Source: Pseudorhizobium banfieldiae
GTDB taxonomy: Bacteria; Pseudomonadota; Alphaproteobacteria; Rhizobiales; Rhizobiaceae
Length of the DNA: 64,000 nucleotides
Direction: 5' to 3'
Assembly (NCBI RefSeq): GCF_000967425.1
Contig: NZ_FO082820.1
Coordinates: forward strand, 3,731,501-3,795,500
Part shown: piece after piece, positions 1-64,000 of the stretch
Numbering within the stretch: the first letter of the stretch is position 1
Layout: every line of letters begins with the position of its first letter
Made by a program: the position numbers and the translations under genes
The notes under the pieces: model-generated
Database searches by the model: none
What the model saw: only the letters and a program-made list of their open reading frames with translations
Told to the model about the DNA's origin: nothing

Positions 1-1459
1 AAATGCGCTCCGGCCCTTCCGCCCGCGCAACATCGTGAAGAACACGGCGCCAGCGGAAGCGGCTCGGCGGCCCGTCCGGAACGATTGCGGCAAAAGCCTC
101 CACGGGCTCCGGTCTTGGAAGCAGCCGCAGTGGCCTTTCCCGTCCCGTCGTGTCAGCTGGGTTCTGCCTCCCCTCATTTCCCGCATCATGACCAAGAGCG
201 GGGTACGCGAAAACGGCGCGCTCGGGGATATGGCTTTCCCGGAACTGGAATGCCTGGAGCACATCGTCCCCCAGCCTGGCCGATACCCGGTCGATCAGAT
301 CTGCCAGGGGCGCTTCTCCAGACGCTTTTTCCAAAAGATTGTCCTGGCTCGCCTCGTAAGAATCATGCTGAAGGACGTTGAGCCGCAGAAGCTCGAAGCC
401 AAAGCCTGCATCCAGCTCGTCATGAACGGATTTCAGTCTCTCCGCGAACAGTCTGGCAATCCTCTGCGGATTCCGCAGAGGGCGGGATGCGCCGGCGACG
501 ATGCGGAACACGCGGCCATCCACCCGAAAGAGTACCAGTTCGAAGACCCGTCCTCCCGCCCCGCGCGCCTCCAGGCTGGAGCAGAGCGACTGGGCAATCC
601 GTGAAGCCAGTTCCAGTATGTCCTCTTCCGCCTGGATCGCTTCCGCCAGCTTACGCTCGACCGACAGGAAAGCGACCGGACGCCGGGGGGAGATGGGCTC
701 CTCCTCATGCCCGAGCGCCTGGTCAAGGCGAAGCAGGACATGGCTGCCGAACCGGCGGGCCAGTGGCGCCCGTGGCATCGAGATGAGATCTCCCACCCGC
801 TTCAATCCGAGCTTGTTCAATGCGGCTATGGTGTCTGCCTCGATGCGCAGGCAGGCAACGGACAGCGCCTCAAGCACTTCCTGCGCCGCACTATCAGCAA
901 TCACCCCGCCGGCCCCGAAACGGGATGCAGCCCAGGAGAGGCCTGGGGATCCCGAAATCGCTCCCTGAACCTTGAATCCCATCTGGAAGAGGCGCAGCAG
1001 GATATCGTCGAGCAGAACCTGCTCCCCGCCGAACAGATGCGCGCAACCGGTGATGTCCAGGAACAGGCCGTCACTCCCGTCAAGGGCCACCAGCGGCGTA
1101 TAGCGATCGCACCAGTCCGCAATTGCCTCCAGGAGTGCCCCGTCGGCGGCGGAATCTTCCTCGGCGACATCGATTGCCGGATGTATGGCTCGCGCCTCGG
1201 CAAGACCCTGACCCTGACGCAAGCCCATTTCCACCGCCAATTCATCCAGCGCCGTGAGGCGCACGGCATTGTCGCGCCGGCCCGAGCAGAGCAGCGGAGG
1301 ATGGTCAGGACGCCCGGCCAAACGCCACGAGCCGCCCCAGCGCCGGCGTGCGATCCGGTCCGTCGGCAGGTGCGGGAAGACCAGTGCCAGAATGCGTTGA
1401 CCCGCTGATGGAAAGGCAAGACGACTCTGGTGGCTGGGCAAGTATGAATAGGCGGTCAC
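1..1459 (-). CDS. imuB: ImuB, inactive Y-family polymerase-like mutasome subunit (3' end outside window)
   Basis: The minus-strand frame reads a Y-family polymerase-like protein that stays open to the window edge, so the C-terminus is missing. Recognisable stretches from the N-terminus are LALVFPHLPTDRIARRRWG, a palm-like region with PLVALDGSDGLFLDITGC and HLFGG, and later FRWRRVLHDVARAEGPERI, typical of ImuB. By family knowledge ImuB links ImuA and the error-prone polymerase DnaE2 to the beta clamp in SOS mutagenesis; dnaE2 would be expected just beyond position 1. The start is uncertain. A GTG at 1459 gives a 155-base overlap with the end of imuA, and no other ATG, GTG or TTG is obvious before the conserved LALVFPHLP stretch except a TTG a few codons later. 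The product is clear, the exact N-terminus is not. Confidence 0.88.
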   Translation of the reverse strand, partial: MTAYSYLPSHQSRLAFPSAGQRILALVFPHLPTDRIARRRWGGSWRLAGRPDHPPLLCSGRRDNAVRLTALDELAVEMGLRQGQGLAEARAIHPAIDVAEEDSAADGALLEAIADWCDRYTPLVALDGSDGLFLDITGCAHLFGGEQVLLDDILLRLFQMGFKVQGAISGSPGLSWAASRFGAGGVIADSAAQEVLEALSVACLRIEADTIAALNKLGLKRVGDLISMPRAPLARRFGSHVLLRLDQALGHEEEPISPRRPVAFLSVERKLAEAIQAEEDILELASRIAQSLCSSLEARGAGGRVFELVLFRVDGRVFRIVAGASRPLRNPQRIARLFAERLKSVHDELDAGFGFELLRLNVLQHDSYEASQDNLLEKASGEAPLADLIDRVSARLGDDVLQAFQFRESHIPERAVFAYPALGHDAGNEGRQNPADTTGRERPLRLLPRPEPVEAFAAIVPDGPPSRFRWRRVLHDVARAEGPERI

Positions 1460-2228
1460 GGGAATTCCACTCCAGGGTAAAAGAGAGCGGAGCCGGGTTG
1501 CGGCTCTTCTCAAGCGTCAAACGGAAGGCTGGAAATCCGATGCTGCCGCCAAGCATGGCTCCATTGGGAAGGACCCGCTCCGAAGCGGGACCCGGTTCGG
1601 CACGGAAGCGGAAGACGGCGCTGCTCGCCTCCTCCTCGCCCGCATGCCGCAAGAGCAGGATCGGCCGCCTCGCCGCCTTTGCCCGCAAGCTGAGCCTCCG
1701 GCTCTCGGAGAGGCCGAATGCAGAAGGATTGCCTCTGATTTCGAGAATGGTCGCGGCCAGCGCACCGCTCGCTGCTGCAGTTTCCGCCAGCCACAACGCC
1801 TCCTCCAGCTTTCGAGGTGTGGCCTGGAGGAAGTGCTTTATCTTGAGACCATATTGCGCAAGCCCCACCGGATAAGGCAGTCCCGCCTCGCTATTGGAGA
1901 ATCTGTCGCCGATCCACAAAAGGGCAGAGGCTTCAGCCTGCCGCTGGATAAGAGCCGCCAGCGCCAGAACAAAACCACTGCCTGCTCCGGCATTGCGCAT
2001 GGCAGATGTCCGGATCTCCGTTATGCCATCCAGGGGCAAGCCACCATCCAGTGCTGCATCCATGTCCGGAAGCCCCATCGCAACGCGATGGGGAAATCTG
2101 ATACGTTTGGTTTTCTGTTCACCCTGCGGCTGCTCCTCGCTTACCAGCGTGGGAGCCTTGCCTTCCAGTTTGGCAATCGTCTTACGCAGGGCAAAAAGTC
2201 TCTCCTGCGCCGTGGCATGCTTGGCCAT
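1305..2228 (-). CDS. imuA: ImuA, RecA-like SOS mutagenesis protein
   Basis: A 307-residue protein of the ImuA (SulA/RecA-like) family, the first gene of the imuA-imuB(-dnaE2) damage-inducible mutasome cassette. The N-terminus (ATAQERLFALRKTIAKLEG) is followed by the family segment GLPDMDAALDGGLPLDGITE and a RecA-like core with ALLWIGDRFSN. In the family it supports translesion synthesis together with ImuB and DnaE2. The last 155 bases overlap the probable start of imuB in another frame, which suggests tight co-translation. A perfect alphaproteobacterial LexA box lies about 20 bases upstream of the ATG, so SOS control is expected. Assignment is by family recognition and gene order. Confidence 0.92.
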   Translation of the reverse strand: MAKHATAQERLFALRKTIAKLEGKAPTLVSEEQPQGEQKTKRIRFPHRVAMGLPDMDAALDGGLPLDGITEIRTSAMRNAGAGSGFVLALAALIQRQAEASALLWIGDRFSNSEAGLPYPVGLAQYGLKIKHFLQATPRKLEEALWLAETAAASGALAATILEIRGNPSAFGLSESRRLSLRAKAARRPILLLRHAGEEEASSAVFRFRAEPGPASERVLPNGAMLGGSIGFPAFRLTLEKSRNPAPLSFTLEWNSRDRLFILAQPPESSCLSISGSTHSGTGLPAPADGPDRTPALGRLVAFGRAS

Positions 2229-2248
2229 GGCGTCAGCTCCATTCCGAT

Positions 2249-2263
2249 GTTCACTTTATGTTC
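2249..2263 (-). promoter_or_regulatory. LexA (SOS) box upstream of imuA
   Basis: The plus strand reads GTTC-ACTTTAT-GTTC (minus strand GAAC-ATAAAGT-GAAC), an exact match to the alphaproteobacterial LexA operator GTTC-N7-GTTC. It ends 21 bases before the imuA ATG, a position where LexA would block transcription start or elongation. This makes imuAB a probable SOS regulon member. Confidence 0.85.
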
Positions 2264-2393
2264 TAATGGATTCCAGAGCTCTCCAGAAGAGTCAACAGCC
2301 ATTTTAAGAGAAGAGCCGGCTTCCTCGGGAGCTCTATGAATCCTCTCGAAAATTTCCGGAAATAGATTATATGAGCTCCAACAAGGAGCATCT

Positions 2394-2831
2394 ATGGCCC
2401 GTATAGACCAAACCGACGATTGGCGGGATCGCCACGCGCCGACACTCAGCGCTTTTGAATCGTTGGCCATCGAAGCCTATGGCAACCTGCCGGAAGAATT
2501 TCGGGCGCTGACGACCAATTTGACCATCGAGATCGAGGATTTCCCGGATGACGAGATCTTCGAGGACATGGCGCTGGAAACGCCCTTCGACCTGCTCGGC
2601 CTCTTCGAAGGGCGCGGCATTTCCGAGCGCTTTTCCATGGAGACCGGCGAGCTGCCGAACCGCATCCGGCTCTACCGCCGTCCGATCCTGGATTATTGGG
2701 CCGAGAACGAGGAAACGCTGGGCGATATCATCACCCATGTGCTGATCCACGAGATCGGTCACCATTTCGGTCTGAGCGATGACGATATGGAGCGGATCGA
2801 GGCGAGCGCCGAAGAGGCGACGGATCGCTGA
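2394..2831 (+). CDS. Zincin-like metallopeptidase (PF06262 family)
   Basis: A 145-residue acidic protein with the zinc-binding motif HEIGHHFGLSDDDM near residues 121-134. HEXXH followed by GLSD is the signature of the small zincin family formerly DUF1025. The protein is compact, with no signal peptide or membrane segment, so it is probably cytoplasmic. The substrate is unknown for the family. It is transcribed divergently from imuA and may have its own promoter in the 165-base gap, but the LexA box there lies next to imuA. The family call is secure, the cellular role is not. Confidence 0.85.
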   Translation: MARIDQTDDWRDRHAPTLSAFESLAIEAYGNLPEEFRALTTNLTIEIEDFPDDEIFEDMALETPFDLLGLFEGRGISERFSMETGELPNRIRLYRRPILDYWAENEETLGDIITHVLIHEIGHHFGLSDDDMERIEASAEEATDR

Positions 2832-2854
2832 TCCGCCCCTCTTCTTGAACCAGC

Positions 2855-3061
2855 TTACTGCTCGCCGAGCTTCATGTCCGGATGATAATCCTTCCCTTCG
2901 ACGGTCTTCGTGACCGCCTGCCCGCAATACATCCTGTTTTCGGCCGCATTGAAGCTGTGGCTGGGTGATCCATGCAGATCCCAGCCCTTGTTCAAGGCAT
3001 CGGTGACGCGGTGGCAGAAGGAGGCGTCGTCGGGGCCCGTCAGGAAGCGGTAGAGTTTCAT
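2855..3061 (-). CDS. DUF1737 domain protein
   Basis: A 68-residue protein beginning MKLYRFLTGPDDASFCHRV, with the pattern typical of DUF1737 (ALNKGWDLHGSPSHSFN, then a C-terminal segment with YHPDMKLGEQ). Its ATG overlaps the stop of the upstream CitE-like gene by four bases (ATGA), so the two are translationally coupled. The function is unknown. The pairing with a CoA-ester lyase is the only clue, and it may simply be positional. Confidence 0.8.
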   Translation of the reverse strand: MKLYRFLTGPDDASFCHRVTDALNKGWDLHGSPSHSFNAAENRMYCGQAVTKTVEGKDYHPDMKLGEQ

Positions 3062-3942
3062 GCTTTCATCTTTCTTTCAGTGATCTGTCGTGCCTTGGCC
3101 ATGAGCCGTTCGGCCTGTTCCAGGTGAAGCCGCTCGACCATTTTCCCGTTCATGTTGATGACGTTGAGGCCCTCCGCGGCCGGATCGGCAAAGGCGTTGA
3201 TGATTGCTTCGGCCTCCGTGACCTCCTCATCCGACGGTCCGAACGCATGGTTGGCGGCCTCTATCTGGGCGGGATGGATCAGCATCTTGCCATCGAAACC
3301 CATCGCGCGGCCTTGCGCGCATTCGACCGCAAACTCCTCGGTATCGCGGAAATCGTTGAAGACGCTGTCGATCACATCAAGGCCGTGGGCCCGAGCGGCC
3401 AACACCACCTGCATCATCCACGGCACCAGATAGGCTCGCCCAGACTGCGGTAAAACGGCTGTTTCCTTGCGCAGGTCGTTGAGGCCAAGCACGAGACAGT
3501 CCAGCCGCGCATCGGCCCCGGCGATGGCCGCAGCGTTCAGCACGCCCCCTGCCGTTTCCATCATTGCCCAAAGCCTTACGCCCGGCGAGGTTGCGGCAAG
3601 AACACTCGCAGCCTCATGGATATCCTGCGGACCCTCCACCTTGGGAAGAAGCAGTGCATCCGGCTTGAGCTCAAGGATCAGGTCTAGATCCCCCCTCCAA
3701 AAATCGGAGCCTAGGGAATTGATGCGGATTATGGTCTCCCGCCCCTCAAGTGGCGTCTCCTGAAAATGGCGGCGCAGGTTTTCCCGCGCTTCCGCCTTCT
3801 TCTCCGGGAACACCGAATCCTCCAGGTCGAAGATCACCCCGTCGCAGTTGAGGTCATGAACCTTGTCGAGAGCCCGCTGGTTGATGGCAGGGACACTCAG
3901 AAGGGAACGTCTCGGCGGGGAATGCTTCGGGGAAGTGCTCAT
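3058..3942 (-). CDS. CitE-like CoA ester lyase (HpcH/HpaI aldolase family)
   Basis: A 294-residue TIM-barrel enzyme of the CitE/malyl-CoA lyase family. Landmarks in order are RRSLLSVPA near residue 12, VIFDLEDSV near 36 (metal and CoA region), IIRINSLGS near 71, WAMMETAGGVLNAAAIA near 124 (metal-binding Glu), LVLGLNDLRKET near 150 and GFDGKMLIHPAQIEAAN near 214. The family cleaves or forms beta-hydroxyacyl-CoA thioesters such as malyl-CoA, citramalyl-CoA or beta-methylmalyl-CoA; which one is used here cannot be read from the sequence. No citrate lyase alpha or gamma subunits are nearby, so it is not a true citrate lyase subunit. The gene is cotranscribed with the DUF1737 gene downstream. Confidence 0.87.
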   Translation of the reverse strand: MSTSPKHSPPRRSLLSVPAINQRALDKVHDLNCDGVIFDLEDSVFPEKKAEARENLRRHFQETPLEGRETIIRINSLGSDFWRGDLDLILELKPDALLLPKVEGPQDIHEAASVLAATSPGVRLWAMMETAGGVLNAAAIAGADARLDCLVLGLNDLRKETAVLPQSGRAYLVPWMMQVVLAARAHGLDVIDSVFNDFRDTEEFAVECAQGRAMGFDGKMLIHPAQIEAANHAFGPSDEEVTEAEAIINAFADPAAEGLNVINMNGKMVERLHLEQAERLMAKARQITERKMKA

Positions 3943-4050
3943 CGCGATTTTGTGACAAGCTTTTGCATGCGCCGCAATAGATCAACCACGCAAAAGCCTT
4001 GCAAGCCTGATCATGAGGGGCCACATTTCCATTAGAGAAAGGTTTGGACC

Positions 4051-4278
4051 ATGCGAAACATCCGTTCATTCGTCCTTTTCACCAGCGGCGTTGCTCTTTT
4101 CGCCTTGGCTGCATTGCTCACTGCGTCCCTGACGGTGGCCTTCGCGGGTATTCTCGGCGTGCTGGCAGCTGGACGTCTCCTGTCGGCACGTCTGAAGCCG
4201 ATCCCGGTGAAGACGAGAGCCCGCAAGGATGACATGCGGGTCTGGAACGACGGTCGCGGCACGATCATCGATCTCTGA
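4051..4278 (+). CDS. Small membrane protein of unknown function
   Basis: A 75-residue protein with one long hydrophobic stretch (roughly residues 7-43, enough for one or two membrane passes) followed by a basic tail (LSARLKPIPVKTRARKDD) and a short acidic C-terminus ending IIDL. The upstream sequence AGAGAAAGG gives a plausible ribosome site about nine bases before the ATG. I do not recognise a named domain. Codon use is like that of neighbouring genes, so it looks real. It stands alone between the CitE-like gene (divergent) and leuD. Confidence 0.65.
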   Translation: MRNIRSFVLFTSGVALFALAALLTASLTVAFAGILGVLAAGRLLSARLKPIPVKTRARKDDMRVWNDGRGTIIDL

Positions 4279-4409
4279 ACCTTCCATCTCCATCGGCGCA
4301 AGCGCCTGATTTTCGGGCGCCTGCCGTACCGCGCAAAGCCAAACGGTTCTTCAAATCCGCCTGGATTTGCGCTAAGGGCTTCCGCAGATAATCCGTGCGG
4401 AGGCAGATC

Positions 4410-5015
4410 ATGGAAAAGTTCACCAAGCTCACCGGCGTCGCAGCGCCGCTTCCGGTCATCAATGTCGACACGGACATGATCATTCCGAAAGATTACCTGA
4501 AGACGATCAAGCGCACGGGCCTCGGCAAGGGGCTTTTCGCGGAAGCCCGCTACAAGGAAGACGGATCGGAAAATCCGGCTTTCGTGCTGAACAAGCTAGC
4601 CTACCGCAACGCCAAGATCCTCGTGGCTGGCGACAATTTCGGCTGCGGCTCCTCCCGCGAGCACGCGCCTTGGGCACTCCTTGATTTCGGCATCCGCTGC
4701 GTCATCTCCACGAGCTTTGCCGACATCTTCTACAACAACTGCTTCAAGAACGGCATCCTGCCGATCGTCGTCAGCCAGGACGATCTCGACAAGCTGATGG
4801 ACGATGCTTCGCGGGGTTCGAATGCCGTCCTGACCGTCGATCTCGAGGCTCAGGAGATAACCGGCCCCGATGGCGGCTCGATCCGCTTCGACATCGACCC
4901 TGCACGGCGTCATATCCTTCTTGAAGGCCTGGACGACATCGCCAGCACGTTGAAGAACGAATCCGTCATCGGCAGCTTCGAGCAGAAGGTCAGCGCCGAG
5001 CGGCCCTGGCTCTGA
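4410..5015 (+). CDS. leuD: 3-isopropylmalate dehydratase small subunit
   Basis: The 201-residue swivel-domain subunit of isopropylmalate isomerase, which with LeuC converts 2- to 3-isopropylmalate in leucine synthesis. Signatures are [18 protein letters not shown] near residues 17-34 and [17 protein letters not shown] near 75-91, the substrate-specifying region. The start at 4410 is preferred over the in-frame GTG at 4395 because the purine-rich GCGGAGG lies just upstream of the ATG. leuC is not in this window, which is common in rhizobia where leuC is unlinked. A RidA-family gene follows 15 bases downstream, and leuB after that. Confidence 0.96.
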
Positions 5016-5030
5016 TCGGGCCCGCCACTG

Positions 5031-5420
5031 ATGGTCAGGCGCATCTCGTCCGGGTCCCCTTTCGAAGCCAGCATCGGCTATTCCCGCGCCGTCGTGGATG
5101 GCGACATGGTCTATGTCTCCGGGACCACTGGTTACGACTATGCGCGGATGGAAATGCCCGAGAATGTGGCCGACCAAACGCGCAACGCTCTGGCGACGAT
5201 CGACCAGGCCTTGAGGGAGGCGGGAAGCGGGCTGAACGACATTCTTCGTGTCCGTTACTACCTGACCGACATGGCCGACTACGAGCAGATCGTTCCGGTT
5301 CTTGGGGCGGCGTTCGGTGAAATCAGGCCAGCGGCCACCATGGTGGTTTTCGGCTTGATCGCGCCTGAAATGAAGGTCGAGATCGAGGTAACGGCACGGA
5401 TCGGCGCCGGTACATCCTGA
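5031..5420 (+). CDS. RidA family protein (reactive intermediate deaminase-like)
   Basis: A 129-residue member of the YjgF/YER057c/RidA family: SRAVVDGDMVYVSGTTGYD near the N-terminus, VRYYLTDMADYEQIVPVL in the middle and RPAATMVVFGLIAPEMKVEIEV near the C-terminus. In true RidA an Arg in the RPAR/RxA region near residue 105 binds the imine substrate; here the sequence is IRPAATMV, so an Arg is present. Family members hydrolyse reactive enamine/imine intermediates made by PLP enzymes, although this subfamily may differ. It sits between leuD and leuB, 15 bases after leuD, and is probably cotranscribed with it. Confidence 0.88.
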   Translation: MVRRISSGSPFEASIGYSRAVVDGDMVYVSGTTGYDYARMEMPENVADQTRNALATIDQALREAGSGLNDILRVRYYLTDMADYEQIVPVLGAAFGEIRPAATMVVFGLIAPEMKVEIEVTARIGAGTS

Positions 5421-5438
5421 CAAAAATTGGCGGCCTTC

Positions 5439-5509
5439 TCCTCTCGGCAGGCTCGGAGGAGGTCTCGTAGCACGATGGTCGTGCAAAGGTGAGCCCGCCA
5501 CCGAGAGGA
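5439..5509 (+). promoter_or_regulatory. Candidate RNA structure covering the leuB ribosome-binding site
   Basis: In the 96-base gap before leuB, TCCTCTCGG at 5439-5447 is perfectly complementary to CCGAGAGGA at 5501-5509, which contains the likely leuB Shine-Dalgarno sequence. Between them GCACGA-TGG-TCGTGC (5470-5484) can form a second hairpin. If formed, the outer pairing would hide the leuB start. This is complementarity seen by eye; no folding energy was computed. Confidence 0.4.
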
Positions 5510-5516
5510 ATAACGA

Positions 5517-6626
5517 ATGACGAAGTCTCTCTTCCTGCTTCCTGGCGACGGCATCGGCCCGGAGGCCATGGGCGAGGTCCGCAAGATCATCGCCTATATG
5601 AATGCCGAGCAGGGTGCAGGCTTCGAAACCGATGAGGGGCTTGTCGGCGGTTGCGCCTACGACGCCCACGGCGCGGCAATCTCGGAAGAGGACATGGCCA
5701 AGGCCATGAACGCCGATGCTGTGCTATTCGGTGCCGTCGGCGGCCCGACGTGGGACGACGTTCCTTACGAGGTCCGTCCTGAAGCCGGTCTTCTGCGCCT
5801 GCGCAAGGATCTCGAGCTCTTCGCCAACCTTCGCCCGGCAATCTGCTATCCGGCACTGGCCAACGCCTCCTCGCTCAAGCCCGAGCTTGTCGAAGGCCTC
5901 GACATCCTGATCGTCCGCGAACTGACCGGCGGCGTCTATTTCGGCGAGCCGAAGGAAATCATCGATCTCGGCAACGGCCAGAAGCGCGGCATCGACACCC
6001 AGGTCTACGACACCTACGAAATCGAGCGGATCGCAAGCGTCGCCTTCGAACTCGCGCGCACCCGCAAGAACCGTGTCTGCTCCATGGAAAAGCGCAACGT
6101 CATGAAATCCGGCGTGCTCTGGAACCAGGTGGTGACGGAAACGCACAAGCGCGCCTTCTCCGATGTCCAACTCGAGCACATGCTGGCGGACGCCGGCGGC
6201 ATGCAGCTTGTGCGGGCGCCTAAGCAGTTCGACGTCATCGTCACCGACAACCTCTTCGGCGACATGCTGTCCGACGTGGCCGCCATGCTTACCGGCTCGC
6301 TTGGCATGCTGCCCTCCGCCTCCCTTGGTGCTCCCGACGCCAAGACCGGCAAGCGCAAGGCGCTCTACGAACCTGTCCATGGCTCCGCACCGGACATTGC
6401 CGGCAAGGGCATCGCCAACCCGATCGCCATGATCGCCTCCTTCGCCATGTGCCTGCGCTATTCCTTCAACCTGGTCGCAGAAGCCGACCGACTGGAGAAG
6501 GCGATCGCCAATGTCCTCGACCAGGGCATCCGCACCGGCGACATCATGGCCGACGGTTGCCGACAGGTCGGGACGTCCGAGATGGGCGATGCCATCCTCA
6601 AGGAATTCTCCGGCCTTTCTGCCTGA
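5517..6626 (+). CDS. leuB: 3-isopropylmalate dehydrogenase
   Basis: A 369-residue NAD-dependent dehydrogenase that oxidises and decarboxylates 3-isopropylmalate in leucine synthesis. Family landmarks are [18 protein letters not shown] at the N-terminus, the Arg-rich substrate loop [18 protein letters not shown] near residue 93, [14 protein letters not shown] near 138, the metal site [20 protein letters not shown] near 238 and the NAD site [20 protein letters not shown] near 285. Length and motifs are complete. It follows leuD and a RidA gene on the same strand but is separated by 96 bases containing a possible RNA switch, so it may be independently controlled. A strong hairpin terminator follows. 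Confidence 0.97.
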
Positions 6627-6633
6627 AAAGATC

Positions 6634-6669
6634 TCAGTGGCGCTTCAAACGGAGCGCCACTGATTTGAG
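6634..6669 (+). terminator. Terminator after leuB
   Basis: An 11-bp perfect stem (TCAGTGGCGCT / AGCGCCACTGA) with an 8-base loop starts 8 bases after the leuB stop and is followed by TTTGAG. The T-run is short but the stem is strong. It separates leuB from the asd leader region. Confidence 0.75.
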
Positions 6670-6713
6670 GACTCCGGCTTCCGACACAGGCACGGCCTCA
6701 ACAGCGGTCGGCG

Positions 6714-6741
6714 CTTGACTCCACATCAGAATCTTCTAAAC
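6714..6741 (+). promoter_or_regulatory. Candidate sigma-70 promoter for the asd leader
   Basis: CTTGAC at 6714-6719 matches the rhizobial -35 consensus exactly. CTAAAC at 6736-6741, 16 bases later, is a fair match to the -10 CTATAT. Transcription would start near 6748, giving a short lead-in of about 20 bases to the small ORF at 6767. Evidence is sequence match only. Confidence 0.5.
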
Positions 6742-6766
6742 ACCACGTCGAACGGGAAAGCATCCT

Positions 6767-6886
6767 ATGAACCGCCGCGAGTATCACATCGCTGCAGACC
6801 TCCAGCCGGCACATGGTGCTGGGCTGCATTCATGCTTTTCCGCCTCCAGCAAAACCACGGCCAAAACGACGACGAAAACCGTCTGA
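6767..6886 (+). CDS. Putative Thr/Lys-rich leader peptide upstream of asd
   Basis: A 39-codon ORF (ATG 6767, TGA 6884) beginning MNRREYHIAADLQPAHGAG and ending in KTTAKTTTKTV. Six of the eleven codons before the stop's neighbourhood are Thr (two ACC, four ACG) and three are Lys, all AAA, whereas Lys codons in the following asd gene are nearly always AAG. A weak ribosome site (GGGAAAG) precedes the ATG. Thr and Lys are both end products of the pathway branch that Asd feeds, so the tract resembles the control codons of an attenuator leader peptide. Mutually exclusive hairpins follow before asd. This is inference from sequence; I know of no described peptide of this kind, and the ORF could be fortuitous. 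Confidence 0.5.
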   Translation: MNRREYHIAADLQPAHGAGLHSCFSASSKTTAKTTTKTV

Positions 6887-6907
6887 CGTCTCTGGCCCGC
6901 CGCTCTC

Positions 6908-6970
6908 TCCCCGGTTAGGCCGGGGACAAGGAAACCCGCGATCCGTCGCGGCTTCCCCCTCAACGGATCG
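6908..6970 (+). promoter_or_regulatory. Candidate attenuator hairpins between leader ORF and asd
   Basis: Three elements are visible. Hairpin A is TCCCCGG-(TTAGG)-CCGGGGA (6908-6926). Hairpin B is CCGCGA-(TCCG)-TCGCGG (6936-6951). A competing pairing joins CGATCCGT (6939-6946) with ACGGATCG (6963-6970) and cannot coexist with B. The last element abuts the purine-rich GAGGAGAGG (6970-6978) upstream of asd. No strong U-run follows any stem, so translational control is as possible as transcription termination. Confidence 0.4.
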
Positions 6971-6997
6971 AGGAGAGGCAGAAAGAGAGCAAAAATC

Positions 6998-8032
6998 ATG
7001 GGTTTCAAGATTGCAGTCGTCGGTGCTACCGGCAATGTCGGGCGCGAGATGCTCAACATCTTGTCGGAGCGGGGCTTCCCGGCTGACGAAGTGGTGGCGC
7101 TTGCCTCCGCCCGGTCGCAAGGCACGGAGGTCTCCTTTGGAGACAAGGTTCTGAAGGTCCAGAACCTCGAAAACTACGACTTCTCCGATACCGATCTCTG
7201 CCTGATGTCGGCGGGCGGCGAGATCTCGAAGAAGTGGTCTCCGAAGATCGGCGCGCAGGGCTGCGTCGTCATCGACAACTCATCGGCTTGGCGCTATGAC
7301 GCCGAAGTTCCGCTGATCGTTCCTGAAGTGAATGCGGATGCTGTCGAGGGCTTCCGCAAGAAGAACATCATCGCCAACCCCAACTGCTCGACCGCCCAGC
7401 TCGTCGTTGCGCTGAAGCCGCTTCACGACGTCGCAAAGATCAAGCGCGTCGTCGTGTCGACCTATCAGTCCGTTTCCGGTGCCGGCAAGGAAGGGATGGA
7501 TGAGCTCTTCACCCAGACCCGCGCCGTCTTCGTCGCAGACCCGGTCGAGTCGAAGAAGTTCACAAAGCGCATCGCTTTCAACGTCATCCCCCATATCGAT
7601 AGCTTCATGGAAGACGGCTACACGAAGGAAGAGTGGAAGGTGCTGGCCGAAACGAAGAAGATGCTCGATCCGAAGATCAAGGTGACCTGCACCGCCGTCC
7701 GGGTTCCCGTCTTCATCGGTCACTCCGAATCGGTCAACATCGAGTTTGAAAACGAGATCACCGCCGACCAGGCACGAGATATCCTGCGCGAGGCGCCGGG
7801 CTGCCTCGTCGTCGACAAGCACGAAAACGGCGGCTACGTCACCCCTGTCGAATGCGCCGGCGAAGACGCGACCTACATCTCGCGCATCCGCGAGGACGCG
7901 ACCGTAGAGAACGGGCTGAACATGTGGGTCGTCTCGGACAACCTGCGCAAGGGCGCGGCGTTGAATGCCGTGCAGATTGCAGAACTTCTCATCAACCGCG
8001 GCCTGATCAAGCCGCGCAAGCTCGCGGCCTGA
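6998..8032 (+). CDS. asd: Aspartate-semialdehyde dehydrogenase
   Basis: A 344-residue NADPH-dependent enzyme that reduces aspartyl phosphate to aspartate semialdehyde, the branch compound for lysine, diaminopimelate, threonine and methionine. The N-terminal Rossmann motif is VVGATGNVGREMLNIL near residue 6. The catalytic Cys lies in IIANPNCSTAQLVVALKPL near residue 130, and the substrate-binding segment is HIDSFMEDGYTKEEWK near 198. Length is usual. The start at 6998 is at the N-terminal consensus MGFKIAVVGATG, with AGAGAG upstream. It is preceded by an unusual 371-base leader (6627-6997) with a promoter, a Thr/Lys-rich ORF and hairpins, and followed by a hairpin without a T-run. Confidence 0.97.
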   Translation: MGFKIAVVGATGNVGREMLNILSERGFPADEVVALASARSQGTEVSFGDKVLKVQNLENYDFSDTDLCLMSAGGEISKKWSPKIGAQGCVVIDNSSAWRYDAEVPLIVPEVNADAVEGFRKKNIIANPNCSTAQLVVALKPLHDVAKIKRVVVSTYQSVSGAGKEGMDELFTQTRAVFVADPVESKKFTKRIAFNVIPHIDSFMEDGYTKEEWKVLAETKKMLDPKIKVTCTAVRVPVFIGHSESVNIEFENEITADQARDILREAPGCLVVDKHENGGYVTPVECAGEDATYISRIREDATVENGLNMWVVSDNLRKGAALNAVQIAELLINRGLIKPRKLAA

Positions 8033-8046
8033 AGAGAATGACAGCA

Positions 8047-8071
8047 CTACCGGCGCAGATCGCGCCGGTAG
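8047..8071 (+). terminator. Hairpin after asd
   Basis: CTACCGGCGC and GCGCCGGTAG form a perfect 10-bp stem with a 5-base loop, starting 14 bases after the asd stop. No T-run follows, so it may be a weak or Rho-assisted terminator or an mRNA 3'-end stabiliser. Confidence 0.5.
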
Positions 8072-8188
8072 CCAGCTTCGACCTTCACGAAGAATTTTAG
8101 TGAGGACGAGTTGAAGCGGGCGGCAAGAGTCCCATAAAGCTCCACTCAATGGAAATAGGGCAACCAGCCCCTCGGAACCGGATCAACC

Positions 8189-9001
8189 ATGCTCAACACC
8201 TTGCGTCTCGCCACTTTTGCGACTGCCTTCATGTCCCTGGCCATGCCTGTTGCGGCAGCTCAGTGCGGCAACGACAGTTCCGGCTTCTCGAACTGGGTCC
8301 AGGCGTTCAAGCCTCAGGCGGTCGCCAATGGCATAAGCCCGCAGGTCGTGGAAACGGCGTTCTCGAACATTTCCTACAACCGCGAGACCATTAGAGCCGA
8401 CCGAGGCCAGAAGAGCTTCAAGCTCTCCTTCGAGCAATTCATGGAGAAGCGCGGCGGCGCAACGATCATTGCGCGCGGCAAGAAGATGAAAGCTGGCAAT
8501 GGCCAGCTCTTCGCCGCGATCGAGCGCCGCTATGGAGTACCGGCCGGGCCGCTCCTCGCGATCTGGGGAATGGAAACGGGCTTCGGCAACTTCTTGGGCA
8601 ACCAGCACACACTATCGGCTGTCGCCACGCTCGCCTACGACTGCCGCCGCTCCGCCTACTTCACCGAGCAGCTCTACGCTGCGCTCACGCTTGTGCAAAG
8701 GGGAGACCTGAGCCCTGCCGCGAAGGGTGCCGCCCATGGCGAGATCGGGCAGACGCAGTTCCTTCCGGTCAACGTCGTGCGCTATGGCGTGGATGGCGAC
8801 CGTGACGGGCATGTCGACCTGGTGGGTTCACGCGCCGATGCGCTCGCCTCCACGGCCAACTTCCTCGTCGGCCATGGTTGGCGACCCGGCGCCGGTTATC
8901 AGCCGGGTGAACCGAACTATGTGGCGATCCAAGGCTGGAACGCAGCAACCGTCTATCAGCGGGCGATCGCCCATATAGGCGCGGCAATCGACGGCCAATA
9001 G
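8189..9001 (+). CDS. Lytic murein transglycosylase, MltB family
   Basis: A 270-residue exported enzyme that cleaves peptidoglycan between MurNAc and GlcNAc, forming 1,6-anhydro ends. The N-terminus is a signal peptide (hydrophobic core near residues 5-22, then VAAAQCG). The MltB-type catalytic Glu lies in LLAIWGMETGFGNFLG near residue 129, and the later segment HGEIGQTQFLPVNVVRYGVD is typical of the family. No lipobox is clear (the AAAQC context could conceivably be one) and no C-terminal peptidoglycan-binding domain is present, making it a short form. It is monocistronic between asd and the convergent carbonic anhydrase gene. Confidence 0.9.
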   Translation: MLNTLRLATFATAFMSLAMPVAAAQCGNDSSGFSNWVQAFKPQAVANGISPQVVETAFSNISYNRETIRADRGQKSFKLSFEQFMEKRGGATIIARGKKMKAGNGQLFAAIERRYGVPAGPLLAIWGMETGFGNFLGNQHTLSAVATLAYDCRRSAYFTEQLYAALTLVQRGDLSPAAKGAAHGEIGQTQFLPVNVVRYGVDGDRDGHVDLVGSRADALASTANFLVGHGWRPGAGYQPGEPNYVAIQGWNAATVYQRAIAHIGAAIDGQ

Positions 9002-9011
9002 ACGTCATCCC

Positions 9012-9743
9012 TCAAGCGGCAGGTTCGGAATCTTCCAGCGGCGCAGCCGATCGATCGCTTGGCCGGCCGAAATCTCCGGTCTTTGCGTCCATGATCCAGA
9101 GTTCGCCGGTCGAGATATCGAACCACGCGCCGTGAAGAAGCACCTTCCCCTGCTCTTCCAGTGCACGGACATAGGGAAAAGTCCGAAGGTTGCTGATGGA
9201 ATTGCGGATCGACACCCGCTCCAGTGCCGTCTGACGTTCGCTCGCGGTCATCAGGTCATTGCTCTGGATCTGATCCGCAGCGGGGCGAACCAGCCCCATC
9301 CATTTTCCGATGAAGTCGCCGGGCGACAGCGGCTCCATATCGGGGTCGAGCGCCGCCTTGATGCCGCCGCACCGCCCGTGACCCATGATGACGATGTTCG
9401 GGATCTTCAACGCCTGCACGGCAAACTCGATCGCTGCGGAGGTCGCATGATACTGGCCATCCGGTTCATAGGGCGGGACCATGTTGGCGACATTGCGCAC
9501 GACGAAGAGTTCGCCGGGCCCGCAGTCGAAAATCGTCTCTGGCGCCGCTCGTGAATCGCAACAGGCGACCACCAGGGTGTGCGGATTCTGCCCGGCTTCC
9601 GCCAAGGTCCGGTAGCGATCACGTTCATCGTTGTAACGGCCGCTCATGAAGTTGCGGTAGCCGCTCAGGAGGTGCTCGGGAAACTGCTGCATGGCTTGGG
9701 GTTCTCCTGAAAGTGCTGCGGGATCTGTTACCGCGGATGTCAT
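9012..9743 (-). CDS. Beta-class carbonic anhydrase
   Basis: A zinc enzyme interconverting CO2 and bicarbonate. Zinc and catalytic residues are visible in VVACCDSRAAPETIF and later HGRCGGIKAAL (Cys, Asp-Arg pair, His, Cys). Two starts are possible. ATG at 9743 overlaps the pyridoxal kinase stop by four bases (ATGA), giving 243 residues. ATG at 9692 has a strong AGGAGA ten bases upstream and begins MQQFPEHLLSGYRNFMSGRY, the usual family N-terminus. I favour 9692 as the main start but give the longer frame. It is probably cotranscribed with the kinase gene, and supplies bicarbonate for carboxylases in the cytoplasm. Confidence 0.92.
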   Translation of the reverse strand: MTSAVTDPAALSGEPQAMQQFPEHLLSGYRNFMSGRYNDERDRYRTLAEAGQNPHTLVVACCDSRAAPETIFDCGPGELFVVRNVANMVPPYEPDGQYHATSAAIEFAVQALKIPNIVIMGHGRCGGIKAALDPDMEPLSPGDFIGKWMGLVRPAADQIQSNDLMTASERQTALERVSIRNSISNLRTFPYVRALEEQGKVLLHGAWFDISTGELWIMDAKTGDFGRPSDRSAAPLEDSEPAA

Positions 9744-10609
9744 CGTCTTACCCGCTGAAGCGGATGGATCAGCCGGCGCATGTGCACCATTGCCATGGGA
9801 CTGGTCAAACTGGCGGCATCGGTCTCAAGCGTAAGCTCGTCGCTGCCGCGCTTGGCCGTCCGGGCGAGGATCTCATAGACGCTCGCCGTCGCCAGCCGCA
9901 ATGCCCTCTCCTCGTCTGCTCCCGTCATCAGGCGGGCGAGGAAAAGCGCCGAAAGAAGATCACCCAGCCCGTTCGGCGGATTGTCGATCAGGCGGTGCTC
10001 GGCAAGAAGTGCATGCGTGCCGGTAAGATAAAGATTGCCGGTCCCACCGGCCATCATCGGTATGGCGGAGGTCACCAACATCCGCGATGGACCGAGCGCC
10101 AGCGCCGCCTCCATGATCGCGGCATTGCTGTCGAGCTCGCTTCCGGCGAGCCATGCAAGCTCGTAGCGGTTCGGGGTTGCGACACTGGCCAGTGGCAGGA
10201 GCTCGTCGCGGATTGCCTCCGCAGTCGACTGCGGGATGTAGAGCCCACCGACGTCACCTATGACGGGATCGCAGACATAGAGAAGGCTTGGATTTCTTTC
10301 CTGTAGCGCGCGGACGAGCCTCGCAACCGCCTTCGGCTGCCGCTCGTTTGCGAAATAGCCTGTCAGGACAGCACTGACCTCTCCGAGCCAGCGCGCGTTG
10401 ATGAGATCATCGATTGCCTTGTCGAACTCGTCGGCAGCAAATGTCAGGCGGGTCGAAGGACCATGGCCGGGATGCCAGGGCAAGACAACCGTTGGTAGCG
10501 CCCAGACCGGGAATCCCAACGTTTCAAACGCGAAGACAGCGGCGCGATTCCCGACGGAACCGCGTACGACATGGCTGGAGATGACAATGACGGCGCCGGA
10601 ATTTTGCAT
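9740..10609 (-). CDS. pdxY: Pyridoxal kinase (PdxY type)
   Basis: A 289-residue ribokinase-fold enzyme phosphorylating pyridoxal to PLP in the salvage pathway. Family marks are the N-terminal ISSHVVRGSVGNRAAVFALE-like segment, LTGYFANERQPKAVARLV near residue 89, VCDPVIGDVGGLYIPQST near 113 and NGLGDLLSALFLARL near 216, which holds the anion hole and catalytic Asp (GLGD in place of the commoner GTGD). The downstream carbonic anhydrase overlaps its stop codon. It is divergent from the large glutamate dehydrogenase gene across a 173-base gap where no clear operator was seen. Confidence 0.9.
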   Translation of the reverse strand: MQNSGAVIVISSHVVRGSVGNRAAVFAFETLGFPVWALPTVVLPWHPGHGPSTRLTFAADEFDKAIDDLINARWLGEVSAVLTGYFANERQPKAVARLVRALQERNPSLLYVCDPVIGDVGGLYIPQSTAEAIRDELLPLASVATPNRYELAWLAGSELDSNAAIMEAALALGPSRMLVTSAIPMMAGGTGNLYLTGTHALLAEHRLIDNPPNGLGDLLSALFLARLMTGADEERALRLATASVYEILARTAKRGSDELTLETDAASLTSPMAMVHMRRLIHPLQRVRR

Positions 10610-10782
10610 GTTCTTGCGTTTCCGTTTTGCCTAGCTTGATGGTTTCTTCGCGCCTGCTTGTCAATAACCGGCTTTGGAGGCGTCGATGCAAAACTGGTTG
10701 CCACCTTGAGTCGGCACGGTCGCGCACTGTTGACGGATCGGGTTTGGCGACAGCATGGTGGCGGCATCATATGGAGAGTGAC

Positions 10783-13700
10783 ATGGGCAGGCAGAATCCG
10801 AAGCGGGACAAGCAGATCGAGATGGCGCACAAGGTGGCAGCCGAAGGCAAGGGCGCCTTCCTGGACCCGGCCATCCTGTTCGGCCGCGCCAGCTCCGACG
10901 ATCTCGAGCCCTACACGCCCCGCATGCTCGCAGCCTCTGCGGTTCACGCGGCAGAATGCCTCAAGAACTGGATCAGGGTCCGTCCCTCCATAACTCTCCA
11001 GCCGGTGGAAGGCGTCGACCCGCAGGGTGCGACAGCGCATGTGTTGACGGTTATCGACCGGAACATGCCGTTCCTCTTCGATTCAGTCATGGGAGAGGTC
11101 ACAGCCTCCCATCGGGAGCTCTACCTCGCCGTCCACCCGATCCTGCTTCTGGAGCCCGGGAAGGATCCGGCCCTCCGCTCGGCGGACCAGCCGAGCAATC
11201 CTGCGCACCATGTCAGCCTGATCCAGGTTCACCTCCCTCCGCTTCCCGACGCCGATGCAGAGGCCCTTGTCGCGCGCATCCGCTATGTTCTGGACCAGGT
11301 CCATCTCGCAATCGCCGACTGGCGACCGATGCTCGATCTCCTTGAAGGTGCGGCAGACCAGTTGCGCACCTACTCCGCAAGCCGGAAAAAAGCAGACAGG
11401 GATGAATCACTCGCCTTCCTCGACTGGCTCCGGGATGACAACTTTACCTTCCTCGGCATGCGGGAGTATGTCTATTCCGGCAAGGGAGCCGGCGCCAAGG
11501 TGGAGCGCAGCAAGGGGCGGGGGCTGGGCATCCTGTCGGACCCGGATGTCCTCGTCCTCCGCCAGGGCAAGGACGCGGTGACCACCACCCCGGAAATCCT
11601 CGAATTTCTGGACGGTCCTGACTTTCTGATCGTCACGAAGGCGAATGTGAAGTCGGTCGTTCATCGCCGCGCCTACATGGATTATGTCGGGATCAAGCGC
11701 TTCGATGCGGACGGCAGGGTAACCGGGGAGCTGCGCGTCGTCGGCCTTTTCACCGCGACGGCCTATACCCATTCGGTACGCGATATACCGCTGCTTCGCG
11801 CCAAGGCTCAGCGGGTCGAGGAACAACTGGCCTTCGACCCGAACAGCCATTCGGGCCGGATGCTGGCCAACACGCTGGAATCCTACCCGCGCGACGACCT
11901 CTTCCAGATCGACGTGCCGACACTTGCGCGCTTCTGCGAACAGATCATGGAGCTGAGCGAGCGCCCACGGGTGCGGGCTCTTCCACGCATCGACCACTTC
12001 GATCGTTTCGTTTCCGTAATCGTCTACGTCCCACGCGAGGATTATGATTCGCAGGTGCGAGAGAAGGTGAGCGACTATCTTGCGCGCGTATATGAGGGTC
12101 ATGTATCGGCGTATTACCCCGCCTTCCCCGAAGGGGGCGTTGCCCGCGTCCATGTCATCATCGGACGCCGCGGTGGGCGTACCCCACGCATTCCCCAGCC
12201 GAAGTTGGAGGAGGCCATCCGGGCCATCTCTACGCCTTGGGAGCAGAGCTTCGCAGCACTTGCTGACAGGCAGACCGGCCTTACGGTCAACAAGGCCTTT
12301 CAGGAGGCTTTTGCGCCCGCGGAAGCCTACGCGGATTTTCATGACATCTCGGCCTGTGCGGAAGGTGCCCCGATCCGCATCACGTTCTACACCCGGCCGG
12401 AAGATTCGGCTGAGACCCTCCGCCTGAAGATCTTCCATCAGCCGGAACACCTGTCGCTGTCACGCCGCGTACCGCTTCTGGAAAATCTCGGCTTTCACGT
12501 CGTCAGTGAACAGACCTTCGACATTGATATCCGAACCGACGACCACACTAGGCCTGTCGTGTTGCACGACATGGAACTCGAACTCCATCCCGGGACGCCC
12601 TTTAATCTCGAGCGTGATGCCGATCGTTTGGAGGAGGCCTTCCTCGCCGCCTTCCATGGCGCGTCGGATAATGACAGCTTCAACCGGCTCGTGCTCTTGT
12701 CGGGCTTGAGCGTCCGGGAAACGACGGTATTACGGGCCTATGCACGCTATCTCCGGCAGGCCGGCATCGTCTACTCTCAGGCGCTGATCGCCGATACGCT
12801 TGCCCGTTACCCGGCGATTTCCCAGGCGATCTGGCGGCTCTTCCAAGATAGCCTGGATCCCGAATTCGGCGAGAGGACTCGGGTGAAACGCCTCTCGGCT
12901 CACCACGCCGCACTGGAAGAGGCCCTTGCAGGCGTTCCCAGCCTCGACGACGACCGGATCTTCCGCCGCTACATCAACGCGGTGGATGCGACGCTTCGCA
13001 CCAATTATTTCCAGCGCGATGAAGAGGGCCAGCCTCGCGCGACACTTGCGTTCAAGTTCGACCCCAAGCTGCTCGACGGCCTGCCGCAGCCACGTCCATT
13101 CCGGGAAATCTTCGTCTACGGCACCGAGGTCGAGGGCGTGCACCTGCGCTTCGGCAAGGTGGCGCGTGGCGGACTGCGTTGGTCCGATCGCGCCGAGGAC
13201 TACCGGACGGAGGTGCTTGGCCTGGTGAAGGCGCAACAGGTCAAGAATGCCGTCATCGTCCCTGTCGGGGCCAAGGGCGGGTTCGTGCCCAAGGCGCTTC
13301 CGTCTGGCGGTTCGCGCGACGAGATCTTCGCTGCAGGCCGGGAGGCCTACAAGACCTTCATCCGCACGCTGCTCTCCATCACCGACAATATCATCGATGG
13401 GGAGGTCGTTGGGCCGCAGAGCACCGCCCGCCCCGATGGCGACGACCCCTACTTCGTGGTCGCTGCGGACAAGGGGACGGCAACTTTCTCCGATACCGCC
13501 AATGCGCTGGCCCAGGAAGCGGACTTCTGGCTTGATGATGCCTTTGCTTCCGGCGGGTCGGCTGGCTACGACCACAAGAAGATGGGCATCACCGCACGCG
13601 GCGCCTGGGAAACCGTCAAGCGACACTTCCGTGAACTGGACATCGACATCCAGACGACGCCCTTCATAGTGGCGGGAGTTGGCGACATGTCGGGCGACGT

Positions 13701-15555
13701 CTTCGGCAACGGCATGCTGCTGTCGAAGCACATCCGGCTCGTTGCTGCTTTCGACCATCGGGATATTTTCGTCGATCCCGATCCGGATACGGCGCGCAGC
13801 TTCGCCGAGCGCCAGCGCCTCTTCGCACTGCCGCGATCAAGCTGGCAGGACTACGATCGTACCTGCCTTTCCGAAGGTGGCCTGATCATCTCCCGCACCG
13901 AAAAGTCGGTGAAGCTCACGCCACAGGCGAGGGCAGCCATTGGTCTAGACAGGGATATCGCAACCCCCTTTGAGATTATGACCGCCATCCTGAAGAGCCC
14001 GGTCGATTTGCTCTGGTTCGGCGGCATCGGCACCTACATCAAGGCCGCTTCCGAGACCGATGCCGAGGTTGGGGACCGGTCTAACGACCCCATTCGTGTG
14101 GTCGCCGCCGATGTGCGGGCCCGGGTCATCGGCGAAGGCGCCAACCTCGGCGTGACCCAGAAGGGACGCATCGCCTATGCCATGCATGGTGGCCGGCTGA
14201 ATTCGGATGCGATCGACAACTCCGCCGGAGTGAATTCTTCCGACGTCGAGGTCAACATCAAGATCGCTTTCAGTTCCGCCATGCGCTCCGGCCGCCTGAC
14301 GCGCGACAAGCGCAACCAGATCCTGTCTTCGATGACCGACGAGGTGGCGGAACTCGTCCTACGCAACAACTATCTGCAATCGCTCGCCATTTCCCTGACG
14401 GAGCGGAAGGGCACCGATAACCGAGAAGAGCTGTCGCGGCTAATGTCGGTTCTGGAGACGCAGGGGCATCTAAACCGTACGGTCGAAACGCTCCCTTCCG
14501 ATACCGAACTCGCAGAACGCTATCTCGCCGGGAAGCCGCTTACTCGGCCGGAGATCGGCGTCCTGCTTTCCTATGCTAAGCTGACCCTCTTCGACGAGAT
14601 CCTCGAGAGCGCACTTCCGGACGACCCCTACTTTGCGGAGGTCCTCCGGAACTATTTCCCGTCGAAGATGCAGAAAGGGTTCGCCGCCGACATCGAGGGC
14701 CATCGTCTGCACCGCGAGATCATTTCGACCGTCCTGGCAAACGAGGTCATCAACCGGGGTGGGCCGGGCTTCATCCAGGCGATGATCGACGCGACGGGAG
14801 CCTCTCCATCGGAAGTAGTCAAGGCGGCCTATCTCGCTCGTGAAGGGTTTGAACTGTCCCGCCTTTGGGCTGCCACTGATTCCTTGGACGGAAAGCTCCC
14901 AGGCGAGACCCAGAACAAACTTTATGCCCGGATCGGGGAGATATTTACGGACGCGACGCACCTCATCCTGATCACGCGATCGGGTCTGGGGTCAATGGAC
15001 ACGGCGATCTCCAGCCTCAAGGCGGGCGCAAACAAGCTGCGCGGAGCGATGGATACGCTGGGACTCGCGTCCGAACTTCGTGAACGGGCAGCGGAGATGG
15101 AGACAGAAGGTGTGCCTACCGCTCTTGCGAGGGACATCAGCCGCCTGCCGACGCTTTCCCTCGTCCCGGAGATCCTGTTGATCGGCAGCCGTACGGAGAG
15201 TGATCTCGGCCGTGTTGCTCAGACATACTTCGCGGCAACCGACACGTTCAGGATAGATCCTCTGCTGAGGCTCGGGGAGGCGGTCAGGCCTGGAGACCAT
15301 TATGAAAGCGTCGCGCTTGGGCGAAGCCTTGCGCAGATCTCTTCAGCCCGTCGTGACATCGTCTGCTCCGCACTCACCTCGCATCCCCGTGACAAGAAAC
15401 CCCTGGAGCTTTGGTACGGCGACAGGCGTCAGCAGGTGAACAGGCTGGTCAACGAAATCCTGGCCTTGAGCGAGGCGAGCGACTTCAACCTGGCAAAACT
15501 GACGGTGGTCGCAGGCCTGCTTGGAGATCTTGCAGCTTCGAGGCCGACGAGTTGA
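10783..15555 (+). CDS. gdhB: NAD-specific glutamate dehydrogenase, large 180-kDa type
   Basis: A 1590-residue protein of the Bac_GDH (GDH-180) family, catalysing NAD-dependent oxidative deamination of glutamate to 2-oxoglutarate. The N-terminal half is regulatory (ACT-like/GDH-specific). The catalytic core begins near residue 786 with KVARGGLRWSDRAEDYRTEV and contains AKGGFVPK near 828, DKGTATFSDTAN near 895 and VGDMSGDVFGNGMLLSKH near 966. The start at 10783 (MGRQNPKRDKQIEMA) is chosen because GGAGAG lies six bases upstream; a 52-codon in-frame extension back to 10627 looks non-coding. Rhizobia use this enzyme in glutamate and arginine catabolism. The gene symbol follows common usage and is not certain. 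Confidence 0.95.
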   Translation: MGRQNPKRDKQIEMAHKVAAEGKGAFLDPAILFGRASSDDLEPYTPRMLAASAVHAAECLKNWIRVRPSITLQPVEGVDPQGATAHVLTVIDRNMPFLFDSVMGEVTASHRELYLAVHPILLLEPGKDPALRSADQPSNPAHHVSLIQVHLPPLPDADAEALVARIRYVLDQVHLAIADWRPMLDLLEGAADQLRTYSASRKKADRDESLAFLDWLRDDNFTFLGMREYVYSGKGAGAKVERSKGRGLGILSDPDVLVLRQGKDAVTTTPEILEFLDGPDFLIVTKANVKSVVHRRAYMDYVGIKRFDADGRVTGELRVVGLFTATAYTHSVRDIPLLRAKAQRVEEQLAFDPNSHSGRMLANTLESYPRDDLFQIDVPTLARFCEQIMELSERPRVRALPRIDHFDRFVSVIVYVPREDYDSQVREKVSDYLARVYEGHVSAYYPAFPEGGVARVHVIIGRRGGRTPRIPQPKLEEAIRAISTPWEQSFAALADRQTGLTVNKAFQEAFAPAEAYADFHDISACAEGAPIRITFYTRPEDSAETLRLKIFHQPEHLSLSRRVPLLENLGFHVVSEQTFDIDIRTDDHTRPVVLHDMELELHPGTPFNLERDADRLEEAFLAAFHGASDNDSFNRLVLLSGLSVRETTVLRAYARYLRQAGIVYSQALIADTLARYPAISQAIWRLFQDSLDPEFGERTRVKRLSAHHAALEEALAGVPSLDDDRIFRRYINAVDATLRTNYFQRDEEGQPRATLAFKFDPKLLDGLPQPRPFREIFVYGTEVEGVHLRFGKVARGGLRWSDRAEDYRTEVLGLVKAQQVKNAVIVPVGAKGGFVPKALPSGGSRDEIFAAGREAYKTFIRTLLSITDNIIDGEVVGPQSTARPDGDDPYFVVAADKGTATFSDTANALAQEADFWLDDAFASGGSAGYDHKKMGITARGAWETVKRHFRELDIDIQTTPFIVAGVGDMSGDVFGNGMLLSKHIRLVAAFDHRDIFVDPDPDTARSFAERQRLFALPRSSWQDYDRTCLSEGGLIISRTEKSVKLTPQARAAIGLDRDIATPFEIMTAILKSPVDLLWFGGIGTYIKAASETDAEVGDRSNDPIRVVAADVRARVIGEGANLGVTQKGRIAYAMHGGRLNSDAIDNSAGVNSSDVEVNIKIAFSSAMRSGRLTRDKRNQILSSMTDEVAELVLRNNYLQSLAISLTERKGTDNREELSRLMSVLETQGHLNRTVETLPSDTELAERYLAGKPLTRPEIGVLLSYAKLTLFDEILESALPDDPYFAEVLRNYFPSKMQKGFAADIEGHRLHREIISTVLANEVINRGGPGFIQAMIDATGASPSEVVKAAYLAREGFELSRLWAATDSLDGKLPGETQNKLYARIGEIFTDATHLILITRSGLGSMDTAISSLKAGANKLRGAMDTLGLASELRERAAEMETEGVPTALARDISRLPTLSLVPEILLIGSRTESDLGRVAQTYFAATDTFRIDPLLRLGEAVRPGDHYESVALGRSLAQISSARRDIVCSALTSHPRDKKPLELWYGDRRQQVNRLVNEILALSEASDFNLAKLTVVAGLLGDLAASRPTS

Positions 15556-15583
15556 GTGCCGGGTTCATTCCGGGAGAGTCCCA

Positions 15584-16978
15584 GTGACCGATCGCGCGCC
15601 GTCCGAGGTCCTGCACCAACCCGGCGCGTCTCGGCTTGGCGTCCGCGGTTGGATGCTCTTTGACTGGGCGGCACAACCTTTCTTCACCGTCATCGTGACC
15701 TTCGTATTCGGCCCCTATTTCGTCGCCCGGCTGACGGAGGACCCGGTTTCGGCGCAAGCGGCCTGGGGCAGCATGGCAACGGTTGCATCGATCGTCATTG
15801 CGGTCCTGTCACCGGTGCTCGGCTCGATCGCCGACCAGTCGGGCCCGCGCAAGCCATGGATCGCAGCCTTCGCCGCCGTGAAGATCCTGTGCCTCTCGCT
15901 GCTCTGGTTTGCAGCCCCGGGGACAGCCATGGTCTGGCCCCTTCTGCTGATGATCTTCGCGATGATCTCGGCGGAGTTTTCCATCGTCTTCAACGACTCG
16001 ATGATGCCCCGGCTGGTGAGACAGGAGGAGGTCGGCAGAGTGTCCAACACCGCTTGGGGTCTCGGCTATCTCGGCGGCATGCTGGTGCTGATCCTCGTCG
16101 TCGCCTTTCTTGCCGGCAGCCCGCAGACCGGGCTGACCCTGATCGGCATCGACCCGCTCTTCGGCCTCGACCCTTCTCTCGGAGAAGATGCCCGTATTAC
16201 AGGGCCGATAGCAGCGGGCTGGTACCTGGTCTTTATCCTGCCGATGTTCCTTTTCACGCCGGATGCTGCCCGAGGCCTTCCAATGAGAGCGGCAATCCGA
16301 TTCGGTCTGGGGGAGTTACGGGGGACGATCAGGGAACTTAGGCAAAGACCCGGCATCACCCGATTTCTCATTGCGCGGATGCTCTATCAGGATGGCGTAA
16401 ATGGCCTGCTGATCCTGGGTGGCGCCTTCGCGGCCGGCATGTTCGGGTGGGCGACCATCGAGATCGGCGTCTACGGCATCCTCCTGAATGTCGTCGCCAT
16501 ATTCGGCTGCCTCGTCGCCGGCCGCCTCGATCTGAGGCTGGGCTCAAAGATCGTCGTCCTGGTGGGACTGGTCCTGCTCATAGCTGCAACGGCAGGGATC
16601 ATCTCCACCGGTCCCGGCTTCGTCTTCTTTGGTCTCGTGCCTCTTGCCATCGAAGACAGCGGCGGACTTTTCGGGACGGAGGCGGAAAAGGCCTACGTGC
16701 TCTTTGGCCTCTTGGTCGGCCTCGCCTTCGGCCCTGTACAGGCGTCGTCACGCGCCTATCTCGCCCGCAGCGTCGACATTGCCGATGCCGGACGCTACTT
16801 CGGAATCTACGCACTTTCTGGACGCGCAACCAGCTTCATGGCAACGCTGCTGTTTTCGCTGGTTACCTATGCCACCGACTCTTCACGCATCGGGATGGCG
16901 ACGCTCATCCTGTTCCTGGCGGCTGGGCTCGTGCTTCTCTTGCGGACGCCCTATCCAGCCAACCGAACGGCTAGATGA
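15584..16978 (+). CDS. MFS transporter, UMF1/Atg22-like family
   Basis: A 464-residue integral membrane protein with about 11-12 hydrophobic segments. The N-terminal GVRGWMLFDWAAQPFFTVIV (the conserved aromatic-rich DWA segment) and the loop SIADQSGPRKPWI are typical of the UMF1 (Atg22-like) branch of the major facilitator superfamily. The substrate is unknown; eukaryotic Atg22 exports amino acids from vacuoles. The GTG start at 15584 follows GGGAGAG and yields MTDRAPSEVLHQPG, a plausible cytoplasmic N-terminus. It lies 28 bases after the glutamate dehydrogenase stop and may be cotranscribed, which would fit an amino-acid-linked role, but this is inference. Confidence 0.85.
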   Translation: MTDRAPSEVLHQPGASRLGVRGWMLFDWAAQPFFTVIVTFVFGPYFVARLTEDPVSAQAAWGSMATVASIVIAVLSPVLGSIADQSGPRKPWIAAFAAVKILCLSLLWFAAPGTAMVWPLLLMIFAMISAEFSIVFNDSMMPRLVRQEEVGRVSNTAWGLGYLGGMLVLILVVAFLAGSPQTGLTLIGIDPLFGLDPSLGEDARITGPIAAGWYLVFILPMFLFTPDAARGLPMRAAIRFGLGELRGTIRELRQRPGITRFLIARMLYQDGVNGLLILGGAFAAGMFGWATIEIGVYGILLNVVAIFGCLVAGRLDLRLGSKIVVLVGLVLLIAATAGIISTGPGFVFFGLVPLAIEDSGGLFGTEAEKAYVLFGLLVGLAFGPVQASSRAYLARSVDIADAGRYFGIYALSGRATSFMATLLFSLVTYATDSSRIGMATLILFLAAGLVLLLRTPYPANRTAR

Positions 16979-16981
16979 AAC

Positions 16982-18598
16982 CTAGTGGCGGAAGTGGCGC
17001 ATGCCGGTGAAGACCATGGCGACGCCATGCTCGTTCGCTGCATCAATCACTTCCTGGTCGCGCATGGAGCCACCGGGCTGGATGACTGCGGTAGCCCCGG
17101 CCGCAATTGCGGACAGGAGGCCGTCCGCGAAGGGGAAGAAGGCTTCGGAGGCGACCGCAGATCCCTTCGTCATCGGCTCGGACCATCCCATTGCCTTGGC
17201 CGCTTCCTCCGCTTTGATCGCTGCAATGCGAGCGGAGTCGATGCGGCTCATCTGCCCTGCCCCGATACCGGCCGTCTGGCCGTCCTTCGCATAGACGATC
17301 GCGTTGGATTTGACATGCTTGGCCACCTTGTAGGCAAACTTCATGTCTTCAAGCTCCCGGTCGGTAGGAGCCCGGGTCGTGACGACGCGAAGATCGATGT
17401 CCTCGATCATCCCGTTGTCGCGTGTCTGGACCAGCAGGCCGCCGGCCACGGTCTTCGCCGTGATGCCGCGGGAGCGGGGATCGGGCAGACCGCCGGTTTC
17501 GAGAAGCCGCAGGTTCGGCTTCTTGGCGATCACCGCCTTCGCCTCTTCGGAGACTTCAGGTGCAATGATCACTTCCGTGAACAGCTTCACGATTTCCTCG
17601 GCCGTCTCACCGTCCAGCAACTGGTTGAGGGCTATGATCCCGCCGAAGGCGGAGGTGGAATCGCAGGCAAGCGCGCGAAGATATGCTTCCTTTAGCGAGG
17701 CTCCTGTGGCGACGCCGCAGGGATTGGCATGCTTGATGATCGCACAGGCAGGACCCTGCTCCGGTGCAAACTCGCCGATGAGTTCGAACGCGCCGTCCGT
17801 GTCATTGATGTTGTTGTAGGAGAGCTGCTTGCCCTGCAGGAGCCTTGCGGTGGCAACACCCGGGCGGCTCTCGCCGGCCACGTAGAATCCCGCACTTTGG
17901 TGCGGGTTCTCGCCATATCGCATCTCTTCCCTCAGGACGCCGCCGATCGTCCGGTAGCGCGGGATCTCGATATCGAGCGCTTCGGCGAACCAATTGGAGA
18001 TTGCTGCATCATATGCGGCGGTCCGTGCATAGGCCTTGGCTGCCAGTTTCTGGCGGAAGGAATAGCTGGTCTGGCCATTATTGGTGCGCAAGGCCTCTAT
18101 CAGGGCAGGGTAGTCGGACGGGTCGACGACGATGGTGACGTAAGCATGGTTCTTGGCCGAGGCGCGTATCATCGCCGGTCCGCCGATATCAATGTTCTCG
18201 ACGGTCGTGGGATAATCTCCGCCGGCAGACCTTACCTCCTCGAACGGGTAGAGGTTGATAACCGCCAGGTCGATCGCCTCGATCCCATGCGCCTTCATCG
18301 CCTCAACATGCTCCTGATCGTCGCGAATGGCCAGGAGACCGCCGTGGACGTTCGGATGCAGGGTCTTGACCCGTCCGTCCATGATCTCCGGAAACCCCGT
18401 GATGTCGGAAACATCCGTCACCTTGAGCCCGGCGGCGGAGAGCGCCTTGTGCGTGCCACCGGTCGAAAGGAGCCGGACGCCCTGCGACGCAAGAGCGCCT
18501 GCGAGTTCGACGATGCCGGTCTTGTCTGAGACCGAGAGAAGCGCCGTGCGGATCTTGACGTTGTCGGGAGCGGGAATCTTCTTGGAAACGACGGCCAT
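16982..18598 (-). CDS. purH: Bifunctional AICAR transformylase/IMP cyclohydrolase
   Basis: A 538-residue enzyme catalysing the last two steps of IMP synthesis. The N-terminal cyclohydrolase domain (about 1-200) shows [36 protein letters not shown] and [20 protein letters not shown]. The C-terminal formyltransferase domain contains [28 protein letters not shown] (Lys-His catalytic pair) and ends with [10 protein letters not shown] and the [11 protein letters not shown] terminus. Length and motifs are complete. It is convergent with the MFS gene, three bases apart, and lies downstream of the heparinase-like, rsmB and htpX genes on the same strand, a conserved rhizobial order. Confidence 0.97.
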
Positions 18599-18677
18599 CG
18601 GGCTCTCCTGCGAACGCGCGCTTCAGGCGCTGGGGCGGATGCGGCCCGTTAGCACAGCTTCGCCAGAGAGGAAACGC

Positions 18678-20366
18678 CTATTCGACCCGCTTCAGCATCC
18701 ATCGGACTTCTGAAGTTTCGGGCAACGCGAAGTGGATAACGAGCTGCCGGCTGGCACGCATGCCTGAGACATCGGCAAAGAAGAGGTCGTCCTCGATCTC
18801 CACCGCATGACCCGGCGCATTGAACTCCCACGCCTCGCCATCCGGTGCTACCAACAGCACCCTTTCTCGGTCTTCCCTGGACATAGTGATGGCCGGGTGA
18901 ATGTGGAACCGGGCGGCGGCCGATACGGGTGCGCGAGGCGGCTTCGCGTCCTCCGGCGCGAACAATCTCTCATGGCCCTTGATCTTGTTGCCCTTGCCGC
19001 TCATTCCGATCGATCGTTCGTGGCAGTAGCCGAACGGCTTCAGATATCCGTCATGGACCGCACGGACCCAATCGCCGCCGTGCTGGTCATCCCATCGTTC
19101 GACATCCACCTCGTTCACCCCCGCGAGGATCGACGAACGGCAGAGGTGTGACCGCAGAAGGCGGCTCGAGGAGGTCTCGTTGATCGTGATCGTCGAGTGG
19201 GCCGCCGTCGAACGGGCCAGCCCTCGGAAATCCCCGGAGGCAAATTTGGGTGCGCCGCAGTTGACGATGAAGCGATGGCGCCCGGACGACATCTCGAATG
19301 CCAGGCATCCAGCATGGCTTCGCCGCGAAAGCTCGGCCGAACGTGGCTTGCCGGTATCGACAATGACCGTAGCCCCCTCGGCCGATAGCCGGTGGTATTG
19401 CATGTGAGGGAGCGACTTGAACGGCTGGCCAGCTGTTTCGTCGTAACGCAGGACGGACATCAACTCGCTTGCCGGGGTGGAGGTGGCACCGTTGAAGAGC
19501 GCCAGGTCTCCGTCCTGGTGACGGAAGAATCGCAGCGCCGGATACATGCGGTCGATGGTCGGGATCAGCTTGGCCGGCACGTCGTGCCCAAGATTGATAT
19601 AGGTCTGGCGTAGCGGCAGAAGGTCAAGCAGCAGGTCGAGAAGGATGCGCGGATTGCGAGAGACATGCCCTCCGTCCGGCAGGATCTGGCGCTCGAGTTC
19701 ACGGTCAAGACGGCTGCCTTCGCGACGAATGAACGCGTTGCGGGTCGGCATCGCGACGGAGGCCATGGCAAGGGCGATCCGGATGCGGAGACGCGTTTCG
19801 TCCATCGGCAGGCCGCGTACAATCCGGCGCAGGTATCGCACCTGGTAGGTGAGGCTTCTCATGAAGCGGCGGTAGAAGCCAGCCTCGGCGCCCTGCAGGA
19901 CGATGGTGGAGTGTGAGAGCCAGGCGATCACCCGCTCCGCTGCGACATGCGGTCGCCAGGCCAGACCTCGCGCCCTGCGCCCGCGATTGTTCATCCAGCT
20001 TGAGGTGATCGCCCGGGCGCGGGCACAGGCCTCTGCGCTGCGGTCCGCCCGGATGTGACGGAGCCAGGCAAAGGAGTGCAGCCGTTCGGCTAGCGCCTCC
20101 GTCGGCGCTTCCACCTCAAACGGCGAGTAGCCTTCGGTATCGAAGGACGTACCGGCAAGCGGGAAGCGGCCCTGGGCGATCTCCTCTGCCACGAAGGGGT
20201 CGATGGCACGAAGATCGGTCGGTGCAACGATCAGCCGGTCGGGCACGCCGGAAGCGGACGAGGTCAATGCAAGCCGCAAACCGGCTGTGCGCCGGTAGAA
20301 CCGGCGGCCGATTTCCCGCAAGCCGAAGGCCACAAGCCGTCGACGATCCGCGAGTTGCATGATCAA
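18678..20366 (-). CDS. Heparinase II/III-like polysaccharide lyase family protein
   Basis: A 562-residue protein of the heparinase II/III-like family. The N-terminal half is alpha-helical and Arg-rich (FAWLRHIRADRSAEACARAR, then WMNNRG). The C-terminal beta domain includes FIVNCGAPKFASGDFRGLAR and STAAHSTITINETSSSRLL, the conserved segment of PF07940. No signal peptide is evident, although family members in rhizobia are commonly annotated next to rsmB and purH as here. Whether it cleaves a glycosaminoglycan-like or exopolysaccharide substrate is unknown. The start at 20366 has an alternative Met two codons later. Confidence 0.85.
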   Translation of the reverse strand: MIMQLADRRRLVAFGLREIGRRFYRRTAGLRLALTSSASGVPDRLIVAPTDLRAIDPFVAEEIAQGRFPLAGTSFDTEGYSPFEVEAPTEALAERLHSFAWLRHIRADRSAEACARARAITSSWMNNRGRRARGLAWRPHVAAERVIAWLSHSTIVLQGAEAGFYRRFMRSLTYQVRYLRRIVRGLPMDETRLRIRIALAMASVAMPTRNAFIRREGSRLDRELERQILPDGGHVSRNPRILLDLLLDLLPLRQTYINLGHDVPAKLIPTIDRMYPALRFFRHQDGDLALFNGATSTPASELMSVLRYDETAGQPFKSLPHMQYHRLSAEGATVIVDTGKPRSAELSRRSHAGCLAFEMSSGRHRFIVNCGAPKFASGDFRGLARSTAAHSTITINETSSSRLLRSHLCRSSILAGVNEVDVERWDDQHGGDWVRAVHDGYLKPFGYCHERSIGMSGKGNKIKGHERLFAPEDAKPPRAPVSAAARFHIHPAITMSREDRERVLLVAPDGEAWEFNAPGHAVEIEDDLFFADVSGMRASRQLVIHFALPETSEVRWMLKRVE

Positions 20367-20460
20367 TCTGGAACACTCCGCAGGTGCAGTCGCCCGCCGG
20401 TGCAGACGGATCGCCCTTTAGTTAATTCGAATACAATCTGCTGGGATGGTAAAGAAAATC

Positions 20461-21891
20461 TTACCGACGGCGCAGCACGCTCGCGAAGAAGCCATCGAGC
20501 CCACCCGTCATGCCGTCGCTCGCGGGCAGCATGGCAGGCGTGGTCCTGAATTCACCCAGTGGAGAAACGGCATCTTCCAGCCCCGGCCAATCGGACGGCG
20601 AGACTGGAACCCGTTCCAGTCCGGGATCCTGCGCAAGAAGCTCGGCGACAACCTGCTCTCCTTCGAGCGGATCGAGCGAGCAGTTTGAGAACACGATCAG
20701 GCCGCCGGGCTTCACCAGCGAGACGGCATGGCGCAGCATCTTCGCCTGGAGTGCTGCAAGCTTGGCGATATCGGCCGGTCCCTTGGTCCACAACACATCG
20801 GGGTGGCGTCGCGTCGTTCCCGTCGAGGAGCAGGGTGCGTCGAGGAGAACCCCGTCGAGCGGCTCCGCCGGGTTGAACGCAAACAAGTCACCTTGTACCA
20901 GATCCGCCTGCAGTTTCAGCCTGGCCAGGTTCTCCTTCAGGCGCGCAATGCGGTTGGCGGACTGTTCGACCGCCACCACGTGTGCGCCGGCCGCCACAAG
21001 TTGCGCGGTCTTGCCTCCGGGCGCCGCGCAGAGATCGGCGATATGCCTGCCCCTGACATCGCCGAACAGACGTGCCGGAATGCTGGCGGCTGCGTCCTGC
21101 ACCCACCATTCGCCCTCCTCGAATTCCGGGAGGGAGGAGACTGCACCCTCGAAGGAAGGAAGACGAACACTGCCGGTCGGAAGCAGTCTGCCGTTCAGCC
21201 GTTCAGCCCAATTAGCCGCCCCGGATTTGACGGTCAGATCGATTGCAGGCGGCGTGAGCTGAGCCTCCGCGATGGAGCGTGCCGCATCAGCGCCGTAAGT
21301 CGCGGTCAACCGTTCCAGAAACCAGCCAGGAACTGGCGAAACGGAGCGGGTGGCATCGAGAACCTCCTGCTTTTCGCGCACCAGCCGCCGGAGGACGGCG
21401 TTGACCAGTTTTGCGAAGCGGCGATTGCGGGGGTCACGATTGGCCTGCTCGACGGCAACATCCACCGCCGCATGTTCGGGCACATCGAGGTGCAGGATCT
21501 GTGCGGCAGCGACGATCAGAACATGATGGAGGGCACGCGCCCCTTCCGGCAGCGGAGTATCCAGCATGGCAGCCAGTGCCGCCTCGAGGCGGGGCAGGTG
21601 GCGGAGAGCGGTCACGAGAATGGCCCGGACGAGCGCCCGGTCGGGCTCGCTCAGCTGCTTGTACGCCGGGTTTCCGTGAACAGGGTCAAGAATTCCATCC
21701 AGGGAAATTCTTCTGTCGATCACGGCCGCAAGCAGCTTGGCTGCCGTCATTCGCGCCTCAAGGCCTGCCTTGGGTGCGCCTCCCGGATGTTTCGTTTCGT
21801 CGGTCGCGGATTGCTGCGGCCGCTTTCCGTTCTTTCTTCCTTGGCTCAACTCCAGGGCCCCTTGCGCGGTTCGGATGAACCGCGACCCCAC
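20461..21891 (-). CDS. rsmB: 16S rRNA m5C967 methyltransferase
   Basis: A SAM-dependent rRNA cytosine-5 methyltransferase of up to 476 residues. The N-terminal NusB-like domain ([20 protein letters not shown], then [20 protein letters not shown]) is followed by the RsmB/NOP catalytic domain with [21 protein letters not shown] (SAM site), [20 protein letters not shown] (PCS motif) and [17 protein letters not shown] (catalytic Cys). The far N-terminus is uncertain. The GTG at 21891 overlaps the end of htpX by 46 bases in another frame, and homology starts only near residue 45, so a later start is possible. Confidence 0.92.
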
Positions 21892-22805
21892 CCGGTTTCG
21901 GGGACGGAGCGCGCGGTGCGCGTCGGTCTAGCAGCACCGGGCACGGTCGTCGACCCGTTAGCGAACTCGCCCGCCATCTGCTGAAGCGCCGAAATACGGT
22001 TTGCGGTATTGGGGTGGGTGGAGAAGAGATTGTCCATCCGCTCGCCCGACAACGGATTGATGATGAACATGTGCGCGGTGGCAGGGTTGCGCTCGGCGTC
22101 GTCATTGTGAACCGCCTGAGCGGCGCCGGCAATCTTGCCAAGCGCCGAGGCGAGCCACAGCGGATTACCGCAGATTTCCGCACCACGCCGGTCGGCGGAA
22201 TATTCCCGGGTCCGGCTGATCGCCATCTGCACCAGCATCGCCGCAAGGGGCGCAACGATCATGGCAACCAGCACACCGATGAATCCCAGCGGGTTGTTGT
22301 TGTCGCGATTGCCGCCGAAGAAGAACGCGAAGTTACCCAGCATGGAGATGGCGCCGGCAAGCGTCGCGGTGACCGTCATCGTCAGCGTGTCGCGATTTTG
22401 GATATGGGCGAGTTCATGCGCCATAACACCCGCCACTTCCTCCGGCGTCAGGCGTTGCAGCAGACCCGTGGAAGCGGCAACCGCTGCATTCTGCGGATTG
22501 CGGCCCGTGGCGAAGGCATTCGGCTGCGGACTATCGTAGACATAGACCTTGGGCATGGGCAGCCCCGCATTGGCGGAAAGCTGCCGGATCATCTTGAAAA
22601 GCTCCGGAGCGTTACGTTCGTCCACCGGCTGGGCCCGATAGGCCGAGAGCACCATCTTGTCCGAATTCCAGTAGGAGAACAGGTTCATGCCCGCCGCGAG
22701 CAGAAAGGCGATCATCATCCCGCCTCGGCCTCCGATCAGAAATCCGACCCCCATGAACAGGGCCGTCATGAAGGCAAGAAGCATGGCGGTGCGAATCATG
22801 TTCAT
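21846..22805 (-). CDS. htpX: Membrane zinc metalloprotease HtpX
   Basis: A 319-residue M48B protease degrading damaged membrane proteins. Two N-terminal membrane segments (about residues 7-40) precede the cytoplasmic zinc motif [20 protein letters not shown] (HEXXH) near residue 130. Two further hydrophobic segments follow ([17 protein letters not shown] and [16 protein letters not shown]), and the third zinc ligand region is [13 protein letters not shown]. The C-terminal tail after [14 protein letters not shown] is low-complexity and Pro/Arg/Gly-rich. It is followed by and overlaps rsmB, and is divergent from sdhAF4. Confidence 0.95.
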
Positions 22806-22899
22806 GGTCGGTCTCCAAACGGCTTTATTGCCGGGGTTGAACGCCCTATGATGTGGTCTATCACCCTTTTCTTTTCAATATTCCGCACAGGCGGAGCGA

Positions 22900-23121
22900 A
22901 TGATGCAGCACTCGGATAACGACAACAGCAACAGAACGCCGGAAGATATGGCAGCCAGGAAACCGCTTTCCCCGGCCGCGAGGCGGGCGCTGGAGGAGGC
23001 GGAGCAGCGCCGGCAGGGCGAAAGGCAGCAGGATATACCCACCGAGATCGGCGGTCGCGGCGGCGCCGATCCAGCTCGTTTCGGCGATTGGGAGATCAAC
23101 GGCCGCGCGATCGATTTCTAG
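22900..23121 (+). CDS. SdhAF4-like protein (DUF1674)
   Basis: A 73-residue protein with the diagnostic C-terminus DPARFGDWEINGRAIDF of the DUF1674 family, which includes mitochondrial SDHAF4. That factor binds flavinylated SdhA and promotes succinate dehydrogenase assembly. The N-terminal half is hydrophilic and Glu/Arg/Gln-rich, with a short Ala-rich helix. By homology it may assist complex II assembly, but no sdh genes are in the window. An alternative ATG is one codon downstream. It is divergent from htpX, an arrangement conserved in rhizobia. Confidence 0.82.
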   Translation: MMQHSDNDNSNRTPEDMAARKPLSPAARRALEEAEQRRQGERQQDIPTEIGGRGGADPARFGDWEINGRAIDF

Positions 23122-23171
23122 AGGCAGATAATCCTATTGACTTCAGCATTGATAAGGAATTTATTCCTTTC

Positions 23172-23615
23172 ATGCGCTCCCTGCTTCTCGTCATCGTCCT
23201 GATCTTGTTCGCGTCGTCTGCTGATGCGGCCGGTAGCGAGATAGCAGGTCCTGTGGAGGCTGAGGTTCTCCGCGTCATCGACGGGGATACGCTGCTTGTC
23301 GAGGCAAGGCCTTGGCCGCAGCAGAAGGTCGAGGTCTATGTCCGCATCCGCGGCATCGATACGCCGGAGCTTCGTTCCTCCTGCCCGAGCGAACGACAAG
23401 CGGGGGAGGCGGCCAGACGGGCTCTGGAGTCGTTGACGGAGCATGCAGCCTTGCTTCAGCTGAGCCGGATCTCCGGCGACAAGTACTTCGGTCGTGTCGT
23501 GGCTGACGTAACAGTGCCCGGAGGAGGCAACGTAGCGGATCAGCTTGTCCTCGCAGGACTCGCGGAGGGCTACGATGGCGGCCGGAAAGCAGTCAGCCCC
23601 TGCGCGATGCCGTAG
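23172..23615 (+). CDS. Exported thermonuclease-like protein (SNase domain)
   Basis: A 147-residue protein: a signal peptide (MRSLLLVIVLILFASSADA) followed by a staphylococcal nuclease-like domain with VLRVIDGDTLLVEA near residue 36 (calcium Asp), VYVRIRGIDTPEL near 58 (catalytic Arg) and DKYFGRVVADVTV near 106 (second Arg). It is short at the C-terminus for the family but ends in NVADQLVLAGLAEGYDGG, which is normal. The ATG at 23172 is preferred over an in-frame upstream ATG at 23088 because only the former places a signal peptide at the N-terminus. It probably acts in the periplasm or outside the cell. Confidence 0.82.
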   Translation: MRSLLLVIVLILFASSADAAGSEIAGPVEAEVLRVIDGDTLLVEARPWPQQKVEVYVRIRGIDTPELRSSCPSERQAGEAARRALESLTEHAALLQLSRISGDKYFGRVVADVTVPGGGNVADQLVLAGLAEGYDGGRKAVSPCAMP

Positions 23616-23651
23616 CACCTGCCAGGCCTTGGAAGGCAGAAGCGGAGAGGA

Positions 23652-23990
23652 GTCGACAATCTCTGGACGATCGAAGAAAGCCTGTGGCTGGACGGTCCCG
23701 AGACCTACCGGCAACGGCTTCATCCCGACTGCGTCATGGTGTTTCCATCGCCGACCGGCATTCTTTCCGCCGAGCGGGTACTGGCAAGCCTGGATGGGGT
23801 ACCGCGCTGGAAGAGCGTTGAGATGAAGCAGCGGACAGCGAGGCAAGTGCGGTCTGGGATGGCGTTTCTTGCCTAAGAGGCCCGCGCAGAACGTGAACAA
23901 AGCCCAGCCTACCACGCCTATTGCAGCTCGGTGTATTGTCTTGAAGACGATAGCTGGCGCATCGTATTTCACCAGCAGACACCGGTTTAG
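23652..23990 (+). pseudogene. Broken DUF4440/SnoaL-like (NTF2-fold) protein gene
   Basis: A 112-codon frame reads DNLWTIEESLWLDGPETY, then CVMVFPSPTGILSAERVL and PRWKSVEMKQRTARQV, reaches a TAA at 23874 after FLA, and continues in the same frame as EARAEREQSPAYHAYCSSVY and SWRIVFHQQTPV to a TAG at 23988. The two halves together look like one NTF2-like domain, and FLA-stop-EARAER fits an original LAYEA with Tyr (TAC/TAT) changed to TAA. A ribosome site (GGAGAGGA) sits directly before GTCGAC where a start codon would be expected, so the start seems lost as well. Both defects point to a decayed gene. Sequencing error at one site would not explain both. Confidence 0.65.
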
Positions 23991-23995
23991 GAGAA

Positions 23996-24024
23996 AGGCC
24001 CGCCACCGCTTATGCGGCGGGCCT
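23996..24024 (-). terminator. Terminator after acsA
   Basis: AGGCCCGCC and GGCGGGCCT form a 9-bp perfect stem just downstream of the acsA stop on the minus strand, followed on that strand by TTTCTCC. It also lies right after the last codons of the decayed gene on the plus strand and could serve both. Confidence 0.75.
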
Positions 24025-24038
24025 CCTCCCTCAAGGCC

Positions 24039-25991
<1,953 letters not shown>

Positions 25992-26104
25992 GGTCTCCTC
26001 CCCATTGCGTCGCGAAAGCCGGATCAGCTAATCCGGATCATGTTCCCTTCATACCAGTTGAAACAGACCCATCAATTAGACAAACGGTTCATGCTGCGCG
26101 ATAT

Positions 26105-26132
26105 TTGCAATTCGACCGCTTTCCGGTTATAG
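26105..26132 (+). promoter_or_regulatory. Candidate promoter for trcR
   Basis: TTGCAA at 26105-26110 and TTATAG at 26127-26132 are separated by 16 bases and lie about 80 bases before the trcR ATG. They are moderate matches to -35 and -10 elements. Evidence is sequence only. Confidence 0.35.
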
Positions 26133-26210
26133 ACGCATCGAATTTCCGGAAATTGTGGTTGATACCCACGGCCCGCGACCCCGGCGCGGACGGACAGAGG
26201 AACTATATCC

Positions 26211-26918
26211 ATGGCTCAACAATTGCTCATGCCGAAGGCGACGGCTGTCTGGCTGGTCGACAATACGGCGCTTTCCTTCGACCAGATCGCGCAGTTCTGC
26301 AAACTGCACCCGCTCGAGGTCAAGGCGATCGCCGACGGCGAGGCGGCACAGGGCATCAAGGGTCTTGACCCGATCGCGACCGGGCAGCTCTCACGCGATG
26401 AGATCAAGCGCGGCGAAGGCGACGTCAACTACAAGCTGAAGCTGCAGGAGCCGAAGGTCCGGGTTCCCGAAGCGAAACGCCGCGGCCCGCGCTATACGCC
26501 GGTTTCGAAGCGCCAGGATCGTCCGAACGCCATCCTCTGGCTCGTGCGCAACCACCCGGAACTGAAGGACGCACAGATCTCGCGTCTCGTCGGCACGACG
26601 AAGTCGACGATTGAGCAGATCCGGGACCGCACCCATTGGAACTCGGCCAACCTGACGCCGATGGACCCGGTCACTCTCGGTCTCTGCAGCCAGATCGACC
26701 TGGACCTCGAGGTCGAGAGGGCCTCGAAGGGTCGCCCGCTTCCGACCGCCGAGGAACTGGGAGCAACGCTCCAGTCGGCGACTGAGACCGAGAACCTCGG
26801 CTTCGACTACCGCACGGAGCGCGAGGAGGAGAAGGAGATCGACGCCGACGCGGTCTTCGCCAAGCTGAGCTCGCTCAAGTCCGCACCGCGCGACGAAGAA
26901 GAAGACGATCAGTACTGA
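26211..26918 (+). CDS. trcR: TrcR-like cell-cycle transcriptional regulator (DUF1013)
   Basis: A 235-residue protein of the alphaproteobacterial DUF1013 family, named TrcR. The conserved body runs from PKATAVWLVDNTALSFDQIA (near residue 8), through LHPLEVKAIADGEAAQGI, to the helix-turn-helix-like ISRLVGTTKSTIEQIRDRTH near residue 143 and LTPMDPVTLGLCSQIDLDLE. The C-terminal 50 residues are acidic and probably disordered (EREEEKEIDADAV, ending DEEEDDQY). As I recall, the family is essential or near-essential in Caulobacter and associated with RNA polymerase. It lies next to minCDE here, with a shared terminator between them. Confidence 0.87.
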   Translation: MAQQLLMPKATAVWLVDNTALSFDQIAQFCKLHPLEVKAIADGEAAQGIKGLDPIATGQLSRDEIKRGEGDVNYKLKLQEPKVRVPEAKRRGPRYTPVSKRQDRPNAILWLVRNHPELKDAQISRLVGTTKSTIEQIRDRTHWNSANLTPMDPVTLGLCSQIDLDLEVERASKGRPLPTAEELGATLQSATETENLGFDYRTEREEEKEIDADAVFAKLSSLKSAPRDEEEDDQY

Positions 26919-26949
26919 TCCTTCGGCAATTCAAAGTTCAGATGATGCT

Positions 26950-26978
26950 AAAAGCCCGCCGGATCAGCGGGCTTTTTC
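26950..26978. terminator. Bidirectional terminator between trcR and minE
   Basis: AAAAGCCCGC / GCGGGCTTTT forms a 10-bp stem with a 7-base loop and A- and T-runs on both sides, placed between the convergent trcR and minE genes. It is a classical intrinsic terminator usable in both directions. Confidence 0.88.
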
Positions 26979-26995
26979 TTTGCATCGTGGATAGA

Positions 26996-27256
26996 TCAGG
27001 CCGCCTTCAATGAAGCATCCAGAGGAATTTCGACATCGATCTCGAGCATCGAGAATGTCTCTTCCCGGTCAACCTTGATCTTCACCCGGTCCGAATCGAG
27101 ATCGACGTGCTTGGCAATAACTGCAAGTATCTCCTCGCGGAGCACGGCAACAAGGTCGGAACTCGTGGACGCACGCTCATGGGCGAGAAGTACCTGCAAC
27201 CTCTCCCGCGCCATCGGCGCAGAACGCTGCTTGCGGAACAGATCGAAGATGCTCAT
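26996..27256 (-). CDS. minE: Cell division topological specificity factor MinE
   Basis: An 86-residue MinE: the N-terminal membrane/MinD-interacting segment [14 protein letters not shown], the anti-MinCD helix [15 protein letters not shown], then the dimerisation domain with [16 protein letters not shown] and [20 protein letters not shown]. MinE drives release of MinD from the membrane and so restricts division inhibition to the poles. Its ATG overlaps the minD stop by four bases. Last gene of the minCDE operon. Confidence 0.96.
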
Positions 27257-28068
27257 GCCGCCTTCCTTCCAAAGATCTTGCCGAAGAGGCCCCGCTTCTC
27301 ACCCGGAACGGTGATTGGAAGCGCCTCCCCGCAAAGCCGACGGGCGGCATCGAAATAGGCCTGAGCCGGGGCGCTGCGAGCATCGGCCAGGGTCACCGGG
27401 GCCCCGATATTCGAAGCGCGAAGAACGTCCATGCTCTCCGGAATGATGCCGATCAGCGGGATAGAAAGGATTTCCAGGACGTCATCCACCTTGAGCATGT
27501 CGCCGCGCTCGGCGCGGAGAGGATCATAGCGTGTCAGGAGAAGGTGTTTCTCCATCCGCTCTCCCCGCTCGGCCTTCAACGTCTTGGCGTCCAGAAGCCC
27601 GATGATTCTGTCGGAATCGCGAACAGACGAGACTTCCGGATTGGTAACCACCACGGCTATGTCGGCATGGCGCATAGCAAGGGTCGCACCGCGCTCGATG
27701 CCAGCAGGGCTGTCGCAGATCACCCAGTCGAAGACGCGCTTCAGTTCATTGATGACAGTTTCGACGCCCTCCGGCGTCAATGCGTCCTTGTCACGAGTCT
27801 GCGATGCAGGCAGCAGGAACAAGGTCTCCAGCCGCTTGTCGCGGATGAGTGCCTGCGGAAGCTTGGCATCCCCCTGTATCACGTTGACGATATCGTAGAC
27901 GACGCGACGTTCCGCACCCATCACCAGGTCGAGATTGCGAAGTCCGACGTCGAAATCGACGACAACCACTTTCTCGCCCTTCTGGGCCAGGGCTGCGCCG
28001 AGCGCCGCGGACGATGTCGTCTTGCCGACCCCGCCCTTGCCTGATGTCACTACAATGACTTTCCCCAT
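27253..28068 (-). CDS. minD: Septum site-determining ATPase MinD
   Basis: A 271-residue ParA-type ATPase with the deviant Walker [21 protein letters not shown] at residues 8-27, [16 protein letters not shown] near 38 and [17 protein letters not shown] near 115. The C-terminal amphipathic membrane-targeting helix is [13 protein letters not shown]. MinD recruits MinC to the membrane and is cycled by MinE. It lies 29 bases after minC and overlaps minE, forming the standard operon. Confidence 0.97.
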
Positions 28069-28097
28069 GGTCTTCTCCTGTGTTCCGGCCTTTTGGC

Positions 28098-28829
28098 TCA
28101 GGCGAGTTTCTCAGCCATTATTGTATCGTTTTCGAGCCAGAGCTGGACGGGCTGGCCCTTCAGGTTGGCTGCCATGTTCTCGGCAACCTGGTAGATGCCA
28201 TCGATCGCAAGCAGTTCTGCATCGAGCTTGCGGCAGAAGATGCGCGCCGAGGAATTGCCGACCGATCCTGCCATGACCCGGCCGCGAAGAGCGCCGTAGA
28301 TATGAACGGAACCACCTGCGATCACCTCCGCGCCGGAGGCGACGGATCCGATCACCGTGACATCGCCTTCCGGAAAGATGACGGATTGCCCGGACCGGAT
28401 CGGTTCCCGGACGATTATCGACTGTAGCGCGGGACGAACGTCCCGGGCGACTTCCGGGGCGGCACTAGCGGCGGGTAGCTCGACGGCGGGCTCCCTCGCC
28501 ATGCTGTCCTCGGAAACGGGACGGCCGCCCTTGAGACCTGGCGGCATGCCCGGACCGAGCAGCGAGGGACGCGCGCCCTCGATCCCCATGATGCTGACAT
28601 TGCGTTCGGCGAATGCGGCAAGCAGTTCCTTCAACTGCCCACGATCGACATCGAGATCCGTGACGTCCAGGACCACGGGGCGCCCGAGGAAAAACCCGGC
28701 GGAACGCGAGGCGAGGTCGTCGAGCCGCGTCAGCCACTCGTCGAGCGGCAGGTCGGGCGACAGGACGACCGCAAGAAAGGAGCGGCCCTTGATTCGGATC
28801 GAGCGAGCGTCTGTTAGCACTTTGGTCAT
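28098..28829 (-). CDS. minC: Septum site-determining protein MinC
   Basis: A 243-residue FtsZ-ring inhibitor. The N-terminal domain (ARSIRIKGRSFLAVVLSPD onward, about 1-110) opposes FtsZ. A low-complexity linker (about 115-145) leads to the C-terminal beta-helix with SGQSVIFPEGDVTVIGSVAS, GAEVIAGGSVHIYGALRGRV and GSVGNSSARIFCRKLDAELL, which binds MinD. A perfect CtrA-type site lies 42 bases upstream of the ATG, suggesting cell-cycle control of the whole operon. Confidence 0.95.
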   Translation of the reverse strand: MTKVLTDARSIRIKGRSFLAVVLSPDLPLDEWLTRLDDLASRSAGFFLGRPVVLDVTDLDVDRGQLKELLAAFAERNVSIMGIEGARPSLLGPGMPPGLKGGRPVSEDSMAREPAVELPAASAAPEVARDVRPALQSIIVREPIRSGQSVIFPEGDVTVIGSVASGAEVIAGGSVHIYGALRGRVMAGSVGNSSARIFCRKLDAELLAIDGIYQVAENMAANLKGQPVQLWLENDTIMAEKLA

Positions 28830-28870
28830 CTACGTAAAGAAATGGTTAGATCGGTGTAGCGTAGGCATGG

Positions 28871-28885
28871 TTAACAATATGTTAA
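28871..28885 (-). promoter_or_regulatory. CtrA binding site upstream of minC
   Basis: TTAA-CAATATG-TTAA is an exact match to the full CtrA consensus TTAA-N7-TTAA and lies 42 bases before the minC ATG. It is also close to a perfect palindrome (GTTAACAATATGTTAAC). CtrA control of minCDE has been reported in Sinorhizobium meliloti, which supports the call. Confidence 0.78.
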
Positions 28886-28928
28886 CTGGCTGGTGCGGAG
28901 CTTAAGGTGCACACATGCTGAAATGCGA

Positions 28929-28955
28929 AAGGCCCCCGCTTTAGTGGGGGCCCTT
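28929..28955 (-). terminator. Terminator after prpE
   Basis: GGCCCCC and GGGGGCC pair across an 8-base loop 22 bases past the prpE stop on the minus strand, followed there by TTTCGC. It insulates prpE from the minC promoter region. Confidence 0.7.
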
Positions 28956-28976
28956 CTGCAAATTGCCAGGTCGTGG

Positions 28977-30908
28977 TCAGGCTGCCGTGTCGGCGGCGCC
29001 CTTGGCATATCCCTTGGATTTGAGGATCTCGATGATCTCGTCGAGGATCACCGGGTCATCGATGGTGGCAGGCATCTTCCACGGCATCCCATCGGCGATC
29101 TTCTGCATCGTTCCACGCAGGATCTTGCCCGACCGTGTCTTCGGCAGTCGTTTCACGACCATCACGGTACGGAAGGCGGCGACTGGCCCGATCTCGTTGC
29201 GGACAAGGTCGACGACCTCCTTCTCGATCAGCTTCTCATCGCGGGTTACGTTGTTCTTGAGGACGAGGAAGCCGCAGGGGATCTGCCCCTTGAGGGAATC
29301 CGCGACGCCGACCACGGCACACTCCGCGACATCCGGATGCATGGCGCAGACCTCCTCCATCGCACCCGTGGAAAGCCGATGGCCGGCGCAGTTGATGATG
29401 TCGTCCGTCCTCGCCATCACGAAGAGGTAGCCATCGTCATCAAGCATGCCGGCATCCGCCGTCTTGTAGTAGCCCGGGAACTCCTCGAGGCATCCCTGAC
29501 GGAAACGCTCGTCCGCATTCCAGAAGCTGACGAGGCAACCGGGCGGCAAGGGCAGCTTCACGACGATATTGCCGAGCGTGTTGGTCGGAACAGGATGGCC
29601 CGCATCATCCAGCACTTCGATCAGATATCCTGGCATGGGGTGCGTCGGCGAACCTGGCTTGAACGGCAACAGCCCCAGGCCCACCGGGTTGCCAACCATG
29701 GGCCAGCCCGTTTCTGTCTGCCACCAGTGGTCGATCACGGGAACCTGCAGCACCTGCTCTGCCCATTTCAGCGTCTCCGGATCGGCCCGCTCGCCTGCGA
29801 GGAAGAGGGCACGCAAGCCGGACAGGTCGTATGTTTCGACAAGCTTTCCCTCCGGATCATCCCGGCGGATGGCGCGGAACGCCGTGGGGGCCGTGAAAAG
29901 GACCTTCACGTCATACTCAGATACAATCCGCCAATAGGTTCCGGCATCGGGAGTTCCGACCGGCTTTCCCTCGAACAGGACGGTCGTGTTTCCGGCAAGA
30001 AGCGGGCCATAGACGATGTAGGAGTGCCCGACGACCCAGCCGATGTCGGAGGCGGCCCAGAACACCTCGCCAGCTTCGACCCCGTAGAGGTTCTTCATCG
30101 TCCAGTTGAGCGCCACCATGTGCCCGCCATTGTCACGGATCACTCCCTTGGGCTGACCCGTGGTTCCAGACGTGTAGAGCACATACAAGGGATCGGTGGC
30201 AGTTACCGGCTCGCAATCGACCACCGTGCCGTTGACCTTCTCGATCTCGACCGCCTGGCGGAAATCGACGTCGCCATGCTCATAGCGCAGCGCCGCATGC
30301 AGTTCGTCCCGCTGCAGGACAAGGCAGAAATCCGGCTTGACCTTCGCGATACCGAGCGCGTGATCGAGCAGGGGCTTGTAGGCGACCACCCGGCCGGGCT
30401 CCAGTCCGCAACTGGCGCTGATCACTACCTTGGCACCGCAGTCGTCGATCCTGGCGGCAAGCTCGTGCGCGGCAAATCCGCCGAATACCACGGAATGGAC
30501 CGCCCCGAGGCGCGCACAGGCCAGCATTGAGAAGACAGCTTCGGGAACCATGGGCATGTAGATGACGACCCGGTCGCCTTTGCCCACGCCGTGATTGCGC
30601 AACACGGCGGCGATAGCCTGGACCTCGACGAGCATCTCGTCGAAGCTGTACTTCCTCTTGTCGCCGTTCATCGCGCTGTCGTAGATCAGCGCCGTCTGGT
30701 CGCCGCGTCCCTTGCTCACGTGCCGATCTATGCAGTTGTAGCAAGTGTTCGTCTCACCGCCGACGAACCAGCGTCCATAAACGCCCTGGTCCTTGTCGAA
30801 GACCTTTTCGATCGGCTTGAACCAATGAAGCGTCTCCGCCTGACGGCGCCAGAACTCCTCCGGAGCCGTCTGCCACTCCCGATAGATGTCGAAGTATGTG
30901 CTCTGCAT
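28977..30908 (-). CDS. prpE: Propionyl-CoA synthetase
   Basis: A 643-residue AMP-forming ligase, a paralogue of acsA 3 kb away but with the N-terminus of the PrpE subfamily (YFDIYREWQTAPEEFWRRQA) and HWWQTETGWPMVGNPVGLG in the acyl pocket. The adenylate motif is VLYTSGTTGQPKGVIRDNGG near residue 258, and the C-terminal KTRSGKILRGTMQKIADG near 594 contains the catalytic Lys. Together with methylmalonyl-CoA enzymes elsewhere it would allow propionate use. It is transcribed away from yggS with no operon partner. Confidence 0.92.
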   Translation of the reverse strand: MQSTYFDIYREWQTAPEEFWRRQAETLHWFKPIEKVFDKDQGVYGRWFVGGETNTCYNCIDRHVSKGRGDQTALIYDSAMNGDKRKYSFDEMLVEVQAIAAVLRNHGVGKGDRVVIYMPMVPEAVFSMLACARLGAVHSVVFGGFAAHELAARIDDCGAKVVISASCGLEPGRVVAYKPLLDHALGIAKVKPDFCLVLQRDELHAALRYEHGDVDFRQAVEIEKVNGTVVDCEPVTATDPLYVLYTSGTTGQPKGVIRDNGGHMVALNWTMKNLYGVEAGEVFWAASDIGWVVGHSYIVYGPLLAGNTTVLFEGKPVGTPDAGTYWRIVSEYDVKVLFTAPTAFRAIRRDDPEGKLVETYDLSGLRALFLAGERADPETLKWAEQVLQVPVIDHWWQTETGWPMVGNPVGLGLLPFKPGSPTHPMPGYLIEVLDDAGHPVPTNTLGNIVVKLPLPPGCLVSFWNADERFRQGCLEEFPGYYKTADAGMLDDDGYLFVMARTDDIINCAGHRLSTGAMEEVCAMHPDVAECAVVGVADSLKGQIPCGFLVLKNNVTRDEKLIEKEVVDLVRNEIGPVAAFRTVMVVKRLPKTRSGKILRGTMQKIADGMPWKMPATIDDPVILDEIIEILKSKGYAKGAADTAA

Positions 30909-31000
30909 CTGCTCCTCCCGTGGTCCCAGCGCAGCATTTGGAACCAGTTTAGGATGATGCAGACGGCCACGGAAAGCCAGACTAAAGCTCTAAGGGGGCC

Positions 31001-31660
31001 TTAACGATTGCCAAAAATGGCCGACCCCACCCGAACGCTGGTAGCACCGAACTCGATCGCCGTCTCGAAGTCTCCCGACATTCCCATCGAGAGCTTCTGC
31101 AAGCCGCACTGATCAGCAAGCTTGGCCAGAAGTGCAAAGTGCGGCCCGGGGTTTTCGTCCGCGGGAGGTATGCACATCAGACCTTCGATCGAAAGCTCAA
31201 GGTCGCCCCGGCAGAAGTCCACGAATGCCACTGTCTCCCTTGGCGCGATACCAGCCTTCTGCGGCTCCAGCCCGGTATTGACCTGCACATAGAGACGGGG
31301 TTGGCGGTCCTGCTTCTGCATTTCATCGGCAAGCGCCCGCGCGATTTTCTCGCGGTCGACCGTCTCGATCACATCGAAGAGTGCCACGGCATCGGCGGCC
31401 TTGTTGGATTGCAGCGGACCGATCAGGTGAAGTTTGATGTCCTTGAACTCCTCCTTCAGTGCCGGCCATTTGCCTTGGGCTTCCTGAACGCGATTCTCCC
31501 CGAACACCCGCTGACCGGACGCGATGACCGGACGGATCGCCTCCGCATCAAAGGTTTTCGACACGGCCACCAGCGTCACTGACTGCGGCTGCCGTTTGGC
31601 CCTTCGCTCTGCGTCCGTGATCCGTGCCAGCACATCCTGCAGCCGTTCCTCTGACGTCAT
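31001..31660 (-). CDS. YggS/PLPBP family PLP homeostasis protein
   Basis: A 219-residue PLP-binding protein of the YggS (PLPBP, COG0325) family. The PLP lysine lies in [15 protein letters not shown] near residue 34. Other marks are [42 protein letters not shown] and the C-terminal [20 protein letters not shown] plus VRVGSAIFG. The family keeps free PLP in balance and has no known enzymatic activity. It is divergent from leuS across 189 bases, which is a common rhizobial arrangement. Confidence 0.93.
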
Positions 31661-31849
31661 CTCGTTTCCCTCGCGCTCGCTATCAAAGGTCGCACACCGC
31701 TTAACTGGCCCCTATCCGCCTGCCAAGCCGCGCTTGTGCTCGGCGCCAAACTTTACCCGGCGAGATGCCCGGAAAACTTGACGCTTGCAGGGTTTCATGA
31801 TGAAGGTCTGACCAATCCCAGTCTGCATTTACCCCGGAATATCATAGAA

Positions 31850-34480
31850 ATGGCGAGTGAACGTTATAATCCGCGCGACGCCGAGCCGCGCTGGCAGAAG
31901 ATCTGGAGCGAGGCCAAGGTCTTCGAGACCGACAACGCCGACCCGCGCGAGAAATATTACGTCCTCGAGATGTTCCCCTATCCCTCTGGCCGCATTCACA
32001 TGGGCCACGTCCGCAACTATGCCATGGGCGATGTTGTGGCGCGCTACAAGCGGGCGAGGGGCTATAACGTCCTCCACCCAATGGGCTGGGATGCCTTCGG
32101 CATGCCGGCCGAGAACGCCGCGCGTGACAACAAGGTTCACCCCAAGGAGTGGACCTATCAGAATATCGCTTCAATGAAGGCCCAGCTGAAGGCGATGGGC
32201 CTGTCGCTCGACTGGTCGCGGGAGTTCGCCACGTGCGACGTCGACTACTACCACCGGCAGCAGCATCTTTTCCTCGACATGATGGAAAAGGGGCTCGTCT
32301 ACCGTAAGCTCTCCAAGGTCAACTGGGATCCCGTTGACCACACCGTGCTTGCCAACGAACAGGTTATCGACGGACGCGGCTGGCGATCCGGCGCTCTGGT
32401 GGAGCAGCGTGAGCTGGTGCAGTGGTTCTTCAAGATCACCAACTTCAGCCAGGATCTGCTGGACGCCCTCGATACGCTCGATCAGTGGCCCGAAAAGGTC
32501 CGTCTGATGCAGAAGAACTGGATCGGCCGGTCGGAGGGGATGACGATCCGTTGGGAGCTTGTGGCCGAAACCGCACCGGCAGGCCAGTCCGAGGTGACGG
32601 TCTATACGACCCGTCCCGACACCCTCTTCGGCGCCTCCTTCCTGGCGATCGCGGCAGATCATCCGCTGGCAAGGGAAGCAGCAGCCGCGAATCCGGCTAT
32701 CGAAGCCTTCGCCGACGAGTGCCGCAGGCAGGGTACTTCGCTGGCAGCGCTGGAAACGGCCGAAAAGAAGGGTATGGACACTGGCATCCGGGTCAGGCAT
32801 CCGCTCGATCCAAGCTGGGAGCTACCGGTCTACATCGCCAACTTCGTGTTGATGGACTATGGTACCGGCGCGATCTTCGGCTGCCCGTCGGGCGACCAGC
32901 GCGACTTGGATTTTGCACGCAAGTACGATCTCCCCGTAGTGCCGGTCGTTATGCCGGCAGGCGACGACGCAGGGAATTTCGCGATCGGTGACACTGCCTA
33001 CGATGGCGATGGCGTGATGATCAACTCGCGCTTCCTCGACGGCCTCTCAACCGAAGAAGCGTTCGAGACGGTCGCCAGACGGTTGTCGGAGACGATGCTT
33101 GGCAACAAGCCCCAAGGCGAGCGCAAGGTGAACTTCCGCCTGCGGGACTGGGGCATCTCGCGCCAGCGTTACTGGGGCTGCCCGATCCCCGTGATCCATT
33201 GCGAGGTATGTGGTGTCGTCCCGGTACCAAAGATGGACCTGCCGGTCCGGCTTCCCGACGACGTGACCTTCGACCAACCCGGCAATCCGCTGGACCGACA
33301 TGCGACATGGCGTCACGTCGCCTGCTCGCAATGCGGCGGTGACGCCCGTCGTGAGACCGACACGATGGACACCTTCGTCGATTCCAGCTGGTACTTCACC
33401 CGCTTCACGGCACCTTGGCAGGATGAGCCGACGGATCCGAAGGCGGCTAACCATTGGCTGCCGGTGGACCAGTATATCGGTGGCATCGAGCACGCCATCC
33501 TCCATCTTCTCTACTCGCGGTTCTTTACCCGCGCGATGAAGGAAACAGGCCATGTCGAAGTGAAGGAGCCATTCAAGGGTCTCTTCACTCAGGGCATGGT
33601 CGTCCATGAGACTTACCGCCGCGGCAGCGGGCCATCGGGGGAATGGGTTGCGCCCGCCGATATCCGTATCGAGGAAACTGACGGGAGGCGCCGTGCAACA
33701 TTGCTCGCAACCGGCGAGGAAATCGCGATTGGCTCGATCGAGAAGATGTCGAAGTCGAAGAAGAACGTGGTCGATCCGGACGACATCATCGCGTCCTACG
33801 GGGCCGACACCGCCCGCTTTTTCGTACTCTCCGATTCACCGCCGGACCGCGACGTCATCTGGTCGGAAGCCGGCGTGGAGGGCGCACACCGCTTTACTCA
33901 GCGTCTTTGGCGTCTGATCTCGGAAGCGGCCGACAATCTTAAAGGAGTGGCGCCGGCACCGGCACGCGAAGGCGAGGCACTGGCCGTTTCCCAAATTGCC
34001 CACAGGACGCTGAAGGCGGTCCAGGATGATTATGACAAGCTCTCCTTCAACAAGGCCGTTGCGCGGATCTACGAACTTGTGAACGCGCTCGCGGCACCCC
34101 TGGCGCGGGTCGCCGCTGGCGACGGTGACGCCTTGTTCCTCGCCGCCGTTCGGGACGCCGCAGAGATTCTTGTTCAGATTGTCGCGCCAATGACACCACA
34201 CTTGGCGGAGGAGTGCTGGGCAGCGCTCGGCAACGGACGAATGCTAGCGCAGGCTGCATGGCCACGCTATGATGATGCACTGGTGGTCGAGAACGAGATC
34301 ATGCTTCCGGTGCAGATCAACGGCAAGAAGCGGGCCGAATTGACAATCGTCCGTGACGCAGACCAAGATGCCGTCCAGGCAGCGGTTCTGCAGTTAGGTG
34401 CCGTGCGCTCCGCCCTGGATGGCCGGCAGCCGAAGAAGATCATTGTCGTTCCACAAAGGATCGTAAACATTGTCGTCTGA
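31850..34480 (+). CDS. leuS: Leucyl-tRNA synthetase
   Basis: An 876-residue class I synthetase charging tRNA-Leu. The catalytic HIGH-type motif is in [18 protein letters not shown] near residue 43. The CP1 editing domain spans about 220-420 ([19 protein letters not shown], then [18 protein letters not shown]), and the second signature is [14 protein letters not shown] near residue 630. The start at 31850 ([16 protein letters not shown]) matches the family N-terminus; a 38-codon in-frame extension upstream does not. It overlaps lptE by 11 bases and begins a leuS-lptE-holA operon. Confidence 0.97.
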
Positions 34481-35021
34481 CACCCTCCGCACCCTTCGCC
34501 TGATCGGCGCCGTCGTTTCGGGCATCATCCTTGTGGCCGGGTTGGCCGCATGTCAGGTGCGTCCGCTCTATGGTGAAGCGTCCGGCAGCGGCGCCGCGCT
34601 TGCAGGTGTCGGCTTCTCCGACGCTGGAACGCGGGTAGGGCAGGTTGTTCGAAACCATCTCGTCTTCCTCACATCTAGAGGCAGTGGGGAAGCAGCCAAC
34701 CCCTCGTATCAGGTAGAGCTGAGTGTTTCGTCGAGCTACAGTGATATCCTAGACGATGAAGACGCGGGCCAGCTTCAGCCAGGGCGTGTCATCGTGGCAG
34801 GATCCTACACCTTGTCCCGCGTTTCTGATGGAGAGATCCTCAAGAGAGGCAGCAGGACGGCCACTGCGCTGCTGGACGTCTCGCGCCAGGAGTTTGCGGA
34901 ACTCCGCTCTGTTCGGGATGCGGAAAACCGGGCAGCACGAGAGGTGGCCGAGTTCATCCGCGCCGATCTCGCCATTGCCTTGGCAAACCAGCCACCACCG
35001 CAGGTGACATGGCAGAAATAA
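34470..35021 (+). CDS. lptE: LPS-assembly lipoprotein LptE
   Basis: A 183-residue lipoprotein: a signal sequence with hydrophobic core and lipobox LAAC near residue 28, then the LptE body ([39 protein letters not shown], then [20 protein letters not shown]). LptE plugs the LptD outer-membrane channel for LPS insertion. The start is a TTG at 34470 with AAAGGA nine bases upstream; it overlaps the end of leuS by 11 bases, and its own end overlaps holA by 13. This leuS-lptE-holA order is widely conserved and supports the call. Confidence 0.9.
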
Positions 35022-36049
35022 AGTCACACGAGTTCGATCATTTCGCCGAAAAGGCGCATGAACTCTATCGTGTGTTCGTCATCTACGGCCCGGATCGCGG
35101 CCTTGTATCCGAGCGTGCTGCCCTGCTCGCCCGCAAAACTGGCATCGCTCAGGAGGATCCCTTCGCGACGCTAAAGCTTGACGTGTCGGACCTGCAAAGC
35201 GATCCGGGCCGCCTGCTTGACGAAGTAAACTCCCTTGGTCTCTTCGGCGACAAAAAGCTCGTCTGGCTTCGAAATGCCGCCAACGAGAAGGCGGTGGTCG
35301 ATGCTCTCGCTGTTCTTGCTGAGGGGAGTCCCCCCGCCAATGCCCTGATTATCGAGGCAGCCGACCTCAAGAAGGGCAGCGGCTTGCGGAAGATTGCAGA
35401 GCCTGCAAAGACGATCGCGATAACACCCTGCTACCCCGACGACGTCAAGGCGCTGAACGCCCTCATCGATACGTTGCTCGCGGAGGATGGCCTGTCGATC
35501 TCGCCTGCAGCACGGCATCAGCTGCTCGATTTGCTGGGCGGCGACCGCGTGGCGTCGCGTAACGAGGTCCGGAAACTCGCGCTCTACTGCCGCGGCAAGG
35601 TCATGGTCGAGGAGGAGGACGTAACTGCGATCATCGGTGATGCGAGTGGCGTTTCACCGGATGAGGCGGTCGACGCGGTCCTTACAGGTGACCTGGTAGC
35701 GCTCCGCCATGCGCTGCAGAAGATCGAAACCTCGCGGACACCGGTATTTCTCGTCCTGCAATCCTGTCTCAAGCAGTTCCAGATGATGGAACTCATGCGC
35801 ACCGAAATGGACGACAAGAAAGTCCAGGCATCTCAGGTCATGATGACGCTCGGGCGGCACATCCACTTCAAGCGCAAGCCGCTGATCGAAAGGGCGCTCG
35901 GACGCTGGCGCACGGAAGCGCTGTCTCGAGAGGGACACCGCCTCCAGTCTGCGATCCTGCAATCTCGCCAAAGGCAAAGCTTGGAGCAGAGCATCGCGTT
36001 TCAAACGCTTATGGCGGTTGCGCTGCAATCTGCTCGTCAGCAGAGATGA
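35009..36049 (+). CDS. holA: DNA polymerase III delta subunit
   Basis: A 346-residue clamp-loader subunit that opens the beta clamp. Family marks are RVFVIYGPDRGLVSERAALL near residue 20, FATLKLDVSDLQSDPGRLLD near 51, FGDKKLVWLRNA near 79 and, in domain II/III, LLDLLGGDRVASRNEVRKLALY near 172 and VFLVLQSCLKQFQMM. It overlaps lptE by 13 bases and ends one base before the convergent parB stop, so no space for a terminator exists between them. Confidence 0.93.
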   Translation: MAEIKSHEFDHFAEKAHELYRVFVIYGPDRGLVSERAALLARKTGIAQEDPFATLKLDVSDLQSDPGRLLDEVNSLGLFGDKKLVWLRNAANEKAVVDALAVLAEGSPPANALIIEAADLKKGSGLRKIAEPAKTIAITPCYPDDVKALNALIDTLLAEDGLSISPAARHQLLDLLGGDRVASRNEVRKLALYCRGKVMVEEEDVTAIIGDASGVSPDEAVDAVLTGDLVALRHALQKIETSRTPVFLVLQSCLKQFQMMELMRTEMDDKKVQASQVMMTLGRHIHFKRKPLIERALGRWRTEALSREGHRLQSAILQSRQRQSLEQSIAFQTLMAVALQSARQQR

Positions 36050-36925
36050 TCAGCGCCGTTCCAAGAGTCGGCAGATCTCTTCCAGTTGATCGAGCGTCCG
36101 ATAATTGATGCGGATCTGGCCAGGCCCGCCCTTGTGGTTGATCCTGACATCCAGACCAAGCGAGTCCGACAACGTCCGCTCCAGTGCAAGTGTATCGGAG
36201 TCCTTTTTCTCTACCTTGGATTGATTGGGCTCAGACTGTGCCTTGATGTCGTTCTGGGCCAGCCGCTCCGCATCCCGAACCGACATTCCCTTTGCGACGA
36301 TCGTACGAGCTAGGGAAACCGGATTGGATGTCGTGACAAGGGCCCTAGCATGGCCGGCAGACAATTCGCCGGAGGCGAGCATGTCACGGACAGGCTCTGG
36401 GAGCTTCAGGAGCCTGAGGCTGTTGGCCACATGGCTGCGGCTTTTGCCGATGATCCCGCCGAGGTCATTCTGGGTATAGCCGTATTCCGCGATCAGTTGA
36501 TCGTAACCTAACGCCTCTTCCAGAGGATTGAGGTCGGCACGCTGGACGTTCTCGACGATCGCGATCTCCAAGGCCGTCCGGTCATCGACGTCCCTGACAA
36601 TGACGGGAATCTCGTGAAGCCCAGCGAGCTGTGCAGCGCGCCAACGCCGCTCTCCAGCGATAATCTCATATCGGTCGCCGACCGGCCGGACGACCACGGG
36701 CTGAACGATCCCATGCTGGCTGACCGAACTGGCGAGATCCTGGAGCTCCGCCTCATCGAACTGGCGCCGCGGATTTCGCGGATTTCGGCTGACATGTTCT
36801 ATCGGGACCATCCGGTCGGCACTGATCTCCTTTGGGGCGGCGTCGACTGGCAGCGGCTGATCCATCTGACCGATCAGTGCAGCAAGACCCCTGCCAAGGC
36901 GACGCTTCGAAAGATCATCACTCAT
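36050..36925 (-). CDS. parB: Chromosome partitioning protein ParB
   Basis: A 291-residue CTP-dependent DNA clamp that loads at parS. The start is RLGRGLAALIGQMDQ (ParA-interacting region), followed by the CTPase/arginine patch GERRWRAAQLAG near residue 96, VENVQRADLNPLEEALGYDQ near 128 and the helix-turn-helix GGIIGKSRSHVANSLRLLKL near 155, which reads parS. The C-terminal dimerisation helix ends DQLEEICRLLERR. Several parS-like sites lie in this same window. It is cotranscribed with parA, 14 bases apart. Confidence 0.97.
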   Translation of the reverse strand: MSDDLSKRRLGRGLAALIGQMDQPLPVDAAPKEISADRMVPIEHVSRNPRNPRRQFDEAELQDLASSVSQHGIVQPVVVRPVGDRYEIIAGERRWRAAQLAGLHEIPVIVRDVDDRTALEIAIVENVQRADLNPLEEALGYDQLIAEYGYTQNDLGGIIGKSRSHVANSLRLLKLPEPVRDMLASGELSAGHARALVTTSNPVSLARTIVAKGMSVRDAERLAQNDIKAQSEPNQSKVEKKDSDTLALERTLSDSLGLDVRINHKGGPGQIRINYRTLDQLEEICRLLERR

Positions 36926-36939
36926 ACTTGGTCCTTTCG

Positions 36940-37725
36940 TTACGCCGCTTTTCGCCGACGCTCACGCTGAATCACTTCCGACGCCAGCTGCAGATACGCC
37001 TGACTGCCGGCGCATTTCAGATCATAGAGGATCGCGGGTTTTCCGTAGCTGGGAGCTTCGGAAACACGGACATTGCGCGGGATCAGCGTATGGTAGACCT
37101 TGTCCCCGAGATAGGTGCGCACATCGTTCACCACCTGCTGCGCCAGATTGTTCCGGGAGTCGAACATGGTGAGCACGATGCCCTGGATGTCGAGCGCGGG
37201 ATTAACCGTCTGACGAACCTGATTCACCGTCTCGAGTAGCTGGCTCAAGCCCTCGAGCGCAAAGAACTCGCACTGCAGCGGCACAAGGACGGATTGCGCT
37301 GCGGCCATGGCGTTCATGGTCAGCAGGTTGAACGACGGGGGGCAATCGACGATGATATATGTATAAGGCATCGCGGCCGAGAGCGACCGCTTGAGCCTGA
37401 ACACCCGATCAGCTTCTTGCGATATCTCCATCTCAAGCCCGAGGAGATCCATGGTTGAGGGCACGATAGAAAGGTTGGGCACAGCCGTCGGCAGGACGGT
37501 CTGTTCGACGGAATGAGTACCCATCAGAAGGTCGTAGGATGACAATTCCCGATCTCTTCGATCGATTCCAAGGCCGGTACTTGCATTCCCCTGTGGGTCC
37601 AGGTCGATGATCAAGACGGTTTCGCCTATGGCTGCAAGCGCCGTGGCGAGGTTGATGGCAGTCGTGGTCTTGCCCACCCCACCCTTTTGGTTGGCGATTG
37701 TGATGATACGATTGCCGTTAGTCAT
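36940..37725 (-). CDS. parA: Chromosome partitioning ATPase ParA
   Basis: A 261-residue Walker-type ATPase with the deviant P-loop [19 protein letters not shown] near residue 10, LIIDLDPQGNASTGLGID near 38 and YIIVDCPPSFNLLTMNA near 122. It forms the nucleoid gradient that pulls ParB-parS complexes apart after replication. This is the chromosomal (not RepA) type, as shown by its operon with parB and proximity to rsmG, mnmG and oriC. Confidence 0.97.
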   Translation of the reverse strand: MTNGNRIITIANQKGGVGKTTTAINLATALAAIGETVLIIDLDPQGNASTGLGIDRRDRELSSYDLLMGTHSVEQTVLPTAVPNLSIVPSTMDLLGLEMEISQEADRVFRLKRSLSAAMPYTYIIVDCPPSFNLLTMNAMAAAQSVLVPLQCEFFALEGLSQLLETVNQVRQTVNPALDIQGIVLTMFDSRNNLAQQVVNDVRTYLGDKVYHTLIPRNVRVSEAPSYGKPAILYDLKCAGSQAYLQLASEVIQRERRRKAA

Positions 37726-37746
37726 GCCGCACCTGACGAGGCTAGA

Positions 37747-38361
37747 TCAAACCTTTGGCCGGAGTCCGCTGATTTCGAGGATCACTGAGTCGTTCTCGAC
37801 GGCGCTGGTATGTATTACCAGATCAAAGTCCCAGTCGCTACGCGCTTTCTCTACCTCGCGCTGGTAATCCCGGCCTTTGTGGAGAAGGGCACGGCAGGAT
37901 TTTCCGACCATCCAGGGGGAGGAGTAGCGAAACAGCAGGTTGAGCTCGGCCAATGCTCGTGCGGAAATCATGTCGCAATGGGCAATCTTCGTTTGAGCCT
38001 CTTCGATCCGGCCGGGGTATACAGAGCCCCTCGCCCCGCACTCCATCAGCGCCACCCGTAGGAACGCTGCCTTCTTCTGATTGCTTTCAACCAGATGCAC
38101 GAAGCCATCATTTGCCTCAGCAAGCAATATGGCCGTCACGATGCCAGGGAAACCACCGCCGGAGCCGAGATCGATCCATTCAGCTGGCTGCGGGTGGATC
38201 TGAAACACCTGAGCACTGTCCTCGATGTGACGGCTCCAGACTTCCTCCAGGGTCGATGGTGCAACGAGGTTGATGCGCTTCGCCCATTTTTGGAAAAGCT
38301 CTGCGAAATGCTCTAGCCGCTGATGCGTTTCACGTGAAACAGGCCTGCCGTTCAACAACAT
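37747..38361 (-). CDS. rsmG: 16S rRNA m7G527 methyltransferase
   Basis: A 204-residue SAM-dependent methyltransferase (formerly GidB). The SAM site is [20 protein letters not shown] near residue 66, preceded by [18 protein letters not shown]. The later [19 protein letters not shown] and [17 protein letters not shown] are typical. Its ATG overlaps the mnmG stop by one base (TAATG), so it is coupled to mnmG. A parS palindrome lies inside its first codons. Confidence 0.95.
38326..38341. other. parS site within 5' end of rsmG
   Basis: CGTTTCACGTGAAACA contains the perfect 14-bp palindrome GTTTCACGTGAAAC of the bacterial parS consensus. It encodes residues near the N-terminus of RsmG ([10 protein letters not shown] on the minus strand). 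It is about 1.4 kb from parB. Confidence 0.9.
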
Positions 38362-40235
38362 TACGATACGCGTTCCTTATGCTCTCTCTCCTGCCTACGA
38401 AGATTGGCGAGGAGCAGGGCGGATGCGGCTGGAGTCATTCCCTCAATTCGAGAAGCATGGGCCAGATTCGCTGGTCTCAGGCTCGAAAGCTTCGTCTTTA
38501 ACTCATTGGAGAGACCAGACAGTACTTGGTAGTCAAAGTCCGGTGGTATGGACACCCCCTCGTCACGCCGAAGAGCCAGAACGTCGCTCTCCTGCCTCTC
38601 GAGATAAACTGCATAACCGGCTTCGATCTTGAGAGCAGCTGCGGTGCGTTCCGACATCGCGCGGAGTTCCGGCCAAATCGCGCGGATCTTCTCCGGATCG
38701 ATATCAGGATACGCAAGAAGGTCTATGGCCGTGCGGCGTTGTCCATCCCGGTTAAGACTAATGCCGAATCGTTCCGCCTCGTTTGGCGTTACCGAAACAC
38801 TCGTCAGCTGACCCCGCCAATCCTCAAGGTCGTTCTCGTACCTCTCAAACCGTTCCCTTCTTACTGTCGAAACCAGCCCGAGCTCAACGCCTACCGGCGT
38901 GAGCCGCTCATCAGCATTATCTGCTCGGAGCGACAGCCGGTATTCGGCGCGCGAGGTGAACATCCTATAGGGCTCGGTAACCCCTCGGCTGGTCAGATCG
39001 TCGATCATGACGCCGATATAGGAGCTGGAACGGCTGAAGGTATACGTATCTTGATCACCTGCAAGACGAGCGGCATTGAGGCCCGCTACAAGCCCCTGCG
39101 CGGCGGCTTCCTCATATCCTGTGGTTCCGTTGATCTGCCCGGCAAGGAAAAGGCCGGGCATCTTGCGGAGTTGCAGAGATGAAGAGAGTTCTCGAGGGTC
39201 GACGTGGTCGTATTCAATGGCGTAGCCCGGCTGCAGGATCCGAGCGTGTTCGAGCCCCGGTATGCTATGGATGAACGCTTCCTGTACGTCAGCGGGCAGG
39301 GAGGTGGAAATGCCGTTAGGGTAAACGGTATCATCATCGAGACCCTCTGGCTCCAGGAAAATCTGATGACCGTCTCGTTCGCCGAAGCGGACGATTTTGT
39401 CTTCAATTGAGGGGCAGTAACGTGGGCCAACGCCTTCGATCTGGCCAGAGTACATAGCGGATCGGTGAATGTTCTCTTCGATAATCCGATGAGTGACGCT
39501 GGTCGTCCGGGTGATACCGCAGGCAATCTGTGGCGTCGTTATGGCCTCCGTGAGGAACGAGAACGGGACCGGATCTTTATCTGCTTCCTGGCGCCCGATA
39601 CCATCCCAGTCGATTGTGGTTCCATCAAGCCGGGCCGGCGTGCCGGTCTTAAGTCGCCCAAGGCGTAAGCCGAGTTGTTCGAGGGTTGCGGATAGCCCCA
39701 CTGACGGTCCTTCGCCCATTCGCCCCGCCGGAAAGCGTTCAGATCCGATATGGATAAGGCCGCGCAGGAAGGTGCCGGTTGTCAGAACGGCCGCCACACA
39801 TGCGTACCGTCGACCATCCGAGAGGATCACGCCCGCAACTTTCCCTTCCGTGACGTCCAGATCGAAAACATCGCCTTCGACCACATCAAGATTGACATGA
39901 TTGAAAATCTCGCGCTGCATTCCTTCACGATATAGCCTCCGATCAGCCTGGGTACGCGGCCCACGAACAGCCGGGCCCTTGCGCCGATTCAGCATGCGAA
40001 ACTGGATACCGGCTGCGTCTGCGACGCGACCCATCAGGCCATCCAGCGCATCCACTTCCCGAACCAGATGGCCTTTGCCGAGGCCGCCAATAGCGGGATT
40101 GCAGGACATCACGCCGATAGTGTCTCGGCGATGGGTCACAAGCGCCGTCCGCGCTCCCGTCCGTGCTGCGGCGCTGGCCGCCTCGCAACCGGCGTGGCCT
40201 CCGCCAATTACAATCACGTCATATCGCTTGTTCAT
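38361..40235 (-). CDS. mnmG: tRNA uridine 5-carboxymethylaminomethyl enzyme MnmG
   Basis: A 624-residue FAD protein (GidA) that with MnmE modifies the wobble uridine of tRNAs. The dinucleotide-binding site is [19 protein letters not shown] near residue 8. [20 protein letters not shown] near 44 and [20 protein letters not shown] near 84 are family signatures, followed by [19 protein letters not shown]. The C-terminal helical domain ([20 protein letters not shown]) binds MnmE/tRNA. Length is standard. It lies between mnmE and rsmG, both on the same strand. Confidence 0.97.
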
Positions 40236-40252
40236 GGTCCACCTGCGGTGAG

Positions 40253-40268
40253 TGTTTCACGTGAATCA
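40253..40268. other. parS site between mnmE and mnmG
   Basis: TGTTTCACGTGAATCA matches the 16-bp parS consensus TGTTTCACGTGAAACA at 15 positions. It lies in the 35-base gap between the mnmE stop and the mnmG start. Confidence 0.85.
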
Positions 40269-40270
40269 CG

Positions 40271-41572
40271 TTACTTGCCGATACAAAACTGTGAAAATAT
40301 GACGTTGAGTAGCTGCTCCACGTCCACCTGGCCCGTAATTCGTCCCAAAGCGGTCGCTGCTCCCCGCAGATGCTCTGCCCGCAGCTCCAGCTCGGTTTCG
40401 TCTAGCGCTGATCGGAGATGAAGGGAAGTATCTTGCAGCAACGCCACCTGACGGCCGCGCATCGGTGCAACCGAGCCGTCCCAAGCGGACTGAATCCGGC
40501 TAACGATAGCCTTGCGAAGTGAGCCTACTCCTTCACCCGTCACGGTCGACAGGTATATATCATAGCTAGGCGCCCGCCGGTGAATGTCGAGCTTTGTCCC
40601 GACACGGAGCGCATGCGGTGATAGAGGAGCCTGCAAAGGCTCCGAACCAATTTCCTCCAGGTACAGAACGAGATCTGCCGTGTCGATCAACTGCCGGGCT
40701 CGGCGGATCCCCTCTTGCTCGATTACGTCTGAGGATTCGCGGATACCCGCCGTATCAAACACGCGCACCAGATATCCCTCGAGATCAAGATCAACGTGCA
40801 ACACATCGCGGGTAGTTCCCGCCAAATCGGTGACGATCGCCACGTCTCGCTGCGCCAGGTAGTTCAGCAGGCTCGATTTTCCCGAATTCGGCGGCCCGAC
40901 GATCGCGACCTTGAAACCATCACGAATGATCTCCCCCCCTTTTGCCGATTCCAGATGCTTCTCCAATTCGGTGCGAACTGCGGCGATGTCCGCCGTGACG
41001 CGTTCTCCAACGGAACCGGGCACATCGTCTTCGTCGGCGAAATCGAGTTCTGCTTCGATCATGGCTCGTGCATGGGTCAGCCTGCGGGCCCAGTCCTCAT
41101 ACAAATGAGACTGCCGACCGAAGCTCTGTTCCACTGCTAGGCGACGTTGCATCTCAGTCTCTGTCGCGATCAGCTCCGCCAGGCCTTCCGCCTCCACCAG
41201 GTCTAAACGGCCGTTCTCGAAGGCCCTGCGCGAAAACTCACCCGCTTCCGCCAACCTGAAGCCGGGTAACGCCGCAAGTTGCGAGTAGACAGCGTTTACC
41301 ACCGCTCTGCTTCCATGCAGTTGGAGTTCGACGACGTCCTCGCCGGTGAAGGAATGCGGTGCTGGAAAGGTCAAGACGAGCGCTTCGTCGATCAGTTGCT
41401 CTTCCCGATCCAGTATCCTCCGGAGTGCCGCCTTGCGTGGGGGAGGTTGCCTCCCTCCTGTCAGTCGCATCAATGCAGGGAATGCCGCCGGGCCACTGAT
41501 ACGCAGGACAGCGACACCCGCCGGCAAGCTACCGCTGGAAAGCGCGAAGATCGTATCTGTCGTGCCACTCAT
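40271..41572 (-). CDS. mnmE: tRNA modification GTPase MnmE
   Basis: A 433-residue K+-dependent GTPase (TrmE). The N-terminal formyl-THF-binding domain (DTIFALSSGSLPAGVAVLRI, then SFTGEDVVELQLHG) is followed by the inserted G domain with GPPNSGKSSLLNYLAQRD near residue 227, TDLAGTTRDVLHVDL near 250 and DTAGIRESSDVIEQEG. The C-terminal motif is FCIGK with the functional Cys. All motifs are intact. It lies downstream of rho after a terminator and upstream of mnmG. Confidence 0.97.
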   Translation of the reverse strand: MSGTTDTIFALSSGSLPAGVAVLRISGPAAFPALMRLTGGRQPPPRKAALRRILDREEQLIDEALVLTFPAPHSFTGEDVVELQLHGSRAVVNAVYSQLAALPGFRLAEAGEFSRRAFENGRLDLVEAEGLAELIATETEMQRRLAVEQSFGRQSHLYEDWARRLTHARAMIEAELDFADEDDVPGSVGERVTADIAAVRTELEKHLESAKGGEIIRDGFKVAIVGPPNSGKSSLLNYLAQRDVAIVTDLAGTTRDVLHVDLDLEGYLVRVFDTAGIRESSDVIEQEGIRRARQLIDTADLVLYLEEIGSEPLQAPLSPHALRVGTKLDIHRRAPSYDIYLSTVTGEGVGSLRKAIVSRIQSAWDGSVAPMRGRQVALLQDTSLHLRSALDETELELRAEHLRGAATALGRITGQVDVEQLLNVIFSQFCIGK

Positions 41573-41596
41573 CCTTGCTGCCTCGACCGGAAAGCC

Positions 41597-41625
41597 AAAA
41601 GCGCCCGGCCGGGCCGAGCGCTTTT
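41597..41625 (-). terminator. Terminator between rho and mnmE
   Basis: AAAAGCGC and GCGCTTTT pair around a GC-rich 13-base centre, 23 bases past the rho stop on the minus strand, with a T-tract on the downstream side. It ends the rho transcript. Confidence 0.75.
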
Positions 41626-41647
41626 GTAGCGTGAATCCGGCTAATGA

Positions 41648-42913
41648 TTAAGTGTTCATCGAGTCGAAGAAATCGCCGTTGTTCTTCGTCTGCTTCAGCT
41701 TGTCGATAAGGAACTCGATCGCATCGGTCGTGCCCATAGGCGCAAGGATACGGCGAAGCACGAAGATCTTCTGCAGATCCTGGCGCGGCACGAGGAGATC
41801 TTCCTTGCGTGTACCGGACTTGAGAATGTCCATGGCAGGGAAGATGCGCTTGTCGGCAACCTTGCGGTCCAGGACGATTTCGGAGTTGCCGGTTCCCTTG
41901 AACTCTTCGAAGATGACTTCATCCATGCGGCTGCCGGTGTCGATCAGCGCCGTCGCGATGATCGTCAGCGATCCACCTTCCTCAATGTTGCGAGCGGCAC
42001 CAAAGAAACGCTTCGGGCGCTGCAGCGCGTTGGCGTCGACACCACCGGTCAACACCTTGCCGGATGACGGTACCACGGTGTTGTAGGCGCGGCCGAGACG
42101 GGTGATCGAATCCAGCAGGATGACGACGTCGCGACCGTGTTCCACAAGGCGCTTTGCCTTCTCGATTACCATTTCGGCAACCTGAACGTGGCGCACAGCC
42201 GGCTCATCGAAGGTGGAGGAGACAACCTCGCCCCGGACCGATCTCTGCATGTCCGTCACTTCTTCCGGACGCTCGTCGATGAGGAGGACGATCAGATAGC
42301 ATTCCGGATGGTTGGCGGTGATGGAATGCGCGATGTTCTGCAACAGCACCGTCTTACCTGTTCGCGGCGGGGCAACGATCAAGCCGCGCTGACCCTTGCC
42401 GAGCGGTGCCACGAGATCGATCACACGCGCTGACAGATCCTTTGACGTCGGGACATCGAGTTCCATCTTGAACCGCTCATTGGGATAGAGCGGTGTCAGG
42501 TTGTCGAAGTGGACCTTGTGACGGATCTTCTCCGGATCATCGAAATTGATCGTGTTGACCTTCAGAAGCGCGAAATACCGCTCGCCTTCCTTCGGGCCCC
42601 GGATCGGCCCTTCGACAGTATCGCCCGTCTTCAGCGAAAACCGGCGGATCTGGGAGGGTGAAATGTAGATGTCATCCGGGCCAGGAAGATAGTTAGCGTT
42701 CGCGGAGCGAAGGAAGCCAAAGCCATCCTGCAGGACTTCCACCACGCCTTCGCCGATGATTTCAACATCCTGGCTGGCCAGAACCTTCAGGATCGCGAAC
42801 ATAAGCTCCTGCTTGCGCATCGTGCTGGCGTTCTCGACCTCGAGCGATTCGGCAAAGGTCAGCAGGTCGGTTGGCGACTTGCTCTTGAGTTCTTGAAGCT
42901 TCATTTCAGCCAT
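41648..42913 (-). CDS. rho: Transcription termination factor Rho
   Basis: A 421-residue hexameric RNA helicase. The N-terminal Rho-N/cold-shock-like RNA-binding domains include [19 protein letters not shown] and [20 protein letters not shown]. The Walker A is [19 protein letters not shown] near residue 177 and Walker B is [16 protein letters not shown] near 263; the Q- and R-loops follow ([19 protein letters not shown]). The 175-base gap upstream, before hemJ's stop, shows no obvious operator; rho genes are often autoregulated through their leader, which I could not test here. Confidence 0.98.
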
Positions 42914-43088
42914 GAAGGGACCACGTTAGAGGCGATGAGGGAAAAGGGCGTGCCGGTGAAAATCTCGCCGCGGAGGTTTCCGGGGAGGAGTGGGATTACA
43001 AGCATGCCACGAGATGAGATGGCAGGAAAATAGCGAGTCATGCCGGCCCTCGCAAGGGGAAACGTACAGGTAGCGGCAGAAACCGCAA

Positions 43089-43634
43089 TCAGAAGGGCTT
43101 GACCACGACCAGGATGACGATCGCGATCATCAACAGGGTAGGCGCCTCGTTCATCATTCGCCAGTAACGAGCAGTCCGACGTGGCCCGTCGGCGGCGAAG
43201 GCACGCACTGCGCGGCTGAACATGACGTGCACCACCGTCAGGAGAACCACCAGCGCGATCTTGGCGTGCAGCCAACCTCCCTGGAAGGCAAAGCTCTCCC
43301 AGGCGAGGTAGAGGCCCAGCAGCCAGGTGATCATCATCGCCGGGTTCATGATCACCTTCAGCAGGCGACGCTCCATCACCTTGAAGGTTTCCGACTGGAC
43401 GGAACCCACTTCGGCGTCCGTATGGTAGATGAACAGCCGCGGAAGGTAGAACAGGCCTGCCATCCACGAGATCACCGCAATGATGTGCAGGGCCTTCATC
43501 CAAAGCCCGAAACTGTCCGGCTGAAGAACATAAAGGACTGCGATCAGCGCGACGAAGACGCCGATCGCGACAAAGGCTTTCCGTGACGCTCTCCGTCCGG
43601 CAGCTTCACTCGTTTGCCGATCCACATCCATCAT
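43089..43634 (-). CDS. hemJ: Protoporphyrinogen oxidase HemJ
   Basis: A 181-residue integral membrane protein with four or five hydrophobic segments. Conserved segments are [20 protein letters not shown] near residue 48 (the His is the heme-ligand candidate), [12 protein letters not shown] and [16 protein letters not shown]. HemJ oxidises protoporphyrinogen IX to protoporphyrin IX in heme synthesis and replaces HemG/HemY in most alphaproteobacteria. The ATG overlaps the hemE stop by four bases, so the pair is coupled in one heme operon. Confidence 0.93.
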
Positions 43635-44665
43635 GGCATGTATCCGCGGACCCGACGGACCAGATCGCTCACATGCGCGGGATCCGCCTCCGGCGTAATG
43701 CCGTGGCCGAGATTGAAAATCAGCGGTCCATTTCCGAGTGCCTGCAGGATAGCATCGATACCCTCCTCAAGGGCCTGCCCCCCCGCGACAACCCGCATAG
43801 GATCTAGATTTCCCTGTATGGGACCATCCTTCTGCAACTCCACGGCAAAGGAGAGGGGAACGCTCCAGTCAAGACCAATGGCATTCGCATCGGTATCCTG
43901 ACGATAAGACCTCAAGTTCATGCCCGCGCCTTTGGCGAAGGCAATGATCCTAGCCCCAGGACGCGCTGCTCTCACGGTCCGGATCATGCGCGCCACCGGC
44001 CGAACTGCATAGGCTTTAAACTCACGCTCACCGAGAACTCCCGCCCACGAGTCGAAGATCTGCACCGCATCCGCACCGGCATCGATCTGCGCGATCAGGT
44101 ACTCCGCCGAAACATCGGCAAGAAAATCCAGAAGCCGCAGAAACAGGTCCGGATTGCGGTAGGCGAATAGCCGCGCCGGCGCCTGGTCCGGCGTCCCATG
44201 ACCCGCGATCATGTAGGTCGCCACCGTCCATGGCGCACCACAAAAACCCAGAAGCGTCGTCTCCTCCGGAAGCTCGCGGCGAAGGCGGCGGACGGTTTCA
44301 AGCACAGGGGCAAGATGCGAGAGCACACCCTCCGCATCCAGCTTCTCAATGCCTGCGACATCGATTGGGTCCATCTGCGGCCCCTCGCCCTGCACGAAGC
44401 GGACATTACGTTTCAAGACATCCGGAATGACAAGGATGTCGGAAAACAGGATTGCCGCGTCGAAACCGTATCTGCGGATCGGCTGCAAGGTTACCTCGAC
44501 CGCATAGTCCGGAGAATAACAGAGATCCAGGAAGCTTCCCGCCTTCGCTCTCGTTTCCCGGTACTCGGGGAGGTAACGGCCTGCCTGCCTCATAAGCCAG
44601 ATGGGAGGAGGCGTGACCGTTTTGCCTTCCAGCACGTCGACAATCTTCCGGGATGGGCCGGGCAC
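43631..44665 (-). CDS. hemE: Uroporphyrinogen decarboxylase
   Basis: A 344-residue enzyme converting uroporphyrinogen III to coproporphyrinogen III. The N-terminal signature [20 protein letters not shown] near residue 20 carries the substrate Arg residues. [13 protein letters not shown] (catalytic Asp) near 72, [14 protein letters not shown] near 140 and the C-terminal [16 protein letters not shown] complete the family pattern. hemE is the standard left-hand neighbour of the chromosomal origin in alphaproteobacteria. Confidence 0.97.
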
Positions 44666-44817
44666 GTGTTTCTCCTAAAATAGATAAAGATCTTTATAGG
44701 GTTTCTATTTCTTAGAGTCGGTGGGTATCAAGGATTAAACGTCATCCACCATTGCCGCGACGATCCGCCGCCGACCATGAACGACGGGAAGAGACTCGTC
44801 CACATTAGACGCCCGGG

Positions 44818-44826
44818 CGTGGATAA
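44818..44826 (-). other. DnaA box (one mismatch)
   Basis: CGTGGATAA differs at one position from TGTGGATAA, the complement of TTATCCACA. Confidence 0.65.
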
Positions 44827-44880
44827 ACGGATTCGTGATATGAAATCAGGATGATGCCAATCTCACAGAACAACCTTGCC

Positions 44881-44889
44881 TGTGGAAAA
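44881..44889 (-). other. DnaA box (one mismatch)
   Basis: TGTGGAAAA differs at one position from TGTGGATAA. Confidence 0.6.
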
Positions 44890-44970
44890 CCTGTTGACTT
44901 TCTTCATCGAACCAACGCTTGTCCATATTGCCCACATACAGCCGCGGACGTTCTTCGTACGCCATCGAGG

Positions 44971-44979
44971 TGTGGATAA
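44971..44979 (-). other. DnaA box (perfect)
   Basis: TGTGGATAA is the exact complement of the consensus TTATCCACA. Confidence 0.85.
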
Positions 44980-45038
44980 AGCGGAGGTTACCCCGCGCCT
45001 CGGGCTCCGCCTGGCTGAACCCCACCCGCTCTCCCGGT

Positions 45039-45047
45039 TTATCAACA
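45039..45047 (+). other. DnaA box (one mismatch)
   Basis: TTATCAACA differs at one position from TTATCCACA. It lies 16 bases before the ppsR start codon, so DnaA binding there could also affect ppsR. Confidence 0.65.
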
Positions 45048-45063
45048 GAGGGACCAGAACAGC

Positions 45064-45885
45064 GTGGAGAACCGCAAAAACTACTTCCATCTGCACCTGA
45101 TTTCTGACTCGACGGGGGAGACTCTGATGTCGGCGGGCAGGGCGGTCTCCGCGCAATTTCAGGCCTATGCGGCCATCGAGCACATCTACCCGCTTATCAG
45201 AAGCCGGCGACAGCTCGCCTCCGTATTGGAATCGATCGACCGCGAACCCGGCATCGTTCTCTATACGATCGTGGACGAGGAACTCGCCCGCCTGCTCGAC
45301 CTCCGCTGCCGCGATCTCGGCACCCCGTGTGTCAATCTGCTCGAACCGGTGATGACGACATTCCAGACCTATCTCGGTTCCCCCTCCCGTCGGCGGGTCG
45401 GGGCTCAACATGCACTCGACGCCGATTATTTCGCCCGGATGGAAGCGTTGAACTTCACCATGGATCACGATGATGGCCAGTTGCCGGAGGATTATGATCA
45501 GGCAGACGTGGTGCTGATCGGCATAAGCCGGACCTCCAAGACGCCCACAAGTATCTATCTCGCTAATCGCGGCATCAAGACAGCGAACCTGCCTGTCGTC
45601 CTCGGCATGGAGCTTCCGGACAGCTTGCTTAAGGCAACGCGACCACTGATCGTCGGCCTCATCGCGACGTCCGACCGCATTGCTCAGGTGCGTGAGAACC
45701 GCGAGCTCGGTGTGACGCAGGGCTTTGATCGTAGGGACTACACGGATCGGGCCAATATCCAGGAGGAGCTGAAATATGCCCGTAGCCTTTGCGCCCGCCA
45801 CGGATGGCCGTTGATCGACGTCACCCGGCGATCGATAGAAGAGACAGCGGCGGCTATCGTTGCGTTGCGACCCCGCCTCAGGTAA
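45064..45885 (+). CDS. ppsR: PPDK/PEP synthase regulatory kinase-phosphorylase (DUF299)
   Basis: A 273-residue protein of the DUF299 (PSRP/PDRP) family, bifunctional ADP-dependent kinase and Pi-dependent phosphorylase of pyruvate phosphate dikinase or PEP synthase. Marks are [20 protein letters not shown] near residue 8, the P-loop-like [20 protein letters not shown] near 150 and [20 protein letters not shown] near 220. The start is GTG ([10 protein letters not shown]). Which target it controls cannot be told; PPDK is usual in rhizobia. First gene to the right of oriC, followed by maf 31 bases later. Confidence 0.92.
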
Positions 45886-45916
45886 GCGAAACGAACGATA
45901 CCCGGACCCCTCTTCC

Positions 45917-46513
45917 ATGACGTCTCTCATTCTCGCCTCGGCCAGCCCCTTTCGCCGCATGCTGCTGCAAAATGCCGGGCTTGCATTCGATGCTCACGCG
46001 GCAACCATTGATGAGCGAGCCATTCAAGAGCGTCTGCAGGAGATACATCCTACCCCGGAACATGTCGCTGTGGAGCTTGCAAAGGCGAAGGCGCTCGATG
46101 TTAGCCGCCATTTCCCGGGGATGCTGGTCCTGGGCAGCGACCAGACCATGTCGCTGGGAGAGCGCGTTTTCCATAAACCCGCCGACCTTGACGAAGCCCG
46201 CAGCCACATCGCCACCCTTGCGGGAAAGACCCATAGGCTGAACAGCGGTATTGCGTTGGTTCAGGACGGAGTGGTGCTCTGGGAGCACGTCTCTAGCGCA
46301 GACATGACGGTCCGCCCCCTGAGCGAAGCATTCATCGAACGTTACGTCGAGCGGTGCGGCGAGAAGCTCCTGTCGAGTGTCGGGGCATACCAACTCGAGG
46401 GGGAGGGTATTCATCTCTTCTCCGCAATCGAGGGTGACTACTTCACCATCCTGGGGCTTCCGATGCTGCCCCTCCTCGCCAAGCTGCGAGAACTCGGAGC
46501 CATCAATGGCTGA
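45917..46513 (+). CDS. Maf-like nucleotide pyrophosphatase
   Basis: A 198-residue Maf family protein. The N-terminus [19 protein letters not shown] (Ser-Pro-Arg phosphate site variant) is followed by [18 protein letters not shown] near residue 73 (catalytic Asp), [18 protein letters not shown] and [20 protein letters not shown]. Family enzymes hydrolyse non-canonical or modified NTPs and may influence division. The start at 45917 is the first Met giving the consensus N-terminus. It overlaps aroE by eight bases. Confidence 0.92.
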
Positions 46514-47363
46514 TTCACGTGAAACAGGAATCATGGCTTTCGTCGCCGGCTGGCCCGTCAAGCATTCCCGCTCGCCGCTTATCCATCGGCACTGGCTGAA
46601 GACCTTCGGCATTGAGGGCGACTATCGGCTGGAGCCTGTGAAACCAGCAGACTTTCCGGCTTTCGTTGCGGATCTGAAATCTGGCGCTTCGATCTATGCT
46701 GGCGGAAACGTCACGATCCCTCACAAGGAGGCAGCCAGCGCGCTGGCGGATCGCTGCGATACCGTCGCCGAGGAACTGGGAGCCGCGAATACGCTCTGGA
46801 GGGAGGACGGGCGGCTCTGTGCCACCAATACCGATGTCCACGGTTTTGCTGCGAATCTCGACGAGCGCCATCCAGGATGGGACAAGGTCTCAAGGGCGGT
46901 CGTTCTTGGTGCAGGCGGCGCCAGCCGAGCTGTCATTCGAGCATTTCGTGATCGCGGCATCTCCGAAATCAACGTCGTCAACCGCACGCTCTCGCGGGCT
47001 GCCGAACTCGCGGATCGGTTTGGACCGACCATCCATGCCCATTCTATGGCGGCGCTTCCGGAAGTTATTCAAGGCGCGGGTCTCTTCGTCAACACGACGT
47101 CCCTCGGCATGGACGGGCAAGACGTCCCCGAGATCGACTTTTCGACCATGTCAATTGGGGCGCTCGTCACCGACATCGTCTACGTTCCGCTACAGACACC
47201 GATCCTGAAGCAGGCTGAAGCCCAGGGCCTAGCAACGGTGGACGGACTGGGAATGCTGCTTCATCAGGCTGTGCCTGGCTTTGAACGGTGGTTCGGGATC
47301 AGGCCTCAGGTCGACGAGACCTTGCGTTCACTGGTTATCGCCGACATGGAAAGGCAGCCATGA
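46506..47363 (+). CDS. aroE: Shikimate dehydrogenase
   Basis: A 285-residue NADPH-dependent enzyme of aromatic amino acid synthesis. Marks are [19 protein letters not shown] near residue 14 (shikimate Ser), [17 protein letters not shown] near 65 (catalytic Lys in TIPHK), [14 protein letters not shown] near 136 (NADP site) and [20 protein letters not shown] near the end. The ATG at 46506 overlaps the end of maf and places a parS site in codons 2-7; an alternative Met (residue 10, IMAFVAGWP) would exclude it. The stop overlaps coaE by four bases. Confidence 0.95.
46511..46526. other. parS site in maf-aroE overlap
   Basis: TGATTCACGTGAAACA matches parS at 15 of 16 positions. It begins in the last codon of maf and covers aroE codons for Asp-Ser-Arg-Glu-Thr, so it is constrained by both genes. 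Confidence 0.85.
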
Positions 47364-47968
47364 TCGTCGTCGGCTTGACGGGCTCCATCGGAATGGGAAA
47401 GTCGACCACGGCGAGGATGTTTGCGGAAGCGGGAGTCCCGGTCAACGACGCCGACGCTGTAGTTCATGATCTCTACCGGTCCGAGGCCCTCGCGCCGATC
47501 GGCGACGCCTTTCCGGGGAGTATCAGAAACGGTATGGTCGACAGGCAGGAGCTTGCTCGGCAACTCGCGGAGAATCCGGCTAAGTTCCGTCGTCTGGAGG
47601 CGATCGTCCATCCTCTTGTTCGCAGGCGGGAAGGCGAGTTCGTGGAAGCCAATCGAGTAGCGGGCGCCGAGATGGTGGTGCTCGACATCCCCTTGCTCTT
47701 CGAGGTCGGGGGTGAGGATCGAGTGGATGTCGTCGTGGTCGTGACCTGTGATCCACAGATACAAAGGGCGCGGGTTCTTGCGCGGCCCGGCATGACCGAG
47801 GAGAAATTGAACATGATTCTGTCCCGGCAGATCCCGGATCAGGAAAAGCGCCGTCGAGCGGATTTCCTCATTGATACCGGAAGGGGATTGGAAGCAGCCC
47901 GGCAGCGCGTCGACGAAGTCATCGCAGCCCTGCGATCCGGAAAGAGAAGCGAGACAGCCAGTGCGTGA
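47360..47968 (+). CDS. coaE: Dephospho-CoA kinase
   Basis: A 202-residue kinase for the last step of coenzyme A synthesis. The P-loop is [20 protein letters not shown] near residue 4; [12 protein letters not shown] near 29, [15 protein letters not shown] near 82 and [18 protein letters not shown] near 105 are family marks. The ATG overlaps the aroE TGA (ATGA). Its end overlaps the dnaQ start by eight bases. This aroE-coaE-dnaQ order is conserved in alphaproteobacteria. Confidence 0.96.
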
Positions 47969-48689
47969 AATCATCTTCGATACGGAAACGACCGGTCTGG
48001 AAACCAAGCTCGACCGTATCATCGAGATCGGCGGGATCGAACTCATCAACAATTTCCCGACCGGACGGTCGTTGCATCTCTACATCAACCCCGGTGATCG
48101 CAAGGTTCACCCGGACGCGCTGGCGGTCCATGGGATCACCGATGAATTCCTGAAGGACAAGCCGAGTTTCGCCGAGGTGGCGGAACAGATCCTCGAATTC
48201 TTCGAAGGCGCGAAGTGGATTGCCCACAACGCGAACTTCGACATGGGCTTCATCAACGCCGAGTTTGAACGTTTGAAGCTTCCGCCGGTGTCCATGGAGC
48301 ATGTTGTCGACACGCTTGCACTCGCACGCCGCAAGCATCCGATGGGGCCCAACTCGCTGGATGCGCTATGCCGTCGATACGGAATCGACAACGCTCACCG
48401 CACCAAGCACGGCGCGCTACTCGACTCCGAACTGCTCGCGGAAGTCTATATCGAGATGACGGGGGGCCGGCAGGCGGCGCTCGGCCTCGTCGGCATCGAA
48501 ACCTCGGCGACGATCATCGAGATCGAGGAGCATGTGGTCGGGATCTCTGGTCGTCCCCGGCCGCTGCCGTCGCGCGTGAGTGCGGCCGAGCTTGCGGCGC
48601 ACCGTGCCCTGGTTGGTTCGCTTGGCGCAAAGGCAGTCTGGGCGCGCTATGAAGCAGAAAGCCCGGACATGGCGATCCGGGCTTCCTGA
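47961..48689 (+). CDS. dnaQ: DNA polymerase III epsilon subunit (proofreading exonuclease)
   Basis: A 242-residue DEDDh 3'-5' exonuclease. ExoI is [20 protein letters not shown] at the N-terminus, ExoII is AKWIAHNANFDMGFINAEF near residue 90 and ExoIII is HRTKHGALLDSELLAEVYIE near 150 (catalytic His and Asp). The GTG start at 47961 overlaps coaE. The C-terminal tail would bind the alpha subunit. A terminator hairpin is built into its last codons. Confidence 0.96.
   Translation: MREIIFDTETTGLETKLDRIIEIGGIELINNFPTGRSLHLYINPGDRKVHPDALAVHGITDEFLKDKPSFAEVAEQILEFFEGAKWIAHNANFDMGFINAEFERLKLPPVSMEHVVDTLALARRKHPMGPNSLDALCRRYGIDNAHRTKHGALLDSELLAEVYIEMTGGRQAALGLVGIETSATIIEIEEHVVGISGRPRPLPSRVSAAELAAHRALVGSLGAKAVWARYEAESPDMAIRAS
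48659..48684. terminator. Terminator embedded in the 3' end of dnaQ
   Basis: AAGCCCGGA and TCCGGGCTT form a 9-bp perfect stem with an 8-base loop inside the final dnaQ codons, 21 bases from the convergent secB stop. It could stop transcription from both sides, though T-tracts are short. Confidence 0.6.
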
Positions 48690-48710
48690 ATTACGGCTTT
48701 TGCAACGCTA

Positions 48711-49190
48711 TCAGCTATTGAGCGGCTGGACCTGCGACTTCGCGCGTTCTGCGGCCATCCGCTGGGCGAACATCTGGGCGAAATCGATTGGATCGATCAT
48801 CAGCGGTGGAAAGCCGCCATTGCGGGTCACGTCGGCGACAATCTGGCGCGCGAAGGGGAAAAGCAGGCGCGGGCACTCGATGAAGAGAACCGGCAGCATG
48901 TGTTCCTGCGGGAAGCCGGCAACGCGGAAGACACCGCCGTAGACCAGTTCGGCCGCGAACACCACCTTGTCGCCGTCCTTGGCTTCGACATTCAGTGAAA
49001 GCACTACGTCAAAATCCGTCTCGGAAAGCGGGTTGGCGTTGACGTTGACATTGATGTTGATGGCGGGAGCGTTGTCGCGCGACTGAAGCGAGCGCGGTGC
49101 ACCGGGGTTTTCGAAGGAAAGGTCTTTGGTGTACTGGGCCAGAATGTTGAGCGACGGGCTCTGAGTACCCTGTTCGTTTTCGGTTGCCAT
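48711..49190 (-). CDS. secB: Protein-export chaperone SecB
   Basis: A 159-residue tetrameric cytoplasmic chaperone that keeps preproteins unfolded for SecA. Landmarks are [20 protein letters not shown] near residue 14, [20 protein letters not shown] near 48 and [20 protein letters not shown] near 114 followed by [12 protein letters not shown]. The start at 49190 ([10 protein letters not shown]) is preferred over an in-frame upstream Met at 49232 by comparison with the family. It is convergent with dnaQ and downstream of fxsA. Confidence 0.96.
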
Positions 49191-49278
49191 GGGTTTCCCT
49201 CGGATATTTGAACGGTTGCTGGCGTCTAGCACTTAGACCGGTGGCTTACAACCCTGGCCCCGGGAGCCGTGCCAGAGG

Positions 49279-49788
49279 CTAATCCTCGCCCAGCCGGCGA
49301 TCGGACCAAGGCGATCCAGGGTTCGGTTCGCGGTGGAAATCTTCTTCGTCAAGGTCGACCACCCGTTCACCCTGCGGGGGATCCCTTCGACGGGTATAGG
49401 TACGCCGCTGGGTGTAGGATTCCGAGTCAACCACCACAAAACGGCGGCCGATAAATGACCAGAGCAAGCGCCGGACCGCCGGAATGAAGAGGGCGATCCC
49501 GATGATGTCGGTTATGAAGCCGGGGATAAGCAGCAGGACCGCAGCAACGACGATCATCGCGCCTTGCACGATCGCATTCCCGGGAACCCGTCCGTCGCGG
49601 CCTTCCTCCGTAAGTCTCCTAAGCATCTGCAGACCCTGAAGACGCAGGAGAATCAGCCCCGCGAGGCAGGATAGCAGGACGAGGCCGAGCGTGCCCCAGA
49701 CACCAACCATTTGGCCTACGACGACGAAGCCCGCAATTTCCGCGAGCGGCAACAGGAGGATGAGAATGCTGATGAAGGGTGTTGGCAT
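49279..49788 (-). CDS. fxsA: FxsA family cytoplasmic membrane protein
   Basis: A 169-residue membrane protein with three hydrophobic segments (about residues 5-27, 30-49 and 73-100; for example FISILILLLPLAEIAGFVVV and GLVLLSCLAGLILLRLQGLQ) and a hydrophilic, charged C-terminus (RRTYTRRRDPPQGERVVDLD). The pattern PLAEIAGF, a Gly/Leu-rich hairpin and GNAIVQGAMIVVAAVLLLIPG defines the FxsA family, known in E. coli for suppressing phage F exclusion. Its natural role is unclear. It lies between secB and the divergent timA gene. Confidence 0.88.
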   Translation of the reverse strand: MPTPFISILILLLPLAEIAGFVVVGQMVGVWGTLGLVLLSCLAGLILLRLQGLQMLRRLTEEGRDGRVPGNAIVQGAMIVVAAVLLLIPGFITDIIGIALFIPAVRRLLWSFIGRRFVVVDSESYTQRRTYTRRRDPPQGERVVDLDEEDFHREPNPGSPWSDRRLGED

Positions 49789-49898
49789 CTACGCTCGATC
49801 TGCGCGGCGTCCGCTCGCGCCTTCGCTATTTGAATGATCCGGCCTTGCGGACTATATGAGAACTTGCAACAAGAATTTAAACGGCATTGCGGGACAAG

Positions 49899-50594
49899 AT
49901 GGGCTCCAACGACTTCATAACTCTGTTTTTCCTCGTCGCTGCAGTCCTCATATTTCTGCAATTGCGGAGTGTGTTGGGCCGGCGGACGGGGAACGAGAAG
50001 CCGCCCTTTGATCCTTTCAGTGCGCGTGAGGCCGGCAAGGCACCCGCGAGCGATGACGGCAAGGTCGTGACACTGCCGCGCCGGGAGGTCTCCGACGAGG
50101 ACCGTTTCGCAGAGATCGATGCGGTCGCCAAACCCGGTACCTCGGCCAATGACGGTCTGCGTCAACTGTTGAAAGCTGACCCATCCTTCCAGCCACGCGA
50201 GTTTCTCAACGGCGCCCGTATGGCCTACGAAATGATCGTCATGGCCTTCGCTGACGGGGATCGAAAGAGCCTCAAGAACCTCCTCTCCAAGGAGGTTTAC
50301 GAAGGCTTCGACGCCGCCATCTCCGACCGTGAGTCGCGCGGCGAAGTGGTCAAGTCGACCTTTGTCGGCATCGACAAGGCCGACATCACCCAGGCGAGCG
50401 TGCGGGGGAATGAGGAGCAGGTGACGGTTCGCATCGTCAGCCAGTTGATCTCCGCAACCTATGACAAGAGCGGTGCAGTCATTGATGGTGACCAGGAAGC
50501 TGTCGCGGAAGTCATAGACATCTGGACCTTTGCTCGCGACGTCCGCTCCCGGGATCCGAACTGGAAGCTCGTCGCGACCGAATCCGAGCAATGA
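49899..50594 (+). CDS. Tim44-like domain protein (TimA family)
   Basis: A 231-residue protein with one N-terminal membrane anchor (DFITLFFLVAAVLIFLQLRS), a Pro/Asp-rich linker and a C-terminal Tim44-like domain (about 90-231) containing MAYEMIVMAFADGDRKSLKN and the closing EVIDIWTFARDVRSRDPNWK. In mitochondria Tim44 tethers Hsp70 to the import channel; the alphaproteobacterial homologue is thought to be an inner-membrane adaptor. The ATG at 49899 is preferred over an in-frame TTG four codons earlier. It overlaps mltA by four bases. Confidence 0.88.
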   Translation: MGSNDFITLFFLVAAVLIFLQLRSVLGRRTGNEKPPFDPFSAREAGKAPASDDGKVVTLPRREVSDEDRFAEIDAVAKPGTSANDGLRQLLKADPSFQPREFLNGARMAYEMIVMAFADGDRKSLKNLLSKEVYEGFDAAISDRESRGEVVKSTFVGIDKADITQASVRGNEEQVTVRIVSQLISATYDKSGAVIDGDQEAVAEVIDIWTFARDVRSRDPNWKLVATESEQ

Positions 50595-51712
50595 ACGAGG
50601 GCTCGTCGGGTTTTTCGCTTCGGCGGGTCGCTTTCTCTGATCTACCCCGGTGGAGCGAGGATCATCCCGGTCTGCTGCTGGAGGGGATCCGCAACTGCCT
50701 GACCCACATCCGCTCGGGCAAGTCCTACCGAACAGGAGACCTGGGGCTGTCATGCGACGACATCCTGCCTGCCTATGAAGCGGCTCTCCGTGCCGATCTT
50801 CTTGACGCCGGGTCCGCTCGGCAATTCTTCGAGCAGCATTTCGAACCGTTCAGGATCTGCCGCGACGACGGCTCGCAGGGTTTCGTCACCGCCTTCTACG
50901 AGCCTGAGGTTGAGGTTTCGGACACCCCGTCAGGCGAGTGGGCGTTTCCGTTTTACCGTCGCCCAGCGGATTTGATCGATCTCGATGCCGCCAACCGGCC
51001 GGCGGGCATGGACGCTTCGTACCGGTTCGGTCGGTCCGCTCCCGCAGGGATTGCGGAGTATCCCGACAGGCGTGCAATCGACCAAGGCTGCCTGAGCGGA
51101 CAGGGATTGGAAATCGCGTGGGGCCGCTCCAAGGTCGATGTCTTCTTCGCCCATGTTCAGGGTGCTGCACGCTTGAAGTTCCGGGATGGCAGCATCAAGC
51201 GGATAACCTATGCGGCGAAGGCAGGCCATCCCTTCAGTGCCATCGGCAAGCTGCTGATCGAGCGTGGTGAAATCGATGCGGCAACGGTCTCTATGCAGAC
51301 CATCCGCGCGTGGCTGGAAGCAAATCCGGATCTGACGGACGAGGTCCTCTGGCACAACCGCTCCTACATCTTCTTCAGGGAGGCGGATGTTTCGGATGAC
51401 CGGCTCGGTCCGATCGCAGCTGCGAAGGTGCCCCTCCTTCCTGGTCGCTCGCTTGCCGTCGACCGGCTCATTCACACCTTCGGATACCCATTCTTCATCC
51501 ACGCGCCGTCACTGACCCATCTCGACGGTGGCCAGGCCTTCGCCCGGACCATGCTGGCGCTCGATACCGGCAGCGCCATTGTCGGACCGGCGCGAGGTGA
51601 CATCTTCACAGGTTCCGGCGCCGCTGCAGGAGAACTGGCTGGAACCGTGCGAAACGAGGCGGACTTCTATATTCTCGTCCCGCGCTCCGCATCGGCGAGG
51701 ATGGCTGGATGA
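50591..51712 (+). CDS. mltA: Membrane-bound lytic transglycosylase A family protein
   Basis: A 373-residue MltA: the MltA-specific insert domain (FRICRDDGSQGFVTAFYEPE near residue 85 onward) and a C-terminal 3D domain with LDTGSAIVGPARGDIFTGSG near residue 325, where the three Asp residues and the catalytic Asp lie. It cleaves peptidoglycan with 1,6-anhydro formation. Oddly, no signal peptide or lipobox is visible at the N-terminus (MNEGSSGFSLRRVAFSDLPR), even though the target is periplasmic; no alternative start supplies one. It is coupled to timA and smr by ATGA overlaps. Confidence 0.92.
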   Translation: MNEGSSGFSLRRVAFSDLPRWSEDHPGLLLEGIRNCLTHIRSGKSYRTGDLGLSCDDILPAYEAALRADLLDAGSARQFFEQHFEPFRICRDDGSQGFVTAFYEPEVEVSDTPSGEWAFPFYRRPADLIDLDAANRPAGMDASYRFGRSAPAGIAEYPDRRAIDQGCLSGQGLEIAWGRSKVDVFFAHVQGAARLKFRDGSIKRITYAAKAGHPFSAIGKLLIERGEIDAATVSMQTIRAWLEANPDLTDEVLWHNRSYIFFREADVSDDRLGPIAAAKVPLLPGRSLAVDRLIHTFGYPFFIHAPSLTHLDGGQAFARTMLALDTGSAIVGPARGDIFTGSGAAAGELAGTVRNEADFYILVPRSASARMAG

Positions 51713-52281
51713 GTAGCGGTCGAAGGCTCAGTCCGGAAGAGCGGATACTTTGGGGGAAGGTGGCGAAGTCAACGCGCGCCTTGCCCGGTGGACAGGCGGA
51801 TGCTCGTGAGTTCGCGGAGGAAATCGCCGCCATGCTGGCGGCGGAGGAGGCAGCGCTGGCGCAGCCGCTGCCGACGAAATCTCCCGCGGATGCCCCGGCA
51901 ATCGACCATCGGCCGGCGGACGCTCGACGGCCGCCGCCGAGCCATCAACCACTGGAAAAGCCTGTCCATCGGAAGCTGGCGAAAGGGCGGTTGCCTATCG
52001 AAGCCCGGATCGATCTCCATGGGCTGTTTCAGGACGAGGCGCATGATCTCCTCCTCGATTTCCTCTATCGCGCCCATGATCGCGGCATGCGTCATGTGCT
52101 GGTGATCACCGGCAAGGGCAGTTCCCTCGGCAGCGAAGGGGCGCTACGACGTGCGGTGCCCCTCTGGTTTTCCAAGCCCGAGTTTCGCTTCCTCATCTCC
52201 TCCTACGAGTGGGCGGCCCGTCACCATGGTGGAGAGGGCGCGCTCTACGTCCGGCTCAGCCGCCCGAGACGCCATCCATGA
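51709..52281 (+). CDS. Smr domain protein
   Basis: A 190-residue protein with a variable, charged N-terminal half (about 1-95, Ala/Pro-rich with HRPADARRPPPSHQPL) and a C-terminal Smr domain: IEARIDLHGLFQDEAHDLLL near residue 99 (the DLHG motif), MRHVLVITGKGSSLGSEGAL near 125 (HVLVITGKG) and FLISSYEWAARHHGGEGALY. Smr domains are nicking or RNA-cleaving endonucleases, also found at the C-terminus of MutS2. It overlaps mltA and xre by four bases each. Confidence 0.9.
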   Translation: MSSGRRLSPEERILWGKVAKSTRALPGGQADAREFAEEIAAMLAAEEAALAQPLPTKSPADAPAIDHRPADARRPPPSHQPLEKPVHRKLAKGRLPIEARIDLHGLFQDEAHDLLLDFLYRAHDRGMRHVLVITGKGSSLGSEGALRRAVPLWFSKPEFRFLISSYEWAARHHGGEGALYVRLSRPRRHP

Positions 52282-52643
52282 CACCCTTCGCACAGGCCCT
52301 TCGCGAACTGCGCCGGCGCAGGGGCGTGACCCAAAGGGACCTTGCCGCTGCGATCGGGGTCTCGCCTGCCTATCTCTCGGCGCTCGAGCATGGCCGGAAG
52401 GGCAAGCCTAGTTTCGATCTTCTGCAGCGGATTGCCGGCTACTTCAACATCATCTGGGACGAAGCCGACGAACTCTTCATGACGGCAGAAGCCTCGCATC
52501 CGAAGGCTGTGCTGGATACCGCAGGCCTTCCGCCGCGCTACACCGCTTTTGCCAATCGCCTGGCACGCGAGATTCGCGCACTGCCGTCGGATGTGATAGA
52601 GGCCATGGACAAACTGCTGGACCAGTCTCCGCCCAAGGGTTGA
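52278..52643 (+). CDS. XRE-family helix-turn-helix regulator
   Basis: A 121-residue DNA-binding protein with a Cro/C1-type helix-turn-helix at residues 7-60 (LRELRRRRGVTQRDLAAAIG, SPAYLSALEHGRKGKPSFDL) and a C-terminal helical extension that may mediate dimerisation. No effector domain is visible. It overlaps the smr stop by four bases (ATGA) and is the last gene of timA-mltA-smr-xre, 141 bases before gyrB. The target genes are unknown; self-regulation or control of the neighbouring gyrB promoter are possibilities, not evidence. Confidence 0.88.
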   Translation: MTPFAQALRELRRRRGVTQRDLAAAIGVSPAYLSALEHGRKGKPSFDLLQRIAGYFNIIWDEADELFMTAEASHPKAVLDTAGLPPRYTAFANRLAREIRALPSDVIEAMDKLLDQSPPKG

Positions 52644-52689
52644 TTGTTGCGGAATCCCCTGATTTCAGGCTTTTCCGGCATGGCATGAG

Positions 52690-52718
52690 CTTTAGAATCC
52701 GTCCCAAACTTCCTATAT
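52690..52718 (+). promoter_or_regulatory. Candidate gyrB promoter
   Basis: CTTTAG at 52690-52695 and CTATAT at 52713-52718, 17 bases apart, match the rhizobial consensus CTTGAC-N17-CTATAT at 4 of 6 and 6 of 6 positions. A start near 52725 would leave a 60-base leader before gyrB. Confidence 0.5.
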
Positions 52719-52763
52719 CTGGGGGTGGATGCGCGGGTGATTCGCAGCGTCCTGCCCGCTTAA

Positions 52764-55220
<2,457 letters not shown>

Positions 55221-55228
55221 GAAGATGC

Positions 55229-55244
55229 TGTTTCACGTGAATCG
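55229..55244. other. parS site 1 of a pair after gyrB
   Basis: TGTTTCACGTGAATCG matches parS at 14 of 16 positions with an intact TTTCACGTGAA core. It starts nine bases after the gyrB stop. Confidence 0.8.
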
Positions 55245-55254
55245 CCGCTTGCGC

Positions 55255-55270
55255 TGATTCACGTGAAACT
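55255..55270. other. parS site 2 of a pair after gyrB
   Basis: TGATTCACGTGAAACT matches parS at 14 of 16 positions. It is the mirror image of the site at 55229, so the two form a 40-base inverted repeat, and it overlaps the last codon of the nitroreductase gene. Confidence 0.8.
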
Positions 55271-55868
55271 AGTCTTCCCCGACGAAGCGTCCTTCGAACG
55301 CCACTTCCGAGAGCGGCTTGCGCTCGCTCTGGACCTCCCGCTCACGCAGGTCGTCTGGAAGCGTCTCCTTCGCAGCGAGCCGCCCGATCGCGCAGGCAGC
55401 CTCCACCCGATAGCCATCGGGTATGCCCAGAACCCGCACTGCCTTCTCGCGGTCCATGCCTTCCATCCCATGGGCGTGGTAGCCGAGCTTCATTGATTGG
55501 CACGCGATCGAGAACCACGCGGAACCGGTATCGAACGCATGGGTGTATGCCGGCTTTCGCTCGCCATCCTTGGAAATCCGGTAGGTGCGCGAGACGAAGA
55601 TGACCAATGCCGAAGCGTTCTGCGCCCAGCGCTGGTTTCCCGGTGACAGGATATCCAGGAGTACAGGCCAGCTGGCTGTCTCCCGCAAGGCATAGATGAA
55701 GCGCCAGGGTTGATTGTTGCCGGAAGAGGGCGCCCAGTGACCTGCATCCAGAATGGTCAGCAGGTCCTCCCGGCTCATCGCTTCGCCGGTGAAGGCGCGT
55801 GGTGACCAGCGGTCGAGAAAGAAGGCATCCACCGGATGTTCCGACTGTCGGTTGTTGCTTTGGGTCAT
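55269..55868 (-). CDS. Nitroreductase family protein
   Basis: A 199-residue FMN-dependent NAD(P)H oxidoreductase. Family marks are DRWSPRAFTGEAMSREDLLT near residue 20 (FMN-binding Arg), AGHWAPSSGNNQPWRFIYAL near 42 and a C-terminal GYRVEAACAIGRLAAKETLP. The substrate is unknown (nitroaromatics, quinones or flavin). The start at 55868 (MTQSNNRQSEHPVDAFFLD) is the first Met giving a domain of normal length; in-frame upstream Mets lie in unlikely sequence. It is convergent with gyrB. Confidence 0.88.
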   Translation of the reverse strand: MTQSNNRQSEHPVDAFFLDRWSPRAFTGEAMSREDLLTILDAGHWAPSSGNNQPWRFIYALRETASWPVLLDILSPGNQRWAQNASALVIFVSRTYRISKDGERKPAYTHAFDTGSAWFSIACQSMKLGYHAHGMEGMDREKAVRVLGIPDGYRVEAACAIGRLAAKETLPDDLREREVQSERKPLSEVAFEGRFVGED

Positions 55869-56009
55869 GGGCGCCGGCTCCGCTGCAAATGACGGTCTCA
55901 GAAACATAGGGTGAGCGGCGGACAACACAACGCAGACTGCGTGCAAGGGGGATGACAATGAGCCTGCCATCCTCCATAAGGCAGTTGTCAGACAAGTGGA
56001 GGCATATCC

Positions 56010-56852
56010 GTGAAACTCATGCGTGTTGGTCAGCCGGGCCAGGAAAAGCCGGCAATCCTCGATGCGAGCGGCAAGGTCAGGGACCTGTCGCAGCATGTCG
56101 CCGACATCGGTGGCGCGGCCATCTCGCCGGAGGGTCTTGCCAGGATCGCTGCTCTCGACCTGCAGAACCTGCCCGAGCTGCAGGTTGACCGCATTGGCGC
56201 CTGCGTTGCCGGCACCGGCAAGTTCATCTGCATCGGCCTGAATTTCTCTGACCATGCTGCCGAGACGGGCGCCGCCGTCCCGCCGGAGCCCGTCATCTTC
56301 ATGAAGGCCACCTCAGCCATCTGCGGCCCCAATGATGATGTCATCATTCCCCGCGGCTCGGAGAAGACGGATTGGGAGGTCGAGCTCGGCGTCGTCATCG
56401 GCAAGACCGCCAAATATGTCAGCGAAGCCGAGGCCATGGAGTATGTGGCCGGCTACTGCGTCTCGCACGATGTATCGGAGCGCGGCTTCCAGACGGAGCG
56501 CGCTGGTCAGTGGACCAAGGGCAAGTCCTGCGACACCTTTGGTCCGATCGGCCCATGGCTGGTCACGAGGGACGAGATCGCTGACCCGCAGAACCTCGGC
56601 ATGTGGCTGAAGGTGAACGGCGAGACTATGCAGAACGGCTCGTCGAAGACCATGGTCTATGGCGTGGCCTTCGTCGTCTCCTATCTCAGCCAGTTCATGT
56701 CGCTGCATCCCGGTGACGTCATCTCCACCGGCACGCCGCCGGGCGTCGGCATGGGCATGAAGCCGCCGCGTTACCTGAAGGCAGGCGACGTCGTCGAACT
56801 TGGGATTGAGGGGCTGGGTACGCAGCGCCAGATCTTCGTGGCGGATCGTTAA
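56010..56852 (+). CDS. Fumarylacetoacetate hydrolase family protein
   Basis: A 280-residue FAH-domain hydrolase. The metal site motif is VIFMKATSAICGPNDDVIIP near residue 94, followed by KTDWEVELGVVIGKTAKYVS near 119 (two metal-binding Glu) and YCVSHDVSERGFQTERAGQW near 150. STGTPPGVGMGMKPPRYLKA near 240 is the C-terminal signature. Family members include ureidoglycolate lyase and 2,4-diketo-3-deoxy-rhamnonate hydrolases; the exact substrate cannot be read. It is monocistronic with a strong terminator. Confidence 0.87.
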   Translation: MKLMRVGQPGQEKPAILDASGKVRDLSQHVADIGGAAISPEGLARIAALDLQNLPELQVDRIGACVAGTGKFICIGLNFSDHAAETGAAVPPEPVIFMKATSAICGPNDDVIIPRGSEKTDWEVELGVVIGKTAKYVSEAEAMEYVAGYCVSHDVSERGFQTERAGQWTKGKSCDTFGPIGPWLVTRDEIADPQNLGMWLKVNGETMQNGSSKTMVYGVAFVVSYLSQFMSLHPGDVISTGTPPGVGMGMKPPRYLKAGDVVELGIEGLGTQRQIFVADR

Positions 56853-56896
56853 CCAGCCGAACGGACGGAACCTTAAGGCGCTTCATGCCATTCTTG

Positions 56897-56926
56897 ATGC
56901 CAGGCCTCCGCGCCTGGCATTTTTAT
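56897..56926 (+). terminator. Terminator after the FAH-family gene
   Basis: ATGCCAGGC and GCCTGGCAT form a 9-bp perfect stem with a 6-base loop followed by a T-run (TTTTTATT), 44 bases past the stop. Strong intrinsic terminator. Confidence 0.9.
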
Positions 56927-57051
56927 TGGTTAATGATTGGTCCCGCCTGATGTTGCACTGCAATCCAAACATGGTAGCCTCTCCCATTGCTCCCGAAGCA
57001 GCCGGTCGGCTCCGACCGCCGGTGCCGGTAGCCACGAAAGGCGGCGCATCG

Positions 57052-58335
57052 ATGATCTACCAGTTTTACGAGATGAACCACGCGGCGGTCGCACCTTTCC
57101 GTGCCGCCGCCGACGCCATGAGGCTGTTCCACACCAACCCGCTCAATCCGCTCTCCTACACGGCCATGGGGCGGAGCATGGCGGCCGGCCTCGAGCTTTT
57201 CGAGCGGGTGACGCGCCGCTACGGCAAGCCTGAGTTTGGTCTGCCGACCACTGTCATTGATGGGACTACTGTTCGCGTCACCGAGGACATTGTCTGGTCT
57301 AAGCCGTTCTGCAATCTGATCCATTTCCGCCGGGACCTTCCGGCCGGTCGTGCACCTGACCAGAAGATCCTTCTCGTGGCTCCGATGTCGGGCCACTACG
57401 CGACGCTGCTGCGCGGCACGGTTGAGACGCTGCTCCCCAATGCCGAGATCTACATCACGGACTGGATCGATGCGCGTGTGGTGCCGGTGACGGACGGTCG
57501 CTTCGACCTTGATGACTACATCGATTACCTGATCGAGATGGTCCATCACATCGGCCCGAACACCCACGTGATCGGTGTGTGCCAGCCATCTGTCCCCGTC
57601 TTGGCTGCGGTTGCTCTGATGGAGTCGGCCAAGGATCCGCTGGCGCCAGCCTCCATGATTCTCATGGGCGGACCGATCGATACGCGCAAGAACCCGACGG
57701 CGGTGAACCAACTGGCCCAGGAGAAGCCGCTCGAATGGTTCCGCGACAATGTCATCATGAACGTCCCGTGGCCGCATGCGGGGTTCATGCGCCCGGTCTA
57801 TCCGGGCTTCCTCCAGCTTTCGGGCTTCATGTACATGAACCTCGACCGCCATATTACGGCGCACAAGGAATTCTACGAGCATCTGATCAAGAACGATGGT
57901 GACTCGGCAGAGAGACACCGCGATTTCTACGACGAGTACCTGGCGGTCATGGACCTCACCGAGGAATTCTATCTGCAGACGGTAGACACGGTTTTCATCA
58001 AGCACGCCCTGCCTGAAGGCAAGATGATGCATCGCGACCGCCTCGTCGACACGACGGCGATCCGCAATGTCGCGCTGTTGACGGTGGAAGGGGAAAACGA
58101 CGACATCTCCGGCCTCGGCCAGACCCAGGCCGCCCATACGATCTCGCCGAACATCCCGGACCATATGCGGATGCACTACATGCAGCCCGACGTCGGCCAC
58201 TACGGCGTCTTCAACGGCTCGCGCTTCCGCCGCGAGATTGCTCCGCGTATTCTGGAGTTCACTGCACGCCACGCCCGTGGTGGTGAGCGCCCCAACCCGG
58301 TGAAGCGCGTCATCAAGGGTGGCAAGGCAGGATGA
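57052..58335 (+). CDS. phaZ: Intracellular polyhydroxyalkanoate depolymerase
   Basis: A 427-residue alpha/beta-hydrolase-fold depolymerase mobilising stored poly-3-hydroxybutyrate. N-terminal segments are MIYQFYEMNHAAVAPFRAAA and NPLNPLSYTAMGRSMAAGLE; the nucleophile region is HVIGVCQPSVPVLAAVAL near residue 178, with Cys in a GxCxP context, as in PhaZ of Ralstonia type. The catalytic His lies in PDVGHYGVFNGSRFRREIAP near 380. The start at 57052 begins the conserved protein; an 84-codon extension runs over the terminator of the preceding gene and is not coding. Confidence 0.93.
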   Translation: MIYQFYEMNHAAVAPFRAAADAMRLFHTNPLNPLSYTAMGRSMAAGLELFERVTRRYGKPEFGLPTTVIDGTTVRVTEDIVWSKPFCNLIHFRRDLPAGRAPDQKILLVAPMSGHYATLLRGTVETLLPNAEIYITDWIDARVVPVTDGRFDLDDYIDYLIEMVHHIGPNTHVIGVCQPSVPVLAAVALMESAKDPLAPASMILMGGPIDTRKNPTAVNQLAQEKPLEWFRDNVIMNVPWPHAGFMRPVYPGFLQLSGFMYMNLDRHITAHKEFYEHLIKNDGDSAERHRDFYDEYLAVMDLTEEFYLQTVDTVFIKHALPEGKMMHRDRLVDTTAIRNVALLTVEGENDDISGLGQTQAAHTISPNIPDHMRMHYMQPDVGHYGVFNGSRFRREIAPRILEFTARHARGGERPNPVKRVIKGGKAG

Positions 58336-58456
58336 ATTCCGGCCGCTAATTCAGGTGGTTCTTGAAAACCGGCGGGGTTCTTCTTGAAGCGGCCAGGCCG
58401 ACTCCCCAAATCGATTCCGACGGGCTGGCATGTGGCTGCCCGCGGAAACGAAGGGT

Positions 58457-58888
58457 ATGACATCGATGAACCAGTCAGCATTGATCCGTCCGGATTGGAC
58501 GCCGGCTACCATCGCGTTGATGGTGCTGGGCTTCGTGGTCTTCTGGCCGCTCGGCCTTGCCATGCTCGCCTATATCCTCTTCGGCGAACGGCTCCAGAGC
58601 TTCAAGCGCGATGCCAACCGCAGGGCAGATGGCATGTTTGCCGGCTGTCGCCGGGCCAAGTCGCGCTACAACACGCATTTCTCCACGGGAAATGTTGCCT
58701 TCGACGATTGGCGCAAGGCCGAACTTGATCGCATCGAGGAAGAGCGCCGCAAGCTCGACGAGATGCGGGAGGAGTTCGACAGCTATATGCGCGAATTGCG
58801 CCGTGCCAAGGATCAGGAGGAGTTCGACCGCTTCATGCGCGAGCGCAAGAACCGCTCCACCGGCCAGGGCGACGTCGTAGATCTCTGA
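58457..58888 (+). CDS. DUF2852 membrane protein
   Basis: A 143-residue protein with one membrane segment (IALMVLGFVVFWPLGLAMLA near residue 19) followed by a long charged helix (about 75-130) with coiled-coil character (RIEEERRKLDEMREEFDSYM). This matches DUF2852, found in rhizobia, with no known function. An alternative Met is three codons downstream at 58466. It is followed by a parS site and a terminator. Confidence 0.83.
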   Translation: MTSMNQSALIRPDWTPATIALMVLGFVVFWPLGLAMLAYILFGERLQSFKRDANRRADGMFAGCRRAKSRYNTHFSTGNVAFDDWRKAELDRIEEERRKLDEMREEFDSYMRELRRAKDQEEFDRFMRERKNRSTGQGDVVDL

Positions 58889-58904
58889 GGATTCACGTGA
58901 AACA
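58889..58904. other. parS site after the DUF2852 gene
   Basis: GGATTCACGTGAAACA matches parS at 14 of 16 positions with the full TTCACGTGAAAC core. It is the rightmost parS-like site seen, about 14 kb right of oriC, squeezed between a stop codon and a terminator. Confidence 0.78.
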
Positions 58905-58907
58905 TCG

Positions 58908-58934
58908 AACCGGCGCCGTCAGGCGCCGGTTTTT
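58908..58934 (+). terminator. Terminator after the DUF2852 gene
   Basis: AACCGGCGCC and GGCGCCGGTT form a 10-bp perfect stem with a 4-base loop (GTCA), followed by TTTT. Strong intrinsic terminator. Confidence 0.92.
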
Positions 58935-58972
58935 CTGTCTCTGCGTCTCCGCGAATCGGCTAGATAAAACCT

Positions 58973-59737
58973 ATGTTCGCGCTCCTCAAGAAACCGGTCC
59001 GTCCGCGCCGCAAGCCCTTGGCTCCGGAGACGCGAACGCTTGAGGTCGGCAGCCGCGCCATGCCGCTCACAATCCGGGAACATCCGCGCTCGACCCGTAT
59101 CACCCTTCGGATCGAGCCGGGCGCGCGTGGGCTCAGCCTGACAGTTCCCGTCGGCCTGCGTCGGTCCGAGATCGACGATTTCCTTGATCGTCATCAGGGC
59201 TGGCTCCTCACCCGGCTCGCTCGCTTTCCGCAGTCCGAGCCGTATCTTCGTCCGGGCTCCGGCATCATGCTGCGCGGCGTGCGCCATCATATCGAACACA
59301 CGGGCAGCCTGCGCGGCCTGACGGAGGCTGTCCTTCGTGAGGGGAGGGCGGTTCTGCGTATCAGTGGCATGGAGGAACATACCGGCCGGCGCATCGCAAC
59401 CTTCCTGAAAAGGGAAGCTCGTCGCGATCTCGAAGCAGCGGTCCGGCTGCATGCGCAGGGCGTGCGGAAGCCGGTCAGGTCGATCACCATGAAGGACACC
59501 CGATCCCGCTGGGGCTCCTGTTCATGGGACGGCAATCTGAGCTTCTCCTGGCGCATCGTCATGGCGCCACCTTTCGTCATCGATTACCTCGCGGCCCACG
59601 AGGTCGCCCATCTGGACCAGATGAACCATGGGCCGGAGTTCTGGGCGCTTTGCCGTCGTCTCTGCCCGCGCACGGACGAGGCCAAGGCCTGGCTGAAGCG
59701 CCACGGCTCGCAACTCCACGCGATCGAGTTCGGCTGA
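58973..59737 (+). CDS. YgjP-like (SprT/M48-related) metallopeptidase domain protein
   Basis: A 254-residue protein of the YgjP (DUF45) family. The zinc motif is YLAAHEVAHLDQMNHGPEFW near residue 205, with the third ligand in HGPEFW. It is preceded by SRWGSCSWDGNLSFSWRIVM, the conserved RWGSC segment. The N-terminal half (SLTVPVGLRRSEIDDFLDRH) is less conserved. The family is related to SprT and wss-type proteases; its substrate is not known. It lies between two likely transcription units. Confidence 0.87.
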   Translation: MFALLKKPVRPRRKPLAPETRTLEVGSRAMPLTIREHPRSTRITLRIEPGARGLSLTVPVGLRRSEIDDFLDRHQGWLLTRLARFPQSEPYLRPGSGIMLRGVRHHIEHTGSLRGLTEAVLREGRAVLRISGMEEHTGRRIATFLKREARRDLEAAVRLHAQGVRKPVRSITMKDTRSRWGSCSWDGNLSFSWRIVMAPPFVIDYLAAHEVAHLDQMNHGPEFWALCRRLCPRTDEAKAWLKRHGSQLHAIEFG

Positions 59738-59819
59738 TCCGCGAGCGTCGAACATCGACGAACAACGGAGAAGCGCTTTTATCTCGACTCCGCCATGATT
59801 TCATGCGAACTCGCAGGGC

Positions 59820-60476
59820 ATGAAGCCGGACATCAAGATTTGCGGGTTGAAGACGTCAGAGGCCGTCGACCGGGCGCTCGCACGCGGTGCGACCCATATC
59901 GGTTTTATCTTCTTCCCCAAGAGCCCCCGCCATGTCGATCCGGAGATCGCTGCCGAACTGGCCGAGCCGGTGCGCGGCCGGGTAAAGATCGTCGCGGTTA
60001 CGGTGGATGCAAGCAACGAGGAGCTGGACGACATCGTCCACCTGCTGAAACCGGACGTCCTCCAAATGCACGGCCATGAGACGCCGGAGCGCATCCTTCA
60101 GGTCAAGGCGCTGTACGGGATACCTGTAATGAAGGCCTTCTCTGTTCGCGAAGCCTCCGACCTCGAGCGCATCGACCCCTATGTCGGTGTCGCCGACCGG
60201 TTCCTGTTCGATGCAAAGGCCCCCGCCGGGTCAGAACTGCCCGGTGGCAACGGCGTGTCATTCGACTGGAACATCATGGCCTCGCTTGACGCAAGCGTCG
60301 ATTACATGCTTTCCGGGGGCCTGAACAAAGACAATGTCGGTCTTGCGCTCGCCTCCACCCGGGCCCGCGGAATTGATGTGTCCTCCGGCGTCGAAAGCGC
60401 GCCGGGCATCAAGGACATCGTCATGATCGACGCCTTCTTTGACGCTATCGCAGAGGCCCGCTCCGTCGGAGCCTGA
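59820..60476 (+). CDS. trpF: Phosphoribosylanthranilate isomerase
   Basis: A 218-residue TIM-barrel enzyme for the third step of tryptophan synthesis. The catalytic Cys lies in IKICGLKTSEAVDRALARGA near residue 5. GFIFFPKSPRHVDPEIAAEL near 27, LQMHGHETPERILQVKALYG near 83 and YMLSGGLNKDNVGLALAS near 160 are family marks. The start is ATG at 59820 in a purine-poor context (CGCAGGGC), a weak ribosome site. First gene of trpF-trpB-trpA, 11 bases before trpB. Confidence 0.96.
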   Translation: MKPDIKICGLKTSEAVDRALARGATHIGFIFFPKSPRHVDPEIAAELAEPVRGRVKIVAVTVDASNEELDDIVHLLKPDVLQMHGHETPERILQVKALYGIPVMKAFSVREASDLERIDPYVGVADRFLFDAKAPAGSELPGGNGVSFDWNIMASLDASVDYMLSGGLNKDNVGLALASTRARGIDVSSGVESAPGIKDIVMIDAFFDAIAEARSVGA

Positions 60477-60487
60477 GGGAGTAGAGA

Positions 60488-61708
60488 GTGAATCAGACGC
60501 CGAAACCCAATTCCTTCCGCTCCGGGCCCGATGAGGATGGCCGCTTCGGCATCTTTGGCGGCCGGTTCGTCGCCGAGACCCTCATGCCTCTGATCCTCGA
60601 CCTGCAAGCCGAATGGGAAAAGGCGAAGACCGATCCGGAATTCCAGGCAGAGCTCCAGCATCTCAACACACACTATACGGGTCGTCCGAGCCCGCTCTAT
60701 TTTGCTGAGCGCCTGACGGCCGAACTCGGCGGCGCCAAGATCTACTTCAAGCGCGACGAATTGAACCACACCGGGTCTCACAAGATCAACAACTGCCTCG
60801 GCCAGATCCTGCTCGCGCGCCGCATGGGCAAGACCCGCATCATCGCGGAAACCGGCGCCGGCCAGCACGGGGTCGCCTCGGCCACCGTCGCCGCCAGATT
60901 CGGCCTGCCCTGCGTGGTCTACATGGGTGCCACCGACGTCGAGCGTCAGGCACCGAACGTGTTTCGCATGAAGCTTCTGGGCGCCGAAGTCAGGCCGGTG
61001 ACGGCCGGCCACGGCACGCTGAAGGATGCGATGAACGAGGCCCTGCGCGACTGGGTCACCAATGTCGACGACACCTATTACCTGATCGGCACGGCTGCGG
61101 GCCCGCATCCGTATCCGGAACTGGTTCGCGAATTCCAGTCGGTGATCGGCAAGGAAACCCGCGAACAAATGATGGCGGCGGAAGGCCGCCTGCCGGACAT
61201 GCTGGTGGCGGCCGTTGGTGGTGGCTCCAACGCCATTGGTCTCTTCCATCCGTTTCTCGATGATGAGTCCGTCAAGATCGTCGGTGTCGAAGCAGGCGGC
61301 AAGGGTCTGGATGGCGAGGAGCACTGTGCCTCGCTGACCGCCGGCTCGCCTGGCGTCCTGCACGGCAACCGCACCTATCTGCTGCAGGATGGCGATGGGC
61401 AGATCAAGGAAGGCCACTCCATCTCTGCCGGCCTCGATTATCCGGGCATTGGACCCGAGCATTCCTGGCTGAAGGACATGGGTCGCGTTGAATACGTGCC
61501 GATCATGGATGACGAGGCGCTTGCCGCCTTCCAGATGCTGACCCGCACCGAAGGCATTATCCCGGCACTGGAGCCGAGCCATGCGCTCGCGGAAGTCATC
61601 AAGCGCGCGCCGAAGATGGACAAGGACCAGATCATCGTAATGAACCTCTGCGGCAGGGGCGACAAGGACATCTTCACCGTCGGCAAGATTCTCGGAATGG
61701 GCCTCTGA
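60488..61708 (+). CDS. trpB: Tryptophan synthase beta chain
   Basis: A 406-residue PLP enzyme joining indole and serine. The PLP lysine lies in [20 protein letters not shown] near residue 96; [20 protein letters not shown] near 117, [20 protein letters not shown] near 238 (phosphate loop GGGSN) and the C-terminal [13 protein letters not shown] are characteristic. Length is standard. It is followed by trpA with only one base between. Confidence 0.98.
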
Positions 61709-61709
61709 C

Positions 61710-62549
61710 ATGACCGCACGCATGGACAAGAAATTCGCTGACCTGAAGGCCGAGGGCCGCCCGGCGCTCGTCACCTATTTCATGGGCGGAGATCCGGACT
61801 ATGATACGTCGCTGGCGATCATGAAGGCGCTGCCGGCGGCCGGGGCCGACGTGATCGAACTCGGCGCGCCATTCTCCGATCCGATGGCCGATGGCCCGGC
61901 GATCCAGCTGGCCGGCCAGCGGGCGCTCAAGAATGGCCATTCTCTGAAGAAAACGCTGCAGATGGCCCGCGATTTCCGCAAAAACGACAATACGACGCCG
62001 ATCGTCATCATGGGCTACTACAACCCCATCTACATCTACGGCGTCGACCGCTTCCTGGAAGACGCGCTGGAGGCGGGGATCGACGGTCTTATCGTCGTGG
62101 ACCTTCCGGCGGAAATGGACGATGAGCTCTGCATCCCGGCGCGCAAGAAGGACATCAACTTCATTCGCCTGACGACACCGACCACCGACGACCGGCGCCT
62201 TCCGAAGGTGCTGACCAACACCTCCGGCTTCGTCTACTATGTCTCGATGACCGGGATTACCGGCTCTGCTCTGCCTGATCCGTCGAAGATTGCGGGTGCC
62301 GTCCAGCGTATCAAGAAGTCCACCGACCTGCCGGTCTGCGTCGGATTCGGCGTCAAGACAGCCGAGCATGCGCGGCTGATCGGTGCCTCGGCGGATGGCG
62401 TCGTGGTCGGTACGGCGATCGTCAACCAGGTCGCCACGTCGCTCGACAAGGATGGCCGGGCGAGTGCCGACACGGTGGAATCGGTAACCACCTTTGTTCG
62501 CGGCCTTGCAACCGGCGTGCGGTCAGCGCGACTTGTCGCCGCCGAATAG
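61710..62549 (+). CDS. trpA: Tryptophan synthase alpha chain
   Basis: A 279-residue TIM-barrel enzyme cleaving indole-3-glycerol phosphate. [20 protein letters not shown] near residue 19, [20 protein letters not shown] near 49 (catalytic Glu and Asp), [20 protein letters not shown] near 96 and [20 protein letters not shown] near 172 are family marks. An alternative Met is at codon 5 (MDKKFADLK). It is cotranscribed with trpF and trpB and followed by accD, a rhizobial order. Confidence 0.97.
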
Positions 62550-62587
62550 TTTCCCACATAGGGCGCAGTTTATCAGGAGTAAGCCAC

Positions 62588-63496
62588 GTGAACTGGATCA
62601 CCAACTACGTCCGGCCGCGGATCAATTCCATGCTTGGCCGCCGTGAGGTTCCGGACAACCTCTGGATCAAGTGCCCGGAAACGGGTGAGATGGTCTTTCA
62701 CAAGGACCTGGAAGAGAACAAGTGGGTTATCCCCGCTTCCGGCTATCACATGAAGATGCCGGCCAAGGCGCGCCTGACGGACCTCTTCGATGGCGGCGTC
62801 TTCGAATCGCTTCCCCAGCCCAAGGTTGCCCAGGATCCGCTGAAGTTCCGCGACTCAAAGAAGTACATCGACCGTCTGAAGGACAGCCGCCTGAAGACCG
62901 AGCAGGAGGACACAATCCTCGCCGGCCTCGGCCAGGTGCGCGGCGTGAAGCTTGTCGCGGTGGTTCACGAGTTCAACTTCATCGGCGGTTCGCTAGGCAT
63001 GGCAGCGGGCGAGGCGATTGTGAAGGCGTGCGAGCGTGCAGTCGCTGAAAAATGCCCGCTGGTGATCTTCCCGGCCTCCGGCGGCGCCCGCATGCAGGAA
63101 GGCATCCTGTCGCTGATGCAGCTGCCGCGGACCACAGTCGCGGTCGACATGCTGAAGGAAGCCGGCCTGCCTTACATAGTCGTGCTGACCAACCCCACCA
63201 CCGGTGGCGTCACTGCATCCTACGCCATGCTCGGCGACATCCATATTGCCGAGCCGGGTGCCGAAATCGGCTTTGCCGGCAAGCGCGTCATCGAGCAGAC
63301 GCTCCGCGAAAAGCTGCCGGAGGGCTTCCAGACGGCCGAATACCTGCTGGAGCACGGCATGGTAGACATGGTCGTCAACCGCCATGATCTGCCGGATACG
63401 CTTGCCACGCTTCTGAAGATCCTGATGAAGACGCCCGCAGCCAACGATGATTCGGCTGAAGTCCTGGCGCTTGCCCCCGTGGCAGCGAGCGCCTGA
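62588..63496 (+). CDS. accD: Acetyl-CoA carboxylase carboxyltransferase beta subunit
   Basis: A 302-residue carboxyltransferase subunit for malonyl-CoA synthesis. The crotonase-like core shows [20 protein letters not shown] near residue 122, [20 protein letters not shown] near 158 and [20 protein letters not shown] near 200. The start is GTG ([20 protein letters not shown]). The N-terminal zinc ribbon is degenerate: the usual two Cys pairs are reduced to one Cys ([20 protein letters not shown], then [12 protein letters not shown]). As I recall, this form is shared by other rhizobia. It lies between trpA and folC. Confidence 0.96.
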
Positions 63497-63522
63497 GTCC
63501 ATAGAGACGCTGGATCGGCGGG

Positions 63523-64000
63523 ATGAGTGCAATGAATATTCCCGCCGTCAGCGCGGCCGAGCAGGAGATCGAGAAGCTGATGGCCCTTCACCCGAAGGGT
63601 TTCGACCTGTCGCTGGACAGGATCAGGCGGCTTCTGGAGGCGCTGGATAGCCCGCACCGCAAGCTGCCGCCGGTGATCCATATCGCTGGAACGAACGGCA
63701 AGGGTTCAGCAACGGCCTTCTGCTCCGCGCTGCTGGAGGCGGTCGGTCTTGCCGTCCATGTCCACACCTCTCCGCACCTCGTCAACTGGCATGAGCGCTA
63801 TCGAATCGGCGTCAAGGGCGGCCGGTCGCGAATCGTCGAAGACGACATGTTCGCCGAAGCCCTGCGGCGGGTGGCGGCCGCCAATGCCGGCCAGACCATC
63901 ACCGTTTTTGAGATTCTGACCGCGGTGACCTTCCTGCTCTTCTCCGAGCAACCGGCCGATGCCGTCATTCTCGAAGTTGGTCTCGGCGGTCGCTTCGACG
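63523..64000 (+). CDS. folC: Folylpolyglutamate/dihydrofolate synthase, N-terminal part
   Basis: The first 159 codons of a Mur-ligase-type enzyme, cut by the window end. The ATP loop is IHIAGTNGKGSATAFCSALL near residue 51, followed by VHVHTSPHLVNWHERYRIG near 78 and, at the edge, AVILEVGLGGRFD. It adds glutamate to folates and, in bifunctional form, to dihydropteroate. The ATG at 63523 follows GGCGGG; a second in-frame Met three codons on is also possible. The accD-folC order is conserved. Confidence 0.95.
   Translation, partial: MSAMNIPAVSAAEQEIEKLMALHPKGFDLSLDRIRRLLEALDSPHRKLPPVIHIAGTNGKGSATAFCSALLEAVGLAVHVHTSPHLVNWHERYRIGVKGGRSRIVEDDMFAEALRRVAAANAGQTITVFEILTAVTFLLFSEQPADAVILEVGLGGRFD

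Follow-up and report, generated by a model that had tools for sequence, protein, structure and literature searches.

Threonine, lysine, methionine and isoleucine share a precursor that is made by aspartate-semialdehyde dehydrogenase (Asd). In Escherichia coli, thrL encodes a leader peptide with runs of Thr and Ile codons and acts through transcription termination before thrABC. If an asd leader was predicted earlier, this would most likely be in the work of Vitreschak et al. of 2004. In Sinorhizobium meliloti 2011, the translated small ORF SEP5 was described as a proposed leader peptide; it lies in the 5'-UTR of a gene called aspartate dehydrogenase in that report, carries six codons for Thr and three for Lys towards its end, and was reported as conserved only in Sinorhizobium (PMC10117765). 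The leader peptide itself is already known, as SEP5 of S. meliloti, and the statement of the original prediction that no asd leader peptide had been described in rhizobia does not hold in the light of that description (PMC10117765). For the LEU element of leuA in Actinobacteria, the passages on it judge classical attenuation unlikely (PMC1262725). A full-text literature search of open-licence papers gave no further paper that we recognised as reporting an asd leader: the term "asd" occurs 0 times in PMC1273637, PMC2965389 and PMC4833913, and in the passages retrieved from PMC4117421 it stands for anti-Shine-Dalgarno or is used in other ways.

In this study, we analysed the region upstream of asd in a stretch of 64,000 nucleotides of Pseudorhizobium banfieldiae (contig NZ_FO082820.1), which is called the window and in which all positions are counted from the first letter. 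A leader rich in Thr and Lys codons and two competing RNA folds, both common to many relatives, point to a switch before asd that would raise asd output when these amino acids are scarce. We hold with fairly good confidence that the asd leader is a conserved ribosome-mediated attenuator, with its output, in the best explanation, at translation initiation. The traits of such attenuators are present, namely a short ORF between a promoter-like element and asd, codons for pathway products clustered before its stop, and crossing helices (B:C and X:Y2) placed for a choice by ribosome position. The features of the locus are as follows.

6634 to 6663, + strand: inverted repeat of 11 bp, directly 3' of leuB and followed by TTTG (stem listed on the minus strand by the scan)
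6714 to 6741, + strand: promoter-like element of the leader-asd transcript, from sequence, with CTTGAC at 6714-6719, CTAAAC at 6736-6741 and a spacer of 16 bases
6767 to 6886, + strand: leader peptide ORF of 39 codons, from the ORF list, stop TGA at 6884-6886
6851 to 6883, + strand: Thr/Lys cluster KTTAKTTTKTV, from codon counts, the proposed stall zone
6859 to 6863, + strand: segment A, GGCCA within the leader codons, possible partner UGGCC at 6893-6897 (weak, Rhizobium-type only)
6888 to 6897, + strand: segment B, GUCUCUGGCC, directly 3' of the leader stop, forms the 5' strand of hairpin B:C (ON)
6902 to 6911, + strand: segment X, CU-rich, GCUCUCUCCC, in which CUCUCUCCC is the B:C loop and GCUCUCU can pair with the SD region (OFF)
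6909 to 6925, + strand: P3, local hairpin CCCCGG...CCGGGG, incompatible with B:C
6918 to 6927, + strand: segment C, GGCCGGGGAC, 3' arm of B:C
6930 to 6956, + strand: P5, hairpin that separates C from the SD region and varies in sequence, from folding
6970 to 6990, + strand: Y2/SD region with the partners of X, GAGGAGAG at 6970-6977 and AGAGAGC at 6984-6990
6998 to 8032, + strand: asd, aspartate-semialdehyde dehydrogenase (NF011456, 530 bits, cut-off 223)

The gap between leuB (5517-6626) and asd has the 371 bases given in the original prediction, and the parts that it had listed there, a promoter-like CTTGAC-N16-CTAAAC and a 39-codon ORF ending in KTTAKTTTKTV with six Thr and three Lys in eleven codons, were found at 6714-6741 and 6767-6886. 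Judging by its sequence, the inverted repeat at 6634-6663 is likely the leuB terminator on the + strand, and as such it likely sets the leuB transcript apart from that of asd. Farther upstream, between leuD and leuB, there is a small Rid/RutC-like ORF (5031-5420; TIGR00004, 66 bits, under the cut-off of 106). The promoter-like element was not called by a generic sigma-70 scan, and a loose pattern for the whole promoter was found in no more than 28 of 109 near relatives, in 10 of 29 sequences from the family and in 0 of 30 at the order level. Therefore, the −35 element was tested by its position in the near set of 109 sequences, made up of the window, 28 same-genus loci and the 80 closest named loci listed. 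TTGAC was found at 164-174 bases 5' of the leader stop in 102/109 sequences, against 7/654 control windows, and an in-frame ATG was present 34-44 codons 5' of the leader stop in 102/109 as well.

The leader ends in KTTAKTTTKTV, that is, six Thr and three Lys among eleven codons, and 9 Thr plus Lys in 12 codons was reached by 0/2000 dinucleotide shuffles. As had been predicted, every Lys in the cluster is encoded by AAA, whereas asd itself has 25 AAG and no AAA; this preference extends to the relatives, with 200 AAA and 44 AAG in 94 distinct leader tails versus 58 AAA and 1743 AAG in 80 asd genes. In 47 divergent representatives, 68% of the codons from −12 to −2 encoded Thr or Lys when read in frame, a share that dropped to 14% and 5% in the two remaining frames, while A occupied codon position 1 in 74% and position 3 was mixed. 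By codon, the Thr plus Lys share was 49-85% from −2 through −12 and decreased to 21% at −16, about where the enrichment ends, and to 4% at −18. The last codon (−1) was spared this enrichment and is mostly Val or Ala. The order of Thr and Lys and the exact residues differ between lineages, and the peptide N-terminal to the tail is poorly conserved. In named Rhizobium-type loci the Thr/Lys stretch is nearly invariant, third positions included, which is what could be expected if an A/C-rich stretch were conserved as RNA (an unstructured spacer, an enhancer or a Rho loading site) and Thr and Lys were a by-product of its composition. We regard this as very improbable in view of the frame-specific enrichment and the mixed third positions reported above, of an alignment of 56 sequences in which 162/162 gaps inside the coding part were of length 3, and of the fact that 7 Thr plus Lys in 12 codons was attained by 0/1000 dinucleotide shuffles.

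The comparison of asd upstream regions covered 201 sequences, namely the window itself, 80 named loci, 28 of 29 same-genus loci (56 same-genus genomes searched), 32 of 33 loci from further genera in the family and 60 of 61 loci at the level of the order. The uncounted rows were L003 and L179, in which the asd start was not found, and G062, with a weak Asd match. The named loci were the 80 closest to the query among the matches listed, and include Rhizobium, Agrobacterium, Sinorhizobium, Neorhizobium, Shinella, Ciceribacter, Pseudorhizobium, Martelella, Mesorhizobium and Roseibium. A strict rule (a startable ORF with at least 6 Thr plus Lys in its last 12 codons, at most 250 bases from asd) was passed by 80/80 of these closest named loci listed, 28/28 same-genus, 24/32 other-genus and 24/60 order-level loci, while the controls gave 0/200 on the reverse strand and 3/1000 in shuffles. 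A relaxed rule (at least 5 Thr plus Lys, leader stop between −160 and −60 relative to asd) was passed by 163/201 sequences, or 168 after five short leaders were added by hand. Six short or low-scoring leaders, L130, L132, L133, L135, L137 and L201, were picked by hand so that their stop position could be read; of these, L130 had already passed the relaxed rule. In these 168 sequences, the first base of the leader stop lay a median of 114 bases from the asd ATG (range 72-152).

By the relaxed rule with the hand additions, the leader was present in 29/32 other genera of the family and in 25/50 other families of the order. The expected conservation of frame and codons thus holds for the closest named loci listed (80/80), for the genus (28/28) and for the gap lengths (162/162 of length 3); it does not hold in 3/32 other genera (L113, L116, L134) and 25/50 other families, where the leader is absent by rule. 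One locus scored as lacking it, L200, has a Thr/Lys tail at −201, outside the position rule. Outside the order, a similar tail was seen in 2/24 readable loci of the class (L215 and L234), these loci being the best matches of 96 genomes; L211, L218, L221 and L226 had no readable asd start. In two leaderless loci, L196 and L199, an upstream frame (leuB-like by eye) ends 13 and 35 bases 5' of asd; therefore, a control region has no space there. One genome (G149) carries two asd paralogues, L203 and L204, of which the closer one has a Thr/Lys/Ile leader and the distant one fails the rule.

Four Sinorhizobium loci (L068, L090, L093, L107) carry exactly KTTAKTTTKTV. The ORF of the window would thus be a homologue of SEP5, an identity that rests on the match of the cluster because S. 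meliloti is absent from the named loci. The occurrence of the leader in other genera contradicts the Sinorhizobium-only distribution of SEP5. The conservation of a small ORF may be overlooked where codon composition, and not sequence, is retained.

It must be considered that the small ORF could encode a trans-acting protein whose place before asd is incidental, since SEP5-SPA was found as a soluble protein (PMC10117765) and the trp leader peptide of S. meliloti is described as acting in trans (PMC7298713). The poor conservation of the N-terminal part does not fit such a protein, nor does the retention of Thr and Lys codons despite changing order and synonymous codons, and the conserved pairing described below begins directly after the leader stop. 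We therefore consider this explanation quite improbable, although the peptide may have a role in trans additional to a control in cis.

Pairing was assessed by a cross-pairing test in which each segment was scored with its own partner versus the partners of other lineages, using 47 representatives and 20,000 permutations; the choice of representatives relied on 6-mer similarity, and the test takes them as exchangeable, an assumption that is approximate. When contiguous helices were scored, z was 5.2 for B:C, 6.0 and 7.2 for X:Y2 and 4.4 for P3 (X:C), each with 0/20,000, in comparison with 0.3 for B with the SD region and −0.3 for the codons with the SD region as controls; an overlapping reference window reached 2.6. 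By duplex energy, B:C had z −7.6 (0/20,000) and P3 z −3.2 (8/20,000); X:Y2 was weaker, with z −2.4 and −2.6 (162 and 107 of 20,000), the controls being 0.0 and −0.2. In the alignment of 56 sequences, 94.1% of the B:C cells were paired, 5/9 pairs had changed on both sides, and B:C exceeded 500/500 shuffles on all five measures. For P3, 96.1% of cells were paired in the same alignment and three of the five measures were above all shuffles; its pair-type counts were matched by 465/500 shuffles.

The pairing was kept while the sequence changed. B:C is UCUCUGGCC:GGCCGGGGA in the window and CCGUUCGCUCGACCCG:CGGGGCGAGGGAACGG, with two mismatches, in L156, and X:Y2 is CCCUCACC:GGUGAGGG in L110, CGCUUCCC:GGGAAGCG in L131 and CGCUCUUUCC:GGAAAGGGCG in L166. 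B:C begins at most 6 bases from the first base of the leader stop in 59 listed sequences; in the window, B lies 4-13 bases past that base. Outside the Rhizobium-type leaders, Y2 lies mostly 20-40 bases 5' of the ATG, upstream of the SD itself. Since B:C and X:Y2 cross, they are mutually exclusive or else form a pseudoknot, in which the two could coexist. As for the mutually exclusive hairpins of the original prediction, B:C and X:Y2 form the pair with the strongest support, each conserved in a lineage-specific manner (0/20,000 permutations each), and its reading as a leader-peptide attenuator is supported by this pairing together with the conserved frame and Thr/Lys codons.

Other structures were also considered. 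The hairpin A:B, which contains the Thr/Lys codons, was rejected as the controlling structure (energy z −1.9, 586/20,000; contiguous-helix z 0.6, 5929/20,000), and it is kept only as a weak candidate for an addition in Rhizobium-type leaders. A hairpin within the leader ORF (codons −32 to −13) was weak, with a mean z of −0.34 in the 47 representatives and −0.95 in 40 of the 109 near relatives. Rfam, including the lysine riboswitch and the Thr leader, gave no match at gathering score in the window; four sub-threshold matches in 6620-7060 (E up to 5) were taken as chance. So was the best sub-threshold match, ilvB-OMG, which is on the minus strand with 18.1 bits versus a gathering score of 95.9 (E 0.0045).

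The proposed mechanism is as follows. The leader would be translated in this species, and its codons −12 to −2, mostly Thr and Lys, would report the supply of Thr-tRNA and Lys-tRNA. When Thr or Lys is short, the ribosome would stall 5' of the leader stop, and while it paused within the Thr/Lys zone, B would be mostly or wholly free; the nascent RNA would then form B:C with the anti-SD-like X held in its loop, so that the ribosome-binding region of asd would stay open (ON). When Thr and Lys are plentiful, the ribosome would arrive at the leader stop where, given the size of its footprint, it would sit over B; C would be released, X would pair with the SD region, which is rich in GA, and translation of asd would be shut (OFF).

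The stretch from the leader ORF to the asd start is G+C-rich and structured and, as expected from the original prediction, 6748-6998 folded better than shuffles (−93.1 versus a mean of −79.6 kcal/mol, z −2.65, 1/200 as good). Equilibrium folding of the full leader gave no clean switch; therefore, nascent RNAs were folded. With B free, the minimum free energy (MFE) structure of the nascent window RNA was the B:C hairpin, with 10 plus 4 pairs and the nine-base loop CUCUCUCCC. With the first 14 bases from the stop covered, the MFE structure consisted of P3 and a helix between GCUCUCU (6902-6908) and AGAGAGC (6984-6990) that lies right at the SD. When the window RNA was folded at full length with B free, a third fold was the MFE (−45.5 kcal/mol), with neither B:C nor X:Y2, and in the relatives L041 and L068 the X:SD fold was preferred even with B free. 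The probability of B:C was above 0.5 in 29/47 representatives just after C, 18/47 midway, 23/47 just before Y2 and 1/47 at full length, and in the window it was 0.99, 0.99, 0.16 and 0.00 along transcription. Masking B raised the probability of X:Y2 in 20/47 representatives and lowered it in 2/47, and made the zone just 5' of the ATG less open in 12/47 and more open in 23/47. Because equilibrium folding was mixed and the full-length RNA took a third fold, the model requires co-transcriptional timing. The constrained energies were nearly equal (mean −38.2 kcal/mol for ON and −40.3 for OFF, ON more stable in 11/47), so the switch would be decided by timing and the position of the ribosome.

Instead, the same sensor could cause transcription to end early, by intrinsic or Rho-dependent termination, within the approximately 110 bases that separate the leader stop from asd. 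Classical amino-acid attenuators act in this way, and an S. meliloti attenuator dependent on an upstream ORF is thought to use Rho according to the passages on it (PMC12218461). Nevertheless, no terminator-like site, which a classical attenuator of the trp/thr type would have between leader and gene, was found on the + strand of 6500-7100, and terminator-like sites, with a hairpin and a U-rich stretch, were seen by rule in 3/168 sequences and not in the other 165; moreover, the conserved X:Y2 helix reaches into the SD region and has no U-tract. In three Mesorhizobium-like loci (L111, L125, L138), UUUUCU or a similar sequence comes after the P5 hairpin (CCCGC...GCGGG), which could thus be a weak terminator; the rule called L125 and L138, and did not call L111. 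Given the rarity of terminator-like sites, control at translation initiation is favoured, although the folding calculations were mixed; the output is probably of this kind and not classical termination, and early termination of either type is considered rather unlikely here. Translation of the leader might also merely aid that of asd by coupling or reinitiation, and one transcript probably holds both the leader stop and the asd start. Such an aid involves no sensing and leaves the Thr/Lys codons and B:C unexplained, and the median stop-ATG distance of 114 bases is long for coupling, which makes this explanation extremely improbable.

With respect to what is sensed, Ile and Met synthesis also depends on Asd. 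Among the A-initial codons at −12 to −2 in the 47 representatives there were 237 Thr, 115 Lys, 20 Ile, 8 Met and 3 Ser, and no Asn or Arg, so that Thr, Lys, Ile and Met account for 380/383; Arg and Ser codons not starting with A are present in the tails, for instance Arg at codon −7 in 5/47. The ratio of Ile plus Met to Asn plus Ser plus Arg was 28:3 in leaders and 2559:1561 in asd genes (Fisher p 0.0007, with shared ancestry ignored). Selecting leaders on Thr plus Lys content gives no built-in preference of Ile and Met over Asn, and C-to-T changes at Thr codons could be a source of the excess. Agrobacterium-type leaders (L041, L046, L054, L056, L058, L062, L063, L066, L071) read RITAKTTIKTV, with Thr replaced twice by Ile (ATT) and the first Lys by Arg (CGA). 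Five loci from other genera of the family (L130, L132, L133, L135, L137) have very short leaders, such as MTIRSLTKTSIS, just 3' of the TTGAC element, with Ile and Ser interspersed in the Thr/Lys run. As a tentative extension, to which we give somewhat less than even chances, the leader may be a composite sensor of the whole Asd-dependent family, with Thr and Lys as main codons, Ile and Met as substitutes and the A-initial codons of Asn, Ser and Arg avoided, which would set translation of the branch-point gene by a hairpin with an anti-SD loop and would be old in the Hyphomicrobiales.

In its own genome, the Thr/Lys pattern occurs at asd and at one other place (L205); the latter lies opposite a reading frame of 338 aa, was rejected as a second copy of the leader and was taken as chance. 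No Thr/Lys tail was found within 350 bases 5' of hom (best 3/12) or lysC (best 1/12). Of the genes examined, therefore, asd alone has the putative device. Its product stands at the branch point towards lysine (and the diaminopimelate of the cell wall), threonine, isoleucine and methionine. If the model is true, a terminator-free leader sensing two branches would be a widespread and compact two-input control of the Asd node. It would account for a translated small ORF of S. meliloti while amending its reported distribution, and it offers base pairs that can be tested.

In comparison with known systems, the asd leader shares with SEP5 the cluster of six Thr and three Lys codons, the position of the small ORF and the proposal of a leader peptide; the passages on SEP5 in PMC10117765 give no RNA structure or mechanism, whereas the leader is here traced across the order and provided with a switch model. 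What is new beyond those passages is its distribution, a codon logic of two amino acids (perhaps of the Asd family) and a proposed RNA switch with a likely translational output. With thrL it has in common leader codon runs for two pathway products, which are Thr and Ile in thrL; they differ in that thrL ends transcription of thrABC, while here the codons are Thr and Lys, the target is asd and no terminator was found. In trpL/rnTrpL of S. meliloti, as proposed for asd, the position of the ribosome on the leader ORF selects exclusive RNA folds; trpL differs in having one amino acid, a terminator as output and a peptide of 14 residues, according to the passages on it (PMC7298713). Finally, the LEU element of leuA in Actinobacteria resembles the asd leader in the codon run of its leader ORF and in a pseudoknot or alternative fold with the SD of the target gene, with the difference that in the LEU element it is the run of codons that is described as pairing with the SD, whereas the asd leader would use the separate segment X (PMC1262725).
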